A DNA stretch of 33,635 bases, taken from positions 1 through 33,635 of the IMG/VR virus record IMGVR_UViG_3300046000_003524; one strand, given 5' to 3'. Below, one piece after another: positions 1 through 33,635 of the stretch. Source of the stretch: a virus. The number at the start of each line of letters is the position of its first letter. Within the stretch, counting starts at the first letter, position 1. The position numbers were made by a program, and so were the translations under genes. A model generated the notes under the pieces. It did not search any database. It was not told the DNA's origin and saw nothing but the letters and a program-made list of their open reading frames with translations.

Positions 1-2
1 TG

Positions 3-200
3 TTTAGCTTTGGCGGTTTTGTGGCTGTCGCCGGGGCTTTGATAGTGTTTATTTTTGGAAATCTTATCTTGCAAGATAACGTAAAGAAAGCATTCGCTGA
101 GGCAACCACGAAGGCTTGCTATGACGGTGGTCTGATTAAGGTCGATACCGATGCGGGCTTCTACTGTGTTGCTCCTGCTAATCTCGTAAAGGTAAAGTGA
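3..200 (+). CDS. 3' end of a small membrane protein (start lies upstream)
   Basis: Open from the first complete codon in frame 3 to a TGA at 198-200, giving the last 65 residues. The visible part opens with a hydrophobic segment of about 20 residues (FGGFVAVAGALIVFIFG), followed by a charged soluble tail with two cysteines. This indicates a single-pass inner-membrane protein with a short tail. The next gene starts one base after the stop, so both probably belong to one operon. I do not recognise the family, and the true start is outside the window. Confidence 0.6.
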   Translation, partial: FSFGGFVAVAGALIVFIFGNLILQDNVKKAFAEATTKACYDGGLIKVDTDAGFYCVAPANLVKVK

Positions 201-201
201 T

Positions 202-414
202 ATGAGTTTTTGGTTGATCGTATATCTGTTCACCGCCGAGGGTGAGTTCATCGCAAAGGATATCTACGAAACTGGTAGTGAGGAACAATGCGTTGAATTT
301 GCAGGTAAAGTCACTCGTACTATTATCAATAGTCCAATTCAGGCACAGTTTCATTGCGTAAGCGATGATCACTATATGGGCCGCAAGCAAGATGAAGGTG
401 TTGATTATGACTAA
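202..414 (+). CDS. hypothetical protein, 70 aa
   Basis: The ATG lies one base after the preceding stop, with a purine-rich GGTAAAG upstream as a plausible ribosome site. The product begins with a short hydrophobic run (SFWLIVYLF) and is otherwise acidic and soluble, with two cysteines. The N-terminus looks more like the first beta strand of a small globular domain than a membrane anchor. Its 3' end overlaps the next small gene. No family is recognised; the call rests on operon spacing and an intact frame. Confidence 0.6.
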   Translation: MSFWLIVYLFTAEGEFIAKDIYETGSEEQCVEFAGKVTRTIINSPIQAQFHCVSDDHYMGRKQDEGVDYD

Positions 415-517
415 TCATCCGCGCCAGCGTTCAATGTGGGATGGACTGACTCGATCAGGATGTCTTACGATTATAGGAATAATTGTACTTTTAACTGTTA
501 TTGGAGCAATTTTATAA
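407..517 (+). CDS. small single-pass membrane protein, 36 aa
   Basis: The ATG at 407 overlaps the end of the previous gene, and the stop TAA (515-517) shares its last A with the next ATG (TAATG). The 36-residue product has a polar, basic N-terminus (MTNHPRQRSMWDG) followed by a C-terminal hydrophobic helix (CLTIIGIIVLLTVIGAIL). The basic residues suggest N-in topology. Overlaps on both sides, typical of translational coupling in T4-like phages, and the clear transmembrane pattern support a real gene despite its length. Function unknown; it could be a small inhibitor or superinfection-type membrane protein, but nothing shows this. Confidence 0.55.
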   Translation: MTNHPRQRSMWDGLTRSGCLTIIGIIVLLTVIGAIL

Positions 518-933
518 TGGCTGAACGCGTAGGCATCGTAGCGAGTTGTTTCGATTTGTTTCATGCAGGTCATATCCTGATGCTGATAGAAGCAAAAGAA
601 GAATGCGACCGACTGATTGTAGCTCTTCAGTCAGATCCTACGATCGATCGTCCTGAGAAGAATAAGCCTGTCCAAGGTTTGTACGAACGATACCTACAGG
701 TAGATTCGTGTAAGTATGTCGACCATGTCATTCCATACGATACTGAAGTCGATCTTTATAACATGCTGTCTGGTTTTGAATGGGACGTCCGTTTCCTCGG
801 AGCCGACTATTATGGACGTACAGACTTCACCGGAGCAGATCTCGATATTCCCATTCACTACTGCTCGCGTAAGCACGACTATAGCTCATCAGGTTTACGT
901 GATCGTATCGTAAAAGCAGGAAAAAGCAAATGA
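517..933 (+). CDS. HxGH cytidylyltransferase-like nucleotidyltransferase, 138 aa
   Basis: Member of the HxGH nucleotidyltransferase fold (TagD/glycerol-3-phosphate cytidylyltransferase-like). These enzymes transfer a nucleotide from CTP or ATP to a phosphorylated substrate and release pyrophosphate. The N-terminus carries the nucleotide-binding motif CFDLFHAGH (residues 11-19), and a late SSSGLRDRI matches the position of the family's second motif, although it departs from the RTxGISTT form of TagD. I chose the ATG at 517 because it is coupled to the preceding stop and puts the first beta strand (MAERVGIVAS) right at the N-terminus; an upstream in-frame ATG at 436 would add 27 unrelated residues. 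The substrate is not deducible. A role in sugar or lipid-head-group activation or NAD/CoA-type chemistry is possible. Confidence 0.8.
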   Translation: MAERVGIVASCFDLFHAGHILMLIEAKEECDRLIVALQSDPTIDRPEKNKPVQGLYERYLQVDSCKYVDHVIPYDTEVDLYNMLSGFEWDVRFLGADYYGRTDFTGADLDIPIHYCSRKHDYSSSGLRDRIVKAGKSK

Positions 934-1373
934 GTAAGTGGGCAGCACGATTCCTCGACCTTGCTGATCATGTCGCGACGTGGTCAAAAGATCCTCGAAC
1001 ACAAGTAGGCTGCGTCATTGTAGATAAGCACAATCGTATCGTCTCTCTCGGTTTCAATGGCTTTCCCCGAGGCGTGAAGGATCTTGCAGAGAGATACAAC
1101 GATAGGCCTACGAAGCATCTGTTTGTAGCTCATGCCGAACGGAATGCACTCGACAATGCTCCGCTGTCTGTCGAAGGCTGTACGCTTTATAGTCCTCTTC
1201 TACCTTGCAGCGAATGCGCCAAGAGCATCATTCAGAAAGGAATTACGAAGGTGGTATCGTACGAGCCAGTTGAAGATGTCGAACATTTTCACTGGCATAT
1301 CACAAAACAAATGTTTTTAGAAGCTGGAGTTCAACTCTATCTTATAAATAAACCTGTCACGCCTAATGGGTGA
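930..1373 (+). CDS. dCMP/cytidine deaminase family, zinc-dependent
   Basis: Deoxycytidylate deaminase type enzyme, converting dCMP to dUMP, the substrate of thymidylate synthase. The zinc site is intact: HAE at residues 68-70 (zinc-binding His and catalytic Glu) and PCSEC at 92-96 (two Cys ligands). The N-terminal part (SKDPRTQVGCVIVD, GFNGFPRG) is typical of phage and ComE-type dCMP deaminases, and 147 residues is normal for the family. The start overlaps the preceding stop as ATGA. It works with the ThyX at 30134 and the reductase at 30989 in making dTTP for phage DNA. Regulation by dCTP/dTTP is known in the family but not visible here. Confidence 0.92.
   Translation: MSKWAARFLDLADHVATWSKDPRTQVGCVIVDKHNRIVSLGFNGFPRGVKDLAERYNDRPTKHLFVAHAERNALDNAPLSVEGCTLYSPLLPCSECAKSIIQKGITKVVSYEPVEDVEHFHWHITKQMFLEAGVQLYLINKPVTPNG
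1343..1350 (+). promoter_or_regulatory. late-type promoter motif TATAAATA
   Basis: TATAAATA lies inside the end of the deaminase gene, 54 bases before the EF-hand gene. This octamer is the T4-type late promoter -10 element, read by a gp55-like sigma. It recurs before other late genes here (15188, 16491, 18602). A single octamer in AT-rich DNA can be chance. Confidence 0.45.
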
Positions 1374-1403
1374 CACAATTTAACTCGCTTAATAGGAGCA
1401 TAT

Positions 1404-1655
1404 ATGAAAACAGTAATTCTCGGTCTCGTGGCCGCAACTCTCATGACAACACCCGCTGCGGCTACTTCGTGGAAAGTAGATCTTTTTGATCGCCTCGATA
1501 ACGACAGCAATGAAACCCTTACACTTGAAGAACTTAGAACAGCCGAATGTAAGACTGATGCTAAGATGTTCAAGTATGCAGATAAGAATCATGACTTGGT
1601 TCTGACTCAATCTGAGTATTTCACTAACCGTGATCTACTTGGTCGCTGCAAGTAA
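1404..1655 (+). CDS. exported protein with two EF-hand motifs, 83 aa
   Basis: The N-terminus is a Sec-type signal peptide: basic start, hydrophobic core (VILGLVAATLM), and an AAA-type cleavage site near residue 20. The mature part of about 62 residues holds two canonical calcium loops. Loop 1 is residues 32-43 (D32, D34, N36, T38, E43) and loop 2 is 60-71 (D60, N62, D64, V66, E71). Two cysteines (49 and 82) could form a disulfide in the periplasm. The ribosome site AGGAG lies just upstream. It is a small calmodulin-like exported protein, rare in phages; a late promoter motif precedes it. Calcium sensing, envelope modification or a virion role are all possible; function unknown. Confidence 0.8.
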   Translation: MKTVILGLVAATLMTTPAAATSWKVDLFDRLDNDSNETLTLEELRTAECKTDAKMFKYADKNHDLVLTQSEYFTNRDLLGRCK

Positions 1656-1666
1656 GGAGAATGAAT

Positions 1667-2188
1667 ATGTTTAAAGATAATCCTTTCATGAAAGACTTCG
1701 ATCGCTTCTTTGTGGGATTTGATCCTATGATTAAGAGGCTATCAGAAACAGCTGAGCAATCCTTGAAGCTGGCTCAGAACTATCCTCCGTACAACATCAA
1801 AAAGATTGATGAGAACAAGTACGTTATTGAAATGGCTGTAGCTGGTTTCGGTAAACAAGATCTCGAGATTGAGATTGCAGATGATAAGCTAATCATCAAG
1901 GGCAGCAATATTCATCAGGGTGAACCTGCTGCACAGGATTCAAATGGTGATTGGACATGGCCGGCTATATTGTATCAGGGTCTTGCGATGCGACCGTTTA
2001 CTCGCACGTTTAATCTTGCAGATAATGTAGAAATCCGTAATGCTACATTGCTAAACGGTATTCTCAAGATTGCTCTCGAAGCTATTATTCCTGAGCATAA
2101 GAAGCCAAAGAAGATCCATATTGAGGATCCTAATGAAGAGTATCCGTCACAAGCTGCCGAATTCTTGGCAGAAGGTAAGACTAAGTAA
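1667..2188 (+). CDS. Hsp20/IbpA-type small heat-shock protein
   Basis: Small heat-shock protein with an alpha-crystallin domain (about residues 40-145), an ATP-independent holdase for unfolding proteins. Diagnostic stretches are YPPYNIKKIDENKYVIEMAV, the VAGFGKQDLEIE segment, RTFNLADNVEIRNATLLNG, then GILKIAL. An IxI-type tail motif is suggested by the P-K-K-I-H-I segment. T4-like cyanophages also carry an hsp20 gene. Two ATGs are close together (1661 and 1667). AGGAG at 1655-1659 is one base from the first and seven from the second, so I choose 1667 (173 aa). The gene ends at a hairpin shared with the opposing endolysin gene. Confidence 0.9.
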   Translation: MFKDNPFMKDFDRFFVGFDPMIKRLSETAEQSLKLAQNYPPYNIKKIDENKYVIEMAVAGFGKQDLEIEIADDKLIIKGSNIHQGEPAAQDSNGDWTWPAILYQGLAMRPFTRTFNLADNVEIRNATLLNGILKIALEAIIPEHKKPKKIHIEDPNEEYPSQAAEFLAEGKTK

Positions 2189-2215
2189 AAAGAAGGGGAG
2201 CTTTCGCTCCCCTTC
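2187..2215 (-). terminator. intrinsic terminator between converging genes
   Basis: Perfect 10-bp inverted repeat GAAGGGGAGC/GCTCCCCTTC (2192-2201 and 2206-2215) with a four-base loop (TTTC on plus, GAAA on minus). On the minus strand it is followed by a run of T (complement of the A run at 2187-2191), so it is a canonical terminator for the endolysin transcript. On the plus strand only AACTT follows, so it ends hsp20 transcripts less well or just protects the 3' end. Confidence 0.85.
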
Positions 2216-2218
2216 AAC

Positions 2219-3397
2219 TTATCCCCAATTGGCGTATTGTTTTGTTTTCTTTAAACGATCGTCAAGACCATGTGTACCACCATTTACTCGCTTCGAGATT
2301 TGAGTGATTACGGCATCGGTCACGCCTTTGTCTGCAATTGCAAGCAATCCATTTTTACGGAAGAACCATAATGCAGACTCAAAAGCCAACTCACCAACCA
2401 CAAGATCAGAATTCGTTAAGACGTCAGGCCGTTTTACGTCAGCGGCAAAAGCTGTATAGTTGTCTTTCCCGGTCAGTTGGATCGGGCCTCGACCACGATA
2501 CTTCCAGCCATCTCCAGAGGCTTCTGAACCGTTCCCCATCCGATTAGCATACACTTTGTTTGCAATCTTTTCTGGCTTACGAGCATAGCCTGCGGTCGAA
2601 GCGATCGTAGGAAAATACTTCTTGAAGATTCCGTTGAGTCCCTTATCTGAGTAGTTTAGGTTCTCAGAGAACACCTTAAACCCACCTGACTCGTGTGCGC
2701 ATTGGCCGAAGAAGTGTGCTGCTTGATTGTTTGTCAGCTTGAAGTAATCTCTTGCTGCCTTATATGTGCCAGGTCCCCATTTACCGTCGGCAGTAATGCC
2801 GCATTTCGTTTGGAGCGCAGCCAATGGACCAAGACCTGCAGCGACTGGTTTGGCTTGCGTTACAGAGTCAGTGATCTGTGAGTTGACTGTCTTGATGGTA
2901 GGTGCACCAGCAGCCTTTGTCGTCGATGGATCAAAGTCAGCAACAGTAGTATATACCGTACCACCAGCTTTTGATTTCGAAGCGATCATACGTACTTTAC
3001 GATTTCCGCCAGCCTTCTTAATCGAAGCGTGAACCCAACCAGAATTCTTATCGCCTTTTGTGTAGAACTCTAAGATTACCTGATCAAACTCAAGGTTATC
3101 TCCAATCCAATCGGCAACAACTTTGTTATCAACACCTTTTACTTCAAAGTCAATCGCCTGACCGTTGACGTGTTGAGATGTTTTTGAACCACCGACTGCC
3201 TTATTGACAAGCGGTGCACGATACGAAGAGTTGATCGTGACTGGTCCAAACTTTGCACGAACTGGTTCGAGAATCTTCTCGCAACAGTAACGCATATTCT
3301 CGATATGTTCTGGAGTTGGTGTGTTACTCAATCCAAGTCTTTTAGCCGTTGGAGAAACAGTCATTTCTTCTAAAGCAAAATTTTCAGTTAGTTTCAT
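2219..3397 (-). CDS. modular endolysin: M15 peptidase + PG-binding-like + GH19
   Basis: Peptidoglycan-degrading lysis enzyme with two catalytic domains. Residues 1-155 are an M15A (Pfam Peptidase_M15_3-like) zinc peptidase, with SxHxxGxAxDF (H76, D83) and WVH (H123) as ligands. A linker with PSTTKAAGAPTIKTV follows. Residues 195-215 (LQTKCGITADGKWGPGT) resemble a truncated peptidoglycan-binding repeat. Residues 225-392 are a GH19 chitinase-type muramidase, with AHESGGF (E236), E245 as candidate second acid, and YRGRGPIQLTG. It has no signal peptide, so release needs a holin. It is the only minus-strand gene here, set between the shared terminator and the divergent polymerase promoter, and far from the spanins at 26030. 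The ribosome site is weak (AAAGG). Confidence 0.93.
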   Translation of the reverse strand: MKLTENFALEEMTVSPTAKRLGLSNTPTPEHIENMRYCCEKILEPVRAKFGPVTINSSYRAPLVNKAVGGSKTSQHVNGQAIDFEVKGVDNKVVADWIGDNLEFDQVILEFYTKGDKNSGWVHASIKKAGGNRKVRMIASKSKAGGTVYTTVADFDPSTTKAAGAPTIKTVNSQITDSVTQAKPVAAGLGPLAALQTKCGITADGKWGPGTYKAARDYFKLTNNQAAHFFGQCAHESGGFKVFSENLNYSDKGLNGIFKKYFPTIASTAGYARKPEKIANKVYANRMGNGSEASGDGWKYRGRGPIQLTGKDNYTAFAADVKRPDVLTNSDLVVGELAFESALWFFRKNGLLAIADKGVTDAVITQISKRVNGGTHGLDDRLKKTKQYANWG

Positions 3398-3415
3398 TTT
3401 TATAGCCTTTTACTA

Positions 3416-3444
3416 TGTACTTTATTTGGGTTTTAGAGTATAAC
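3416..3444 (+). promoter_or_regulatory. early-type promoter of DNA polymerase
   Basis: TGTACT (3416-3421), 17-base spacer, TATAAC (3439-3444). It matches the TGTACA-N17-TAnnnT pattern found before other replication genes. The predicted start near 3451 rules out the ATG at 3450 and supports translation from 3474. Confidence 0.65.
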
Positions 3445-3473
3445 TAATAATGCGGCCAGATACTGGAGATCCA

Positions 3474-5981
3474 ATGAATTTTTATACCAATGTAACTCGT
3501 CATCGAAATCAAATTCTAGTTCGCGGAATATCTGATGGTAAACCTGTCAAGTTTTCTGTGAAATACAAACCTTATTTATTCGTTCAAGCAAGTGCACAAA
3601 CCGAACATAAGAATCTGAAAGGTGAATATGTAGGTAAGATGCAATTCGATTCCATGTCTGAGACGCGAGAGTTTCTGCAAAGTTACGAGAACGTAGCAGG
3701 CATGAACATCTATGGCCTCTCCGATTGGCCTTACATGTATATTTATGACAAGTATAAGGGTGAGATCAAGTATGATCCTGCCCTCGTTTCAGTTTGTTCG
3801 ATCGATATCGAGACCAGTATTGAAGGCGGTTTTCCTGACATCGAGAAAGCAGACAATGAAATCACAGCGATTACCATAGGCCGCAATGGTAGAAAGACTA
3901 CGTTTGGTTGCGGTGAATATCAGGAGCATCAAGAAAATGTACAATATTACAAATGCGCAGACGAGTCTGCACTCTTACTCGCCTTTCTCGAAGTCTGGAA
4001 CGGATCACTCTATTCGCCTGAAGTTGTCACAGGCTGGAACATCGAGTTCTTCGATATCCCATATCTTGTCAACAGGATTCGAAAAGTTCTTGGATCTGAT
4101 CACGCTGAACGTCTCTCTCCCTGGAAAATGCTGCGTGAATACAAAGTTAACAGTCGCGGGCGAGACTGCATTTGCTATGCCCCCATTGGTGTCGCAGTCC
4201 TCGATTACATCCAGCTTTATCGGAAGTTTACGTACACAGAGCAGGAATCTTACCGACTTGACTACATCGCTCAAGTTGAGCTCGGCGAAGGAAAGCTTGA
4301 CTACCGCGACGAAGGTTATACCGACCTCGATGACCTTCGACTAAGAAACTTTCAACTCTATATCGAATATAACGTTCGAGATGTTGAGATCGTTGAGAGG
4401 CTCGAAGATAAGCTGAAGCTCATCGAGTTGGTCTATGCTTTGGCTTATGACGCCAAGGTTAACTATGAAGATACTATGACAACCGTGAAACAGTGGGATG
4501 TGATCACTCACAACTACCTGCTCGATCGAAACATCGTAGTGCCTCTCAACGATAAGAATAAACCCGACCGAGCCTTCGTAGGCGGATATGTTAAAGATCC
4601 AAAGGTCGGCATGAGTAAATGGGTTGTGTCGTTCGATTTGAACTCCCTTTATCCTCACCTTATCATGCAGTACAACATCTCCCCCGAGACGCTTGTCACT
4701 CGCTTAAAAGATAAGGTGTCAATCGACGACCTACTTGTTGGTGGCGCTAGTCAGTTCGGTGACTATCTTGATAAAACGAACTGTACTATCGCCGCCAACC
4801 TTTGTATCTATACGAAAGAAAAGCGTGGCTTCTTGCCATCGATTATGGATCGTATGTATGACGATCGTACTCGATATAAGAAGCAGATGATCGAGGTGAA
4901 GAAGGAATACGAGAAGACAAAGAATCCTCTTCTTGTCAAAGAAATTGCACGTCTCGATAACATGCAAATGGCAAAGAAGATTCAGTTGAACTCGGCTTAT
5001 GGTGCTCTCGGTAACAAGTGGTTTCGTTGGTTTGACGTGAATAATGCCGAAGCCATCACCACCTCTGGTCAGCTCAGCATTCGTTGGATCGAGAACAAGT
5101 TGAATGACTATCTCAACAAACTGTTGAAGACAGAAAACTTTGATTATGTGTTGGCTTCTGATACCGACTCGGTGTATGTCACTCTCGAATACCTCGTGAA
5201 GAATGTATTCGGTGATGATGTACCTGAAACCAAGAAGGTGATTCAGTATATCGACAAGATCTGTAAGGAACGTATCGAACCATTCATCGATCGTTCTTAT
5301 CAAGAACTTGCCGAATATATGCATGCATACGATCAAAAGATGCAAATGAAGCGAGAGAACATCGCCGATAAGGGCATCTGGAAAGCCAAGAAGATGTACA
5401 TTCTCAATGTATGGAACTCTGAAGGTGTTGAGTATGAGAAGCCGAAGCTGAAGATGACAGGCATCGAAGCAGTTCGATCCTCGACTCCGACTGCATGTCG
5501 TGATGCCATTAAGAAGTCTCTCGAGATTATCATGGCTGGATCTGAATCGGATCTTCAGAAGTATGTCGCCAACTTCAAAGAAAAGTTTTCATCTCTTGGA
5601 TTTGACGACATAGCTTTCACTCGCGGTGTCAAGGATATCGAGAAATACTGGGTAGGTGGTAGGTTTCAAAGCCAGACACCTATTCACGTTCGCGGTTCAG
5701 TCGTCTTCAATGAAATGTTGAAGAAGAAGAAACTCACGAATAAATATCAATCGATTACCAGTGGTGAGAAGATTAAGTTCGCGTATCTCAAAAATCCGAA
5801 CCCGACACAAGACTATGTGATCGCATGTCCGAATGGTCTACCAAAAGAATTGAAGATGGAAACTTATATCGACTATGCAGTGCAGTTCGAGAAAGGCTAT
5901 CTTAGCCCTATCGAGTCGATCACAAACACCATGGGATGGCAAGCAGAAAAAAGAGCAACACTCGAGGATTGGTTCAGCTAA
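3474..5981 (+). CDS. 43: replicative DNA polymerase, family B (T4 gp43-like)
   Basis: Replicative polymerase with 3'-5' proofreading. Exo I is DIET (D111 on). Exo II is GWNIEFFDIPYL and Exo III YNVRDVEIVERL. Polymerase motif A is SFDLNSLYPH (D388), motif B KKIQLNSAYGALGNKWF, and motif C ASDTDS (D563, D565), so both active sites look complete. At 835 aa it is a little shorter than T4 gp43 (about 900). I chose ATG 3474 because GGAG lies five bases before it and the predicted transcript starts near 3451; an in-frame ATG at 3450 would sit at the transcription start. It ends in a TAATG overlap with the next gene. No intron or split is seen, unlike gene 43 in some T4-like phages. Confidence 0.97.
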   Translation: MNFYTNVTRHRNQILVRGISDGKPVKFSVKYKPYLFVQASAQTEHKNLKGEYVGKMQFDSMSETREFLQSYENVAGMNIYGLSDWPYMYIYDKYKGEIKYDPALVSVCSIDIETSIEGGFPDIEKADNEITAITIGRNGRKTTFGCGEYQEHQENVQYYKCADESALLLAFLEVWNGSLYSPEVVTGWNIEFFDIPYLVNRIRKVLGSDHAERLSPWKMLREYKVNSRGRDCICYAPIGVAVLDYIQLYRKFTYTEQESYRLDYIAQVELGEGKLDYRDEGYTDLDDLRLRNFQLYIEYNVRDVEIVERLEDKLKLIELVYALAYDAKVNYEDTMTTVKQWDVITHNYLLDRNIVVPLNDKNKPDRAFVGGYVKDPKVGMSKWVVSFDLNSLYPHLIMQYNISPETLVTRLKDKVSIDDLLVGGASQFGDYLDKTNCTIAANLCIYTKEKRGFLPSIMDRMYDDRTRYKKQMIEVKKEYEKTKNPLLVKEIARLDNMQMAKKIQLNSAYGALGNKWFRWFDVNNAEAITTSGQLSIRWIENKLNDYLNKLLKTENFDYVLASDTDSVYVTLEYLVKNVFGDDVPETKKVIQYIDKICKERIEPFIDRSYQELAEYMHAYDQKMQMKRENIADKGIWKAKKMYILNVWNSEGVEYEKPKLKMTGIEAVRSSTPTACRDAIKKSLEIIMAGSESDLQKYVANFKEKFSSLGFDDIAFTRGVKDIEKYWVGGRFQSQTPIHVRGSVVFNEMLKKKKLTNKYQSITSGEKIKFAYLKNPNPTQDYVIACPNGLPKELKMETYIDYAVQFEKGYLSPIESITNTMGWQAEKRATLEDWFS

Positions 5982-6211
5982 TGGCAAAACTAGATATAGA
6001 CTTAGACTTTGATTTTGGTTTCACGACTTCTTCTGAAGAAGAAATCAAGCAAGAAGGTAATGACAAAGTAAGGCAGATGTACGATTCTATCATGCCTTTA
6101 CTTACAAACTTAAAGAAAGATGCAGATAAAAATCCGATCATTAACTGGCCTAATCGTGGTGAGAAGATCGATCTCTTCATTACTAAACTGAATAAGATAC
6201 TTGCGAGTTAA
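5981..6211 (+). CDS. hypothetical protein following gp43, 76 aa
   Basis: The ATG overlaps the polymerase stop (TAATG), so it is probably translationally coupled to it. The product starts with an acidic, aspartate-rich segment (KLDIDLDFDFGF). The rest is helical and charged (NDKVRQMYDSIMPLLTNL, then GEKIDLFITKLNKIL). It has no membrane segment and no enzyme motif. Small acidic proteins behind gene 43 occur in T4-like phages of non-enteric hosts. Coupling suggests a replisome accessory or polymerase-binding role, but this is inference. Confidence 0.65.
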   Translation: MAKLDIDLDFDFGFTTSSEEEIKQEGNDKVRQMYDSIMPLLTNLKKDADKNPIINWPNRGEKIDLFITKLNKILAS

Positions 6212-6223
6212 TAAAAATACTTG

Positions 6224-6252
6224 TGTACAAATAAAGATATATCGTATATACT
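6224..6252 (+). promoter_or_regulatory. early-type promoter of uvsX-41 operon
   Basis: TGTACA (6224-6229), 17-base spacer, TATACT (6247-6252). The site is in the 65-base gap before uvsX. A leader of about 18 bases with AAGGAG then leads to the ATG. Confidence 0.75.
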
Positions 6253-6276
6253 GGGACAATAAGACAAGGAGAAGTT

Positions 6277-7347
6277 ATGTCTGACCTATTAAATAAATTG
6301 CGTAAGAATACCACAATCAAGGATTCAGATATTCTGTCTGATTCGAAGTTCTTCAATGCCAAGGATATGGTGGCAACAACTGTTCCAGCAATCAATATTG
6401 CATTGAGTGGTAAGATCAACGGTGGCTTCGTTCCTGGTTTGACTATTTGGGCAGGTCCATCGAAGCACTTCAAGACATCTTTTAGTCTTCTGATGGCAAA
6501 GGCATACATGGACAAGTATTCAGACGCAGTCATGCTTTTCTATGACTCAGAGTTTGGTACTCCTCAATCTTACTTCGACTCGTTCGGCATCGACACAACC
6601 CGAGTTCTCCATACTCCCATCACCGATGTCGAACAGTTGAAGTTTGATATTATGCATCAGTTCGAAGAGATCAAGCGCGGTGATCATGTCATCATCGTAA
6701 TCGACTCTGTTGGTAACCTTGCATCGAAGAAAGAAGTTGAGGATGCGCTCAAGCAGAACTCAGCAGCCGATATGACTCGCGCAAAGCAACTGAAGTCATT
6801 GTTCCGCATGGTCACACCTCACCTCAATCTCAAAGACATTCCACTAGTCGTGGTCAATCACACCTACCAGACTCAAGAGATGTACTCGAAGGCTGTGGTT
6901 TCTGGTGGTACAGGCATCTATTACTCAGCTGATAACATCTTCATCATCGGTCGTCAGCAAGAAAAAGACGGCAAGGATGTGACTGGTTATAACTTCATCA
7001 TCAACGTCGAGAAGAGCCGATTCGTGAAGGAGAAGTCGAAGATTCCTATCGAAGTATCATGGGATAAAGGAATCAGCAAATGGTCTGGTCTTCTCGACAT
7101 GGCTCTCGAGTCTGGTCACGTCATCAAGCCAAAGGTTGGTTGGTTTCAGCGCGTGGACATGGAGACAGGTGAGATCCTTGAGAAGAGCTATCGTATGGCT
7201 GATACATACGAGTTCGGTTTCTGGCATCCAATCCTTATATGCCCTAAATTCAATGAGTTCATTGAAAAGAAGTATGCTGCATCGAATGGCGCCATTATGC
7301 AAGAAGAAGATGAAGTCGCAGCGGTCTATGAGATGGAGGATGAATGA
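6277..7347 (+). CDS. uvsX: UvsX recombinase (RecA/RAD51 family)
   Basis: Strand-exchange ATPase for recombination-dependent replication and repair. Walker A is GPSKHFKTS (residues 60-68), the degenerate P-loop typical of T4 UvsX. Walker B is VIIVIDS (about 138-144). The DNA-binding loop area (VVNHTYQTQEMYSKAVVSGG) and a glycine-rich segment follow. At 356 aa it is slightly shorter than T4 UvsX (391 aa). The ribosome site AAGGAG lies seven to eight bases upstream. It overlaps the helicase gene as ATGA. A uvsX-41 pair matches the T4 gene order. The acidic tail (EEEDEVAAVYEMEDE) is also typical and may bind partners. Confidence 0.95.
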   Translation: MSDLLNKLRKNTTIKDSDILSDSKFFNAKDMVATTVPAINIALSGKINGGFVPGLTIWAGPSKHFKTSFSLLMAKAYMDKYSDAVMLFYDSEFGTPQSYFDSFGIDTTRVLHTPITDVEQLKFDIMHQFEEIKRGDHVIIVIDSVGNLASKKEVEDALKQNSAADMTRAKQLKSLFRMVTPHLNLKDIPLVVVNHTYQTQEMYSKAVVSGGTGIYYSADNIFIIGRQQEKDGKDVTGYNFIINVEKSRFVKEKSKIPIEVSWDKGISKWSGLLDMALESGHVIKPKVGWFQRVDMETGEILEKSYRMADTYEFGFWHPILICPKFNEFIEKKYAASNGAIMQEEDEVAAVYEMEDE

Positions 7348-8759
7348 GAATTGAACACATCATATTTGGAAATCTTATTGAAAACGAGGAGTACGGTCGG
7401 AAAGTTATTCCATTCCTGAAGGAAGAATACTTTACTGACACCGTAGATCGTAAGATCTTCTCTATCATTCATGACTATGTGGGGAAGTATAACAACTTTC
7501 CTACAAAATCTGCTGTCGAGATCGATCTGAATGATGTCGGAGGTCTGTCTGACGATCAGTTCAAGACTGCCAAAGAAGTTGTCTCTGGCCTTGACAAGTC
7601 TGAAGATCGTGATGTGGCATGGCTTGTAGATAATACCGAGAAGTTTTGTAAAGACAAGGCACTGTATAATGCTCTGATGCAATCGATTCAGATCGTCGAC
7701 GATAGTAAGAAAGATAGCATATCAGTTGGATCTATTCCTCAGATCTTGACTGATGCACTCGGTGTTTCTTTCGATAGCCATATCGGTCATGATTTCTTAA
7801 ATGATGCACCAGAACGTTATGAGTTCTATCATCGCAAGGAAGTTCGCATTGGTTTCGATATTGATTACTTTAACAAGATTACTCAAGGCGGTCTCCCTCG
7901 CAAGACTCTGAACATTGCTCTCGCTGGTACTGGTGTCGGTAAATCTTTGTTCATGTGTCATGGTGCTGCACACAACTTGATGGCAGGTCAGAACGTCTTG
8001 TATATCACTTTGGAAATGGCAGAAGAAAGAATCGCCGAGCGCATCGATGCCAATCTTCTTGGTGTGACGCTTACCGATCTCAAAGATCTGCCACAAGCTA
8101 TCTACTATAAGTTGATCGGAAAAGTCAAAGAACGAGCAAAAGGTAAGCTCATTGTAAAGGAGTATCCAACAGCATGCGCAGGCGCCGCAAACTTTCGACA
8201 TCTCTTGAACGAATTGAAGATCAAGAAGAACTTTATTCCAGACATTATCTACATCGATTATCTGAACATTTGTGCGTCGTCGAGGATCAAACCGGGATCG
8301 AACGTAAACTCGTACACCTACATCAAGGCGATCGCCGAAGAGCTAAGAGGTCTGGCCGTCGAGTTCAACGTTCCGATAGTTTCTGCTACTCAGACTAATC
8401 GTTCTGGTTTTAGTAACTCTGATGTCGGCCTCGAAGATACTTCTGAATCGTTTGGTCTACCAGCAACAGCCGATTTTATGTTTGCCTTAATTACGAGCGA
8501 AGAGCTACGGCAGCTCAATCAGATCATGGTCAAGCAATTGAAGAATCGTTACGGCGATCCTTCAGTGCACAAGCGATTCGTGATTGGTGTTGACTACTCG
8601 AAGATGCGTCTGTATAATGTAGAGGCTTCAGCTCAAGTCGATGTTGTACAAGATGAAGATCGACCAGTCTTCGACAACTCCGCCTCTGGTTATCGAATGG
8701 AAAATGAATCGAAACCTGTCAGTAAATTTGAGAAAATTAAATTTGCAGGATTCAAATGA
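7344..8759 (+). CDS. 41: replicative helicase, DnaB family (T4 gp41-like)
   Basis: Hexameric 5'-3' helicase of the primosome. An N-terminal primase-interaction region (1-150) precedes a RecA-like core. Walker A is AGTGVGKS (194-201). The LYITLEMAEERIAERIDANL segment corresponds to the DnaB glutamate motif, Walker B is IIYIDYLNI, and SATQTNRSGF is the H3/arginine-sensor region. At 471 aa it matches T4 gp41 (475). The start overlaps the uvsX stop by four bases, so the two are co-translated. A gp59-type loader is not visible in the window. The primase partner is at 28342, about 20 kb away. Confidence 0.95.
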   Translation: MRIEHIIFGNLIENEEYGRKVIPFLKEEYFTDTVDRKIFSIIHDYVGKYNNFPTKSAVEIDLNDVGGLSDDQFKTAKEVVSGLDKSEDRDVAWLVDNTEKFCKDKALYNALMQSIQIVDDSKKDSISVGSIPQILTDALGVSFDSHIGHDFLNDAPERYEFYHRKEVRIGFDIDYFNKITQGGLPRKTLNIALAGTGVGKSLFMCHGAAHNLMAGQNVLYITLEMAEERIAERIDANLLGVTLTDLKDLPQAIYYKLIGKVKERAKGKLIVKEYPTACAGAANFRHLLNELKIKKNFIPDIIYIDYLNICASSRIKPGSNVNSYTYIKAIAEELRGLAVEFNVPIVSATQTNRSGFSNSDVGLEDTSESFGLPATADFMFALITSEELRQLNQIMVKQLKNRYGDPSVHKRFVIGVDYSKMRLYNVEASAQVDVVQDEDRPVFDNSASGYRMENESKPVSKFEKIKFAGFK

Positions 8760-8938
8760 TTGGCAATCTGAGACAAGATTGGATAATCAATACCGTTAAA
8801 AATCCAAGGTACACTTGGAAATGTAAGGTATTGAAAAATGTGACGTGGATGGTTGAAGAAGGCAATGAGCCTAATTGGTTTCATCGCAAAATGCAAGAGC
8901 TTTGTTTTGGTTTTAAATGGGAGAAGATTGATGGTTAA
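8756..8938 (+). CDS. hypothetical protein, 60 aa
   Basis: The ATG overlaps the helicase stop (ATGA), so this belongs to the uvsX-41 transcript. The product is basic and tryptophan-rich (W9, W21, W31, W41 and W55 approximately), with the stretch NPRYTWKCKVLKNVTWMVEEG suggesting a small beta-rich domain. It has no cysteine cluster and no membrane segment. No family recognised. Position next to the helicase makes a replication or nucleic-acid-binding role possible, unproven. Confidence 0.6.
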   Translation: MIGNLRQDWIINTVKNPRYTWKCKVLKNVTWMVEEGNEPNWFHRKMQELCFGFKWEKIDG

Positions 8939-9164
8939 CTATAAGATCGTAAATACTGGAAAAATCGTCGATGTTGGCGGAGGGTTTGGAGAAATGGCCG
9001 CTGATATCGTTGAGACAAAGACGGATCAGATTGTAATCAAGAGTGTGTGTATGGCAAAAGCCAAGGAAATGGTTCGCCATCTGAACTTTGGCGGTGGCTT
9101 TGACGGATCGACTCCAGCATTTTTTTTAGCCGAACGTGAAAAAACTTTAGAATTAACTGAATAA
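8931..9164 (+). CDS. hypothetical protein, 77 aa
   Basis: Starts at ATG 8931, preceded by a strong purine tract GGGAGAAG, and overlaps the previous gene by eight bases. An in-frame ATG at 8853 exists but lies deep inside that gene and adds an unrelated hydrophobic segment. The product contains a glycine-rich turn (VDVGGGFGEMAADIV), a central KSVCMAKAKEMVRHLNFGGG and an acidic end. The gene ends right before a late motif, an early promoter and a terminator, so it is probably the last gene of the uvsX operon. Function unknown. Confidence 0.6.
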   Translation: MVNYKIVNTGKIVDVGGGFGEMAADIVETKTDQIVIKSVCMAKAKEMVRHLNFGGGFDGSTPAFFLAEREKTLELTE

Positions 9165-9168
9165 CTTG

Positions 9169-9176
9169 TATAAATA
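9169..9176 (+). promoter_or_regulatory. late-type promoter motif TATAAATA
   Basis: TATAAATA in the intergenic stretch after the uvsX operon, three bases upstream of the TGTACA box of an early-type promoter. The two classes overlap here, so the downstream RNA could be made both early and late. Confidence 0.45.
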
Positions 9177-9178
9177 GA

Positions 9179-9206
9179 TGTACACTATGTGGTGCGTGGA
9201 TATACA
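9179..9206 (+). promoter_or_regulatory. early-type promoter before the small-RNA region
   Basis: TGTACA (9179-9184), 16-base spacer, TATACA (9201-9206), with a predicted start near 9213. No gene begins between this promoter and the terminator at 9292, so its product would be a short noncoding RNA. Confidence 0.6.
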
Positions 9207-9212
9207 GTTTTA

Positions 9213-9321
9213 ACTGTGTAAGAGGCAAGTGTCTTAATTGACGACTGGAATAGGCAGGATCACAGGTGGGGTTCCTCCTGCTACACGCATGATGGGCGAC
9301 TTTCGGGTCGCCCATTTTTTT
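9213..9321 (+). ncRNA. candidate small noncoding RNA, about 109 nt
   Basis: Between a promoter (9179-9206) and a strong intrinsic terminator (9292-9321) lies a gene-free stretch with internal pairing. GCAGGA (9254-9259) pairs with TCCTGC (9276-9281) around a GGTGGGGTTCC loop, and a weaker AAGA/TCTT hairpin lies near 9220-9236. No open frame with a ribosome site is seen. The layout (own promoter, compact hairpins, own terminator) is that of a phage small RNA. It does not fold as a tRNA. Alternatively it is an untranslated operon end with a chance promoter. Confidence 0.5.
9292..9321 (+). terminator. strong intrinsic terminator
   Basis: Nine-bp stem ATGGGCGAC/GTCGCCCAT (9292-9300 and 9307-9315), loop TTTCGG, then a run of seven T and a second T run. 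It ends the uvsX operon and the candidate small RNA. An early-type promoter follows 20 bases later, giving a stem-loop plus promoter unit. Confidence 0.9.
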
Positions 9322-9341
9322 GTCTTTTTTGAAAATAAGCA

Positions 9342-9370
9342 TGTACATTTTATCAAAACTTTAGTAGTAT
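9342..9370 (+). promoter_or_regulatory. early-type promoter (cassette copy 1)
   Basis: TGTACA (9342-9347), 17-base spacer, TAGTAT (9365-9370), followed by the conserved leader with AAGGAG and the gene at 9396. Confidence 0.75.
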
Positions 9371-9395
9371 GAATAATAAGCTAAGGAGAAACTTC

Positions 9396-9656
9396 ATGTA
9401 CACTATTCAATATTTCGACGACACCATCTCACCTAAATTCCCTAACATCCAAACGCTCGTCGACTATCACAATCAACATCCCGATCTCGACTCATGTATT
9501 TTTTATCAAAACGATTATAACCATCGCGACGAACTTGTCGCCTATCGACGCGTCGATATTATCCTTAACGAAAAACCCCGTCGAAAATTCGTCAACCACA
9601 TGACTAAATACATCGAATCCATCCCCGATCAAATTCATTGGCAAACTAAAAAATAA
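9396..9656 (+). CDS. hypothetical protein, 86 aa, G-poor coding strand
   Basis: I chose ATG 9396 because AAGGAG of the conserved leader lies eight bases upstream; an in-frame ATG at 9369 falls on the promoter -10 box. The product is soluble and rich in Asp, His, Tyr and Asn (YTIQYFDDTISPKF, HPDLDSCIFYQNDYNH), with a basic C-terminal half. Codon use differs from all neighbours: almost no codon ends in G, and C-ending codons (GAC, ATC, GTC, CTC, CCC) dominate. This suggests recent arrival from another source. No family recognised. Confidence 0.65.
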   Translation: MYTIQYFDDTISPKFPNIQTLVDYHNQHPDLDSCIFYQNDYNHRDELVAYRRVDIILNEKPRRKFVNHMTKYIESIPDQIHWQTKK

Positions 9657-9678
9657 TTCATTATTTTCAAAATAAACA

Positions 9679-9707
9679 TGTACATTTTATCAAAACTTTG
9701 GTAAGGT
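9679..9707 (+). promoter_or_regulatory. early-type promoter (cassette copy 2)
   Basis: TGTACA (9679-9684), 17-base spacer identical to copy 3, then TAAGGT (9702-9707). The leader after the -10 box differs from the other copies. Confidence 0.7.
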
Positions 9708-9734
9708 GGACCTATAATGATGAAGGACGAAAAT

Positions 9735-9947
9735 ATGATTACGAATCTTTGCGGTGGCTCTTTCGAGCATAGGACTGGTCGCAAGTGGACATGGGGCCTT
9801 AGCCGCTTTCGCGACGGTGAAGCTATGAAGATTCGTTGGGAAAAAACTGGTCCCGTAAGCGGGCGGTGGTTCTTTGAGATCGAAGGCATTCAGTATTCTG
9901 CCAAATCGATCTCTCCTTACCTCAAAGAAATTCAGATGCACAGCTAA
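9735..9947 (+). CDS. hypothetical protein, 70 aa
   Basis: Start ATG 9735 has AAGGA seven bases upstream; two earlier in-frame ATGs (9717, 9720) lie at the predicted transcription start. The product is basic with several Trp (NLCGGSFEHRTGRKWTWGLS, then WEKTGPVSGRWFFEIEG), which suggests a small beta-sheet domain. It is one of the cassette-driven genes. No membrane segment and no recognised family. Genes in this position in T4-like phages often encode early host-takeover proteins, but nothing here proves it. Confidence 0.6.
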   Translation: MITNLCGGSFEHRTGRKWTWGLSRFRDGEAMKIRWEKTGPVSGRWFFEIEGIQYSAKSISPYLKEIQMHS

Positions 9948-9955
9948 AATAAGCA

Positions 9956-9984
9956 TGTACATTTTATCAAAACTTTGGTAATAT
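9956..9984 (+). promoter_or_regulatory. early-type promoter (cassette copy 3)
   Basis: TGTACA (9956-9961), 17-base spacer, TAATAT (9979-9984), then the full conserved leader with AAGGAG. Confidence 0.75.
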
Positions 9985-10008
9985 GAATAATAAGCTAAGG
10001 AGATTGAA

Positions 10009-10311
10009 ATGACTGCTTTTAATAAAAAGAACTTTGAATACCATGGTGGATACCTGCACTATATGACTGCTACAGGTGAACGCAAGTTTGTTGCGCGCTT
10101 CAAGCATCGTGGTCCAGTTACAAAAACCAAGTTTCAAGCCGCGTTGATCAAGCATTACTCAGTAGAAACCTACTTCGCTCGTCTTGGCGGCGCTTACAAT
10201 GCACAGGGTGAGGCTCCTCTTCAGATCCTCATGAATGATGAGATCTTGCAATTCGATCGCGACGATCTCGGCCGTGGCTACTTTATCCTTGACGGTAAAG
10301 AACTTCGCTAA
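10009..10311 (+). CDS. hypothetical protein, 100 aa
   Basis: Starts after the conserved leader (AAGGAG, seven to eight bases before ATG). The product is basic in the N-terminal half (NKKNFEYHGGYLHYMTATGE, FVARFKHRGPVTKTKF) and acidic toward the end (NDEILQFDRDDLGRGYFILDG). The C-terminus FDRDDLGRGYFILDGKELR echoes the end of the 70-aa protein at 9735 (FFEIEGIQYSAKSI), so the array proteins may be distant paralogues with a shared small beta fold. No known family recognised. Confidence 0.62.
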   Translation: MTAFNKKNFEYHGGYLHYMTATGERKFVARFKHRGPVTKTKFQAALIKHYSVETYFARLGGAYNAQGEAPLQILMNDEILQFDRDDLGRGYFILDGKELR

Positions 10312-10319
10312 AATAAGCA

Positions 10320-10348
10320 TGTACATTTTATCAAAAGCTTGGTAATAT
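10320..10348 (+). promoter_or_regulatory. early-type promoter (cassette copy 4)
   Basis: TGTACA (10320-10325), 17-base spacer, TAATAT (10343-10348), and the conserved leader. It differs from copy 3 by two adjacent bases in the spacer. Confidence 0.75.
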
Positions 10349-10373
10349 GAATAATAAGCTAAGGAGATTGAAA

Positions 10374-10637
10374 ATGTTTAATGTTCGAATGAATAAGTTT
10401 GGTAACAAAGTTAGCGGCAACTTCTCTATGACGTTCGCGAATGGCTATAGTGTCTCTGTGGCTATGGGTGACGGCACTTATAGCAATGGTAATTCGGAAG
10501 ACGGTTTTACCTCTGTAGAAGTTGCTGCATGGGATGCTGATGGCAACTGGGTTGAACTGGGTCATGACGATACGCTTGTCGGTTGGCAGCACTCAGATCA
10601 AGTCTTGGCGCTCATGAATAAAGTGGCAGCAATGTAA
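10374..10637 (+). CDS. hypothetical protein, 87 aa
   Basis: The start is ATG 10374, after the AAGGAG leader; an in-frame ATG at 10347 falls in the -10 box. The product has alternating polar/hydrophobic beta-type segments (NVRMNKFGNKVSGNFSMTFA, YSVSVAMGDGTYSNG, VEVAAWDADGNWVEL) and a helical end (SDQVLALMNKVAAM). It is Gly/Asn-rich with no cysteine. Last of the four cassette-driven genes. No family recognised. Confidence 0.62.
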   Translation: MFNVRMNKFGNKVSGNFSMTFANGYSVSVAMGDGTYSNGNSEDGFTSVEVAAWDADGNWVELGHDDTLVGWQHSDQVLALMNKVAAM

Positions 10638-10646
10638 TTTTAAGCA

Positions 10647-10675
10647 TGTACAATTAATCGAAATCAGTGTAAGCT
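10647..10675 (+). promoter_or_regulatory. early-type promoter before structured RNA
   Basis: TGTACA (10647-10652), 17-base spacer, TAAGCT (10670-10675). The predicted start (about 10681) coincides with the base of the 16-bp helix at 10680, so the transcript would begin inside its own 5' stem. Confidence 0.6.
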
Positions 10676-10679
10676 GATA

Positions 10680-10768
10680 ATGGTTGAAGCGACTACGAGT
10701 GATCTTTCGTAAATTGGGTTGGGCTCGATCCCTGTAAATTCCCTAGGTGGATTAGTCGCTTCAACCAT
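10680..10768 (+). ncRNA. structured leader or small RNA closed by a 16-bp helix
   Basis: ATGGTTGAAGCGACTA (10680-10695) pairs perfectly with TAGTCGCTTCAACCAT (10753-10768). The 57-base interior can form nested GGG/CCC pairs (10716-10718 with 10741-10743; 10721-10723 with 10730-10732) and a short CGA/TCG hairpin. ATATTTTTGG follows the helix, so it could act as a terminator for an approximately 90-nt RNA or as a 5' leader of the gene at 10786, whose GGAG is just beyond. It does not fold as a tRNA and I recognise no riboswitch core. A 16-bp perfect stem between genes is very unlikely by chance. Confidence 0.7.
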
Positions 10769-10785
10769 ATTTTTGGAGTTTTATT

Positions 10786-11004
10786 ATGGATTATGATTTT
10801 GAACAGCTGGTTGAAGCCTTCGAATACCTCGACGACCTTCGTGAGTCAGGTGCAGTGAATATGTTTGGCGCTGCAAGTTATGTAGCTTCTGATCTTGGTC
10901 ACGACAAACGGACTGCACGAGATCTTGTTTCTGCGTGGATGAAATCCTACGATGGCAAGACGTCGGTTGAAGACCGTGCTGCATCGTTTGGAGAAACAGT
11001 ATGA
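10786..11004 (+). CDS. hypothetical protein, 72 aa
   Basis: Preceded by TTGGAG at good spacing and by the structured RNA element. The acidic, helical product (EQLVEAFEYLDDLRESGAVN, GAASYVASDLGHDKRTARDL, VSAWMKSYDG) resembles a small helix-turn-helix-like bundle in predicted helix order, but I see no specific DNA-binding signature. It overlaps the phosphoesterase gene by four bases, so the two are co-translated and probably functionally linked. It could be regulated by the hairpin leader. Confidence 0.65.
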   Translation: MDYDFEQLVEAFEYLDDLRESGAVNMFGAASYVASDLGHDKRTARDLVSAWMKSYDGKTSVEDRAASFGETV

Positions 11005-11627
11005 CTCGATTCGTAAATAGGTTTGTGATCTCTGACCACCACCTTGGTCATACGAACTCATGGGAAAAGTTCAAGCTCAGGGATGGCAGTCCGCTGCGTC
11101 CGTTCACTTCGACCGAAGAGATGAATGAGACCATGATCGAGCGGCACAATGCCAAGGTCAAACCGTTCGATACAGTTTACTATCTTGGCGATGTGGTAAT
11201 CAACAAGAAGTATCTCGAACTGGTAAAGCGTATGAACGGTCGTAAGATCCTTGTACGCGGTAACCACGACATCTTCAAGGACGAAGACTATCGTTCAGTT
11301 GGCTTTGAGCAGATCCATGGTGTTCGTGTGTGGGTGGATAAGTTCATTCTGAGCCATATCCCTCTGCATCCTGACTGCGTAACTGAACGTTTCAAGGTCA
11401 ACGTCCATGGGCATCTTCATGCCAATGAGATCATGGGCTGGTGGAAGCACGGATATTCTGAGGATACAGAGATACCTGATCCTCGCTACCTGTGTGTCTC
11501 GGTTGAGCATACCAACTATGAGCCGTTGCATTTTGATGAGGTTGAGGCTAAGATCAAGAAGCGTTGGGAAGAGACTGGTTACACTGGTCCTGCAAAGGCC
11601 TGGGGTAATGGAAGTGGACCAGGTTAA
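11001..11627 (+). CDS. calcineurin-like metallophosphoesterase, 208 aa
   Basis: Dinuclear-metal phosphoesterase. Motifs are in order: SDHHLGH (D12, H14), YYLGDVV (GD), VRGNHDI (GNHD), LSHIPLHP (SH), and NVHGHLH (GHxH). This is the phage/bacterial YfcE-like single-domain type that hydrolyses phosphodiesters or phosphomonoesters; phage members may process nucleic-acid ends or cyclic nucleotides, so the substrate is open. Translation is coupled to the 72-aa gene upstream. Its last bases overlap a possible 36-aa gene. All catalytic motifs are intact. Confidence 0.88.
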   Translation: MTRFVNRFVISDHHLGHTNSWEKFKLRDGSPLRPFTSTEEMNETMIERHNAKVKPFDTVYYLGDVVINKKYLELVKRMNGRKILVRGNHDIFKDEDYRSVGFEQIHGVRVWVDKFILSHIPLHPDCVTERFKVNVHGHLHANEIMGWWKHGYSEDTEIPDPRYLCVSVEHTNYEPLHFDEVEAKIKKRWEETGYTGPAKAWGNGSGPG

Positions 11628-11718
11628 AGTGGGATACGCCTATCCTACTACAAATCCTGTCGTAAATGATCTCTGTAAGTTCCTTTACGACTTTAAGGGT
11701 ATCGTCAACGTAAAATAA
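11608..11718 (+). CDS. possible small protein, 36 aa
   Basis: ATG 11608 lies inside the end of the phosphoesterase gene in another frame and runs to a TAA at 11716-11718, right before the next promoter. It fills an otherwise empty 95-base gap. The ribosome site is weak (GGGGTA directly upstream). The product (VKVGYAYPTTNPVVNDLCKF, then LYDFKGIVNVK) looks protein-like, with no low-complexity bias. It could equally be chance; confidence is modest. Confidence 0.35.
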   Translation: MEVDQVKVGYAYPTTNPVVNDLCKFLYDFKGIVNVK

Positions 11719-11721
11719 GCA

Positions 11722-11750
11722 TGTACAATTAATTGGTGGTAGTGTATACC
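11722..11750 (+). promoter_or_regulatory. early-type promoter
   Basis: TGTACA (11722-11727), 17-base spacer, TATACC (11745-11750). A strong AGGAGG (11757-11762) and the gene at 11773 follow. The upstream AAATAAGCA matches the cassette. Confidence 0.7.
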
Positions 11751-11772
11751 AGAATCAGGAGGAAATTATATT

Positions 11773-12177
11773 ATGACAATGCATCTTCTTGGTCCGGCTT
11801 ACACGACCACCAATACGCGTGTACGAAAGACCAAGACTAGTGCCACGCAGTACCATAAGTACTATATTGATTGGCGTGATGACTGCAAATTCAACAAGCG
11901 GCTTGGTACAACGCCAAAGACTCTAGACGAGTACATTGCGTATCGTCAGGGAAAGTACAAGCCAAAGCTCCGTGGCACACCGTTGCCAGAGTATAATGTA
12001 TCCAACCACCGTGAACGCTATCCATCACAGACCGACACTGGTGTCACATTTGCCAAGAAGCCAAACGTCTACACAGGCGATAAGTTGCTAGGTATTGCCA
12101 CTATGCATAAGTCCAACATGGTTCCTGTCTTCAGTCAGGAGGATGCTGAAGAGATTGCTAAGATGCGCCGGGGCTAA
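11773..12177 (+). CDS. hypothetical protein, 134 aa
   Basis: Strong ribosome site AGGAGG ten bases upstream and its own promoter. The product is basic and Tyr/Thr-rich with little hydrophobic core in the first half (TNTRVRKTKTSATQYHKYYI, DDCKFNKRLGTTPKTLDEY), then a conserved-looking end (VPVFSQEDAEEIAKMRRG). The C-terminal phrase resembles a tail I associate with hypothetical proteins of other phages and bacteria, without a function. No metal-site cysteines and no membrane segment. Confidence 0.65.
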   Translation: MTMHLLGPAYTTTNTRVRKTKTSATQYHKYYIDWRDDCKFNKRLGTTPKTLDEYIAYRQGKYKPKLRGTPLPEYNVSNHRERYPSQTDTGVTFAKKPNVYTGDKLLGIATMHKSNMVPVFSQEDAEEIAKMRRG

Positions 12178-12185
12178 AATAGTTG

Positions 12186-12214
12186 TGTACAAATTATCCA
12201 AAATATCGTATTGT
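12186..12214 (+). promoter_or_regulatory. early-type promoter of the 12239-15185 run
   Basis: TGTACA (12186-12191), 17-base spacer, TATTGT (12209-12214). It is the last early-type site before a run of ten tightly spaced genes with no further promoter until 15188. Confidence 0.65.
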
Positions 12215-12238
12215 AAATAATAACATGTGGAGATTATT

Positions 12239-12409
12239 ATGAACCAACGTCCTGGTAAGACTCATTTGGCTGCACTCGGTGATAGTCAAAATATTGCACT
12301 TCGTTCTCTTATTGACTATGTCAAGAATGCACGAGTTGCTCTTGACGAAACTGAACTCGAACATTGCGGTCAACCGTGGCTCCGTACATATGATGGGAAG
12401 TTGAAATGA
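12239..12409 (+). CDS. hypothetical protein, 56 aa
   Basis: ATG 12239 has TGGAG seven to eight bases upstream; an in-frame ATG at 12227 lacks a ribosome site. The product has one clear helix (SQNIALRSLIDYVKNARVAL) and an acidic segment (DETELEHCGQPW). It overlaps the next gene by four bases (ATGA). No family recognised. Its position as first gene of the operon suggests early expression. Confidence 0.58.
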   Translation: MNQRPGKTHLAALGDSQNIALRSLIDYVKNARVALDETELEHCGQPWLRTYDGKLK

Positions 12410-12813
12410 TTATTCAAAATGCTGTAACATGTCTCGGTTGCGGAGACTTCATCTTCTCTAAGCACAGTCACGATTTTGTAACTTGCACCTGTGGTGCTAT
12501 CTCGGTCGATGGCGGCCAGGCGTATCTACGTCGGGTAGGTGCTATCCATAACTTTACTGAACTCAGCTGGGAGCTTCCTGACGAACTGTACAATGCTTGT
12601 GCAGCGGCTGTTGAAGATGCTATCAATACCAACCGCAATAAGTTTGGCATTGCCAATGCTGTGATGCGTAAGCTTCGCGAAGCTGGTCGTGTGGTTGCTG
12701 AGCATGAGCAGCGTATCTTTGCTGAGAATAAGAGCCTCGATGAGATCATGGTTGAAGAAGCAGATGGAACTTTTAATCGTTATAGAAAGGTCGTAGAATG
12801 CGATACTCTTTAG
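12406..12813 (+). CDS. small zinc-ribbon-like protein, 135 aa
   Basis: The N-terminal 35 residues carry CLGCG (C9, C12) and CTCG (C27, C29) with a nearby His, forming a putative rubredoxin-like zinc ribbon followed by a GG turn (VDGGQAYLRRVG). The rest is helical (LYNACAAAVEDAINTNRNKF). Such N-terminal ribbons are found on many phage hypothetical proteins that bind nucleic acid or RNA polymerase, but this is only analogy. Start coupled to the previous stop; ribosome site GGGAAG. Substrate unknown. Confidence 0.68.
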   Translation: MIIQNAVTCLGCGDFIFSKHSHDFVTCTCGAISVDGGQAYLRRVGAIHNFTELSWELPDELYNACAAAVEDAINTNRNKFGIANAVMRKLREAGRVVAEHEQRIFAENKSLDEIMVEEADGTFNRYRKVVECDTL

Positions 12814-13100
12814 AACGCGAAGGCGATGGTGCCGGTGATCGTGGCGGCATGAGTGATGCCATCACTCCTATTTGGGACGAAAACCAGAAGATGATCGACA
12901 CGATCATCGAACAAAACGCCCGCCCAAAGGTAGGAGCGGTTATGAGAGTTGGCTCAATTTATGCTCGTAGCTACGATCATCACGACTGGTGGATGACTAC
13001 GCCTATCACAGAGATCCTTGAAGAACACACCAGGGAAGATGGTGCAGAGTATGTTCGCTTCAAGACCCGTAACTCGATCTATATATGGAGATGCCAGTGA
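12798..13100 (+). CDS. hypothetical protein, 100 aa
   Basis: ATG 12798 overlaps the previous gene by 16 bases, with AAAGG at good spacing. The N-terminus is acidic and disordered-looking (SLEREGDGAGDRGGMSD). The second half is beta-rich with conserved-looking aromatics (VGSIYARSYDHHDWWMTTPI, ITEILEEHTREDGAEYVRFK). The tail FKTRNSIYIWRC looks like a strand pair. No family recognised. Confidence 0.58.
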   Translation: MRYSLEREGDGAGDRGGMSDAITPIWDENQKMIDTIIEQNARPKVGAVMRVGSIYARSYDHHDWWMTTPITEILEEHTREDGAEYVRFKTRNSIYIWRCQ

Positions 13101-13333
13101 ATCTTGAGACTGAGGCATATGAAGGAGAGTTGCGTAAACTGCGTCAAGTTTACGCAATGGTCAAGCACATCGGCCTTATAGAAAAACTTGGTGGCATCTA
13201 CTTCATCTGTGGTGAAAGCGGCGCCAAAGACGACAATGACCTTCCCGATAACATCTATATTTGTCCGGCATATGGATGTGATTGGTTTCAAGTATATAAA
13301 AAAACGGACAAATCTTTTGGACCTGAATGGTAG
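13097..13333 (+). CDS. hypothetical protein, 78 aa
   Basis: Three in-frame starts compete: ATG 13085, ATG 13091 and GTG 13097. I prefer GTG 13097 because GGAG (13087-13090) is six bases upstream and the GTGA overlaps the previous stop; neither ATG has a correctly spaced ribosome site. The product has a basic helix (YEGELRKLRQVYAMVKHIGL), a central glycine loop and a cysteine pair (ICPAYGCDW) that could be half of a metal site. Function unknown. Confidence 0.55.
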   Translation: MNLETEAYEGELRKLRQVYAMVKHIGLIEKLGGIYFICGESGAKDDNDLPDNIYICPAYGCDWFQVYKKTDKSFGPEW

Positions 13334-13343
13334 GAGAATGAAT

Positions 13344-13586
13344 ATGAAGCATACTATTGAACTTGATTATGAAACTATAGACAAGATCGTTACTGAAACA
13401 TTGCTTGAACAGCGGTCGAGTCTCCTTGAGGACTATCAGAATGGTAACGTTCGTGTGTTCGATACGGATCCTGTCAACGACCGTAAACAGATTGGCGAGG
13501 TGATCAAGGCACTGGAGAAGGTCATTGACTGGTACTCTATACCTGGTACCTATAAGTTCGCTGAACTGCCTACCTTCGATGCCTAA
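13344..13586 (+). CDS. hypothetical protein, 80 aa
   Basis: The upstream sequence AGGAGAATGAATATG is the same as before the hsp20 gene. AGGAG is seven bases from the second ATG (13344), which I choose, and only one from the first (13338). The acidic product is largely helical (IELDYETIDKIVTETLLEQR, then VIKALEKVIDWYS). It overlaps the next gene by eight bases. No family recognised. Confidence 0.6.
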   Translation: MKHTIELDYETIDKIVTETLLEQRSSLLEDYQNGNVRVFDTDPVNDRKQIGEVIKALEKVIDWYSIPGTYKFAELPTFDA

Positions 13587-13965
13587 GTATCTTGTAGAAA
13601 CAATCTCGATACACCGTATTCGTTATGTTGTCGATTGTGAGAGTGCAGAACATGCAAAAGACACAGTCACGATGAACGAGGCGGAAGAGTTTTCTCAGAT
13701 GCATATCGACGAGTTAGTCACTTCTGCTCGCGTGATCGATGACGCCGAGTATCTTCGTATGTTCGACGAGGATAATGACTATCTCAAAGGGTGGTCAGAA
13801 GAGCAGAAATTTAATTATGTGCACGAAGTAAACTATGATACTTCAAATCCAGATATGAAAGAACTTGATCCTAGCCAACGTGACTGGGAATACGATGGCG
13901 GCGGAGTAAAAGTCTGGAAAGGCACAATGCAACGTTATGAGGTAGAAAATAATGGAACAGAATAA
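13579..13965 (+). CDS. hypothetical protein, 128 aa
   Basis: Starts at ATG 13579, overlapping the 80-aa gene by eight bases; an in-frame ATG at 13525 adds 18 unrelated residues. The N-terminus (YLVETISIHRIRYVVDCESA, then EHAKDTV) has the beta-strand then helix order of small alpha/beta sensor-like domains that T4-like phages encode. The rest is acidic (DDAEYLRMFDEDNDYLKGW). The gene overlaps the next by 14 bases. Function unknown. Confidence 0.58.
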   Translation: MPKYLVETISIHRIRYVVDCESAEHAKDTVTMNEAEEFSQMHIDELVTSARVIDDAEYLRMFDEDNDYLKGWSEEQKFNYVHEVNYDTSNPDMKELDPSQRDWEYDGGGVKVWKGTMQRYEVENNGTE

Positions 13966-14215
13966 AGTATATACAATTAAGTTGATGTCGGGCGAAGAAC
14001 TCATTGCTCGTGTCAAGCAAGAAGGTGGTGTCACCGAACTGCTGAAGCCTCGTACAGTTGGTATGGGACCTCAAGGTTTTGCTATGATGCCATGGATGAT
14101 GTCAGCTCCTGATAACAACGTCGTCATCTCTGATACTGTGATTGTTGGCGCCACTGAAACAAGCGCACAGGTTGCTACACAATATCTGAAACAGGTGACA
14201 GGAATTCAAGTCTAA
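13952..14215 (+). CDS. Sm-like (LSm/Hfq-fold-like) small protein, 87 aa
   Basis: The N-terminus VYTIKLMSGEELIARVKQEG matches the first two strands of Sm folds (hydrophobic-x-L-x-S/N-G-x-x-I/V pattern). It is followed by KPRTVGMGPQG and a C-terminal strand (NNVVISDTVIVGA). Similar small proteins occur in T4-like phages of marine hosts. An RNA-binding or ring-forming role is suggested by fold alone. GAGG precedes the ATG. It overlaps both neighbours, the next as TAATG. Confidence 0.6.
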   Translation: MEQNKVYTIKLMSGEELIARVKQEGGVTELLKPRTVGMGPQGFAMMPWMMSAPDNNVVISDTVIVGATETSAQVATQYLKQVTGIQV

Positions 14216-14631
14216 TGCTTGAATGTTTGATCATGGGAGACTCGATCGCAGTTGGAACGAAGATGTTTGCTCCAAAAGAGTGTGTATCTTATTCGAAAGG
14301 TGGTTGGAATACTTGGCAATGGAACAAAAAGTGGGGTAAGACTCCGCTTGAAGCCAAGACAATCGTGATTAGCCTCGGAACAAACGATCATAGCGGCGTG
14401 AATACGAAAAAAGAGTTTACAAAAATTAGAACTCGTATTAAGGTAGGCAATATAGTATGGATCATGCCTCCTTGTAATAAAGGCTTTTGCAAACCTGCAG
14501 TCAACACTGCAGTGAAGAGCATTGCTGTCAGTTACGGAGATCGTATCATCTCTACTTCGTATGTTCAACCTGATAATGTCCATCCGTCATGGCGTGGATA
14601 TAAAGATCTCGTAAAGAAAGCTGGAATATGA
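14215..14631 (+). CDS. SGNH/GDSL-family hydrolase, 138 aa
   Basis: Small serine esterase of the SGNH superfamily. Block I is GDSIAVG (catalytic S10), block III SLGTND (N57) and block V DNVHP (D120, H123), so the triad is complete. A glycine for block II is in the KGGWNT segment. At 138 aa it is very compact for the family (usually near 200). The substrate could be acetyl esters on capsule, O-antigen or lipid. It lacks a signal peptide, so it acts in the cytoplasm or is carried on virions. It sits between the Sm-like gene and the 185-aa gene, all coupled. Confidence 0.85.
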   Translation: MLECLIMGDSIAVGTKMFAPKECVSYSKGGWNTWQWNKKWGKTPLEAKTIVISLGTNDHSGVNTKKEFTKIRTRIKVGNIVWIMPPCNKGFCKPAVNTAVKSIAVSYGDRIISTSYVQPDNVHPSWRGYKDLVKKAGI

Positions 14632-15185
14632 ATGTATTTGTATTAGATACTGATCCTGTAAAAGCAGCTCAGCTGCAGTGTGATAAACATGTAGTCAAGA
14701 TGATCGTCGAGAGCGCTCAGATGCTCTCGACAGTTCATCGTATGCTCGACGGCGAGCAGTGTCGTATTCCTTCAAAGTCTGGTAAGACGATGTCGAAGGC
14801 ATGGACTCTTCCTGACGAACGCGAAGATACGTTCTATCGTGCTGTGCATATGCACCATCCTTGCACGATTTGGACTGCACAGAGTAATAACAACTACACT
14901 TGGCACTGGGTACATTTTGCTGCTCTCTGCGACGAGTATACGTATCGCTATGGTAAAGTTCATAGTACTGATACACTCTTACGAGAAGCACTCAAGCAAT
15001 TGCCTCGTAATATTCCAATTGGCTACAAGACTCAGTTTCCGTTGGCCATGGCGGCTTTTCCCGAGTGTATCGATTACAGCGACATCGTAGGATCTTATCG
15101 TAAGTTCTATCAGACAAAGCAAGAACGATTTAAGATGGCTTGGACAAAGCGTCCTATTCCAGAATGGTTTACTGTCGCAGCATAA
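14628..15185 (+). CDS. conserved phage protein of unknown function, 185 aa
   Basis: The N-terminus (NVFVLDTDPVKAAQLQCDKH, then VVKMIVESAQ) is a pattern I associate with a conserved hypothetical family in large phages. Histidines and tryptophans are many (HVVK, HMHHPC, WHWVHFAAL), and a basic MAWTKRPIPEWF closes the protein. The conserved H/C/D residues look like a metal or active site, but I cannot name the reaction. Start overlaps the previous stop as ATGA. The gene ends just before a late promoter motif and a hairpin. Confidence 0.75.
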   Translation: MNVFVLDTDPVKAAQLQCDKHVVKMIVESAQMLSTVHRMLDGEQCRIPSKSGKTMSKAWTLPDEREDTFYRAVHMHHPCTIWTAQSNNNYTWHWVHFAALCDEYTYRYGKVHSTDTLLREALKQLPRNIPIGYKTQFPLAMAAFPECIDYSDIVGSYRKFYQTKQERFKMAWTKRPIPEWFTVAA

Positions 15186-15187
15186 CA

Positions 15188-15195
15188 TATAAATA
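15188..15195 (+). promoter_or_regulatory. late-type promoter motif TATAAATA
   Basis: TATAAATA three bases after the preceding stop, 77 bases before the gene at 15272. A terminator-like hairpin lies between the two. Confidence 0.5.
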
Positions 15196-15207
15196 GAATT
15201 AATACGG

Positions 15208-15243
15208 CCGCTCCAGTAGAGATACTCGGAGCGGTTTTATTTT
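15208..15243 (+). terminator. intrinsic terminator with bulged stem
   Basis: CCGCTCC (15208-15214) pairs with GGAGCGG (15228-15234), and AGTA with TACT further in, with one bulged C and a GAGA loop. TTTTATTTTG follows. It ends the 12239-15185 operon. If the late motif at 15188 is used, its RNA would start just before this hairpin and could carry it as a 5' stem. Confidence 0.8.
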
Positions 15244-15271
15244 GTTTGATAAATATGTCAAAGGAGTTTTT

Positions 15272-15997
15272 ATGAGTGTAGCATCAGACAAGTTTGAAAA
15301 AGATGTAGCGGCAGCTATCAACTCGGCGCCGAATACTAAAGCAGTACAGGGCCGCGATGTCAAATATGCTGATGTGCAAGTAACTCGCAATGGAACTACA
15401 GCGTGGCTCGAAGTAAAGATGTCTCATGGAGATAATCTTTCGAATCCAAGATGTTTTTATATGGATGGAAAGTGGCAGACTACCTACACTACACCTGTTG
15501 CAGCTGAAGCTGTAAAGATCCTAAACGCATCTTCTCAAGCTGCAAAGTTTATCAAAGACATCTCCGCTTATTCTGGAATTCCTCACAAATCAATTATCAT
15601 TGCAACGAATAAAGGCCAACTTAAAATGCCTGGTTGTGTACCGTTGCATGTCATGAAGAGCTACTTTGGCCAATCTGGTATAAATCGCTATATTGCTAAC
15701 GAGCCGAATATGAATATCGGAGAACTCGTAACGAGACACTACCTCGAAGGAAAAGCTGCACCAGCATATTATATTCAAGCGGGCGATGACTTCTATATGA
15801 TTGGTTCTAAAAATCCGTTTGGCCTCGACAGAAATATTCCAAAGCTGGCAGGAACAGGAGATTTTAAGGTTCGTGTCTCGACTCGATCACAGTATTATGA
15901 AGTTCAAGCTGAGGTAAAGATCAAAGAGTTCATGCCTAAAAAATCAAAGTACACCGTTCTTGGAACTCCAGGAAAAATAAATCCTTTTTCGAAATAA
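15272..15997 (+). CDS. possible PD-(D/E)XK nuclease, 241 aa
   Basis: Start ATG 15272 has AGGAG at good spacing (an in-frame ATG at 15242 lies in the hairpin tail). The region KYADVQVTRNGTTAWLEVKM shows a D, then about 13 residues to a strand ending E-V-K, which is the PD-(D/E)XK nuclease core pattern. A following MSHGDNLSNPRCFY and a late basic half would carry substrate contacts. The pattern is short and common, so this is a hypothesis. The C-terminal part (YYIQAGDDFYMIGSKNPFGL) looks like an added domain. It sits before the HAD phosphatase and KxDG gene, in keeping with a DNA-processing group. Confidence 0.5.
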   Translation: MSVASDKFEKDVAAAINSAPNTKAVQGRDVKYADVQVTRNGTTAWLEVKMSHGDNLSNPRCFYMDGKWQTTYTTPVAAEAVKILNASSQAAKFIKDISAYSGIPHKSIIIATNKGQLKMPGCVPLHVMKSYFGQSGINRYIANEPNMNIGELVTRHYLEGKAAPAYYIQAGDDFYMIGSKNPFGLDRNIPKLAGTGDFKVRVSTRSQYYEVQAEVKIKEFMPKKSKYTVLGTPGKINPFSK

Positions 15998-16001
15998 AGC
16001 A

Positions 16002-16030
16002 TGTACATTTTATCGAAACTATGGTAGAGT
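16002..16030 (+). promoter_or_regulatory. early-type promoter close to start codon
   Basis: TGTACA (16002-16007), 17-base spacer, TAGAGT (16025-16030). The ATG of the HAD gene is at 16036, where transcription should begin, so any mRNA from here would be leaderless or start at the second base. The -10 box is weak. Confidence 0.55.
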
Positions 16031-16035
16031 AAACT

Positions 16036-16641
16036 ATGATAAAGAAACGATTCAGAGAGTTTATTGGTTCAGGTACACTTACGATATTCGATATCGATGA
16101 GACGCTCTTCCATACGTATGCCAAAGTTGCTGTTGTGAAAGATGGTAAGACAGTTCGTATGCTAGATAACCAAGAGTTCAACACATATAAGCGTAAGAAG
16201 GGTGAAACCTACGACTTCGGAGAGTTTGCTAACGCAGAGGTGTTCCGCAAGTCATCGAAGCCAATCACTCGAATGGTTGCCAAAACAAAAGCTATCTTTG
16301 CTAACTCGAAAAAGAATCCTCATAGTCGAGTGATTATCTGTACAGCACGTGCTGACTTCGATAACAAGGACATCTTCCTTCAGACATTCAGAGATCATGG
16401 TCTTCCTATCGATAATATCCATGTCGAACGTGCTGGTAACTTGAAGATTGACTCATCGGCTGAAGCCAAGAAGATCATCTTTAAGAAATATATAAATACC
16501 AAGAACTATACAAAGTTAAGATTGTTTGATGATGCTCCTAGCAATCTTCATGCGTTTCTTTCATTGAAGAAAGAATTTCCTGATATTACGTTCGAAGCTT
16601 ATTTTGTAAATCCTGATGGATCGGTAAAAACAGTACGATGA
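16036..16641 (+). CDS. HAD-superfamily phosphatase, 201 aa
   Basis: Motif I is FDIDET (D19, D21), motif II is IICTAR, and motif IV is LRLFDDAPSN, the acidic pair near the C-terminus. A basic Lys near residue 140-150 serves motif III. This is the phosphatase fold found in the 3'-phosphatase part of T4 polynucleotide kinase (PseT), but no kinase P-loop is present, so it is a stand-alone phosphatase. The first ten residues (MIKKRFREFIG) partly resemble the F-K-x-F leader of neighbouring genes. No ribosome site is seen upstream. Nucleic-acid end repair is suggested by the next two genes; nucleotide or sugar phosphate substrates are alternatives. Confidence 0.82.
   Translation: MIKKRFREFIGSGTLTIFDIDETLFHTYAKVAVVKDGKTVRMLDNQEFNTYKRKKGETYDFGEFANAEVFRKSSKPITRMVAKTKAIFANSKKNPHSRVIICTARADFDNKDIFLQTFRDHGLPIDNIHVERAGNLKIDSSAEAKKIIFKKYINTKNYTKLRLFDDAPSNLHAFLSLKKEFPDITFEAYFVNPDGSVKTVR
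16491..16498 (+). promoter_or_regulatory. late-type motif TATAAATA inside the HAD gene
   Basis: TATAAATA lies 140 bases before the 55-aa gene. A late promoter here would express the leader-bearing genes 16638-18582 separately from the upstream early unit. Occurrence inside a coding region weakens it. Confidence 0.35.
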
Positions 16642-16805
16642 AAACATTTAAACATTTTGTCTCTGAACAGCACGTAGACCACAAGGGTAATCCTATTACT
16701 GTGCAAGACATCCGTCTTATAGCTGGCGAAGGAAAACTTTTAAAAAGAACTATTAAACAAGCTGTTGATGTAATTAAAAGGCATCGCATGAAGAGAAACC
16801 CATAA
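16638..16805 (+). CDS. small protein with capsid-targeting-like leader, 55 aa
   Basis: The ATG overlaps the HAD stop (ATGA) and the stop overlaps the next ATG (TAATG), so it is a coupled gene. The N-terminus MKTFKHFVSEQ resembles T4 internal proteins II/III (MKTYQEFIAE), which carry the capsid-targeting sequence cut by the gp21 prohead protease. The rest is basic and helical (LLKRTIKQAVDVIKRHRMKR) and would suit DNA binding inside the head. The cleavage motif (VSE) is a weaker match to L/I-x-E than in its neighbours. Function inferred only. Confidence 0.65.
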   Translation: MKTFKHFVSEQHVDHKGNPITVQDIRLIAGEGKLLKRTIKQAVDVIKRHRMKRNP

Positions 16806-17974
16806 TGACCACATTTAAAGATTTCCTTGCAGAAGAGCTTGACGAAAGCAAACTGAAGCATCTTGAGCATGCCGAAGATCATGTAATCAATGCTGGTCAT
16901 GAAGGCTTTTCGCATGCCTATCACAACCTAAAAGATGTGCATGATAAGTTGACTGGAAAGAAAAACGATACCAAAGTGACCATGAAGTATGATGGTTCTC
17001 CTTCTGTCGTATTCGGTCGACATCCTCAAACTGGTCGATTCTTTGTCGCATCAAAGTCTGCCTTTAATAAGAATCCAAAGATTAACTATACCGAAGACGA
17101 TATTCAAAAGAATCATGGTCATGCGCCTGGCTTGGTAACAAAACTGAGAGCAGCTTTACAGCACCTTCCGAAGGTGACACCGAAGAAAGGGGTTTTCCAA
17201 GGCGATATTATGCATACGCCTGACGATGTTCATGACAATGATGGTCGAGTGCACTTCACTCCGAATACCATTACATATTCTGCTGCGAAGGCATCTGCAC
17301 AAGGTAAAGCCGCTCTCAATTCGAAAATTGGTGTTGCTGTTCATACCAAGTATAATGGCAACAACCTCGAAGACATGCAAGCCGAGCACGGCGCCGAACT
17401 CGGCGATTTTGGATTGCATAAAGATGTGCATTTGATTTCTACCGCGCATCGCCTTGATAATATCAAGTATACTCCTCAGAATCGCGAAAGATTTGCAAAG
17501 GCGATGTCTGCAGCAGCTGCAGCCAATAAGAAAACAAAGCCTGAAACATATGAAGCGATTAAAGGCCATGAGATTCCTCTGAAGACTTATATCAATCATA
17601 CTGTTCGTACTGGTACAAAACCGAATGTCGAAGGTTTTATGAATCACTACATCAAGTCGCATCAAAAGAAAGTTGATAGTGTAAAAACTGACAAATCAAA
17701 AGCCGCGAAAACTGCTGAGATGGAAACTGCAATTGGCCACGTTCAACGCAATCGTAGGCACTTTGAAAATGTGTTAAATCAACATAAGGCATTACAAAAG
17801 GCCAAGAACGTATTAACGAATACGCTTTCGAGCAATTCAGAATTTGATCATAGCATTAATGGAAAGAAAGCAAAGCCTGAAGGTTTTGTAGTAGTCAGAC
17901 ATAATCGTCCTACTAAGTTTGTTGATCGTGCTGAGTTCTCGGCAGCCAATTTTAATAGGGATAAAGCAGTATGA
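16805..17974 (+). CDS. KxDG nucleotidyltransferase (ligase)-like protein, 389 aa
   Basis: Residues 61-64 are KYDG inside VTMKYDGSPSVVFG. K61 is the candidate nucleotidyl lysine of the DNA/RNA ligase superfamily (KxDG). Later segments fit other motifs: FFVASKSAF (motif III-like), GVFQGDIM (Glu/Asp motif), and the basic FVVVRHNRPTKFVDR (motif V-like). The second half (residues 230-330) is rich in Lys/His with helical repeats. I recall similar phage proteins under a domain of unknown function (DUF6267-type), so activity is not established. The N-terminus MTTFKDFLAE has the LAE site of a prohead protease and resembles the 55-aa gene, suggesting the enzyme may be packaged. TAATG overlap upstream. 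Confidence 0.7.
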   Translation: MTTFKDFLAEELDESKLKHLEHAEDHVINAGHEGFSHAYHNLKDVHDKLTGKKNDTKVTMKYDGSPSVVFGRHPQTGRFFVASKSAFNKNPKINYTEDDIQKNHGHAPGLVTKLRAALQHLPKVTPKKGVFQGDIMHTPDDVHDNDGRVHFTPNTITYSAAKASAQGKAALNSKIGVAVHTKYNGNNLEDMQAEHGAELGDFGLHKDVHLISTAHRLDNIKYTPQNRERFAKAMSAAAAANKKTKPETYEAIKGHEIPLKTYINHTVRTGTKPNVEGFMNHYIKSHQKKVDSVKTDKSKAAKTAEMETAIGHVQRNRRHFENVLNQHKALQKAKNVLTNTLSSNSEFDHSINGKKAKPEGFVVVRHNRPTKFVDRAEFSAANFNRDKAV

Positions 17975-18582
17975 AGTCCATTCATATTACACAAGGAAGA
18001 TTTAATCCTGTCCATGCTGGACATGCGATGGTTGTGAAACATGTGATGGATTCTGCTAAAGCGGAAGGTGCTGATCATAAGATCTTGACGACTGGATCTC
18101 ATGATGCCAAGAAGAACCCTTTGACACCTGAGCAGAAGGTAAAGCATCTTTCTCGTGCTGTCAAAGGAGCGAAGGTTGAAGCGATGAGTAAAGATCATCC
18201 TACTCTTTTGCATCAGATGTCGAAGTTGCATAAAGCTGGTTACACACATGTGACGATGCATGTTGGTTCTGATCGTGTCAATGAATTCCATAAACTCCTA
18301 CATCAGTATAATGGCAAAGATCTCAAGCATGGTCATTATAACTTTAAGAGCATTAAGGTCAAGTCAGTAGGCGGAGAACGTAAAGAAGGCGGAGGTGGAA
18401 TTGAATCCGCTTCTGGTACTGCTATGCGTAAGCACGTTACCGCAGGTGATAAGGAATCATTCCATAAGATGGCTCCATCAGGTATGAGTAAAGCACATAA
18501 AGATGAACTGTATCATGATGTCCGCAAAGGCATGGGCGTGAACGAATCATTCATTGTGAGATTTAAAAACTGGATTGGTTGA
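17971..18582 (+). CDS. HxGH nucleotidyltransferase, NMNAT/CoaD-like, 203 aa
   Basis: The N-terminus ITQGRFNPVHAGHAMVVKHV carries the HxGH motif (H15, H18) with GRFNPVH typical of NadM/NMNAT and CoaD folds. A second motif near residue 150 is SASGTAMRKHV (the ISST-x-x-R type). It differs from the nucleotidyltransferase at 517, which is cytidylyltransferase-like. Reactions of the family include NMN + ATP to NAD or phosphopantetheine + ATP; here the substrate is unknown and RNA/DNA ligation substrates are also possible. Start overlaps the ligase-like gene as ATGA. The end is basic and aromatic (SFIVRFKNWIG), maybe DNA- or membrane-associated. Confidence 0.82.
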   Translation: MKSIHITQGRFNPVHAGHAMVVKHVMDSAKAEGADHKILTTGSHDAKKNPLTPEQKVKHLSRAVKGAKVEAMSKDHPTLLHQMSKLHKAGYTHVTMHVGSDRVNEFHKLLHQYNGKDLKHGHYNFKSIKVKSVGGERKEGGGGIESASGTAMRKHVTAGDKESFHKMAPSGMSKAHKDELYHDVRKGMGVNESFIVRFKNWIG

Positions 18583-18601
18583 TCCGTTAAAGTTTCTTTG
18601 T

Positions 18602-18609
18602 TATAAATA
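18602..18609 (+). promoter_or_regulatory. late-type promoter motif TATAAATA
   Basis: TATAAATA in the 88-base gap before the 690-aa gene. The leader of about 55 bases, with TTGC/GCAA pairing near 18613-18632, precedes AAGGGA and the ATG. This is one of the cleanest late sites in the window. Confidence 0.6.
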
Positions 18610-18670
18610 GGTTTGCGGTTAGGCTACGGCAATCCCGTTTGTGTAACAGATAAGCCCAAGGGAAACTCTG

Positions 18671-20743
18671 ATGGAAGATAAGAATAAAAAACCGGTTGAT
18701 ACGAAGCAGTTAAAAAAGCCAACCGGCACGTCTGTAACTGGCAAACCACTTGATAGTATCGAGATCCGTCCTCAGCTTAAGGGTCTCGGAAATCGCCAGC
18801 ATAACGAGGATACCGTAGTCCTAACTGACACCTTAGCTGAGAAAAAAGCGTTGACACTCGTTCAGCGCCAACGCAGAGCTCGCATCTTAAGAGCAAAAGA
18901 GCCAAAGATGCAGAGAGCGAAAGAAGTCGCACAACACAAGCTTGCCTCAGAAGATAAGCTGAAGGCTCGAGCAATCAACAAAGCAAGAAACATTGTCAAG
19001 ATGAGGTTTGCAGCTCGTAAGGGAACTCCTTATACCGAGCTTACCACATCTGAAAAAATTCAAGTGGATAAAGTAGTCGATAAGAAAGTCGCGCTAATTC
19101 GAAAATTAGCTGCGCGGCTTTTACCTTCGCTTCGTAAAGCGGAAGTCAATCGTTTAGCTTCATTCCAATCTGGAGCAAAGCTACAGCATGCGACTGCTGG
19201 ACCAGTCAACGAAGAATTCAATAACATCGTCGAAAGTCTTGACAGTAAGACTTCGATGCAGCTCGTCGACATCATTAATGATTCGATTGATGCTCTTAAC
19301 GAGAACAATAACACAATGGGTATTACGCTGAAGAGACTGCTTAATGCAGTTCTTCCAGAAGATGCCGCAACCTCTACTCTTATTCAAAAAGCCGAAAGAA
19401 CCGGCATACCGTTCTCGACCCTTAGAGAGGTGTTCGAGCGCGGTTCTTTTGCGTGGGAAAATGACGGCAAAGCTACACAAGAACAATTCTCTTTTGCAAG
19501 AGTGAATAGCTATATTGCCAAAGGCAGAGCGTGGACACTCGATGCAGATCTTCGCGAAGAGAAACTTATCAACGATAAGCTTGATAATGTCTTCGAAGCC
19601 TATCATACTGGTTTAAGCCCATCAACTGCCAAGAAGCGTGAAGCTCACTGGAAGAAGATGGAAAAGTATTCTGATAAAGATGATCGTGCATATCAAGATG
19701 CTCCTGGAGACAAAGAAGCTCGTAAGAAACCGATGCCACAATCTGTACATACGAAGAAATATCATGCCATGTACGGTGCTAACGAGGATTATAGTGCATC
19801 TGATATGCACGAAGATCCTGTCAACGAAAGTCTATGGGCTAATATTCATGCCAAGCGCAAAAGAATTGCAGCTGGATCTGGCGAACGTATGCGTAAGCCT
19901 GGATCGAAAGGTGCTCCAACACAAGCTGGATTAAAGTCAGCTCAAGAAGCAGTCGAAGATCAAGTAGGCAATAAGATCGCTGATACGGCAAGACACGGTA
20001 AAGTAAGATATGGCGGCGTAAGAACTGCAGATCATAAAGAAACTGCTACTCAAGAACGTCAAGAAGTTCAGTACGTTAAGCGCCATAAGATGCACACGAA
20101 AAGAGAGACTGACGCTGATCCGCAACAGATTCGTATCGCTCAAGATCAGATCAAAAAGAAAGTGATCGACGAATCCAACAATACACCGTATGTAAAAGCC
20201 TTTAAAGAAAAAGGCAGCACTGAACAACGCGGTTGGAAAGCTTCGAACAAACATGGCAAGGTAAAATACTTTGGTTTAAAGTTCAAAGATTCTGCACATA
20301 AGCATGCAGGAATCAATGAAGCTGCCGACAAGCATCCGATTGTAAAAGAATATGACTCATTAAAAAAGCACGATATTAAAACTCTTCGTAGTATGATTGC
20401 ACAGAGCGGCGGAGTTGTTGATACCTCTGGTTTTAAATCTAAAGATCACGCGGCATCACACATTATTCGTTCAAAGCACGGCAATAAAAAAGTAGATGCG
20501 GCATTTGGATTTAACGAAGATACTTCTGCAGATCGTGAAGTCGGTACTAAATCACTTGTCAAGAAGTATCAGAAAGAAACGCCTGGTCAAGAAAAAGCAG
20601 ATGTCAACGAAATGTTTAATACAACTTTCGACGAAGATATCGAGCGCAGATCAGATTTTCGAATGATCAAATTTCGTACTCCAAAAGGATGGGTTTGGAG
20701 AAAAGTTCGGAAAGAAGTAGATGTTGAGAGAGATGCCGAATGA
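18671..20743 (+). CDS. large charged virion/scaffold-type protein with DUF-like core, 690 aa
   Basis: Lys/Arg/Glu-rich and mostly hydrophilic, with extended linkers and helical segments; no catalytic motif is seen. Residues 240-295 (IPFSTLREVFERG, FSFARVNSYIAKGRAW) share a core with the 790-aa protein downstream: [ST]LxxVxxRGxxAW, then ARVNSYIxKG and ADxDLRxE. That core is a domain of unknown function I recall from phages and giant viruses (DUF5824/DUF5872 type). Many I/L/V-x-E sites (for example VNE and INE motifs) could be cut by a prohead protease. AAGGGA ribosome site and a late promoter point to a head protein. Possible internal or scaffolding protein. Confidence 0.68.
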   Translation: MEDKNKKPVDTKQLKKPTGTSVTGKPLDSIEIRPQLKGLGNRQHNEDTVVLTDTLAEKKALTLVQRQRRARILRAKEPKMQRAKEVAQHKLASEDKLKARAINKARNIVKMRFAARKGTPYTELTTSEKIQVDKVVDKKVALIRKLAARLLPSLRKAEVNRLASFQSGAKLQHATAGPVNEEFNNIVESLDSKTSMQLVDIINDSIDALNENNNTMGITLKRLLNAVLPEDAATSTLIQKAERTGIPFSTLREVFERGSFAWENDGKATQEQFSFARVNSYIAKGRAWTLDADLREEKLINDKLDNVFEAYHTGLSPSTAKKREAHWKKMEKYSDKDDRAYQDAPGDKEARKKPMPQSVHTKKYHAMYGANEDYSASDMHEDPVNESLWANIHAKRKRIAAGSGERMRKPGSKGAPTQAGLKSAQEAVEDQVGNKIADTARHGKVRYGGVRTADHKETATQERQEVQYVKRHKMHTKRETDADPQQIRIAQDQIKKKVIDESNNTPYVKAFKEKGSTEQRGWKASNKHGKVKYFGLKFKDSAHKHAGINEAADKHPIVKEYDSLKKHDIKTLRSMIAQSGGVVDTSGFKSKDHAASHIIRSKHGNKKVDAAFGFNEDTSADREVGTKSLVKKYQKETPGQEKADVNEMFNTTFDEDIERRSDFRMIKFRTPKGWVWRKVRKEVDVERDAE

Positions 20744-21033
20744 TCGGGTTCAAGGAGTTCATCGCTGAGCGTGGAGAAGATTCAAAGGGTCACTTCATTG
20801 CCACCGAAAAAGGCGCAGGGATGACAGCGAAAGGTGTGAAAGCTTTTCGCGCAAAGAATCCTGGATCTAACCTTCAGACAGCCGTAACTGGTAAAGTCAA
20901 ACCCGGATCAAAAGCTGCAGGCAGACGTAAGTCATTCTGTGCTCGTATGAGTGGCAATAAAGGTCCAATGAAAGACGAGAAGGGCAGACCAACTCGTAAA
21001 GCAATGTCCCTTCGTAGATGGAAGTGCAACTGA
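20740..21033 (+). CDS. small basic protein, DUF6321-type, leader-bearing, 97 aa
   Basis: MIGFKEFIAE matches the T4 IPII/III start (MKTYQEFIAE) with an IAE prohead-protease site. The rest is Lys/Arg/Gly-rich (GAGMTAKGVKAFRAKNPGSN, KVKPGSKAAGRRKSFCARMS, RPTRKAMSLRRWKC), a pattern I know as a phage/giant-virus domain of unknown function (about 80 aa). The basic tail suits binding packaged DNA. Coupled to the 690-aa gene (ATGA overlap) and to the Dps gene. Conserved and compact; likely a packaged DNA-binding protein. Confidence 0.78.
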   Translation: MIGFKEFIAERGEDSKGHFIATEKGAGMTAKGVKAFRAKNPGSNLQTAVTGKVKPGSKAAGRRKSFCARMSGNKGPMKDEKGRPTRKAMSLRRWKCN

Positions 21034-21467
21034 TGGAAGAGATCACTAATCCGCTTAAAGAAGCTTTTGCAGATACCTATGCTTTCTATGTGAAGGCACA
21101 GAACTATCATTGGAACGTCGAAGGACCAATGTTCTCGATGTATCATGATTTCTTTGGTAACATTTATCAAGAAGTCGGTGGTGCAATCGATCAGTTTGCC
21201 GAAGAGATTCGCGCACAGAATGCATACGCTCCTGCTGCCTTCAGCCGCTTCAAAGAATTAACAAGCATCGAAGACGAAGTTCTTATCATTAAACCTGAGC
21301 AAATGGTGTCTAATCTTTTCGAAGATAACAATCGAGTTCTTGCTTCTCTTCAACTCGTAAGAAATGTAGCAGACGAATACAAACAAAACGGTCTTGTTAA
21401 CTTCCTCGAAGAAAGACTTGATCAGCACAATAAACACGCATGGATGCTCCGAGCATCGATGAAATAA
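21033..21467 (+). CDS. dps: Dps-family ferritin-like DNA-protection protein
   Basis: Dps dodecamers oxidise iron with peroxide and can bind DNA, protecting it from damage. The ferroxidase ligands are all present at canonical spacing: H26, H38, D53, E57 (gaps of 12, 15, 4, as in E. coli Dps). YHWNVEGPMFSMYHDFFGNI is the family signature. At 144 aa it is a minimal Dps without a long N-terminal DNA-binding tail. I start at ATG 21033 (overlaps the prior stop); an in-frame ATG at 21018 lies in the preceding gene. It is co-transcribed with leader-bearing basic proteins, which suggests protection of phage or packaged DNA. Phage Dps genes are uncommon. Confidence 0.9.
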   Translation: MEEITNPLKEAFADTYAFYVKAQNYHWNVEGPMFSMYHDFFGNIYQEVGGAIDQFAEEIRAQNAYAPAAFSRFKELTSIEDEVLIIKPEQMVSNLFEDNNRVLASLQLVRNVADEYKQNGLVNFLEERLDQHNKHAWMLRASMK

Positions 21468-21470
21468 TTT

Positions 21471-21478
21471 CATAAATA
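21471..21478 (+). promoter_or_regulatory. late-type promoter motif CATAAATA
   Basis: CATAAATA lies in the 34-base gap before the 790-aa gene, at 24 bases from its ATG. NATAAATA is the late form reported for T4-like cyanophages. Confidence 0.5.
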
Positions 21479-21501
21479 GATTCAAATAAACGGAGCAAAA
21501 A

Positions 21502-23874
21502 ATGTTAACGAATAAAATCACAGGATTTAGTGCTGATCTTCTTAATACAGTTCGCGGTATTCTTGGAGAAGCGAAGAAGTGCCCATCAGATTGTGAATGC
21601 GAAAAGTGCGAAGCAGAAGAGATGAAAGAAGGCTCGATGCCGACTGTCGACGAACCGACTGATGCAAACAAGAAAACTGCAGACAAAGTTCGCGCGATGA
21701 TGGCCAAAGAAAAGAAATTAAAAGAAGACATCATGGAAATGGTGGAAGAAGCTTCAAGCGGTCTTGCCGATAAAGCAAAGAAATCTGGTGTATCTTTGTC
21801 TACCTTGAAAAAAGTATATGCTCGCGGTATTGCTGCTTGGAATAGTGGCCATCGTCCAGGTACAACTCCACAACAGTGGGCACATGCTCGTGTCAATTCA
21901 TACATCACGAAGGGCAAAGGCACATATCATGGTGCTGACAAAGATCTTCGTAGCGAAGGCACTGATATGCCTTTTGATCCGCCGTATAGCAAACCCGGTG
22001 AACGCAAAGACGCATACGGCAATAAAGTAAAGAATGTTGCTAAGTATCTTGCGAAGAAAGCAATGAACGATCTTGCTAAGAAGAATGAAGAAGCTGAGCA
22101 TAACAATTGCGGAACTCCTGAATGTTGCGGACAGTGCGATACGCCTGGACAGATCGATGAGATTTCTGCAAAGACTGCAGTAAATGCTTATGCCAAGCGT
22201 AATGCCAAAGCATTCAACGACGGTCAATACGATGATGAAGCTGAAAAAGACTATAACAAGTTAGACAAACAAGGTGATAGAATTCAAAGAAAGTTTGGTG
22301 ACAAAACTGTTCGTAAAGCACAGAGTGCCGCTTATAAGAAGATCTTTGGAGAAGAAGTCGAAAATCTCGATGAAACTGCAAAGATCGTTGCTCATCTTCA
22401 AAAGCGTTACGGAGACAATATTCGCAAGAGCCATGTTCGCTCAGCAGCTAGCGATTTCGGTGTCGATGCATCAAAGTTAGCGAAAGCAGTACGTACTAAG
22501 TTGGGCAAGAATATGCTTGATGAAGAGGATGATGGCTGGTATACCCATTCTCAGATGCACGGTTCAAAGAAAAGTGAAAAGCACCCAAAGGGTATTTCGG
22601 CTGATGAATGGAAATCTGGCATTAGATGGCATCATGGTAAGAATAAAAGAATTAATATTAAAGAAGAAGTCGAGCAGATTGATGAGTTGAGTGATACGTA
22701 TTCAGCTCCTGCTAGAGTTCCACAAAAGATGATTAAGCCTGAAGCAGCTCGTAGAATGGCTAATACTGCTAATAGAAAAAACATGTCCGACAAGGATATT
22801 GAAACCGTTCTATTCAATCAGGGACACGGTCGCAAGTCGTTGAAACTAATTAATCAACTTCGTAAGGAAGAAGCTGAAGATCTTGATGAAACATCTGCAA
22901 AGAAAGCAATGGATTACCTAAGTAAATCGTTTGCACCTAGAGAAACAGCTGTAGAACGTTCAGCTAGAGCTACTCGGTATAATCCTGGTGATCGAAAGGA
23001 AGCTGGTAGACTCCTAGGTAATAAAATGAAGGGAGCCGAAAGAGCTGGAAAGATCATCAGTAAGTCATTTACTGTTAAAGAAGAAGCCGAGCAGGTCGAT
23101 GAACTTTCAAAGAAACCCGGGGGAATCTTAGACACATATCAACAGCGTGGCACTTTTAAAGGTGACAAGAACCGGGATGCTGGTAGAAAGCTTGCAACTA
23201 AAAAATTGAATCCTGGCAAATATGGAATGGAAGCACCTAAGGTAGCAGCTACCAATGAAGAAGCCGAACAGATTGATGAACTTTCAAAGGGAACACTGGG
23301 TCGTTATATTAATAAGGCGGCAGATCGCATGAGTACACAAGGTGTGACTGCTGGTCTGAAGATTGCTGCCGATGAAAAATCAAAGAAAAACTTTGACACT
23401 ATCGCAAAGCGTCAAAAAGGTATTGCGACTGCAGTTAGCAAGCTGACCAAGGAAGAGCAAGACTTTGTTGATTCGCTGAACGATGAGACATTCGAAGAAG
23501 TAGAAATCACCGAAGCGCGCGGTCGCCCAAGAAAGGCTGGTGCCAAGGATTTCACGATTCATCCGAAGACAAAAGAAAAGCTCATGCACAACAATCCTGC
23601 ACATATGAAGACTATCGAAATTCTTCAGAAAAACGGTATTCTTGAGAAGCCAAAGGTTGAAGCTGGTCAGCACATCATGAATCAGTTGTCGAAGGCAAAG
23701 ACATCGATGTTAGGTGGATCTAAGATCAACTTTACACATGGCGATTCGAAAGAAGTTTCAGGAACACATGCAGCAAAGATCTTGACGAAGTATGCTGGCA
23801 TGAAGCCGAACGAGAAAGAAGACTTTCAGAAGTTTGTAGGTCACTCTCATGAAAACCTGATGAAACACGTATAG
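21502..23874 (+). CDS. large repetitive head-type protein with IDEL repeats, 790 aa
   Basis: Mostly hydrophilic and Lys/Glu/Ala-rich. Six copies of an [EEAE]-[QDN]-[ILV]-D-E-[LTI] repeat are spaced 40-100 residues apart. Each has an I/L/V-D-E site like that cut by the T4 gp21 protease (L/I-x-E), so it may be matured into several pieces. Residues 95-152 hold the DUF5824/5872-type core shared with the 690-aa protein (STLKKVYARGIAAWN, WAHARVNSYITKG, ADKDL). Two Cys clusters, CPSDCECEKC near residue 31 and CGTPECCGQC near 199, may bind metal. Late promoter and GGAG precede the start. Likely scaffold or internal head protein. Confidence 0.68.
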   Translation: MLTNKITGFSADLLNTVRGILGEAKKCPSDCECEKCEAEEMKEGSMPTVDEPTDANKKTADKVRAMMAKEKKLKEDIMEMVEEASSGLADKAKKSGVSLSTLKKVYARGIAAWNSGHRPGTTPQQWAHARVNSYITKGKGTYHGADKDLRSEGTDMPFDPPYSKPGERKDAYGNKVKNVAKYLAKKAMNDLAKKNEEAEHNNCGTPECCGQCDTPGQIDEISAKTAVNAYAKRNAKAFNDGQYDDEAEKDYNKLDKQGDRIQRKFGDKTVRKAQSAAYKKIFGEEVENLDETAKIVAHLQKRYGDNIRKSHVRSAASDFGVDASKLAKAVRTKLGKNMLDEEDDGWYTHSQMHGSKKSEKHPKGISADEWKSGIRWHHGKNKRINIKEEVEQIDELSDTYSAPARVPQKMIKPEAARRMANTANRKNMSDKDIETVLFNQGHGRKSLKLINQLRKEEAEDLDETSAKKAMDYLSKSFAPRETAVERSARATRYNPGDRKEAGRLLGNKMKGAERAGKIISKSFTVKEEAEQVDELSKKPGGILDTYQQRGTFKGDKNRDAGRKLATKKLNPGKYGMEAPKVAATNEEAEQIDELSKGTLGRYINKAADRMSTQGVTAGLKIAADEKSKKNFDTIAKRQKGIATAVSKLTKEEQDFVDSLNDETFEEVEITEARGRPRKAGAKDFTIHPKTKEKLMHNNPAHMKTIEILQKNGILEKPKVEAGQHIMNQLSKAKTSMLGGSKINFTHGDSKEVSGTHAAKILTKYAGMKPNEKEDFQKFVGHSHENLMKHV
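22150..23295 (+). repeat. IDEL/LDET degenerate protein repeat, six units
   Basis: Coding repeats at residues near 217, 284, 388, 456, 527 and 586 of the 790-aa protein: GQIDEIS, ENLDETA, EQIDELS, EDLDETS, EQVDELS, EQIDELS. Preceding EEAE or EEVE is kept in five. The DNA copies differ in third positions, so the repeat is under protein selection. Confidence 0.7.
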
Positions 23875-23881
23875 GTGTAAT

Positions 23882-24184
23882 ATGGCAATTAATATCGGAA
23901 CCCTTATAGTAAAAAATACTACGCCTTCTATCGAAAGTGAAGAAGTTGTAACTTTACCTAATGTAGCATCTAATATTAATGTCGGAAATTTTATAGTAAA
24001 AAATAAACCAATTGTAACCGAGACTTTATCAGAAGTTGAAGTTGTTATTGAAAATGAAAAAGTTATGCCTCTACCTCAAGTTGTACAGATGGAAGAAGGC
24101 ACTGTTATTCATAATGGTCAACCAAAAAAGTTTAATAAAAAAATGTCGGCATACATGATTGATATGCTTACATCCGAAGAATGA
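23882..24184 (+). CDS. hypothetical protein with internal duplication, 100 aa
   Basis: The product contains two related halves: INIGTLIVKNTTPSIESEEV followed by TLPNV, then INVGNFIVKNKPIVTETLSE and PLPQV. Each half has the I-N-[IV]-G-x-[LF]-IVKN strand followed by a [TP]LPxV segment, indicating tandem duplication. The end is basic/acidic (KKFNKKMSAYMIDMLTSEE). AGGTG upstream is weak. Position between two virion genes suggests a structural role. No family recognised. Confidence 0.6.
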   Translation: MAINIGTLIVKNTTPSIESEEVVTLPNVASNINVGNFIVKNKPIVTETLSEVEVVIENEKVMPLPQVVQMEEGTVIHNGQPKKFNKKMSAYMIDMLTSEE

Positions 24185-24190
24185 TAAATA
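24183..24190 (+). promoter_or_regulatory. late-type motif GATAAATA
   Basis: GATAAATA overlaps the previous stop, 29 bases before the 281-aa gene with an AGGAG site between. Consistent with an NATAAATA late promoter. Confidence 0.4.
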
Positions 24191-24218
24191 AGACAAAGAA
24201 TCTTTAGGAGAAACGAAG

Positions 24219-25064
24219 ATGGCTCAATGGGGCAATACAGACGATGCTGCAAACTCGGTCCTATGGGCCACAACTGCAGTTAACTTAACACCTAACACAA
24301 CAAACCAAACAGCTCTGTTTGGTAATACGACAATCGGCGCATTTGTTGCCGGCGAAGCAGTAGGCCAATTTGGCCTTGATGCTACAGAAATTGGTGTTTC
24401 TGGTAACGCAGCAGTTCAGCAATATATCATTACCAACGCAGGTTCTGGTTATGCAGCTAACGCCGCAGTGTCAGTTGCGAATACAACTGGCGGTGCAAAC
24501 ACGCTTGCTGCTAACTCAACAGTTGCAACAGGTCGTGTGACTGCGGTGACAGCCAACGCAACAATCAGCGGATATACATCTGCACCTGCAGTGACTATTG
24601 CTGCACCGGCTGCAGCTGCATTTAATGCTAACGCCGCTGTTACAAATGCTACAGATGCGATTGCAATCACGACCGCAAATAGCTTTTTCCTTGTGGGTGA
24701 TAAGGTAACGTACACAGTTGCAACAGGCAATACCGCTCTGACAAATCTAGTATCAGGTACTGATTATTTTATTAAGACGTCAAATACAACAGTCGTTACT
24801 CTTGCAGCTGTTCCAAATGGTGATAAGATCGACCTGACAAAGGGATTGTCAGAAACAGGGCACTCTTTGAGAGGCGAAACTGCGACTGCGGTTGCTGTTT
24901 TGACAGAGCGCGGTTATACCAAGGGCGCAGCACACACCGGTTGGGTACTTCGTACAGTTGGTACAGGCGGTCGTGCAGGTCGCGTTCAGTATGAAACACT
25001 CGTAGCTATGGGTGGAACGTTCTCGACTGATGCATCTGACGACGCAATCTTGCCAGACGCATAA
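24219..25064 (+). CDS. Ala/Thr-rich virion structural protein, 281 aa
   Basis: MAQWGNTDDAANSVLWAT and KGAAHTGWVLRTVGTGGRAG near the end (residues 235-255) are typical of structural proteins of T4-like cyanophages and related phages, which I recall as hypothetical virion proteins. The centre is Ala/Thr/Asn-rich with beta-type repeats (NATISGYTSAPAVTIAAPAA), like surface or decoration fibres. Codon use is T/A-rich as in neighbours. AGGAG at good spacing and a late motif precede it. Exact position on the virion unknown. Confidence 0.72.
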   Translation: MAQWGNTDDAANSVLWATTAVNLTPNTTNQTALFGNTTIGAFVAGEAVGQFGLDATEIGVSGNAAVQQYIITNAGSGYAANAAVSVANTTGGANTLAANSTVATGRVTAVTANATISGYTSAPAVTIAAPAAAAFNANAAVTNATDAIAITTANSFFLVGDKVTYTVATGNTALTNLVSGTDYFIKTSNTTVVTLAAVPNGDKIDLTKGLSETGHSLRGETATAVAVLTERGYTKGAAHTGWVLRTVGTGGRAGRVQYETLVAMGGTFSTDASDDAILPDA

Positions 25065-25073
25065 GGATAATAT

Positions 25074-25325
25074 ATGAGTGATCGTGCCAAGAAAATAACT
25101 GAACTGACTTCGATTGGCACGGCCAATACGTCGATCGCGAGCGGAGACATCTTCATTGTCGAGGATATCTCCGCCAACACGACAGTATCTGCTACATTAT
25201 CCACACTTCGTAAAGCTATCGTACAAGGCCCATATGCAAATAACACTGCCGCAAATACCGGCGGTGTTGCACTCGGTCAACTATACTATACTGCGGCAGG
25301 GGAAGTGAAAGTAAGAATTGCCTAA
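25074..25325 (+). CDS. small virion-associated protein, 83 aa
   Basis: N-terminus MSDRAKKITELTSIGTANTS is followed by a beta-type ASGDIFIVEDISANTTVSAT, the ITEL/GDxFxVxD phrase found in many phage tail and virion proteins, then GGVALGQLYYTAAGEVKVRI, which resembles the start-of-fibre GQLYY element. It probably belongs to the same structure as the 281-aa protein. GGAT upstream. Overlaps the next gene by one base (TAATG). Confidence 0.62.
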   Translation: MSDRAKKITELTSIGTANTSIASGDIFIVEDISANTTVSATLSTLRKAIVQGPYANNTAANTGGVALGQLYYTAAGEVKVRIA

Positions 25326-25714
25326 TGATTGAAAAACTTGATGATTCCAATTTCTTGATATATGCTGCTAAGTGTTATGATAATCCACAATGTTTTGAGG
25401 ATCTTGAATTTTACGAAGACTTAGCTCGATTCAAATATATTAAAAGATTACTGAATCGCTATGAAGAATCTGGAGACTTAAAAGATAGATTAATCGTCAA
25501 TCATCTTGTTGTTCTATATAACGTATTTGGCAACGAAGCCACACGATTACTCTTCTTTAAGTTGGATGGCTATCATCATATGTTGAAGCCATTCATTATT
25601 TTATTAGGAAGACTTCCTGAGAAGATATTGAATATCGGTGTCGATAATAAAACACTTCTGACAGACGACATTATTGTAGACGAAGTCATAGTACAAAAAC
25701 TAAGGAAGATTTAA
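25325..25714 (+). CDS. conserved phage protein of unknown function, 129 aa
   Basis: Helical product with N-terminus YAAKCYDNPQCFEDLEFYED, FKYIKRLLNRYEESGDLKDR and LIVNHLVVLYNVFG, a pattern I recall from T4-like marine phage hypothetical proteins (a domain of unknown function). Aromatic and Asp/Glu-rich with a hydrophobic mid-part. It is coupled by TAATG to the gene before and by overlapping stop/start to the gene after. A structural or tail-fibre-chaperone role is only suggested by position. Confidence 0.65.
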   Translation: MIEKLDDSNFLIYAAKCYDNPQCFEDLEFYEDLARFKYIKRLLNRYEESGDLKDRLIVNHLVVLYNVFGNEATRLLFFKLDGYHHMLKPFIILLGRLPEKILNIGVDNKTLLTDDIIVDEVIVQKLRKI

Positions 25715-26028
25715 TGGCTAAAGATTCAAGAGAATACGGATACGAAGGCGAGATGGTCATGTCTCAGCTGAAGGGTATCATGAATCATGCAGAACAACTT
25801 CATGATATGCTCGAGCCAAGCACAGATCTTCCTGAATGGGTTCAATCAAAGATTACTCTTGCTTATGATTATATGCAGACGGCTGCTGACTACATGGCAA
25901 CCGAGATGAGCGAAGAAGTTGCGACGAATTCAGTAGGTGCTGGCAATGTAGCTGGTCTACAAGGTGAACCACCGGTAAATAAGAAAAAGAAAAACGTAAT
26001 GTCTTTCAATCGGTTTATGAAAAAATAA
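25714..26028 (+). CDS. conserved small phage protein, 104 aa
   Basis: Core segment KGIMNHAEQLHDML, then LPEWVQSKITLAYDYMQTAA, matches a recurrent phage module (xxLPEWVQSKIxxAxDYM) that I recall from head-associated or hypothetical proteins of large phages. The tail is basic and ends SFNRFMKK. No transmembrane segment. Its ATG overlaps the previous stop. The module also sits in larger proteins of other phages, so it may be a small interaction domain. Confidence 0.68.
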   Translation: MAKDSREYGYEGEMVMSQLKGIMNHAEQLHDMLEPSTDLPEWVQSKITLAYDYMQTAADYMATEMSEEVATNSVGAGNVAGLQGEPPVNKKKKNVMSFNRFMKK

Positions 26029-26029
26029 T

Positions 26030-26542
26030 ATGCTAGGCATGATTCCACTGCCATATAAACTGCTTGCCATCGGCGCGGCTCTGGTTGGTGTATTCATTTT
26101 CGGTTATATGAAAGGATCTGCCTATGCTGAAGCCGAATTGGCTCGTTTCTCTGCACAAAAGAGTGAGCAAGTCGCGGAATTAGAGAGGAAGAATTCTACA
26201 ATTTCTACTCAGGTAGTGACTGAATACGTTGATAGAGTTAACACAATTAGAGAGAAAGAATATGTATATCGCGACATCGTTAAAGACTCTGTTCCTACTC
26301 AGCACGATATGTCTAATGGCTGGGTGTACACGCACGACCTTAGTGCCACATCCGGTGATGCCGACTCCGCCAGAGCTTCTGATGCGAGCCCCTCAGGAAT
26401 TACAGACACTACGGCCCTCCTCTCCATCATCGGAAACTATTCCAGTTGCCAAGCCAACTCCGAGCAGTTAAGACAGCTCCAACAGTGGATAATTCAAAAT
26501 AAAGAAGCTGTTGATGCCATGGCAAAAGAGAAGAAGAAATGA
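26030..26542 (+). CDS. Rz: Rz-type i-spanin, 170 aa
   Basis: Inner-membrane subunit of the spanin complex, which fuses inner and outer membrane in the last lysis step. One N-terminal transmembrane helix (LLAIGAALVGVFIFGYMKG) is followed by a periplasmic coiled-coil region (AEAELARFSAQKSEQVAELE) and a helical C-terminus (EQLRQLQQWIIQNKEAVDAM). The gene encloses a second reading frame for the lipoprotein partner. ATG 26030 or 26039 could be the start; both have weak ribosome sites. The endolysin is far upstream at 2219. Assigned by topology and by the embedded Rz1. Confidence 0.85.
   Translation: MLGMIPLPYKLLAIGAALVGVFIFGYMKGSAYAEAELARFSAQKSEQVAELERKNSTISTQVVTEYVDRVNTIREKEYVYRDIVKDSVPTQHDMSNGWVYTHDLSATSGDADSARASDASPSGITDTTALLSIIGNYSSCQANSEQLRQLQQWIIQNKEAVDAMAKEKKK
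26262..26471 (+). CDS. Rz1: Rz1-type o-spanin lipoprotein embedded in Rz
   Basis: Entirely nested within Rz in another frame. ATG 26262 follows AGAGAGAAAG. MYIATSLKTLFLLSTICLMAGC is a lipoprotein signal peptide in two parts: a hydrophobic core, then lipobox LMAGC with the acylated cysteine at residue 22. The mature chain of 48 residues is Pro-rich (VPHPVMPTPPELL, PSSPSS, VAKPTPSS), as expected for outer-membrane Rz1. Nested Rz/Rz1 is the lambda arrangement. Together the signals are specific, so I am confident despite the overlap. Confidence 0.88.
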   Translation: MYIATSLKTLFLLSTICLMAGCTRTTLVPHPVMPTPPELLMRAPQELQTLRPSSPSSETIPVAKPTPSS

Positions 26543-26754
26543 AGAAGTTTAAAGACGCTCCAGTAGAAGACGATTCGAATGATAGTGTCATTACGATCAT
26601 TGCCAACTCTCTCAATAGAGCGAGCAGTGGCAATAAAGATGATACGCGCGGTCTCCTACTTTTGATCGCCGCACTGGGACTTCTTAATCTTTCAAAAGAC
26701 GGGCTTCCTGCGAGTGTTGCAAGAAAACTAGCATCAACATCAAATAGAAAATAA
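26539..26754 (+). CDS. small protein with hydrophobic patch, 71 aa
   Basis: Coupled to Rz by overlap. The product has an acidic N-terminus (KKFKDAPVEDDSNDS) and a 14-residue hydrophobic stretch (GLLLLIAALGLLNL) that is short for a full membrane span but could be an amphipathic or re-entrant helix, then a basic C-terminus. It lies in the lysis neighbourhood and could be an antiholin or a pinholin-like protein, but this is position only. No family recognised. Confidence 0.58.
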   Translation: MKKFKDAPVEDDSNDSVITIIANSLNRASSGNKDDTRGLLLLIAALGLLNLSKDGLPASVARKLASTSNRK

Positions 26755-26767
26755 GCGGAGACATACT

Positions 26768-27070
26768 ATGTGGGAAAAAATTAAAAGTTGGTTTGCATTC
26801 GCAGATCTTAATAAAGATAATAAAGTCACAGTAGAAGATCTTGAAGTTGCTAAAGCTGTTGCTGAAAACAATTTTAAAGAAGCCAATGAGAAGATTAACG
26901 AAGTTGTAGAAGAAGTGAAAGAAGTCGTAACAGAAGTGAAAACTCGTGTAGAACGTGTAAAAGAAGAAGTAACCGACGTTGTCATTGCAGCGAAAGAAGT
27001 TGTCAATCAAGCTGGAGATGTAGTGGCTGCTGCAAAAGGCAAAGCGCGCAAAGGCAGAAAAAAGAAATGA
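26768..27070 (+). CDS. EF-hand plus coiled-coil protein with basic tail, 100 aa
   Basis: Residues 13-24 form a single EF-hand-like calcium loop (D13, N15, D17, K19, T21, D24), with Asp at position 12 rather than Glu. Residues 30-90 are a long amphipathic helix with Glu/Lys/Val heptads (EKINEVVEEVKEVVTEVKTR). The tail is strongly basic (KGKARKGRKKK). GGAG precedes the ATG. It has no signal peptide, unlike the EF-hand protein at 1404. A membrane- or DNA-associated helix is likely. The overlap with the next gene suggests a shared role in the lysis/membrane block. Confidence 0.68.
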   Translation: MWEKIKSWFAFADLNKDNKVTVEDLEVAKAVAENNFKEANEKINEVVEEVKEVVTEVKTRVERVKEEVTDVVIAAKEVVNQAGDVVAAAKGKARKGRKKK

Positions 27071-27516
27071 GTCTGCTATCGTTTTTCTCATCACCTCCAA
27101 TTACTAGCTTCGAACAACTCGAGCTAGAAAAAGGTAAGATCCAGTTAACTATCATGAAGATGGTAACGCTCGTCTTATCATCTATTATGTTAGCAGTTGT
27201 TGGTATCTTCCTAATTGGTCTCTTTTTGCCAAATCACATGATAGATAACAACGAGATCTTTAAGATCATTGGTCCTGCATTCTCAATGATTATTGGTGCC
27301 TTTGTTGGTGCGTTTGCTACGATGATGGGCATGAAAGTTGCCGAGTTTGATCCGAATGTAAAGGTTCAAGAACTCGGTAAGACCGATCATAAGGCTGTTG
27401 CAGAATCTCATGTCATTAATGCGCAAGCCGAATCGATTGAAACAGACAACGAAATTAAGATGATGGCTGCAATTGATAAATACAAAGATAGCGACGAGGA
27501 TCACGGTCCTTTCTAA
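27067..27516 (+). CDS. two-helix membrane protein, holin candidate, 149 aa
   Basis: Two transmembrane helices: IMKMVTLVLSSIMLAVVGIF (residues 29-50) and IIGPAFSMIIGAFVGAFATM (66-86), joined by a short loop, then a long acidic C-terminal tail. The ATG overlaps the previous stop. Two helices with a polar tail match class II holin topology, but the long acidic tail and absence of a known sequence make it a candidate only. T4's holin (gpt) has one helix and a periplasmic domain, so this would be unlike T4. Confidence 0.62.
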   Translation: MSLLSFFSSPPITSFEQLELEKGKIQLTIMKMVTLVLSSIMLAVVGIFLIGLFLPNHMIDNNEIFKIIGPAFSMIIGAFVGAFATMMGMKVAEFDPNVKVQELGKTDHKAVAESHVINAQAESIETDNEIKMMAAIDKYKDSDEDHGPF

Positions 27517-27547
27517 ATTATGATTTCGTCCATTTACGGAGTCTCAT

Positions 27548-27787
27548 ATGTTTAAGAAACTAAAGGATCTTATTTTCCAGACTTTTACTGGAAAAGATAA
27601 TAAAACGCTCGATTTAGGCAGAATCCTATGGGCCAAAGGAGTAATGATCTTCTTTGGCCTTTCGATTTATGATATCTATCGTGGTGCAGAATTTGACGCA
27701 TCAACATGGGGTATCGGTTTAGGAGCAGTCCTCGCAGCAGGCGGTGCAGCTCTTGCACTCAAAGCTAGCACAGAACCTACAGAATAA
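27548..27787 (+). CDS. small membrane protein, holin candidate, 79 aa
   Basis: A basic N-terminus (KKLKDLIFQTFTGKD) precedes two hydrophobic segments (ILWAKGVMIFFGLSIYDIY and WGIGLGAVLAAGGAALALKA), a two-helix topology of small class II holins. GGAG lies six bases before the ATG. The glycine/alanine-rich second helix could form pores. It is the best-placed of two holin candidates (with 27067) near the spanin pair. The stop overlaps the next ATG. Confidence 0.65.
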   Translation: MFKKLKDLIFQTFTGKDNKTLDLGRILWAKGVMIFFGLSIYDIYRGAEFDASTWGIGLGAVLAAGGAALALKASTEPTE

Positions 27788-28269
27788 TGGCAACACCATC
27801 GGTCAATAAGCTATCTGAAGACGTGTCGTATCTGAATAGAGACATGGCAGTCGTCAATACGCTTGTTGGTCGTTTGGATACCACTATTGATAAGCTGACT
27901 GATATTTCAAGCAGCGTATCGAATCTTCTTGCTGTGCATGAAACTAAGTTGACTTCTCAAGAAATCATAAGCAAACAACTATCAGATTTATTGGAAGCGC
28001 GCAGAATGGAAACAGACGACAAGATTCAAATCCTACATGAGCGCATCTCTTCTGGTGAACGTGAGCTGAAAGAAAGCATTGATGATCAGTACGATGAACT
28101 CATGAAAGAAATTAAAGAGATGAGAGCCGAGTCGACTATTCAGCACAATACTTTAAGTGATCGAATCACTACTATGGAAAAATGGATGTGGGCAGTCATC
28201 GGCGGATCTGCTATTGTAGGTGGCATTATAACTCTCGTTCCATGGGCATCTATATTTAATATTTACTGA
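27787..28269 (+). CDS. coiled-coil protein with C-terminal membrane anchor, 160 aa
   Basis: Long heptad region (LSEDVSYLNRDMAVVNTLVG through KEIKEMRAESTIQHN) and a single C-terminal hydrophobic helix (WMWAVIGGSAIVGGIITLVP). It resembles phage coiled-coil membrane proteins of the Bdr/DUF type found near lysis genes in T4-like marine phages. A tail-anchored topology places the coil in the cytoplasm; it might regulate the holin. Coupled to the previous gene by an overlapping stop. Confidence 0.68.
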   Translation: MATPSVNKLSEDVSYLNRDMAVVNTLVGRLDTTIDKLTDISSSVSNLLAVHETKLTSQEIISKQLSDLLEARRMETDDKIQILHERISSGERELKESIDDQYDELMKEIKEMRAESTIQHNTLSDRITTMEKWMWAVIGGSAIVGGIITLVPWASIFNIY

Positions 28270-28284
28270 AACCGCATTATTTAA

Positions 28285-28312
28285 TGTACATTATTCCATA
28301 ACTGTGTATAAT
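28285..28312 (+). promoter_or_regulatory. early-type promoter of primase operon
   Basis: TGTACA (28285-28290), 16-base spacer, TATAAT (28307-28312), the only perfect -10 box in the family. It separates the late lysis genes from the early primase-nrdA run. Confidence 0.75.
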
Positions 28313-28341
28313 GAGTATATCAGTTGTGAGGAATAATAGTA

Positions 28342-29361
28342 ATGCTTTGGATAGAACACAAATACATTAGTCTTCTCTCAGGAAGATTAGAAAGATTTCA
28401 AAGAATCAATAGCAATGTCTATCGATTCCGTTGCCCGATCTGCGGTGACAGTCAAAAGGATCGTCGTAAGACTCGTGGGCATCTTCTCGAAAGAGGAGGT
28501 AAGATCCGCTTTTATTGTCATAACTGTAGCGCGAGCATGCAGTTTAAGTATTTTATGAAAGAAATCGATCCGACTCTTTATCTCGAATACGTCAAGGAAC
28601 AGATCAAAGAATCTGGTAATCAAAAAGACGTCGAAACTTTTGCAGAGAAGATGAAACCGCCAGTCTTTGTCAAGACCACGGCTCTGTCGAAACTGAAGAA
28701 AGTAAGTCAGTTAGATCCTGATCATCCTGTCAAGAAGTATGTCGACAGTCGGCAAATCCCTCCGCATTTGCATTATAAATTATTCTATGCTCCAAAATTT
28801 GGTGCGTGGGTCAATACTATGATTCCTGACAAGATCAAGATTGGTGAGAAAGACGAACCTCGTCTGATCATACCATTCCTCGATAAGGAAAAGAATCTCT
28901 TTGGTTTTCAAGGCAGGTCGTTTCGAAAAGACGGCGTTCGATATATCACCATCATGTTAGACGATTCGAAACCAAAAATATTCGGTATGGATACTATCGA
29001 CGAGTCCAATGATATATATCTACTAGAGGGACCGATCGATTCGATGTTCTTGCCAAATGCAATGGCAGCCGCCGGTGGAGATCTTGCTGCACAAGTCGAA
29101 CAAACCGGTTTACTTAAAGAGAAAATTGTGGTAGTATTTGATAATGAGCCAAGACATTCAGATACAATCAAAAGAATGCAGAAGGCGATTGATGCTGGTT
29201 ATCGTGTAGTCATATGGCCGTCGGACATCCAATATAAAGATGTCAATGATATGATTTTAGCTGGTATGAAACCAGAATATATTAAGGATGTTTTAGATGA
29301 ATGTAATTACTCCGGACCAACTGCAAAGTTACATTTCGCATTATGGCGAAAAGACCGTTAA
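28342..29361 (+). CDS. 61: DNA primase (T4 gp61-like)
   Basis: Synthesises RNA primers for lagging-strand replication together with the gp41 helicase. N-terminal zinc ribbon: CPIC (C31, C34) and CHNC (C59, C62). Toprim core: IYLLEGPIDSMFLPN carries the EGxxD catalytic acid pattern, and VVVFDNEPR gives DxD-like residues. At 339 aa it matches T4 gp61 (342 aa). The start follows GAGG about nine bases upstream. Its end overlaps a small gene by about 65 bases. Confidence 0.93.
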   Translation: MLWIEHKYISLLSGRLERFQRINSNVYRFRCPICGDSQKDRRKTRGHLLERGGKIRFYCHNCSASMQFKYFMKEIDPTLYLEYVKEQIKESGNQKDVETFAEKMKPPVFVKTTALSKLKKVSQLDPDHPVKKYVDSRQIPPHLHYKLFYAPKFGAWVNTMIPDKIKIGEKDEPRLIIPFLDKEKNLFGFQGRSFRKDGVRYITIMLDDSKPKIFGMDTIDESNDIYLLEGPIDSMFLPNAMAAAGGDLAAQVEQTGLLKEKIVVVFDNEPRHSDTIKRMQKAIDAGYRVVIWPSDIQYKDVNDMILAGMKPEYIKDVLDECNYSGPTAKLHFALWRKDR

Positions 29362-29578
29362 GACTATTCTGAGTATGCCCAACGAAGAACTGACATGGGT
29401 AGTCTATAACGCAAACATGGTCAGTCTGGCACAGATGTTGATCATTGCCCTTCGAGGACTCAAGTTCTTTGATGATTATGTTCGAGTTGTTTCCCGTGAT
29501 CAAGATTGTACCAGTACACATGGTAAACTCTACTTTGATCCAAATATATTTAATTTAATGGGTAATGGACATGGATGA
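29297..29578 (+). CDS. hypothetical protein, 93 aa, overlapping primase end
   Basis: Starts inside the primase gene in another frame, with GGATG six bases upstream. If this is not used, ATG 29375 would give 67 residues with no overlap. The product is soluble with a hydrophobic mid-helix (MVSLAQMLIIALRGLKFF) and an Asp/Cys stretch (VVSRDQDCTS). It overlaps the next gene by eight bases. No family recognised. The overlap of 65 bases is longer than usual here, so the exact start is uncertain. Confidence 0.55.
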   Translation: MNVITPDQLQSYISHYGEKTVKTILSMPNEELTWVVYNANMVSLAQMLIIALRGLKFFDDYVRVVSRDQDCTSTHGKLYFDPNIFNLMGNGHG

Positions 29579-29729
29579 AGATACTATTATGAACTTAACT
29601 CTTGAACTTCATGATTTTCTTGTGCAGCTTGGTCGAGTTCCTAATGAAGACGAAGACTATGACGCGCTGAGTGACTTTATGATGACTAAGTTAGATCCGT
29701 TCATTACAAAGGAAAGGAACTATAACTGA
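29571..29729 (+). CDS. small acidic protein, 52 aa
   Basis: ATG 29571 overlaps the end of the previous gene; its TGA overlaps the next ATG. Other in-frame ATGs lie at 29565 and 29589. The product is acidic with one amphipathic helix (NLTLELHDFLVQLGRV) and PNEDEDYDALSDF. Overlap on both sides and a clean frame support it. The ribosome site is weak. No family recognised. Confidence 0.5.
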   Translation: MDEDTIMNLTLELHDFLVQLGRVPNEDEDYDALSDFMMTKLDPFITKERNYN

Positions 29730-30001
29730 TGACTGAGTTAGTAGACAACGAATACGGAATCGAGTACGAGAAGATCGTAATCAAGAAGCTTCGAATCTTT
29801 CGAGTCGGTAAGCAGTGGCTTGTAGAGTACCACCGCGCGCCGCGGGCTTGGGCTCCATGGGATTATTTTTGGTGGTATAACGATGGGCAATATGTCGAGT
29901 ACTACGATGCTCTTGCTCGAGTTCAAGAATTAAAGGCAAATGGATATGTAAATCTTCCACAGTTCCAAAAGGTGAAAACGTTCGATGTCTCATCTGAGTG
30001 A
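29729..30001 (+). CDS. hypothetical protein, 90 aa
   Basis: Starts at the overlapping TGATG with GGAAAGGA a little upstream. The product is aromatic and beta-rich (FRVGKQWLVEYHRAPRAWAP, then WDYFWWYNDGQYVEYYDA). The WDYFWWYNDGQY stretch and the many Trp/Tyr are unusual and suggest a small sugar- or protein-binding domain. It overlaps the next gene by 17 bases. No family recognised. Confidence 0.6.
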   Translation: MTELVDNEYGIEYEKIVIKKLRIFRVGKQWLVEYHRAPRAWAPWDYFWWYNDGQYVEYYDALARVQELKANGYVNLPQFQKVKTFDVSSE

Positions 30002-30131
30002 TAATAACATAAGTTATTTTAAGCATATGTTGAGATCGTGGCGCTGGGGAGCAATACTGTTTATTCATGGTTTATTGCCAAACGTATTCAAGACAACAGT
30101 AAGTGATGAAATGTGTAATCATAAGGATTAA
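29985..30131 (+). CDS. small DUF6356-like protein, 48 aa
   Basis: ATG 29985 is inside the previous gene and the frame runs to a TAA just before thyX. The core YFKHMLRSWRWGAILFIHGL followed by LPNVFKTTVS matches a short domain I recall as DUF6356 (YFxHM..A...G...L..H..LP..F..T.S), found in bacterial and phage small proteins. A hydrophobic centre makes peripheral membrane binding plausible. No ribosome site is clear. Function unknown; it is coupled to the thyX region. Confidence 0.55.
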   Translation: MSHLSDNNISYFKHMLRSWRWGAILFIHGLLPNVFKTTVSDEMCNHKD

Positions 30132-30133
30132 TA

Positions 30134-30838
30134 ATGAGTGAAGTAAATTTAATCGGTCTGACGAAGCCGAGCTCCTATACAGAATGCAATACTGCCAATG
30201 AACTAGTTGCATGGGCAGCAAGAGTATCAAATCCCTCGAATCAAAACAATACAGCAACAGCGCCTAAACTGGTTCAGTATCTTATTAAGAACCAACACTG
30301 GTCACCGCTGGAGATGGTACATGTATCAATGGAAATTAAAACAACTCGTGACATCGCTCGGCAAATTCTTCGCCATCGATCCTTTTCGTTTCAAGAATTT
30401 TCGCAGAGATATGCAGACCCGATTAAGGAACTTGGATTCGTCACTCGAGAAGCCCGTCTACAAGACGCCAAGAATAGGCAAAACTCGGTGGAGCTGGGAT
30501 CCGAAAAAAACCGATTGGCCGAAGAATGGCAAGCAATGCAACAATGCGCCACACGGGCAGCAAAAGATGCCTACACCTGGGCAATAGAAAACGGAATTGC
30601 GAAAGAACAAGCGCGTGCAGTTCTTCCAGAAGGGTTGACCGAATCGACAATACTAATGGCTGGTTCTCTTCGTTCATGGATTCACTACTGCCAACTTCGT
30701 ATGGATAAGGCGACGCAGAAAGAACATCGTATTGTTGCTGAGCAATGCTGGACGATTATTGGACAACATTTTCCTGATGTAATCAAGGCTCTCGATGATA
30801 TTAAAGTTTGGGATGATTTTGTGAGTAAGCTACCATGA
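30134..30838 (+). CDS. thyX: flavin-dependent thymidylate synthase ThyX
   Basis: Makes dTMP from dUMP using FAD and methylene-tetrahydrofolate, unlike the ThyA-type synthase of T4. The ThyX motif RHRxxSxxxxSxR is intact (RHRSFSFQEFSQR, residues 80-92). A QxRxD-type C-terminal part follows (INYCQLRMD-like segment WIHYCQLRMDKATQKEHR). Length 234 aa is normal. GGAT precedes the ATG. It acts downstream of the dCMP deaminase at 930. Neighbours AbrB-like and NrdA make a nucleotide-supply group. Confidence 0.95.
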   Translation: MSEVNLIGLTKPSSYTECNTANELVAWAARVSNPSNQNNTATAPKLVQYLIKNQHWSPLEMVHVSMEIKTTRDIARQILRHRSFSFQEFSQRYADPIKELGFVTREARLQDAKNRQNSVELGSEKNRLAEEWQAMQQCATRAAKDAYTWAIENGIAKEQARAVLPEGLTESTILMAGSLRSWIHYCQLRMDKATQKEHRIVAEQCWTIIGQHFPDVIKALDDIKVWDDFVSKLP

Positions 30839-31011
30839 AACATAGCACTGTAGTTAAAGAAACTGAAGATGGAGAGTTATACATAGATCTATCAGATGAA
30901 TTCATGGAACAAATGGGTTGGGATATCGATACAGAATTAGTATGGACCGTTTATGACGACGGTAAAGTTTGTTTAAGAAAGAGGTCAGATGATAACAGTA
31001 ACGAAACGTGA
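30835..31011 (+). CDS. AbrB/MazE-like small DNA-binding protein, 58 aa
   Basis: Starts by ATGA overlap with thyX and runs into the nrdA gene by 23 bases. The product (TEDGELYIDLSDEFMEQMGW, then DIDTELVWTVYDDGKVCLRK) follows the SpoVT/AbrB swapped-hairpin pattern: strand, basic/acidic turn, Leu-Gly-Trp helix, then a strand pair. Such proteins are antitoxins or transcription regulators; no toxin partner is adjacent. Similar small proteins lie near reductase genes in T4-like phages, as I recall. It may regulate the nucleotide genes. Confidence 0.68.
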   Translation: MKHSTVVKETEDGELYIDLSDEFMEQMGWDIDTELVWTVYDDGKVCLRKRSDDNSNET

Positions 31012-33256
31012 TGGAACGCGAGAACCACTCAATATTAATAAGTTCCATAAGGTTGCGCAGTTTGCGTGTGAAGGTTTAAGTGGCGTTTCTGTTTCAGATC
31101 TTGAAATCAAAACACATATTCAATTCTATGATAAGATCAAGTCTTCTGATATTCAAGAGACACTAATCAAAGCAGCTGCCGAACTCATTACAGAAGATGA
31201 ACCAAACTATCAGTATGTTGCTGGTCGTTTGATTAACTATAATCTTCGTAAGCAAGTGTATGGTACGTACAATCCTGTCTCTCTACTTACACACTACTTC
31301 GAAGTAGCAACCGCTGGTTACTATGACTGGGCTATCTACGATGCATATTCTCCAGAAGAGTGGCAAGAACTCAATAAGTACATTGACCACGATCGTGACA
31401 GTCTGCTGACTTACGCTGCCATGGAACAGTTTCGTGGTAAGTATCTGATTAAGAATCGTGTGACTAACAAGTTCTATGAGACACCTCAAATGGCTTTTAT
31501 GTTGATTGCCATGACACTTTTCCAGAACTATAGTAAAAATAGAATTAAATGGGTAAAGGATCTTTATGATGCAATCAGTACTTTTGATATTAGTCTTCCT
31601 ACTCCTATTATGGCAGGCGTGCGCTCACCTCAACGTCAGTTTAGTTCGTGCGTACTTATCGAAACTGATGACTCACTGGATTCCATAAATGCAACAGCTT
31701 CTGCGATTGTTAAGTACGTTTCTCAAAAAGCCGGAATTGGTATTGGCGGGGGTTCTATTAGGGCTATTGGATCTCCTATACGCAATGGTGATGCTTCTCA
31801 CACTGGTGTTATTCCTTTTTATAAGCATTTCCAGTCAGCTGTTAAATCTTGTAGCCAAGGTGGTGTCCGTGGTGGAGCAGCGACTCTCTATTACCCCCTT
31901 TGGCATTACGAAGTGGAAGATATTCTTGTCCTAAAGAATAACAAGGGTACAGAAGACAATCGAATTCGTCATCTTGATTATGGCGTGCAATTTAATAAGG
32001 TAATGTATGAAAGACTTTTATCTGGAGGTAATATCACCCTCTTCTCGCCTAGTGATGTCCCGGATCTCTATGAAGCCTTTTATAAAAGCACTGAAGACTT
32101 TAGAGAGCTCTACGAAAAGTACGAACGTAGTAAAGTTAGAAAGAAAACCGTCTCTGCGATTGATCTCTTCTCAACCTTCGTTACCGAGCGAAAAGATACT
32201 GGACGAATCTATCTGATGAACGTCGACCATGCGAATGAGCATGGTTCATTTACTGATGCCGCACCAATTAAGATGAGTAATCTGTGCTGCGAGATTACAC
32301 TCCCAACTACACCACTAAAGGATATTCATGATGAGTCAGGTGAAATTAGCCTATGCACGCTTGCTGCAATTAATTGGGGAAAAATTAGAAAGCCAGCTGA
32401 TTTCGAAAAGCCATGCACCCTTGCAGTACGCGCTTTGGATGCCTTACTTGATTATCAGGACTATCCTGTTCGAGCCGCTGCTATTGGTACTCGGAATCGT
32501 AGGCCTCTTGGTATTGGTATCATTAACTTTGCTTATTGGTTGGCTCGTAATGACACTAATTACTCTGATCCTAACCTTGAGCTTGTTCATGAGTATGCTG
32601 AAGCATGGAGTTACTACCTTATTAAAGCCTCGGTTGACTTGGCTGAAGAAGTAGGAGCTTGCCCACTTGATCATCAAACAAAGTATGCGTATGGTACTAT
32701 GCCAATCGATACGTATAAGAAAGATGTAGACGAATTGGTCGCTCCGAACTATAAGATGCCATGGAGTGTATTATCGAGTCGAGCATTGTCATCTGGCATT
32801 CGTAACTCAACTTTGATGGCTCTGATGCCTTCAGAAACATCTGCGCAGATTAGTAACTCTACCAATGGTATTGAACCACCACGTGCACTCATCTCGATCA
32901 AACAGTCAAAAGATGGCGTACTCAAGCAAGTTGTTCCAGAGTTAAAAAGATTAAAGAATAAATATGAGTTACTATGGGATCAAAAGTCTCCAGAAGGTTA
33001 TCTGAAGATTATGGCAGTCCTACAGAAATTTATCGATCAGGCAATCTCGGTCAATACTTCTTATAATCCTCGTCACTATGAGGACGAGAAGATCCCGATG
33101 TCTGAGATGATCAGGCACATCTTGATGCACTACAAGTATGGTGGCAAGACTTTATATTACTTCAACACCTTTGACGGTGCTGGTGAGATTGAAGAAACCA
33201 AACCACTCGCACACGGTCAACTTGACGACGAGGATTGTGACTCTTGTAAGATATGA
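30989..33256 (+). CDS. nrdA: ribonucleoside-diphosphate reductase alpha subunit (class I NrdA)
   Basis: Makes dNDPs from NDPs. Visible features: an N-terminal ATP-cone region, FSSCVLIETDDSLDSI with the first redox cysteine, LCCEITLPTTP with the catalytic/redox cysteines, PSETSAQISNSTNGIEPPR at the C-terminal barrel, and a C-terminal CDSC pair (residues near 751-754) that re-reduces the site. AGAGG precedes ATG 30989. At 755 aa it matches class I subunits. The partner NrdB is not in the window, so it probably lies downstream. The gene overlaps the AbrB-like gene and the following phosphoesterase gene (ATGA). Confidence 0.96.
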   Translation: MITVTKRDGTREPLNINKFHKVAQFACEGLSGVSVSDLEIKTHIQFYDKIKSSDIQETLIKAAAELITEDEPNYQYVAGRLINYNLRKQVYGTYNPVSLLTHYFEVATAGYYDWAIYDAYSPEEWQELNKYIDHDRDSLLTYAAMEQFRGKYLIKNRVTNKFYETPQMAFMLIAMTLFQNYSKNRIKWVKDLYDAISTFDISLPTPIMAGVRSPQRQFSSCVLIETDDSLDSINATASAIVKYVSQKAGIGIGGGSIRAIGSPIRNGDASHTGVIPFYKHFQSAVKSCSQGGVRGGAATLYYPLWHYEVEDILVLKNNKGTEDNRIRHLDYGVQFNKVMYERLLSGGNITLFSPSDVPDLYEAFYKSTEDFRELYEKYERSKVRKKTVSAIDLFSTFVTERKDTGRIYLMNVDHANEHGSFTDAAPIKMSNLCCEITLPTTPLKDIHDESGEISLCTLAAINWGKIRKPADFEKPCTLAVRALDALLDYQDYPVRAAAIGTRNRRPLGIGIINFAYWLARNDTNYSDPNLELVHEYAEAWSYYLIKASVDLAEEVGACPLDHQTKYAYGTMPIDTYKKDVDELVAPNYKMPWSVLSSRALSSGIRNSTLMALMPSETSAQISNSTNGIEPPRALISIKQSKDGVLKQVVPELKRLKNKYELLWDQKSPEGYLKIMAVLQKFIDQAISVNTSYNPRHYEDEKIPMSEMIRHILMHYKYGGKTLYYFNTFDGAGEIEETKPLAHGQLDDEDCDSCKI

Positions 33257-33635
33257 AATATAAAACCATCTTCATTAGTGATGTTCACCTAGGAACAAAT
33301 GATTGCAAAGCCGATCTTTTAAATAATTTCCTTAAACACAACTCGTGCGATACTTTATACTTAGTTGGTGATATTATTGATGCATGGAAGATACAACAAA
33401 ATCGTTTAAAATGGAAACAGTCGCATACAAATGTAGTGAGAAGAATTTTAGGATTTGCTAAACATGGTACACGTGTAGTCTATGTTGCCGGCAATCACGA
33501 CGAGTTTCTTCGACCAATGATTCCGTATGGCGTAAGTTTTGGTAAGATTGAAATATGCAATCAGATATGCCATGAAGGCATTGATGGTAAAAAATACATG
33601 GTTGTTCATGGTGATCTTTTTGATGGCATTACTCG
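33253..33635 (+). CDS. LpxH-like metallophosphoesterase, 5' part
   Basis: Runs off the window end; 127 residues are visible. Motifs: ISDVHLG (DxH), LVGDIID (GDxxD), VAGNHDEF (GNHD) and VVHGDLFD (HGD). Together with WKIQQNRLKWKQSHTNVVRR this resembles UDP-2,3-diacylglucosamine pyrophosphatases of the LpxH family, which act in lipid A synthesis. The start overlaps nrdA by four bases. It could be a general phosphodiesterase instead. The rest of the protein lies outside. Confidence 0.8.
   Translation, partial: MKYKTIFISDVHLGTNDCKADLLNNFLKHNSCDTLYLVGDIIDAWKIQQNRLKWKQSHTNVVRRILGFAKHGTRVVYVAGNHDEFLRPMIPYGVSFGKIEICNQICHEGIDGKKYMVVHGDLFDGIT

Follow-up and report, generated by a model that had tools for sequence, protein, structure and literature searches.

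Three genes in a 33,635-nt (33.6 kb) fragment of a T4-like aquatic phage (IMG/VR IMGVR_UViG_3300046000_003524; the window) begin with a ten-residue leader that resembles the capsid-targeting sequence (CTS) of T4 internal proteins. We confirmed this observation, and we consider it highly probable that the leaders are T4-type capsid-targeting sequences, whose cargo is packaged into the head, cut by gp21 and ejected into the host. The head-packaging interpretation is supported by evidence from related phages; for the window's own proteins we infer packaging, cleavage and ejection, as well as the task of the cargo. The same ten-residue tag, presumably for head packaging, occurs on several unrelated proteins, including a predicted RNA-ligase-like enzyme.

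Leaders and genes of the window

The preliminary description placed T4-CTS-like leaders at positions 16638, 16805 and 20740, and each of them indeed stands at an ATG start (Table 1). All three contain F-x-x-F-[VLI]-x-E at residues 4–10. With about ten N-terminal residues, aromatic residues at 4 and 7, Leu or Ile at 8 (Val in one leader) and Glu at 10, they have the make-up of a CTS, and like a CTS they sit on unrelated proteins and are separable from the folded body. The carriers had been called three adjacent genes, which holds for two of them: the genes at 16638 and 16805 are neighbours with a 1-base overlap, and those at 17971 and 18671 separate 20740 from 16805. Both small proteins were rightly described as basic (pI 11.0 and 11.3 after residue 10). 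As a separate observation, [LI]-x-E repeats were considered as additional cleavage sites: the protein encoded at 21502 contains 12 of them versus 6.7 in shuffled sequences (fraction 0.02); the count for 18671 is not significant.

Table 1. Leaders and genes of the block in the window.
Feature	Coordinates	Strand	Basis
Leader 1, MKTFKHFVSE	16638..16667	+	ATG start; predicted cleavage after E10
Leader 2, MTTFKDFLAE	16805..16834	+	ATG start; orthologue conservation
Leader 3, MIGFKEFIAE	20740..20769	+	ATG start; orthologue conservation
HAD phosphatase like polynucleotide kinase 3'-phosphatase domains	16036..16641	+	phrog_415 7e-10
Basic putative cargo protein, 55 aa, in variable slot between HAD gene and DUF6267	16638..16805	+	slot analysis; pI 11.0 after residue 10
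DUF6267 protein, predicted RNA-ligase-like nucleotidyltransferase and head cargo	16805..17974	+	PF19782 5e-100; KxDG residues 61-64; model
Cytidylyltransferase/NMNAT-like protein without leader	17971..18582	+	PF01467 4e-6; phrog_3041 2e-46
DUF6321 basic protein, 97 aa, predicted head cargo	20740..21033	+	PF19846 1.6e-20

To count such leaders we used the pattern M-x(1-3)-[FY]-x-x-[FY]-[ILV]-x-E, composed with the leaders of the window and of T4 in view, on gene calls made by simple ORF picking. The strict form was fixed before virion proteins were compared with it; a relaxed form was slightly widened later. In T4, the positive control, the pattern recovers ipII, ipIII and gp61.1. In the window, matches occur at 3 of 54 gene calls and at none of the 199 internal methionines; over 22 genomes or fragments, window included, 5 of 13,105 internal methionines match. 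The expected number of chance matches at the window's 107 candidate ATGs is 0.04, which corresponds to a Poisson probability of about 1e-5 for three or more. Further leaders of the same form, to be sought according to the preliminary description, were found: among 3,859 N-terminal ATGs in 155 loci, 198 begin a strict leader, compared with 6 of 9,073 internal methionines. These leaders lie on 22 body families, three of which are those of the window and 13 of which were met once.

A modular leader on a ligase-like enzyme and its neighbours

Among the 76 orthologues of the DUF6267 protein (389 aa) with ≥60% identity, 75 keep its leader, and the leader Glu is present in 107 of 115 DUF6267 ORFs at ≥40% identity. 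Only 7 of 28 more distant orthologues have the strict leader, and F-x-x-F-[IV] without Glu is found among distant members (for example MFSFKGFITKD). The structural model of this protein (pLDDT 90) leaves the leader unfolded, with residues 1–12 below 50, a low-confidence helix at residues 4–12 and a body mostly above 90. The KxDG core noted earlier proved real, since K61-x-D63-G64 is invariant in 10/10 and 58/58 aligned relatives. It is followed by EGxV and KxVDR-like motifs, as in covalent nucleotidyltransferases; we take KxDG to be motif I, and the later motifs to be those of ligases, from general knowledge. All 50 entries listed by VIA-align for the model are ligases (best Z 10.0), and Foldseek alone gave a weak match (E 0.03). 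The RNA ligases Naegleria Rnl, T4 Rnl1 and Rnl2, and Trl1 share KxDG and the later motifs and align with the model at Z 8–10 over about 170–200 residues; they differ in that identity is 10–14% and DUF6267 has an extra helical region. DUF6267 is predicted from motifs and model to be an RNA-ligase-like nucleotidyltransferase. Sequence searches of the PDB with this protein, the HAD protein and the cytidylyltransferase-like protein gave no true match, nor did NCBIfam with the first two, and the name DUF6267 did not occur in the literature searched. PADLOC, run on the window enzymes and the leader-bearing cargo, yielded only PDC-S09, matched weakly by two pol-beta-like proteins from cyanophages or contigs.

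The leader is modular. Besides being unfolded in the DUF6267 model, it is present on the guest in all 16 occupied copies of the variable slot that separates the HAD gene from DUF6267. Among DUF6321 orthologues, 34 of 42 carry the strict form, and the DUF6321 body lacks it in 3/3 gp21-less phages looked at, where gp21-less means no PF03420 match, which is not proof of absence. The HAD protein itself has a leader-like FREFI without Glu; 4 of its 81 orthologues have the strict leader and 59 have F-x-x-F-[IV] without Glu. Where the cytidylyltransferase and DUF6267 are unfused, at least one of the pair bears a strict or relaxed leader in 108 of 118 loci or genomes, mostly close relatives and with a few records present twice, as locus and as whole contig. 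Fusions of the two account for nine ORFs, five with a strict leader. The idea that DUF6267 carries the leaderless cytidylyltransferase of the window into the head was set aside because most of these 118 are close relatives, some are duplicates, and in S-SZBM1 the leader-bearing partner is listed as a virion protein and the leaderless one is unlisted.

Protease and virion proteins in related phages

The preliminary description tied its proposal to a gp21-like protease. Such a protease (PF03420) is encoded by 10/10 named T4-like phages searched and by 5 of 10 long related contigs, which are incomplete by nature. The window's own record gave no match, which is uninformative because the window is a fragment. 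The closest long contig, a 128.8-kb relative with an 87% identical DUF6267, contains gp21 together with the DUF6267 and DUF6321 leaders. Genes with the leader number 29 of 2,860 in gp21-bearing genomes versus 2 of 797 in the others (p 0.022). Individual phages depart from this trend: HTVC008M encodes gp21 but lacks any strict leader, and S-TIM5 has two strict leaders and no PF03420 match.

Virion proteins of relatives, and the T4 CTS, were taken from the available portions of PMC3037559, PMC10665884, PMC9146016, PMC9602691 and PMC9026906; the statements below extend as far as these portions. The cytidylyltransferase/NMNAT reported in virions of four cyanophages bears the leader in all four: S-SZBM1_140 (MRFRQFIIEA), S-SCSM1 ORF91 (MKSFLQFLKEA), S-SM1 GC190 (MKKFSAFLNEA) and S-CREM2 gp154. 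The virion list of S-CREM2 also includes leader-bearing gp6, gp13, gp14 and gp136, comprising a SAM hydrolase, a kinase and two unnamed proteins. The virion kinase of S-CRM01 (Dreher 2011, as cited in PMC10665884), taken here as g130, which is annotated as a kinase within the block, is probably the leader-bearing MISFDQFLSE protein.

Of the six relaxed matches in S-CREM2 whose starts were checked against the annotation, five are virion proteins, versus 52 of 219 proteins overall (p 0.003); gp175 is the non-virion one. Adding a seventh match, at a GTG codon (149124), as non-virion gives p 0.009. We left gp12 uncounted, its core lying at residues 19–25; the depositors' name for it, Cas9, was not relied on because no Pfam or NCBIfam model matched, only a PHROG of unknown function. 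The pooled strict count is 5 of 6 virion proteins (p 0.0009), omitting an S-SZBM1 match 27 codons inside its ORF call (4192) and an S-SCSM1 match off the annotated start (79458), with the S-SCSM1 gene number approximate. S-SZBM1 and S-CREM2 have DUF6267 proteins without a leader, and these are missing from the printed virion tables. The correspondence is incomplete: small leader-bearing SSZBM1_191 and SSCSM1_30 have no virion flag in the sources, and ORF89, 90, 92 and 93 of the S-SCSM1 block are virion proteins without leader. Kinases have been reported in virions of S-CBWM1 and S-TIM5, and an NMNAT also in S-CBWM1 (PMC10665884, citing Sabehi 2012 and Xu 2018); such enzymes may therefore be packageable without a leader tag.

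Proposed function and comparison with known systems

Genetics of T4 IPIII, as far as described in the available part of PMC9026906, assigns positions 4, 7, 8 and 10 to capsid targeting and gp21 processing. In the window's phage, the aromatic residues 4 and 7 would bind the protein core during prohead assembly, and the cargo would be built into the prohead. Cleavage by gp21 after Glu10, at an [LIV]-x-E site, would release mature products of 42.3 kDa (DUF6267 enzyme), 9.4 kDa (DUF6321 protein) and 5.2 kDa (small protein), which would remain with the DNA in the head and then be ejected into the host. Genes for such cargo lie together between gp41 and gp61, and in this block leaders would come and go and pass from one gene to another.

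Chance resemblance of short N-termini seems negligible as an explanation: the motif is short and does match a few internal methionines, but the probability of three in one window, the conservation among orthologues and the slot result all speak against it. It is also improbable that the leader serves no packaging at all and acts in the infected cell as a short amphipathic helix at the N-terminus, docking onto some other phage protein. The replication machinery would be a conceivable partner, given the position of the block between gp41 and gp61. The low-confidence helix in the model agrees with a role as a binding helix, and virion detections could be carry-over of abundant proteins: the authors of two virion proteomes caution, in the portions available, that enzymes may be carried over in CsCl preparations, and the S-SCSM1 record also flags the translational repressor ORF70 as a virion protein. 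On the other hand, the leader positions are identical to those of the CTS, with the protease-site Glu fixed, and bodies of unrelated sequence have the leader in common. The virion tables of S-CREM2 and S-SZBM1, as printed, list no replisome proteins, nor the leaderless DUF6267.

We judge it similarly improbable that the leader targets proteins to the head while cleavage after Glu10 is, in this family, either unneeded or absent. The HAD orthologues and distant DUF6267 proteins that have F-x-x-F-[IV] without Glu are consistent with this possibility, as is the T4 finding that Asp at position 10 stops processing and leaves targeting intact (PMC9026906, available part); the retention of Glu in nearly all DUF6267 ORFs at ≥40% identity speaks against it.

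If the leaders are indeed capsid-targeting sequences, they bear on a recurrent problem. Cyanophage virion papers repeatedly find NMNAT-like, kinase and SAM-hydrolase proteins, for which cargo and carry-over are undecidable there. A leader on those virion proteins, missing from an unlisted neighbouring enzyme, suggests a sequence rule that predicts the injected proteins of many T4-like phages and may point to the first actors of infection, including the ligase-like DUF6267 enzyme. What the cargo does is a guess, more apt to be wrong than right: DUF6267 and the PNK-like phosphatase might act in nucleic acid repair or adenylylation at the start of infection. Equally doubtful is the broader picture that T4-superfamily phages of lakes and seas have a swappable gp41–gp61 cargo locus with one ten-residue head tag, which in the clade of the window would hold a ready-made nucleic-acid repair kit (RNA-ligase-like enzyme, PNK-like phosphatase and NMNAT-like partner). 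Injected along with the genome, this kit would counter nucleases of the host or defences that deplete NAD, ahead of all phage gene expression.

The closest known counterparts are T4 IPII and IPIII, which are cut by gp21 and whose CTS (MKTYQEFIAE) shares with the window's leaders the N-terminal position, the length of ten, the aromatic residues at 4 and 7, L/I/V at 8 and Glu at 10. Both systems place the leader on several unrelated bodies, and gp21 is found in the window's relatives. The window's leaders differ in having Phe instead of Tyr at position 4, and some of the leader-bearing bodies here are enzymes whose core is ligase-like or kinase-like; packaging in the window's phage is presumed. 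Enzyme cargo is likewise known from T4 Alt, a head-packaged ADP-ribosyltransferase trimmed by gp21 (PMC9026906, available part); its 7-residue propeptide falls outside the leader pattern as far as our scan shows, and it is a different type of enzyme from DUF6267, the packaging of which is predicted. The cyanophage virion cytidylyltransferase/NMNAT proteins (T4-GC190, S-SZBM1_140, S-CREM2 gp154 and S-SCSM1 ORF91) come from the same gp41–gp61 block and carry the same leader, which in the window sits on DUF6267 instead of the cytidylyltransferase-like gene.

The leader and the genes that carry it

The window, a virus record of 33.6 kb, contains what we read from the ORFs as the T4-type replication genes gp43, UvsX, gp41, gp61, ThyX and NrdA. 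The order annotated in cyanophages is polymerase, UvsX/RecA, gp41, DUF6267, cytidylyltransferase, primase and NrdA. In three proteins of the gp41-gp61 block, residues 4-10 read F-x-x-F-[VLI]-x-E, and the shared leader that the preliminary description had claimed for the genes at 16638, 16805 and 20740 is indeed present.

Genes of the gp41-gp61 block in the window
Gene product	Start	End	Remarks
HAD phosphatase	16036	16641	
55-aa protein	16638		
DUF6267	16805		
Cytidylyltransferase-like protein	17971		
DUF5824 protein	18671		
DUF6321	20740		
Ferritin/Dps-like	21018	21467	PF00210, 2e-21
Repetitive DUF5824 protein	21502	23874	790 aa

The strict pattern, M-x(1-3)-[FY]-x-x-[FY]-[ILV]-x-E, matches 3/54 gene calls of the window versus 0/199 of its internal methionines (0.04 matches expected; P ~1e-5), and 5/13,105 internal methionines in 22 genomes or fragments. 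Across 155 related loci including the window, it occurs at 198/3,859 N-terminal ATGs versus 6/9,073 internal methionines. The proposed check for more leaders of this form returned strict leaders on 22 body families in these loci, 13 of which occur once. Among DUF6267 orthologues, a set chosen independently of the pattern, strict leaders open 75/76 ORFs at ≥60% identity, 107/115 at ≥40% and 7/28 at 30-40%. On these counts, the leader is a clade feature that becomes rarer with distance. The residues between the fixed positions are variable; entropies of the fixed columns are circular, since the rows had been picked by the pattern.

The ferritin/Dps-like gene lacks a leader and overlaps the 3' end of the DUF6321 gene. 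The 790-aa DUF5824 protein contains five repeats of the EE[AV]E-x-x-DE[LT] type and 12 [LI]-x-E sites, versus 6.7 in shuffles; it may be a core-like protein with many cuts.

Modularity and the predicted DUF6267 enzyme

Leader and body appear as separable units. In the DUF6267 model, residues 1-12 score a pLDDT below 50 and the body mostly above 90. The DUF6267 body occurs without leader in P-HM2, S-SM1, S-SZBM1 and S-CRM01, as does the DUF6321 body in 3/3 gp21-less phages examined (C75C1, HTVC023P and DSL-LC07). The related contig G007, which has gp21, contains five consecutive gene calls whose differing bodies, among them a HAD phosphatase, each bear an MKTFKEY[LI]-like leader; this run is preceded by a DUF6267 gene that shares the leader and initiates at a non-ATG codon. 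The slot between the HAD and DUF6267 genes is empty in 59/75 loci. All 16 occupied slots hold a leader-bearing guest ORF from one of three families (55, 88 and 328-339 aa), including the 55-aa gene of the window. Since many loci are close kin, the three families are the independent unit of this count.

The suggested KxDG ligase-like core is borne out in DUF6267 by the alignment: K61, D63, G64, Q132, D134, H180, Y183, E359, G360, V362, K371 and R375 are invariant in 58/58 aligned sequences. RNA ligases give the best alignments to the model, whose mean pLDDT is 90.2 (Z: Naegleria ligase 10.0, Trl1 8.6, T4 Rnl2 8.5, T4 Rnl1 8.1), and all 50 listed entries are ligases. Foldseek alone gave weak matches (best E 0.03), and a PDB sequence search gave none. 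We take DUF6267 as a predicted RNA-ligase-like covalent nucleotidyltransferase. The neighboring HAD protein resembles phage polynucleotide kinases (phrog_415, 7e-10).

Leaders on virion proteins of cyanophages

A cytidylyltransferase/NMNAT is reported in virions of S-SZBM1 (SSZBM1_140, in Table 1 of the source), S-CREM2 (gp154, in Table 3), S-SCSM1 (ORF91) and S-SM1 (T4-GC190, in the text). These proteins start with MRFRQFIIEA, MKNFSSFLTEA, MKSFLQFLKEA and MKKFSAFLNEA, respectively. Further S-CREM2 virion proteins with a strict or relaxed (slightly widened) leader are the SAM hydrolase gp6 (PF23780, 2e-19), gp14, which is kinase-like, and two unnamed proteins, gp13 and gp136; in gp12 the leader core lies at residues 19-25. 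At checked starts, 5/6 relaxed matches in S-CREM2 are virion proteins, versus 52/219 genes (p 0.003). The annotated kinase in the S-CRM01 block starts with MISFDQFLSE and is presumably the kinase that a citing paper mentions for S-CRM01 virions. The leaderless DUF6267 proteins of two phages, S-SZBM1 and S-CREM2, are absent from the printed virion tables.

As a counter-case, SSZBM1_191 and SSCSM1_30 bear leaders yet are not flagged as virion proteins in the published material consulted; either they were overlooked by mass spectrometry or they are counter-examples. These related proteins of ~105 aa (OL473597 122311-122628; MK867354 44215-44535) adjoin a virion structural gene. The virion proteins ORF89, 90, 92 and 93 of the S-SCSM1 block have no leader, and the authors of two proteome papers caution about carry-over. 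The leader accompanies enzyme packaging, yet other entry routes exist.

Proteins of S-CREM2 (OR473000 7704-10313) and S-CRM01 (HQ615693 100701-101252) both start with RW-x-x-WS-x-G, followed ~20 residues in by F/L-x-x-F-[MI]-x-E-A, perhaps a longer leader form judging by sequence. The Cas9 label of the former has no backing in Pfam or NCBIfam. Pol-beta-like nucleotidyltransferases adjoin or fuse to the cytidylyltransferase in S-CREM2 (gp156, 126012-126725, a listed virion protein), S-CRM01 (g125) and locus L245 (2838-5390, with leader).

Relation to capsid targeting in T4

The capsid-targeting sequence (CTS) itself is already described in T4. Our literature search, mostly without subscription journals, returned no CTS recognition in cyanophages or relatives, no CTS on cyanophage virion enzymes and no account of a swappable slot, although earlier reports may exist; it returned no paper naming DUF6267 and, for capsid targeting together with cyanophage, only a T4 review (PMC9026906).

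The prohead protease gp21 has no match in the 33.6-kb window, which is a fragment. Contig G001 (128.8 kb), whose DUF6267 is 87% identical to that of the window and whose DUF6267 and DUF6321 carry the same leaders, encodes gp21 (PF03420, 7.5e-35), flanked, as we read the neighbors, by portal and scaffold genes. With the window left out, 29/2,860 genes in gp21 genomes have strict leaders versus 2/797 in others (Fisher p 0.022); both of the latter belong to S-TIM5.

Leader-like starts also occur directly upstream of gp21, namely MAKTLKDFLNER (G001 124173-125495, loci L102-L108) and MRTFKELREAK (C48C1, 14434-14631), where the proteins occupy the place of the T4 core proteins gp67/gp68.

In T4, the strict pattern finds ipII, ipIII and gp61.1. 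The last, an unnamed 54-aa protein (NC_000866 18966-19130, locus L320) adjoining primase gene 61, starts with the CTS-like MKTFKEFIKED and, on this resemblance, is a candidate for a so far overlooked internal protein of T4.

Most likely, the prohead core would take up leader-bearing proteins via residues 4 and 7, gp21 would cut them after residue 10, and the trimmed cargo would leave the head together with the genome by ejection. As the task of this cargo we tentatively favor a scheme in which DUF6267 and the phosphatase would repair or adenylylate nucleic acid early on, and in which DUF6321 and the 55-aa protein would act as basic proteins bound to nucleic acid.

According to the sections of the T4 review consulted, the first 10 residues of IPIII are enough for head incorporation, targeting depends mainly on residues 4 and 7 and processing on residues 8 and 10, gp21 cleaves after L/I-x-E, and the CTS may serve T4-like phages generally as a way of packaging diverse proteins (PMC9026906). 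The HAD protein of the window has a leader-like FREFI without Glu; 59/81 of its orthologues are leader-like without Glu and 4/81 have a strict leader. By the IPIII rules, this form would allow targeting without processing. The functional IPIII residues 4, 7, 8 and 10 are the conserved positions of the leaders described here.
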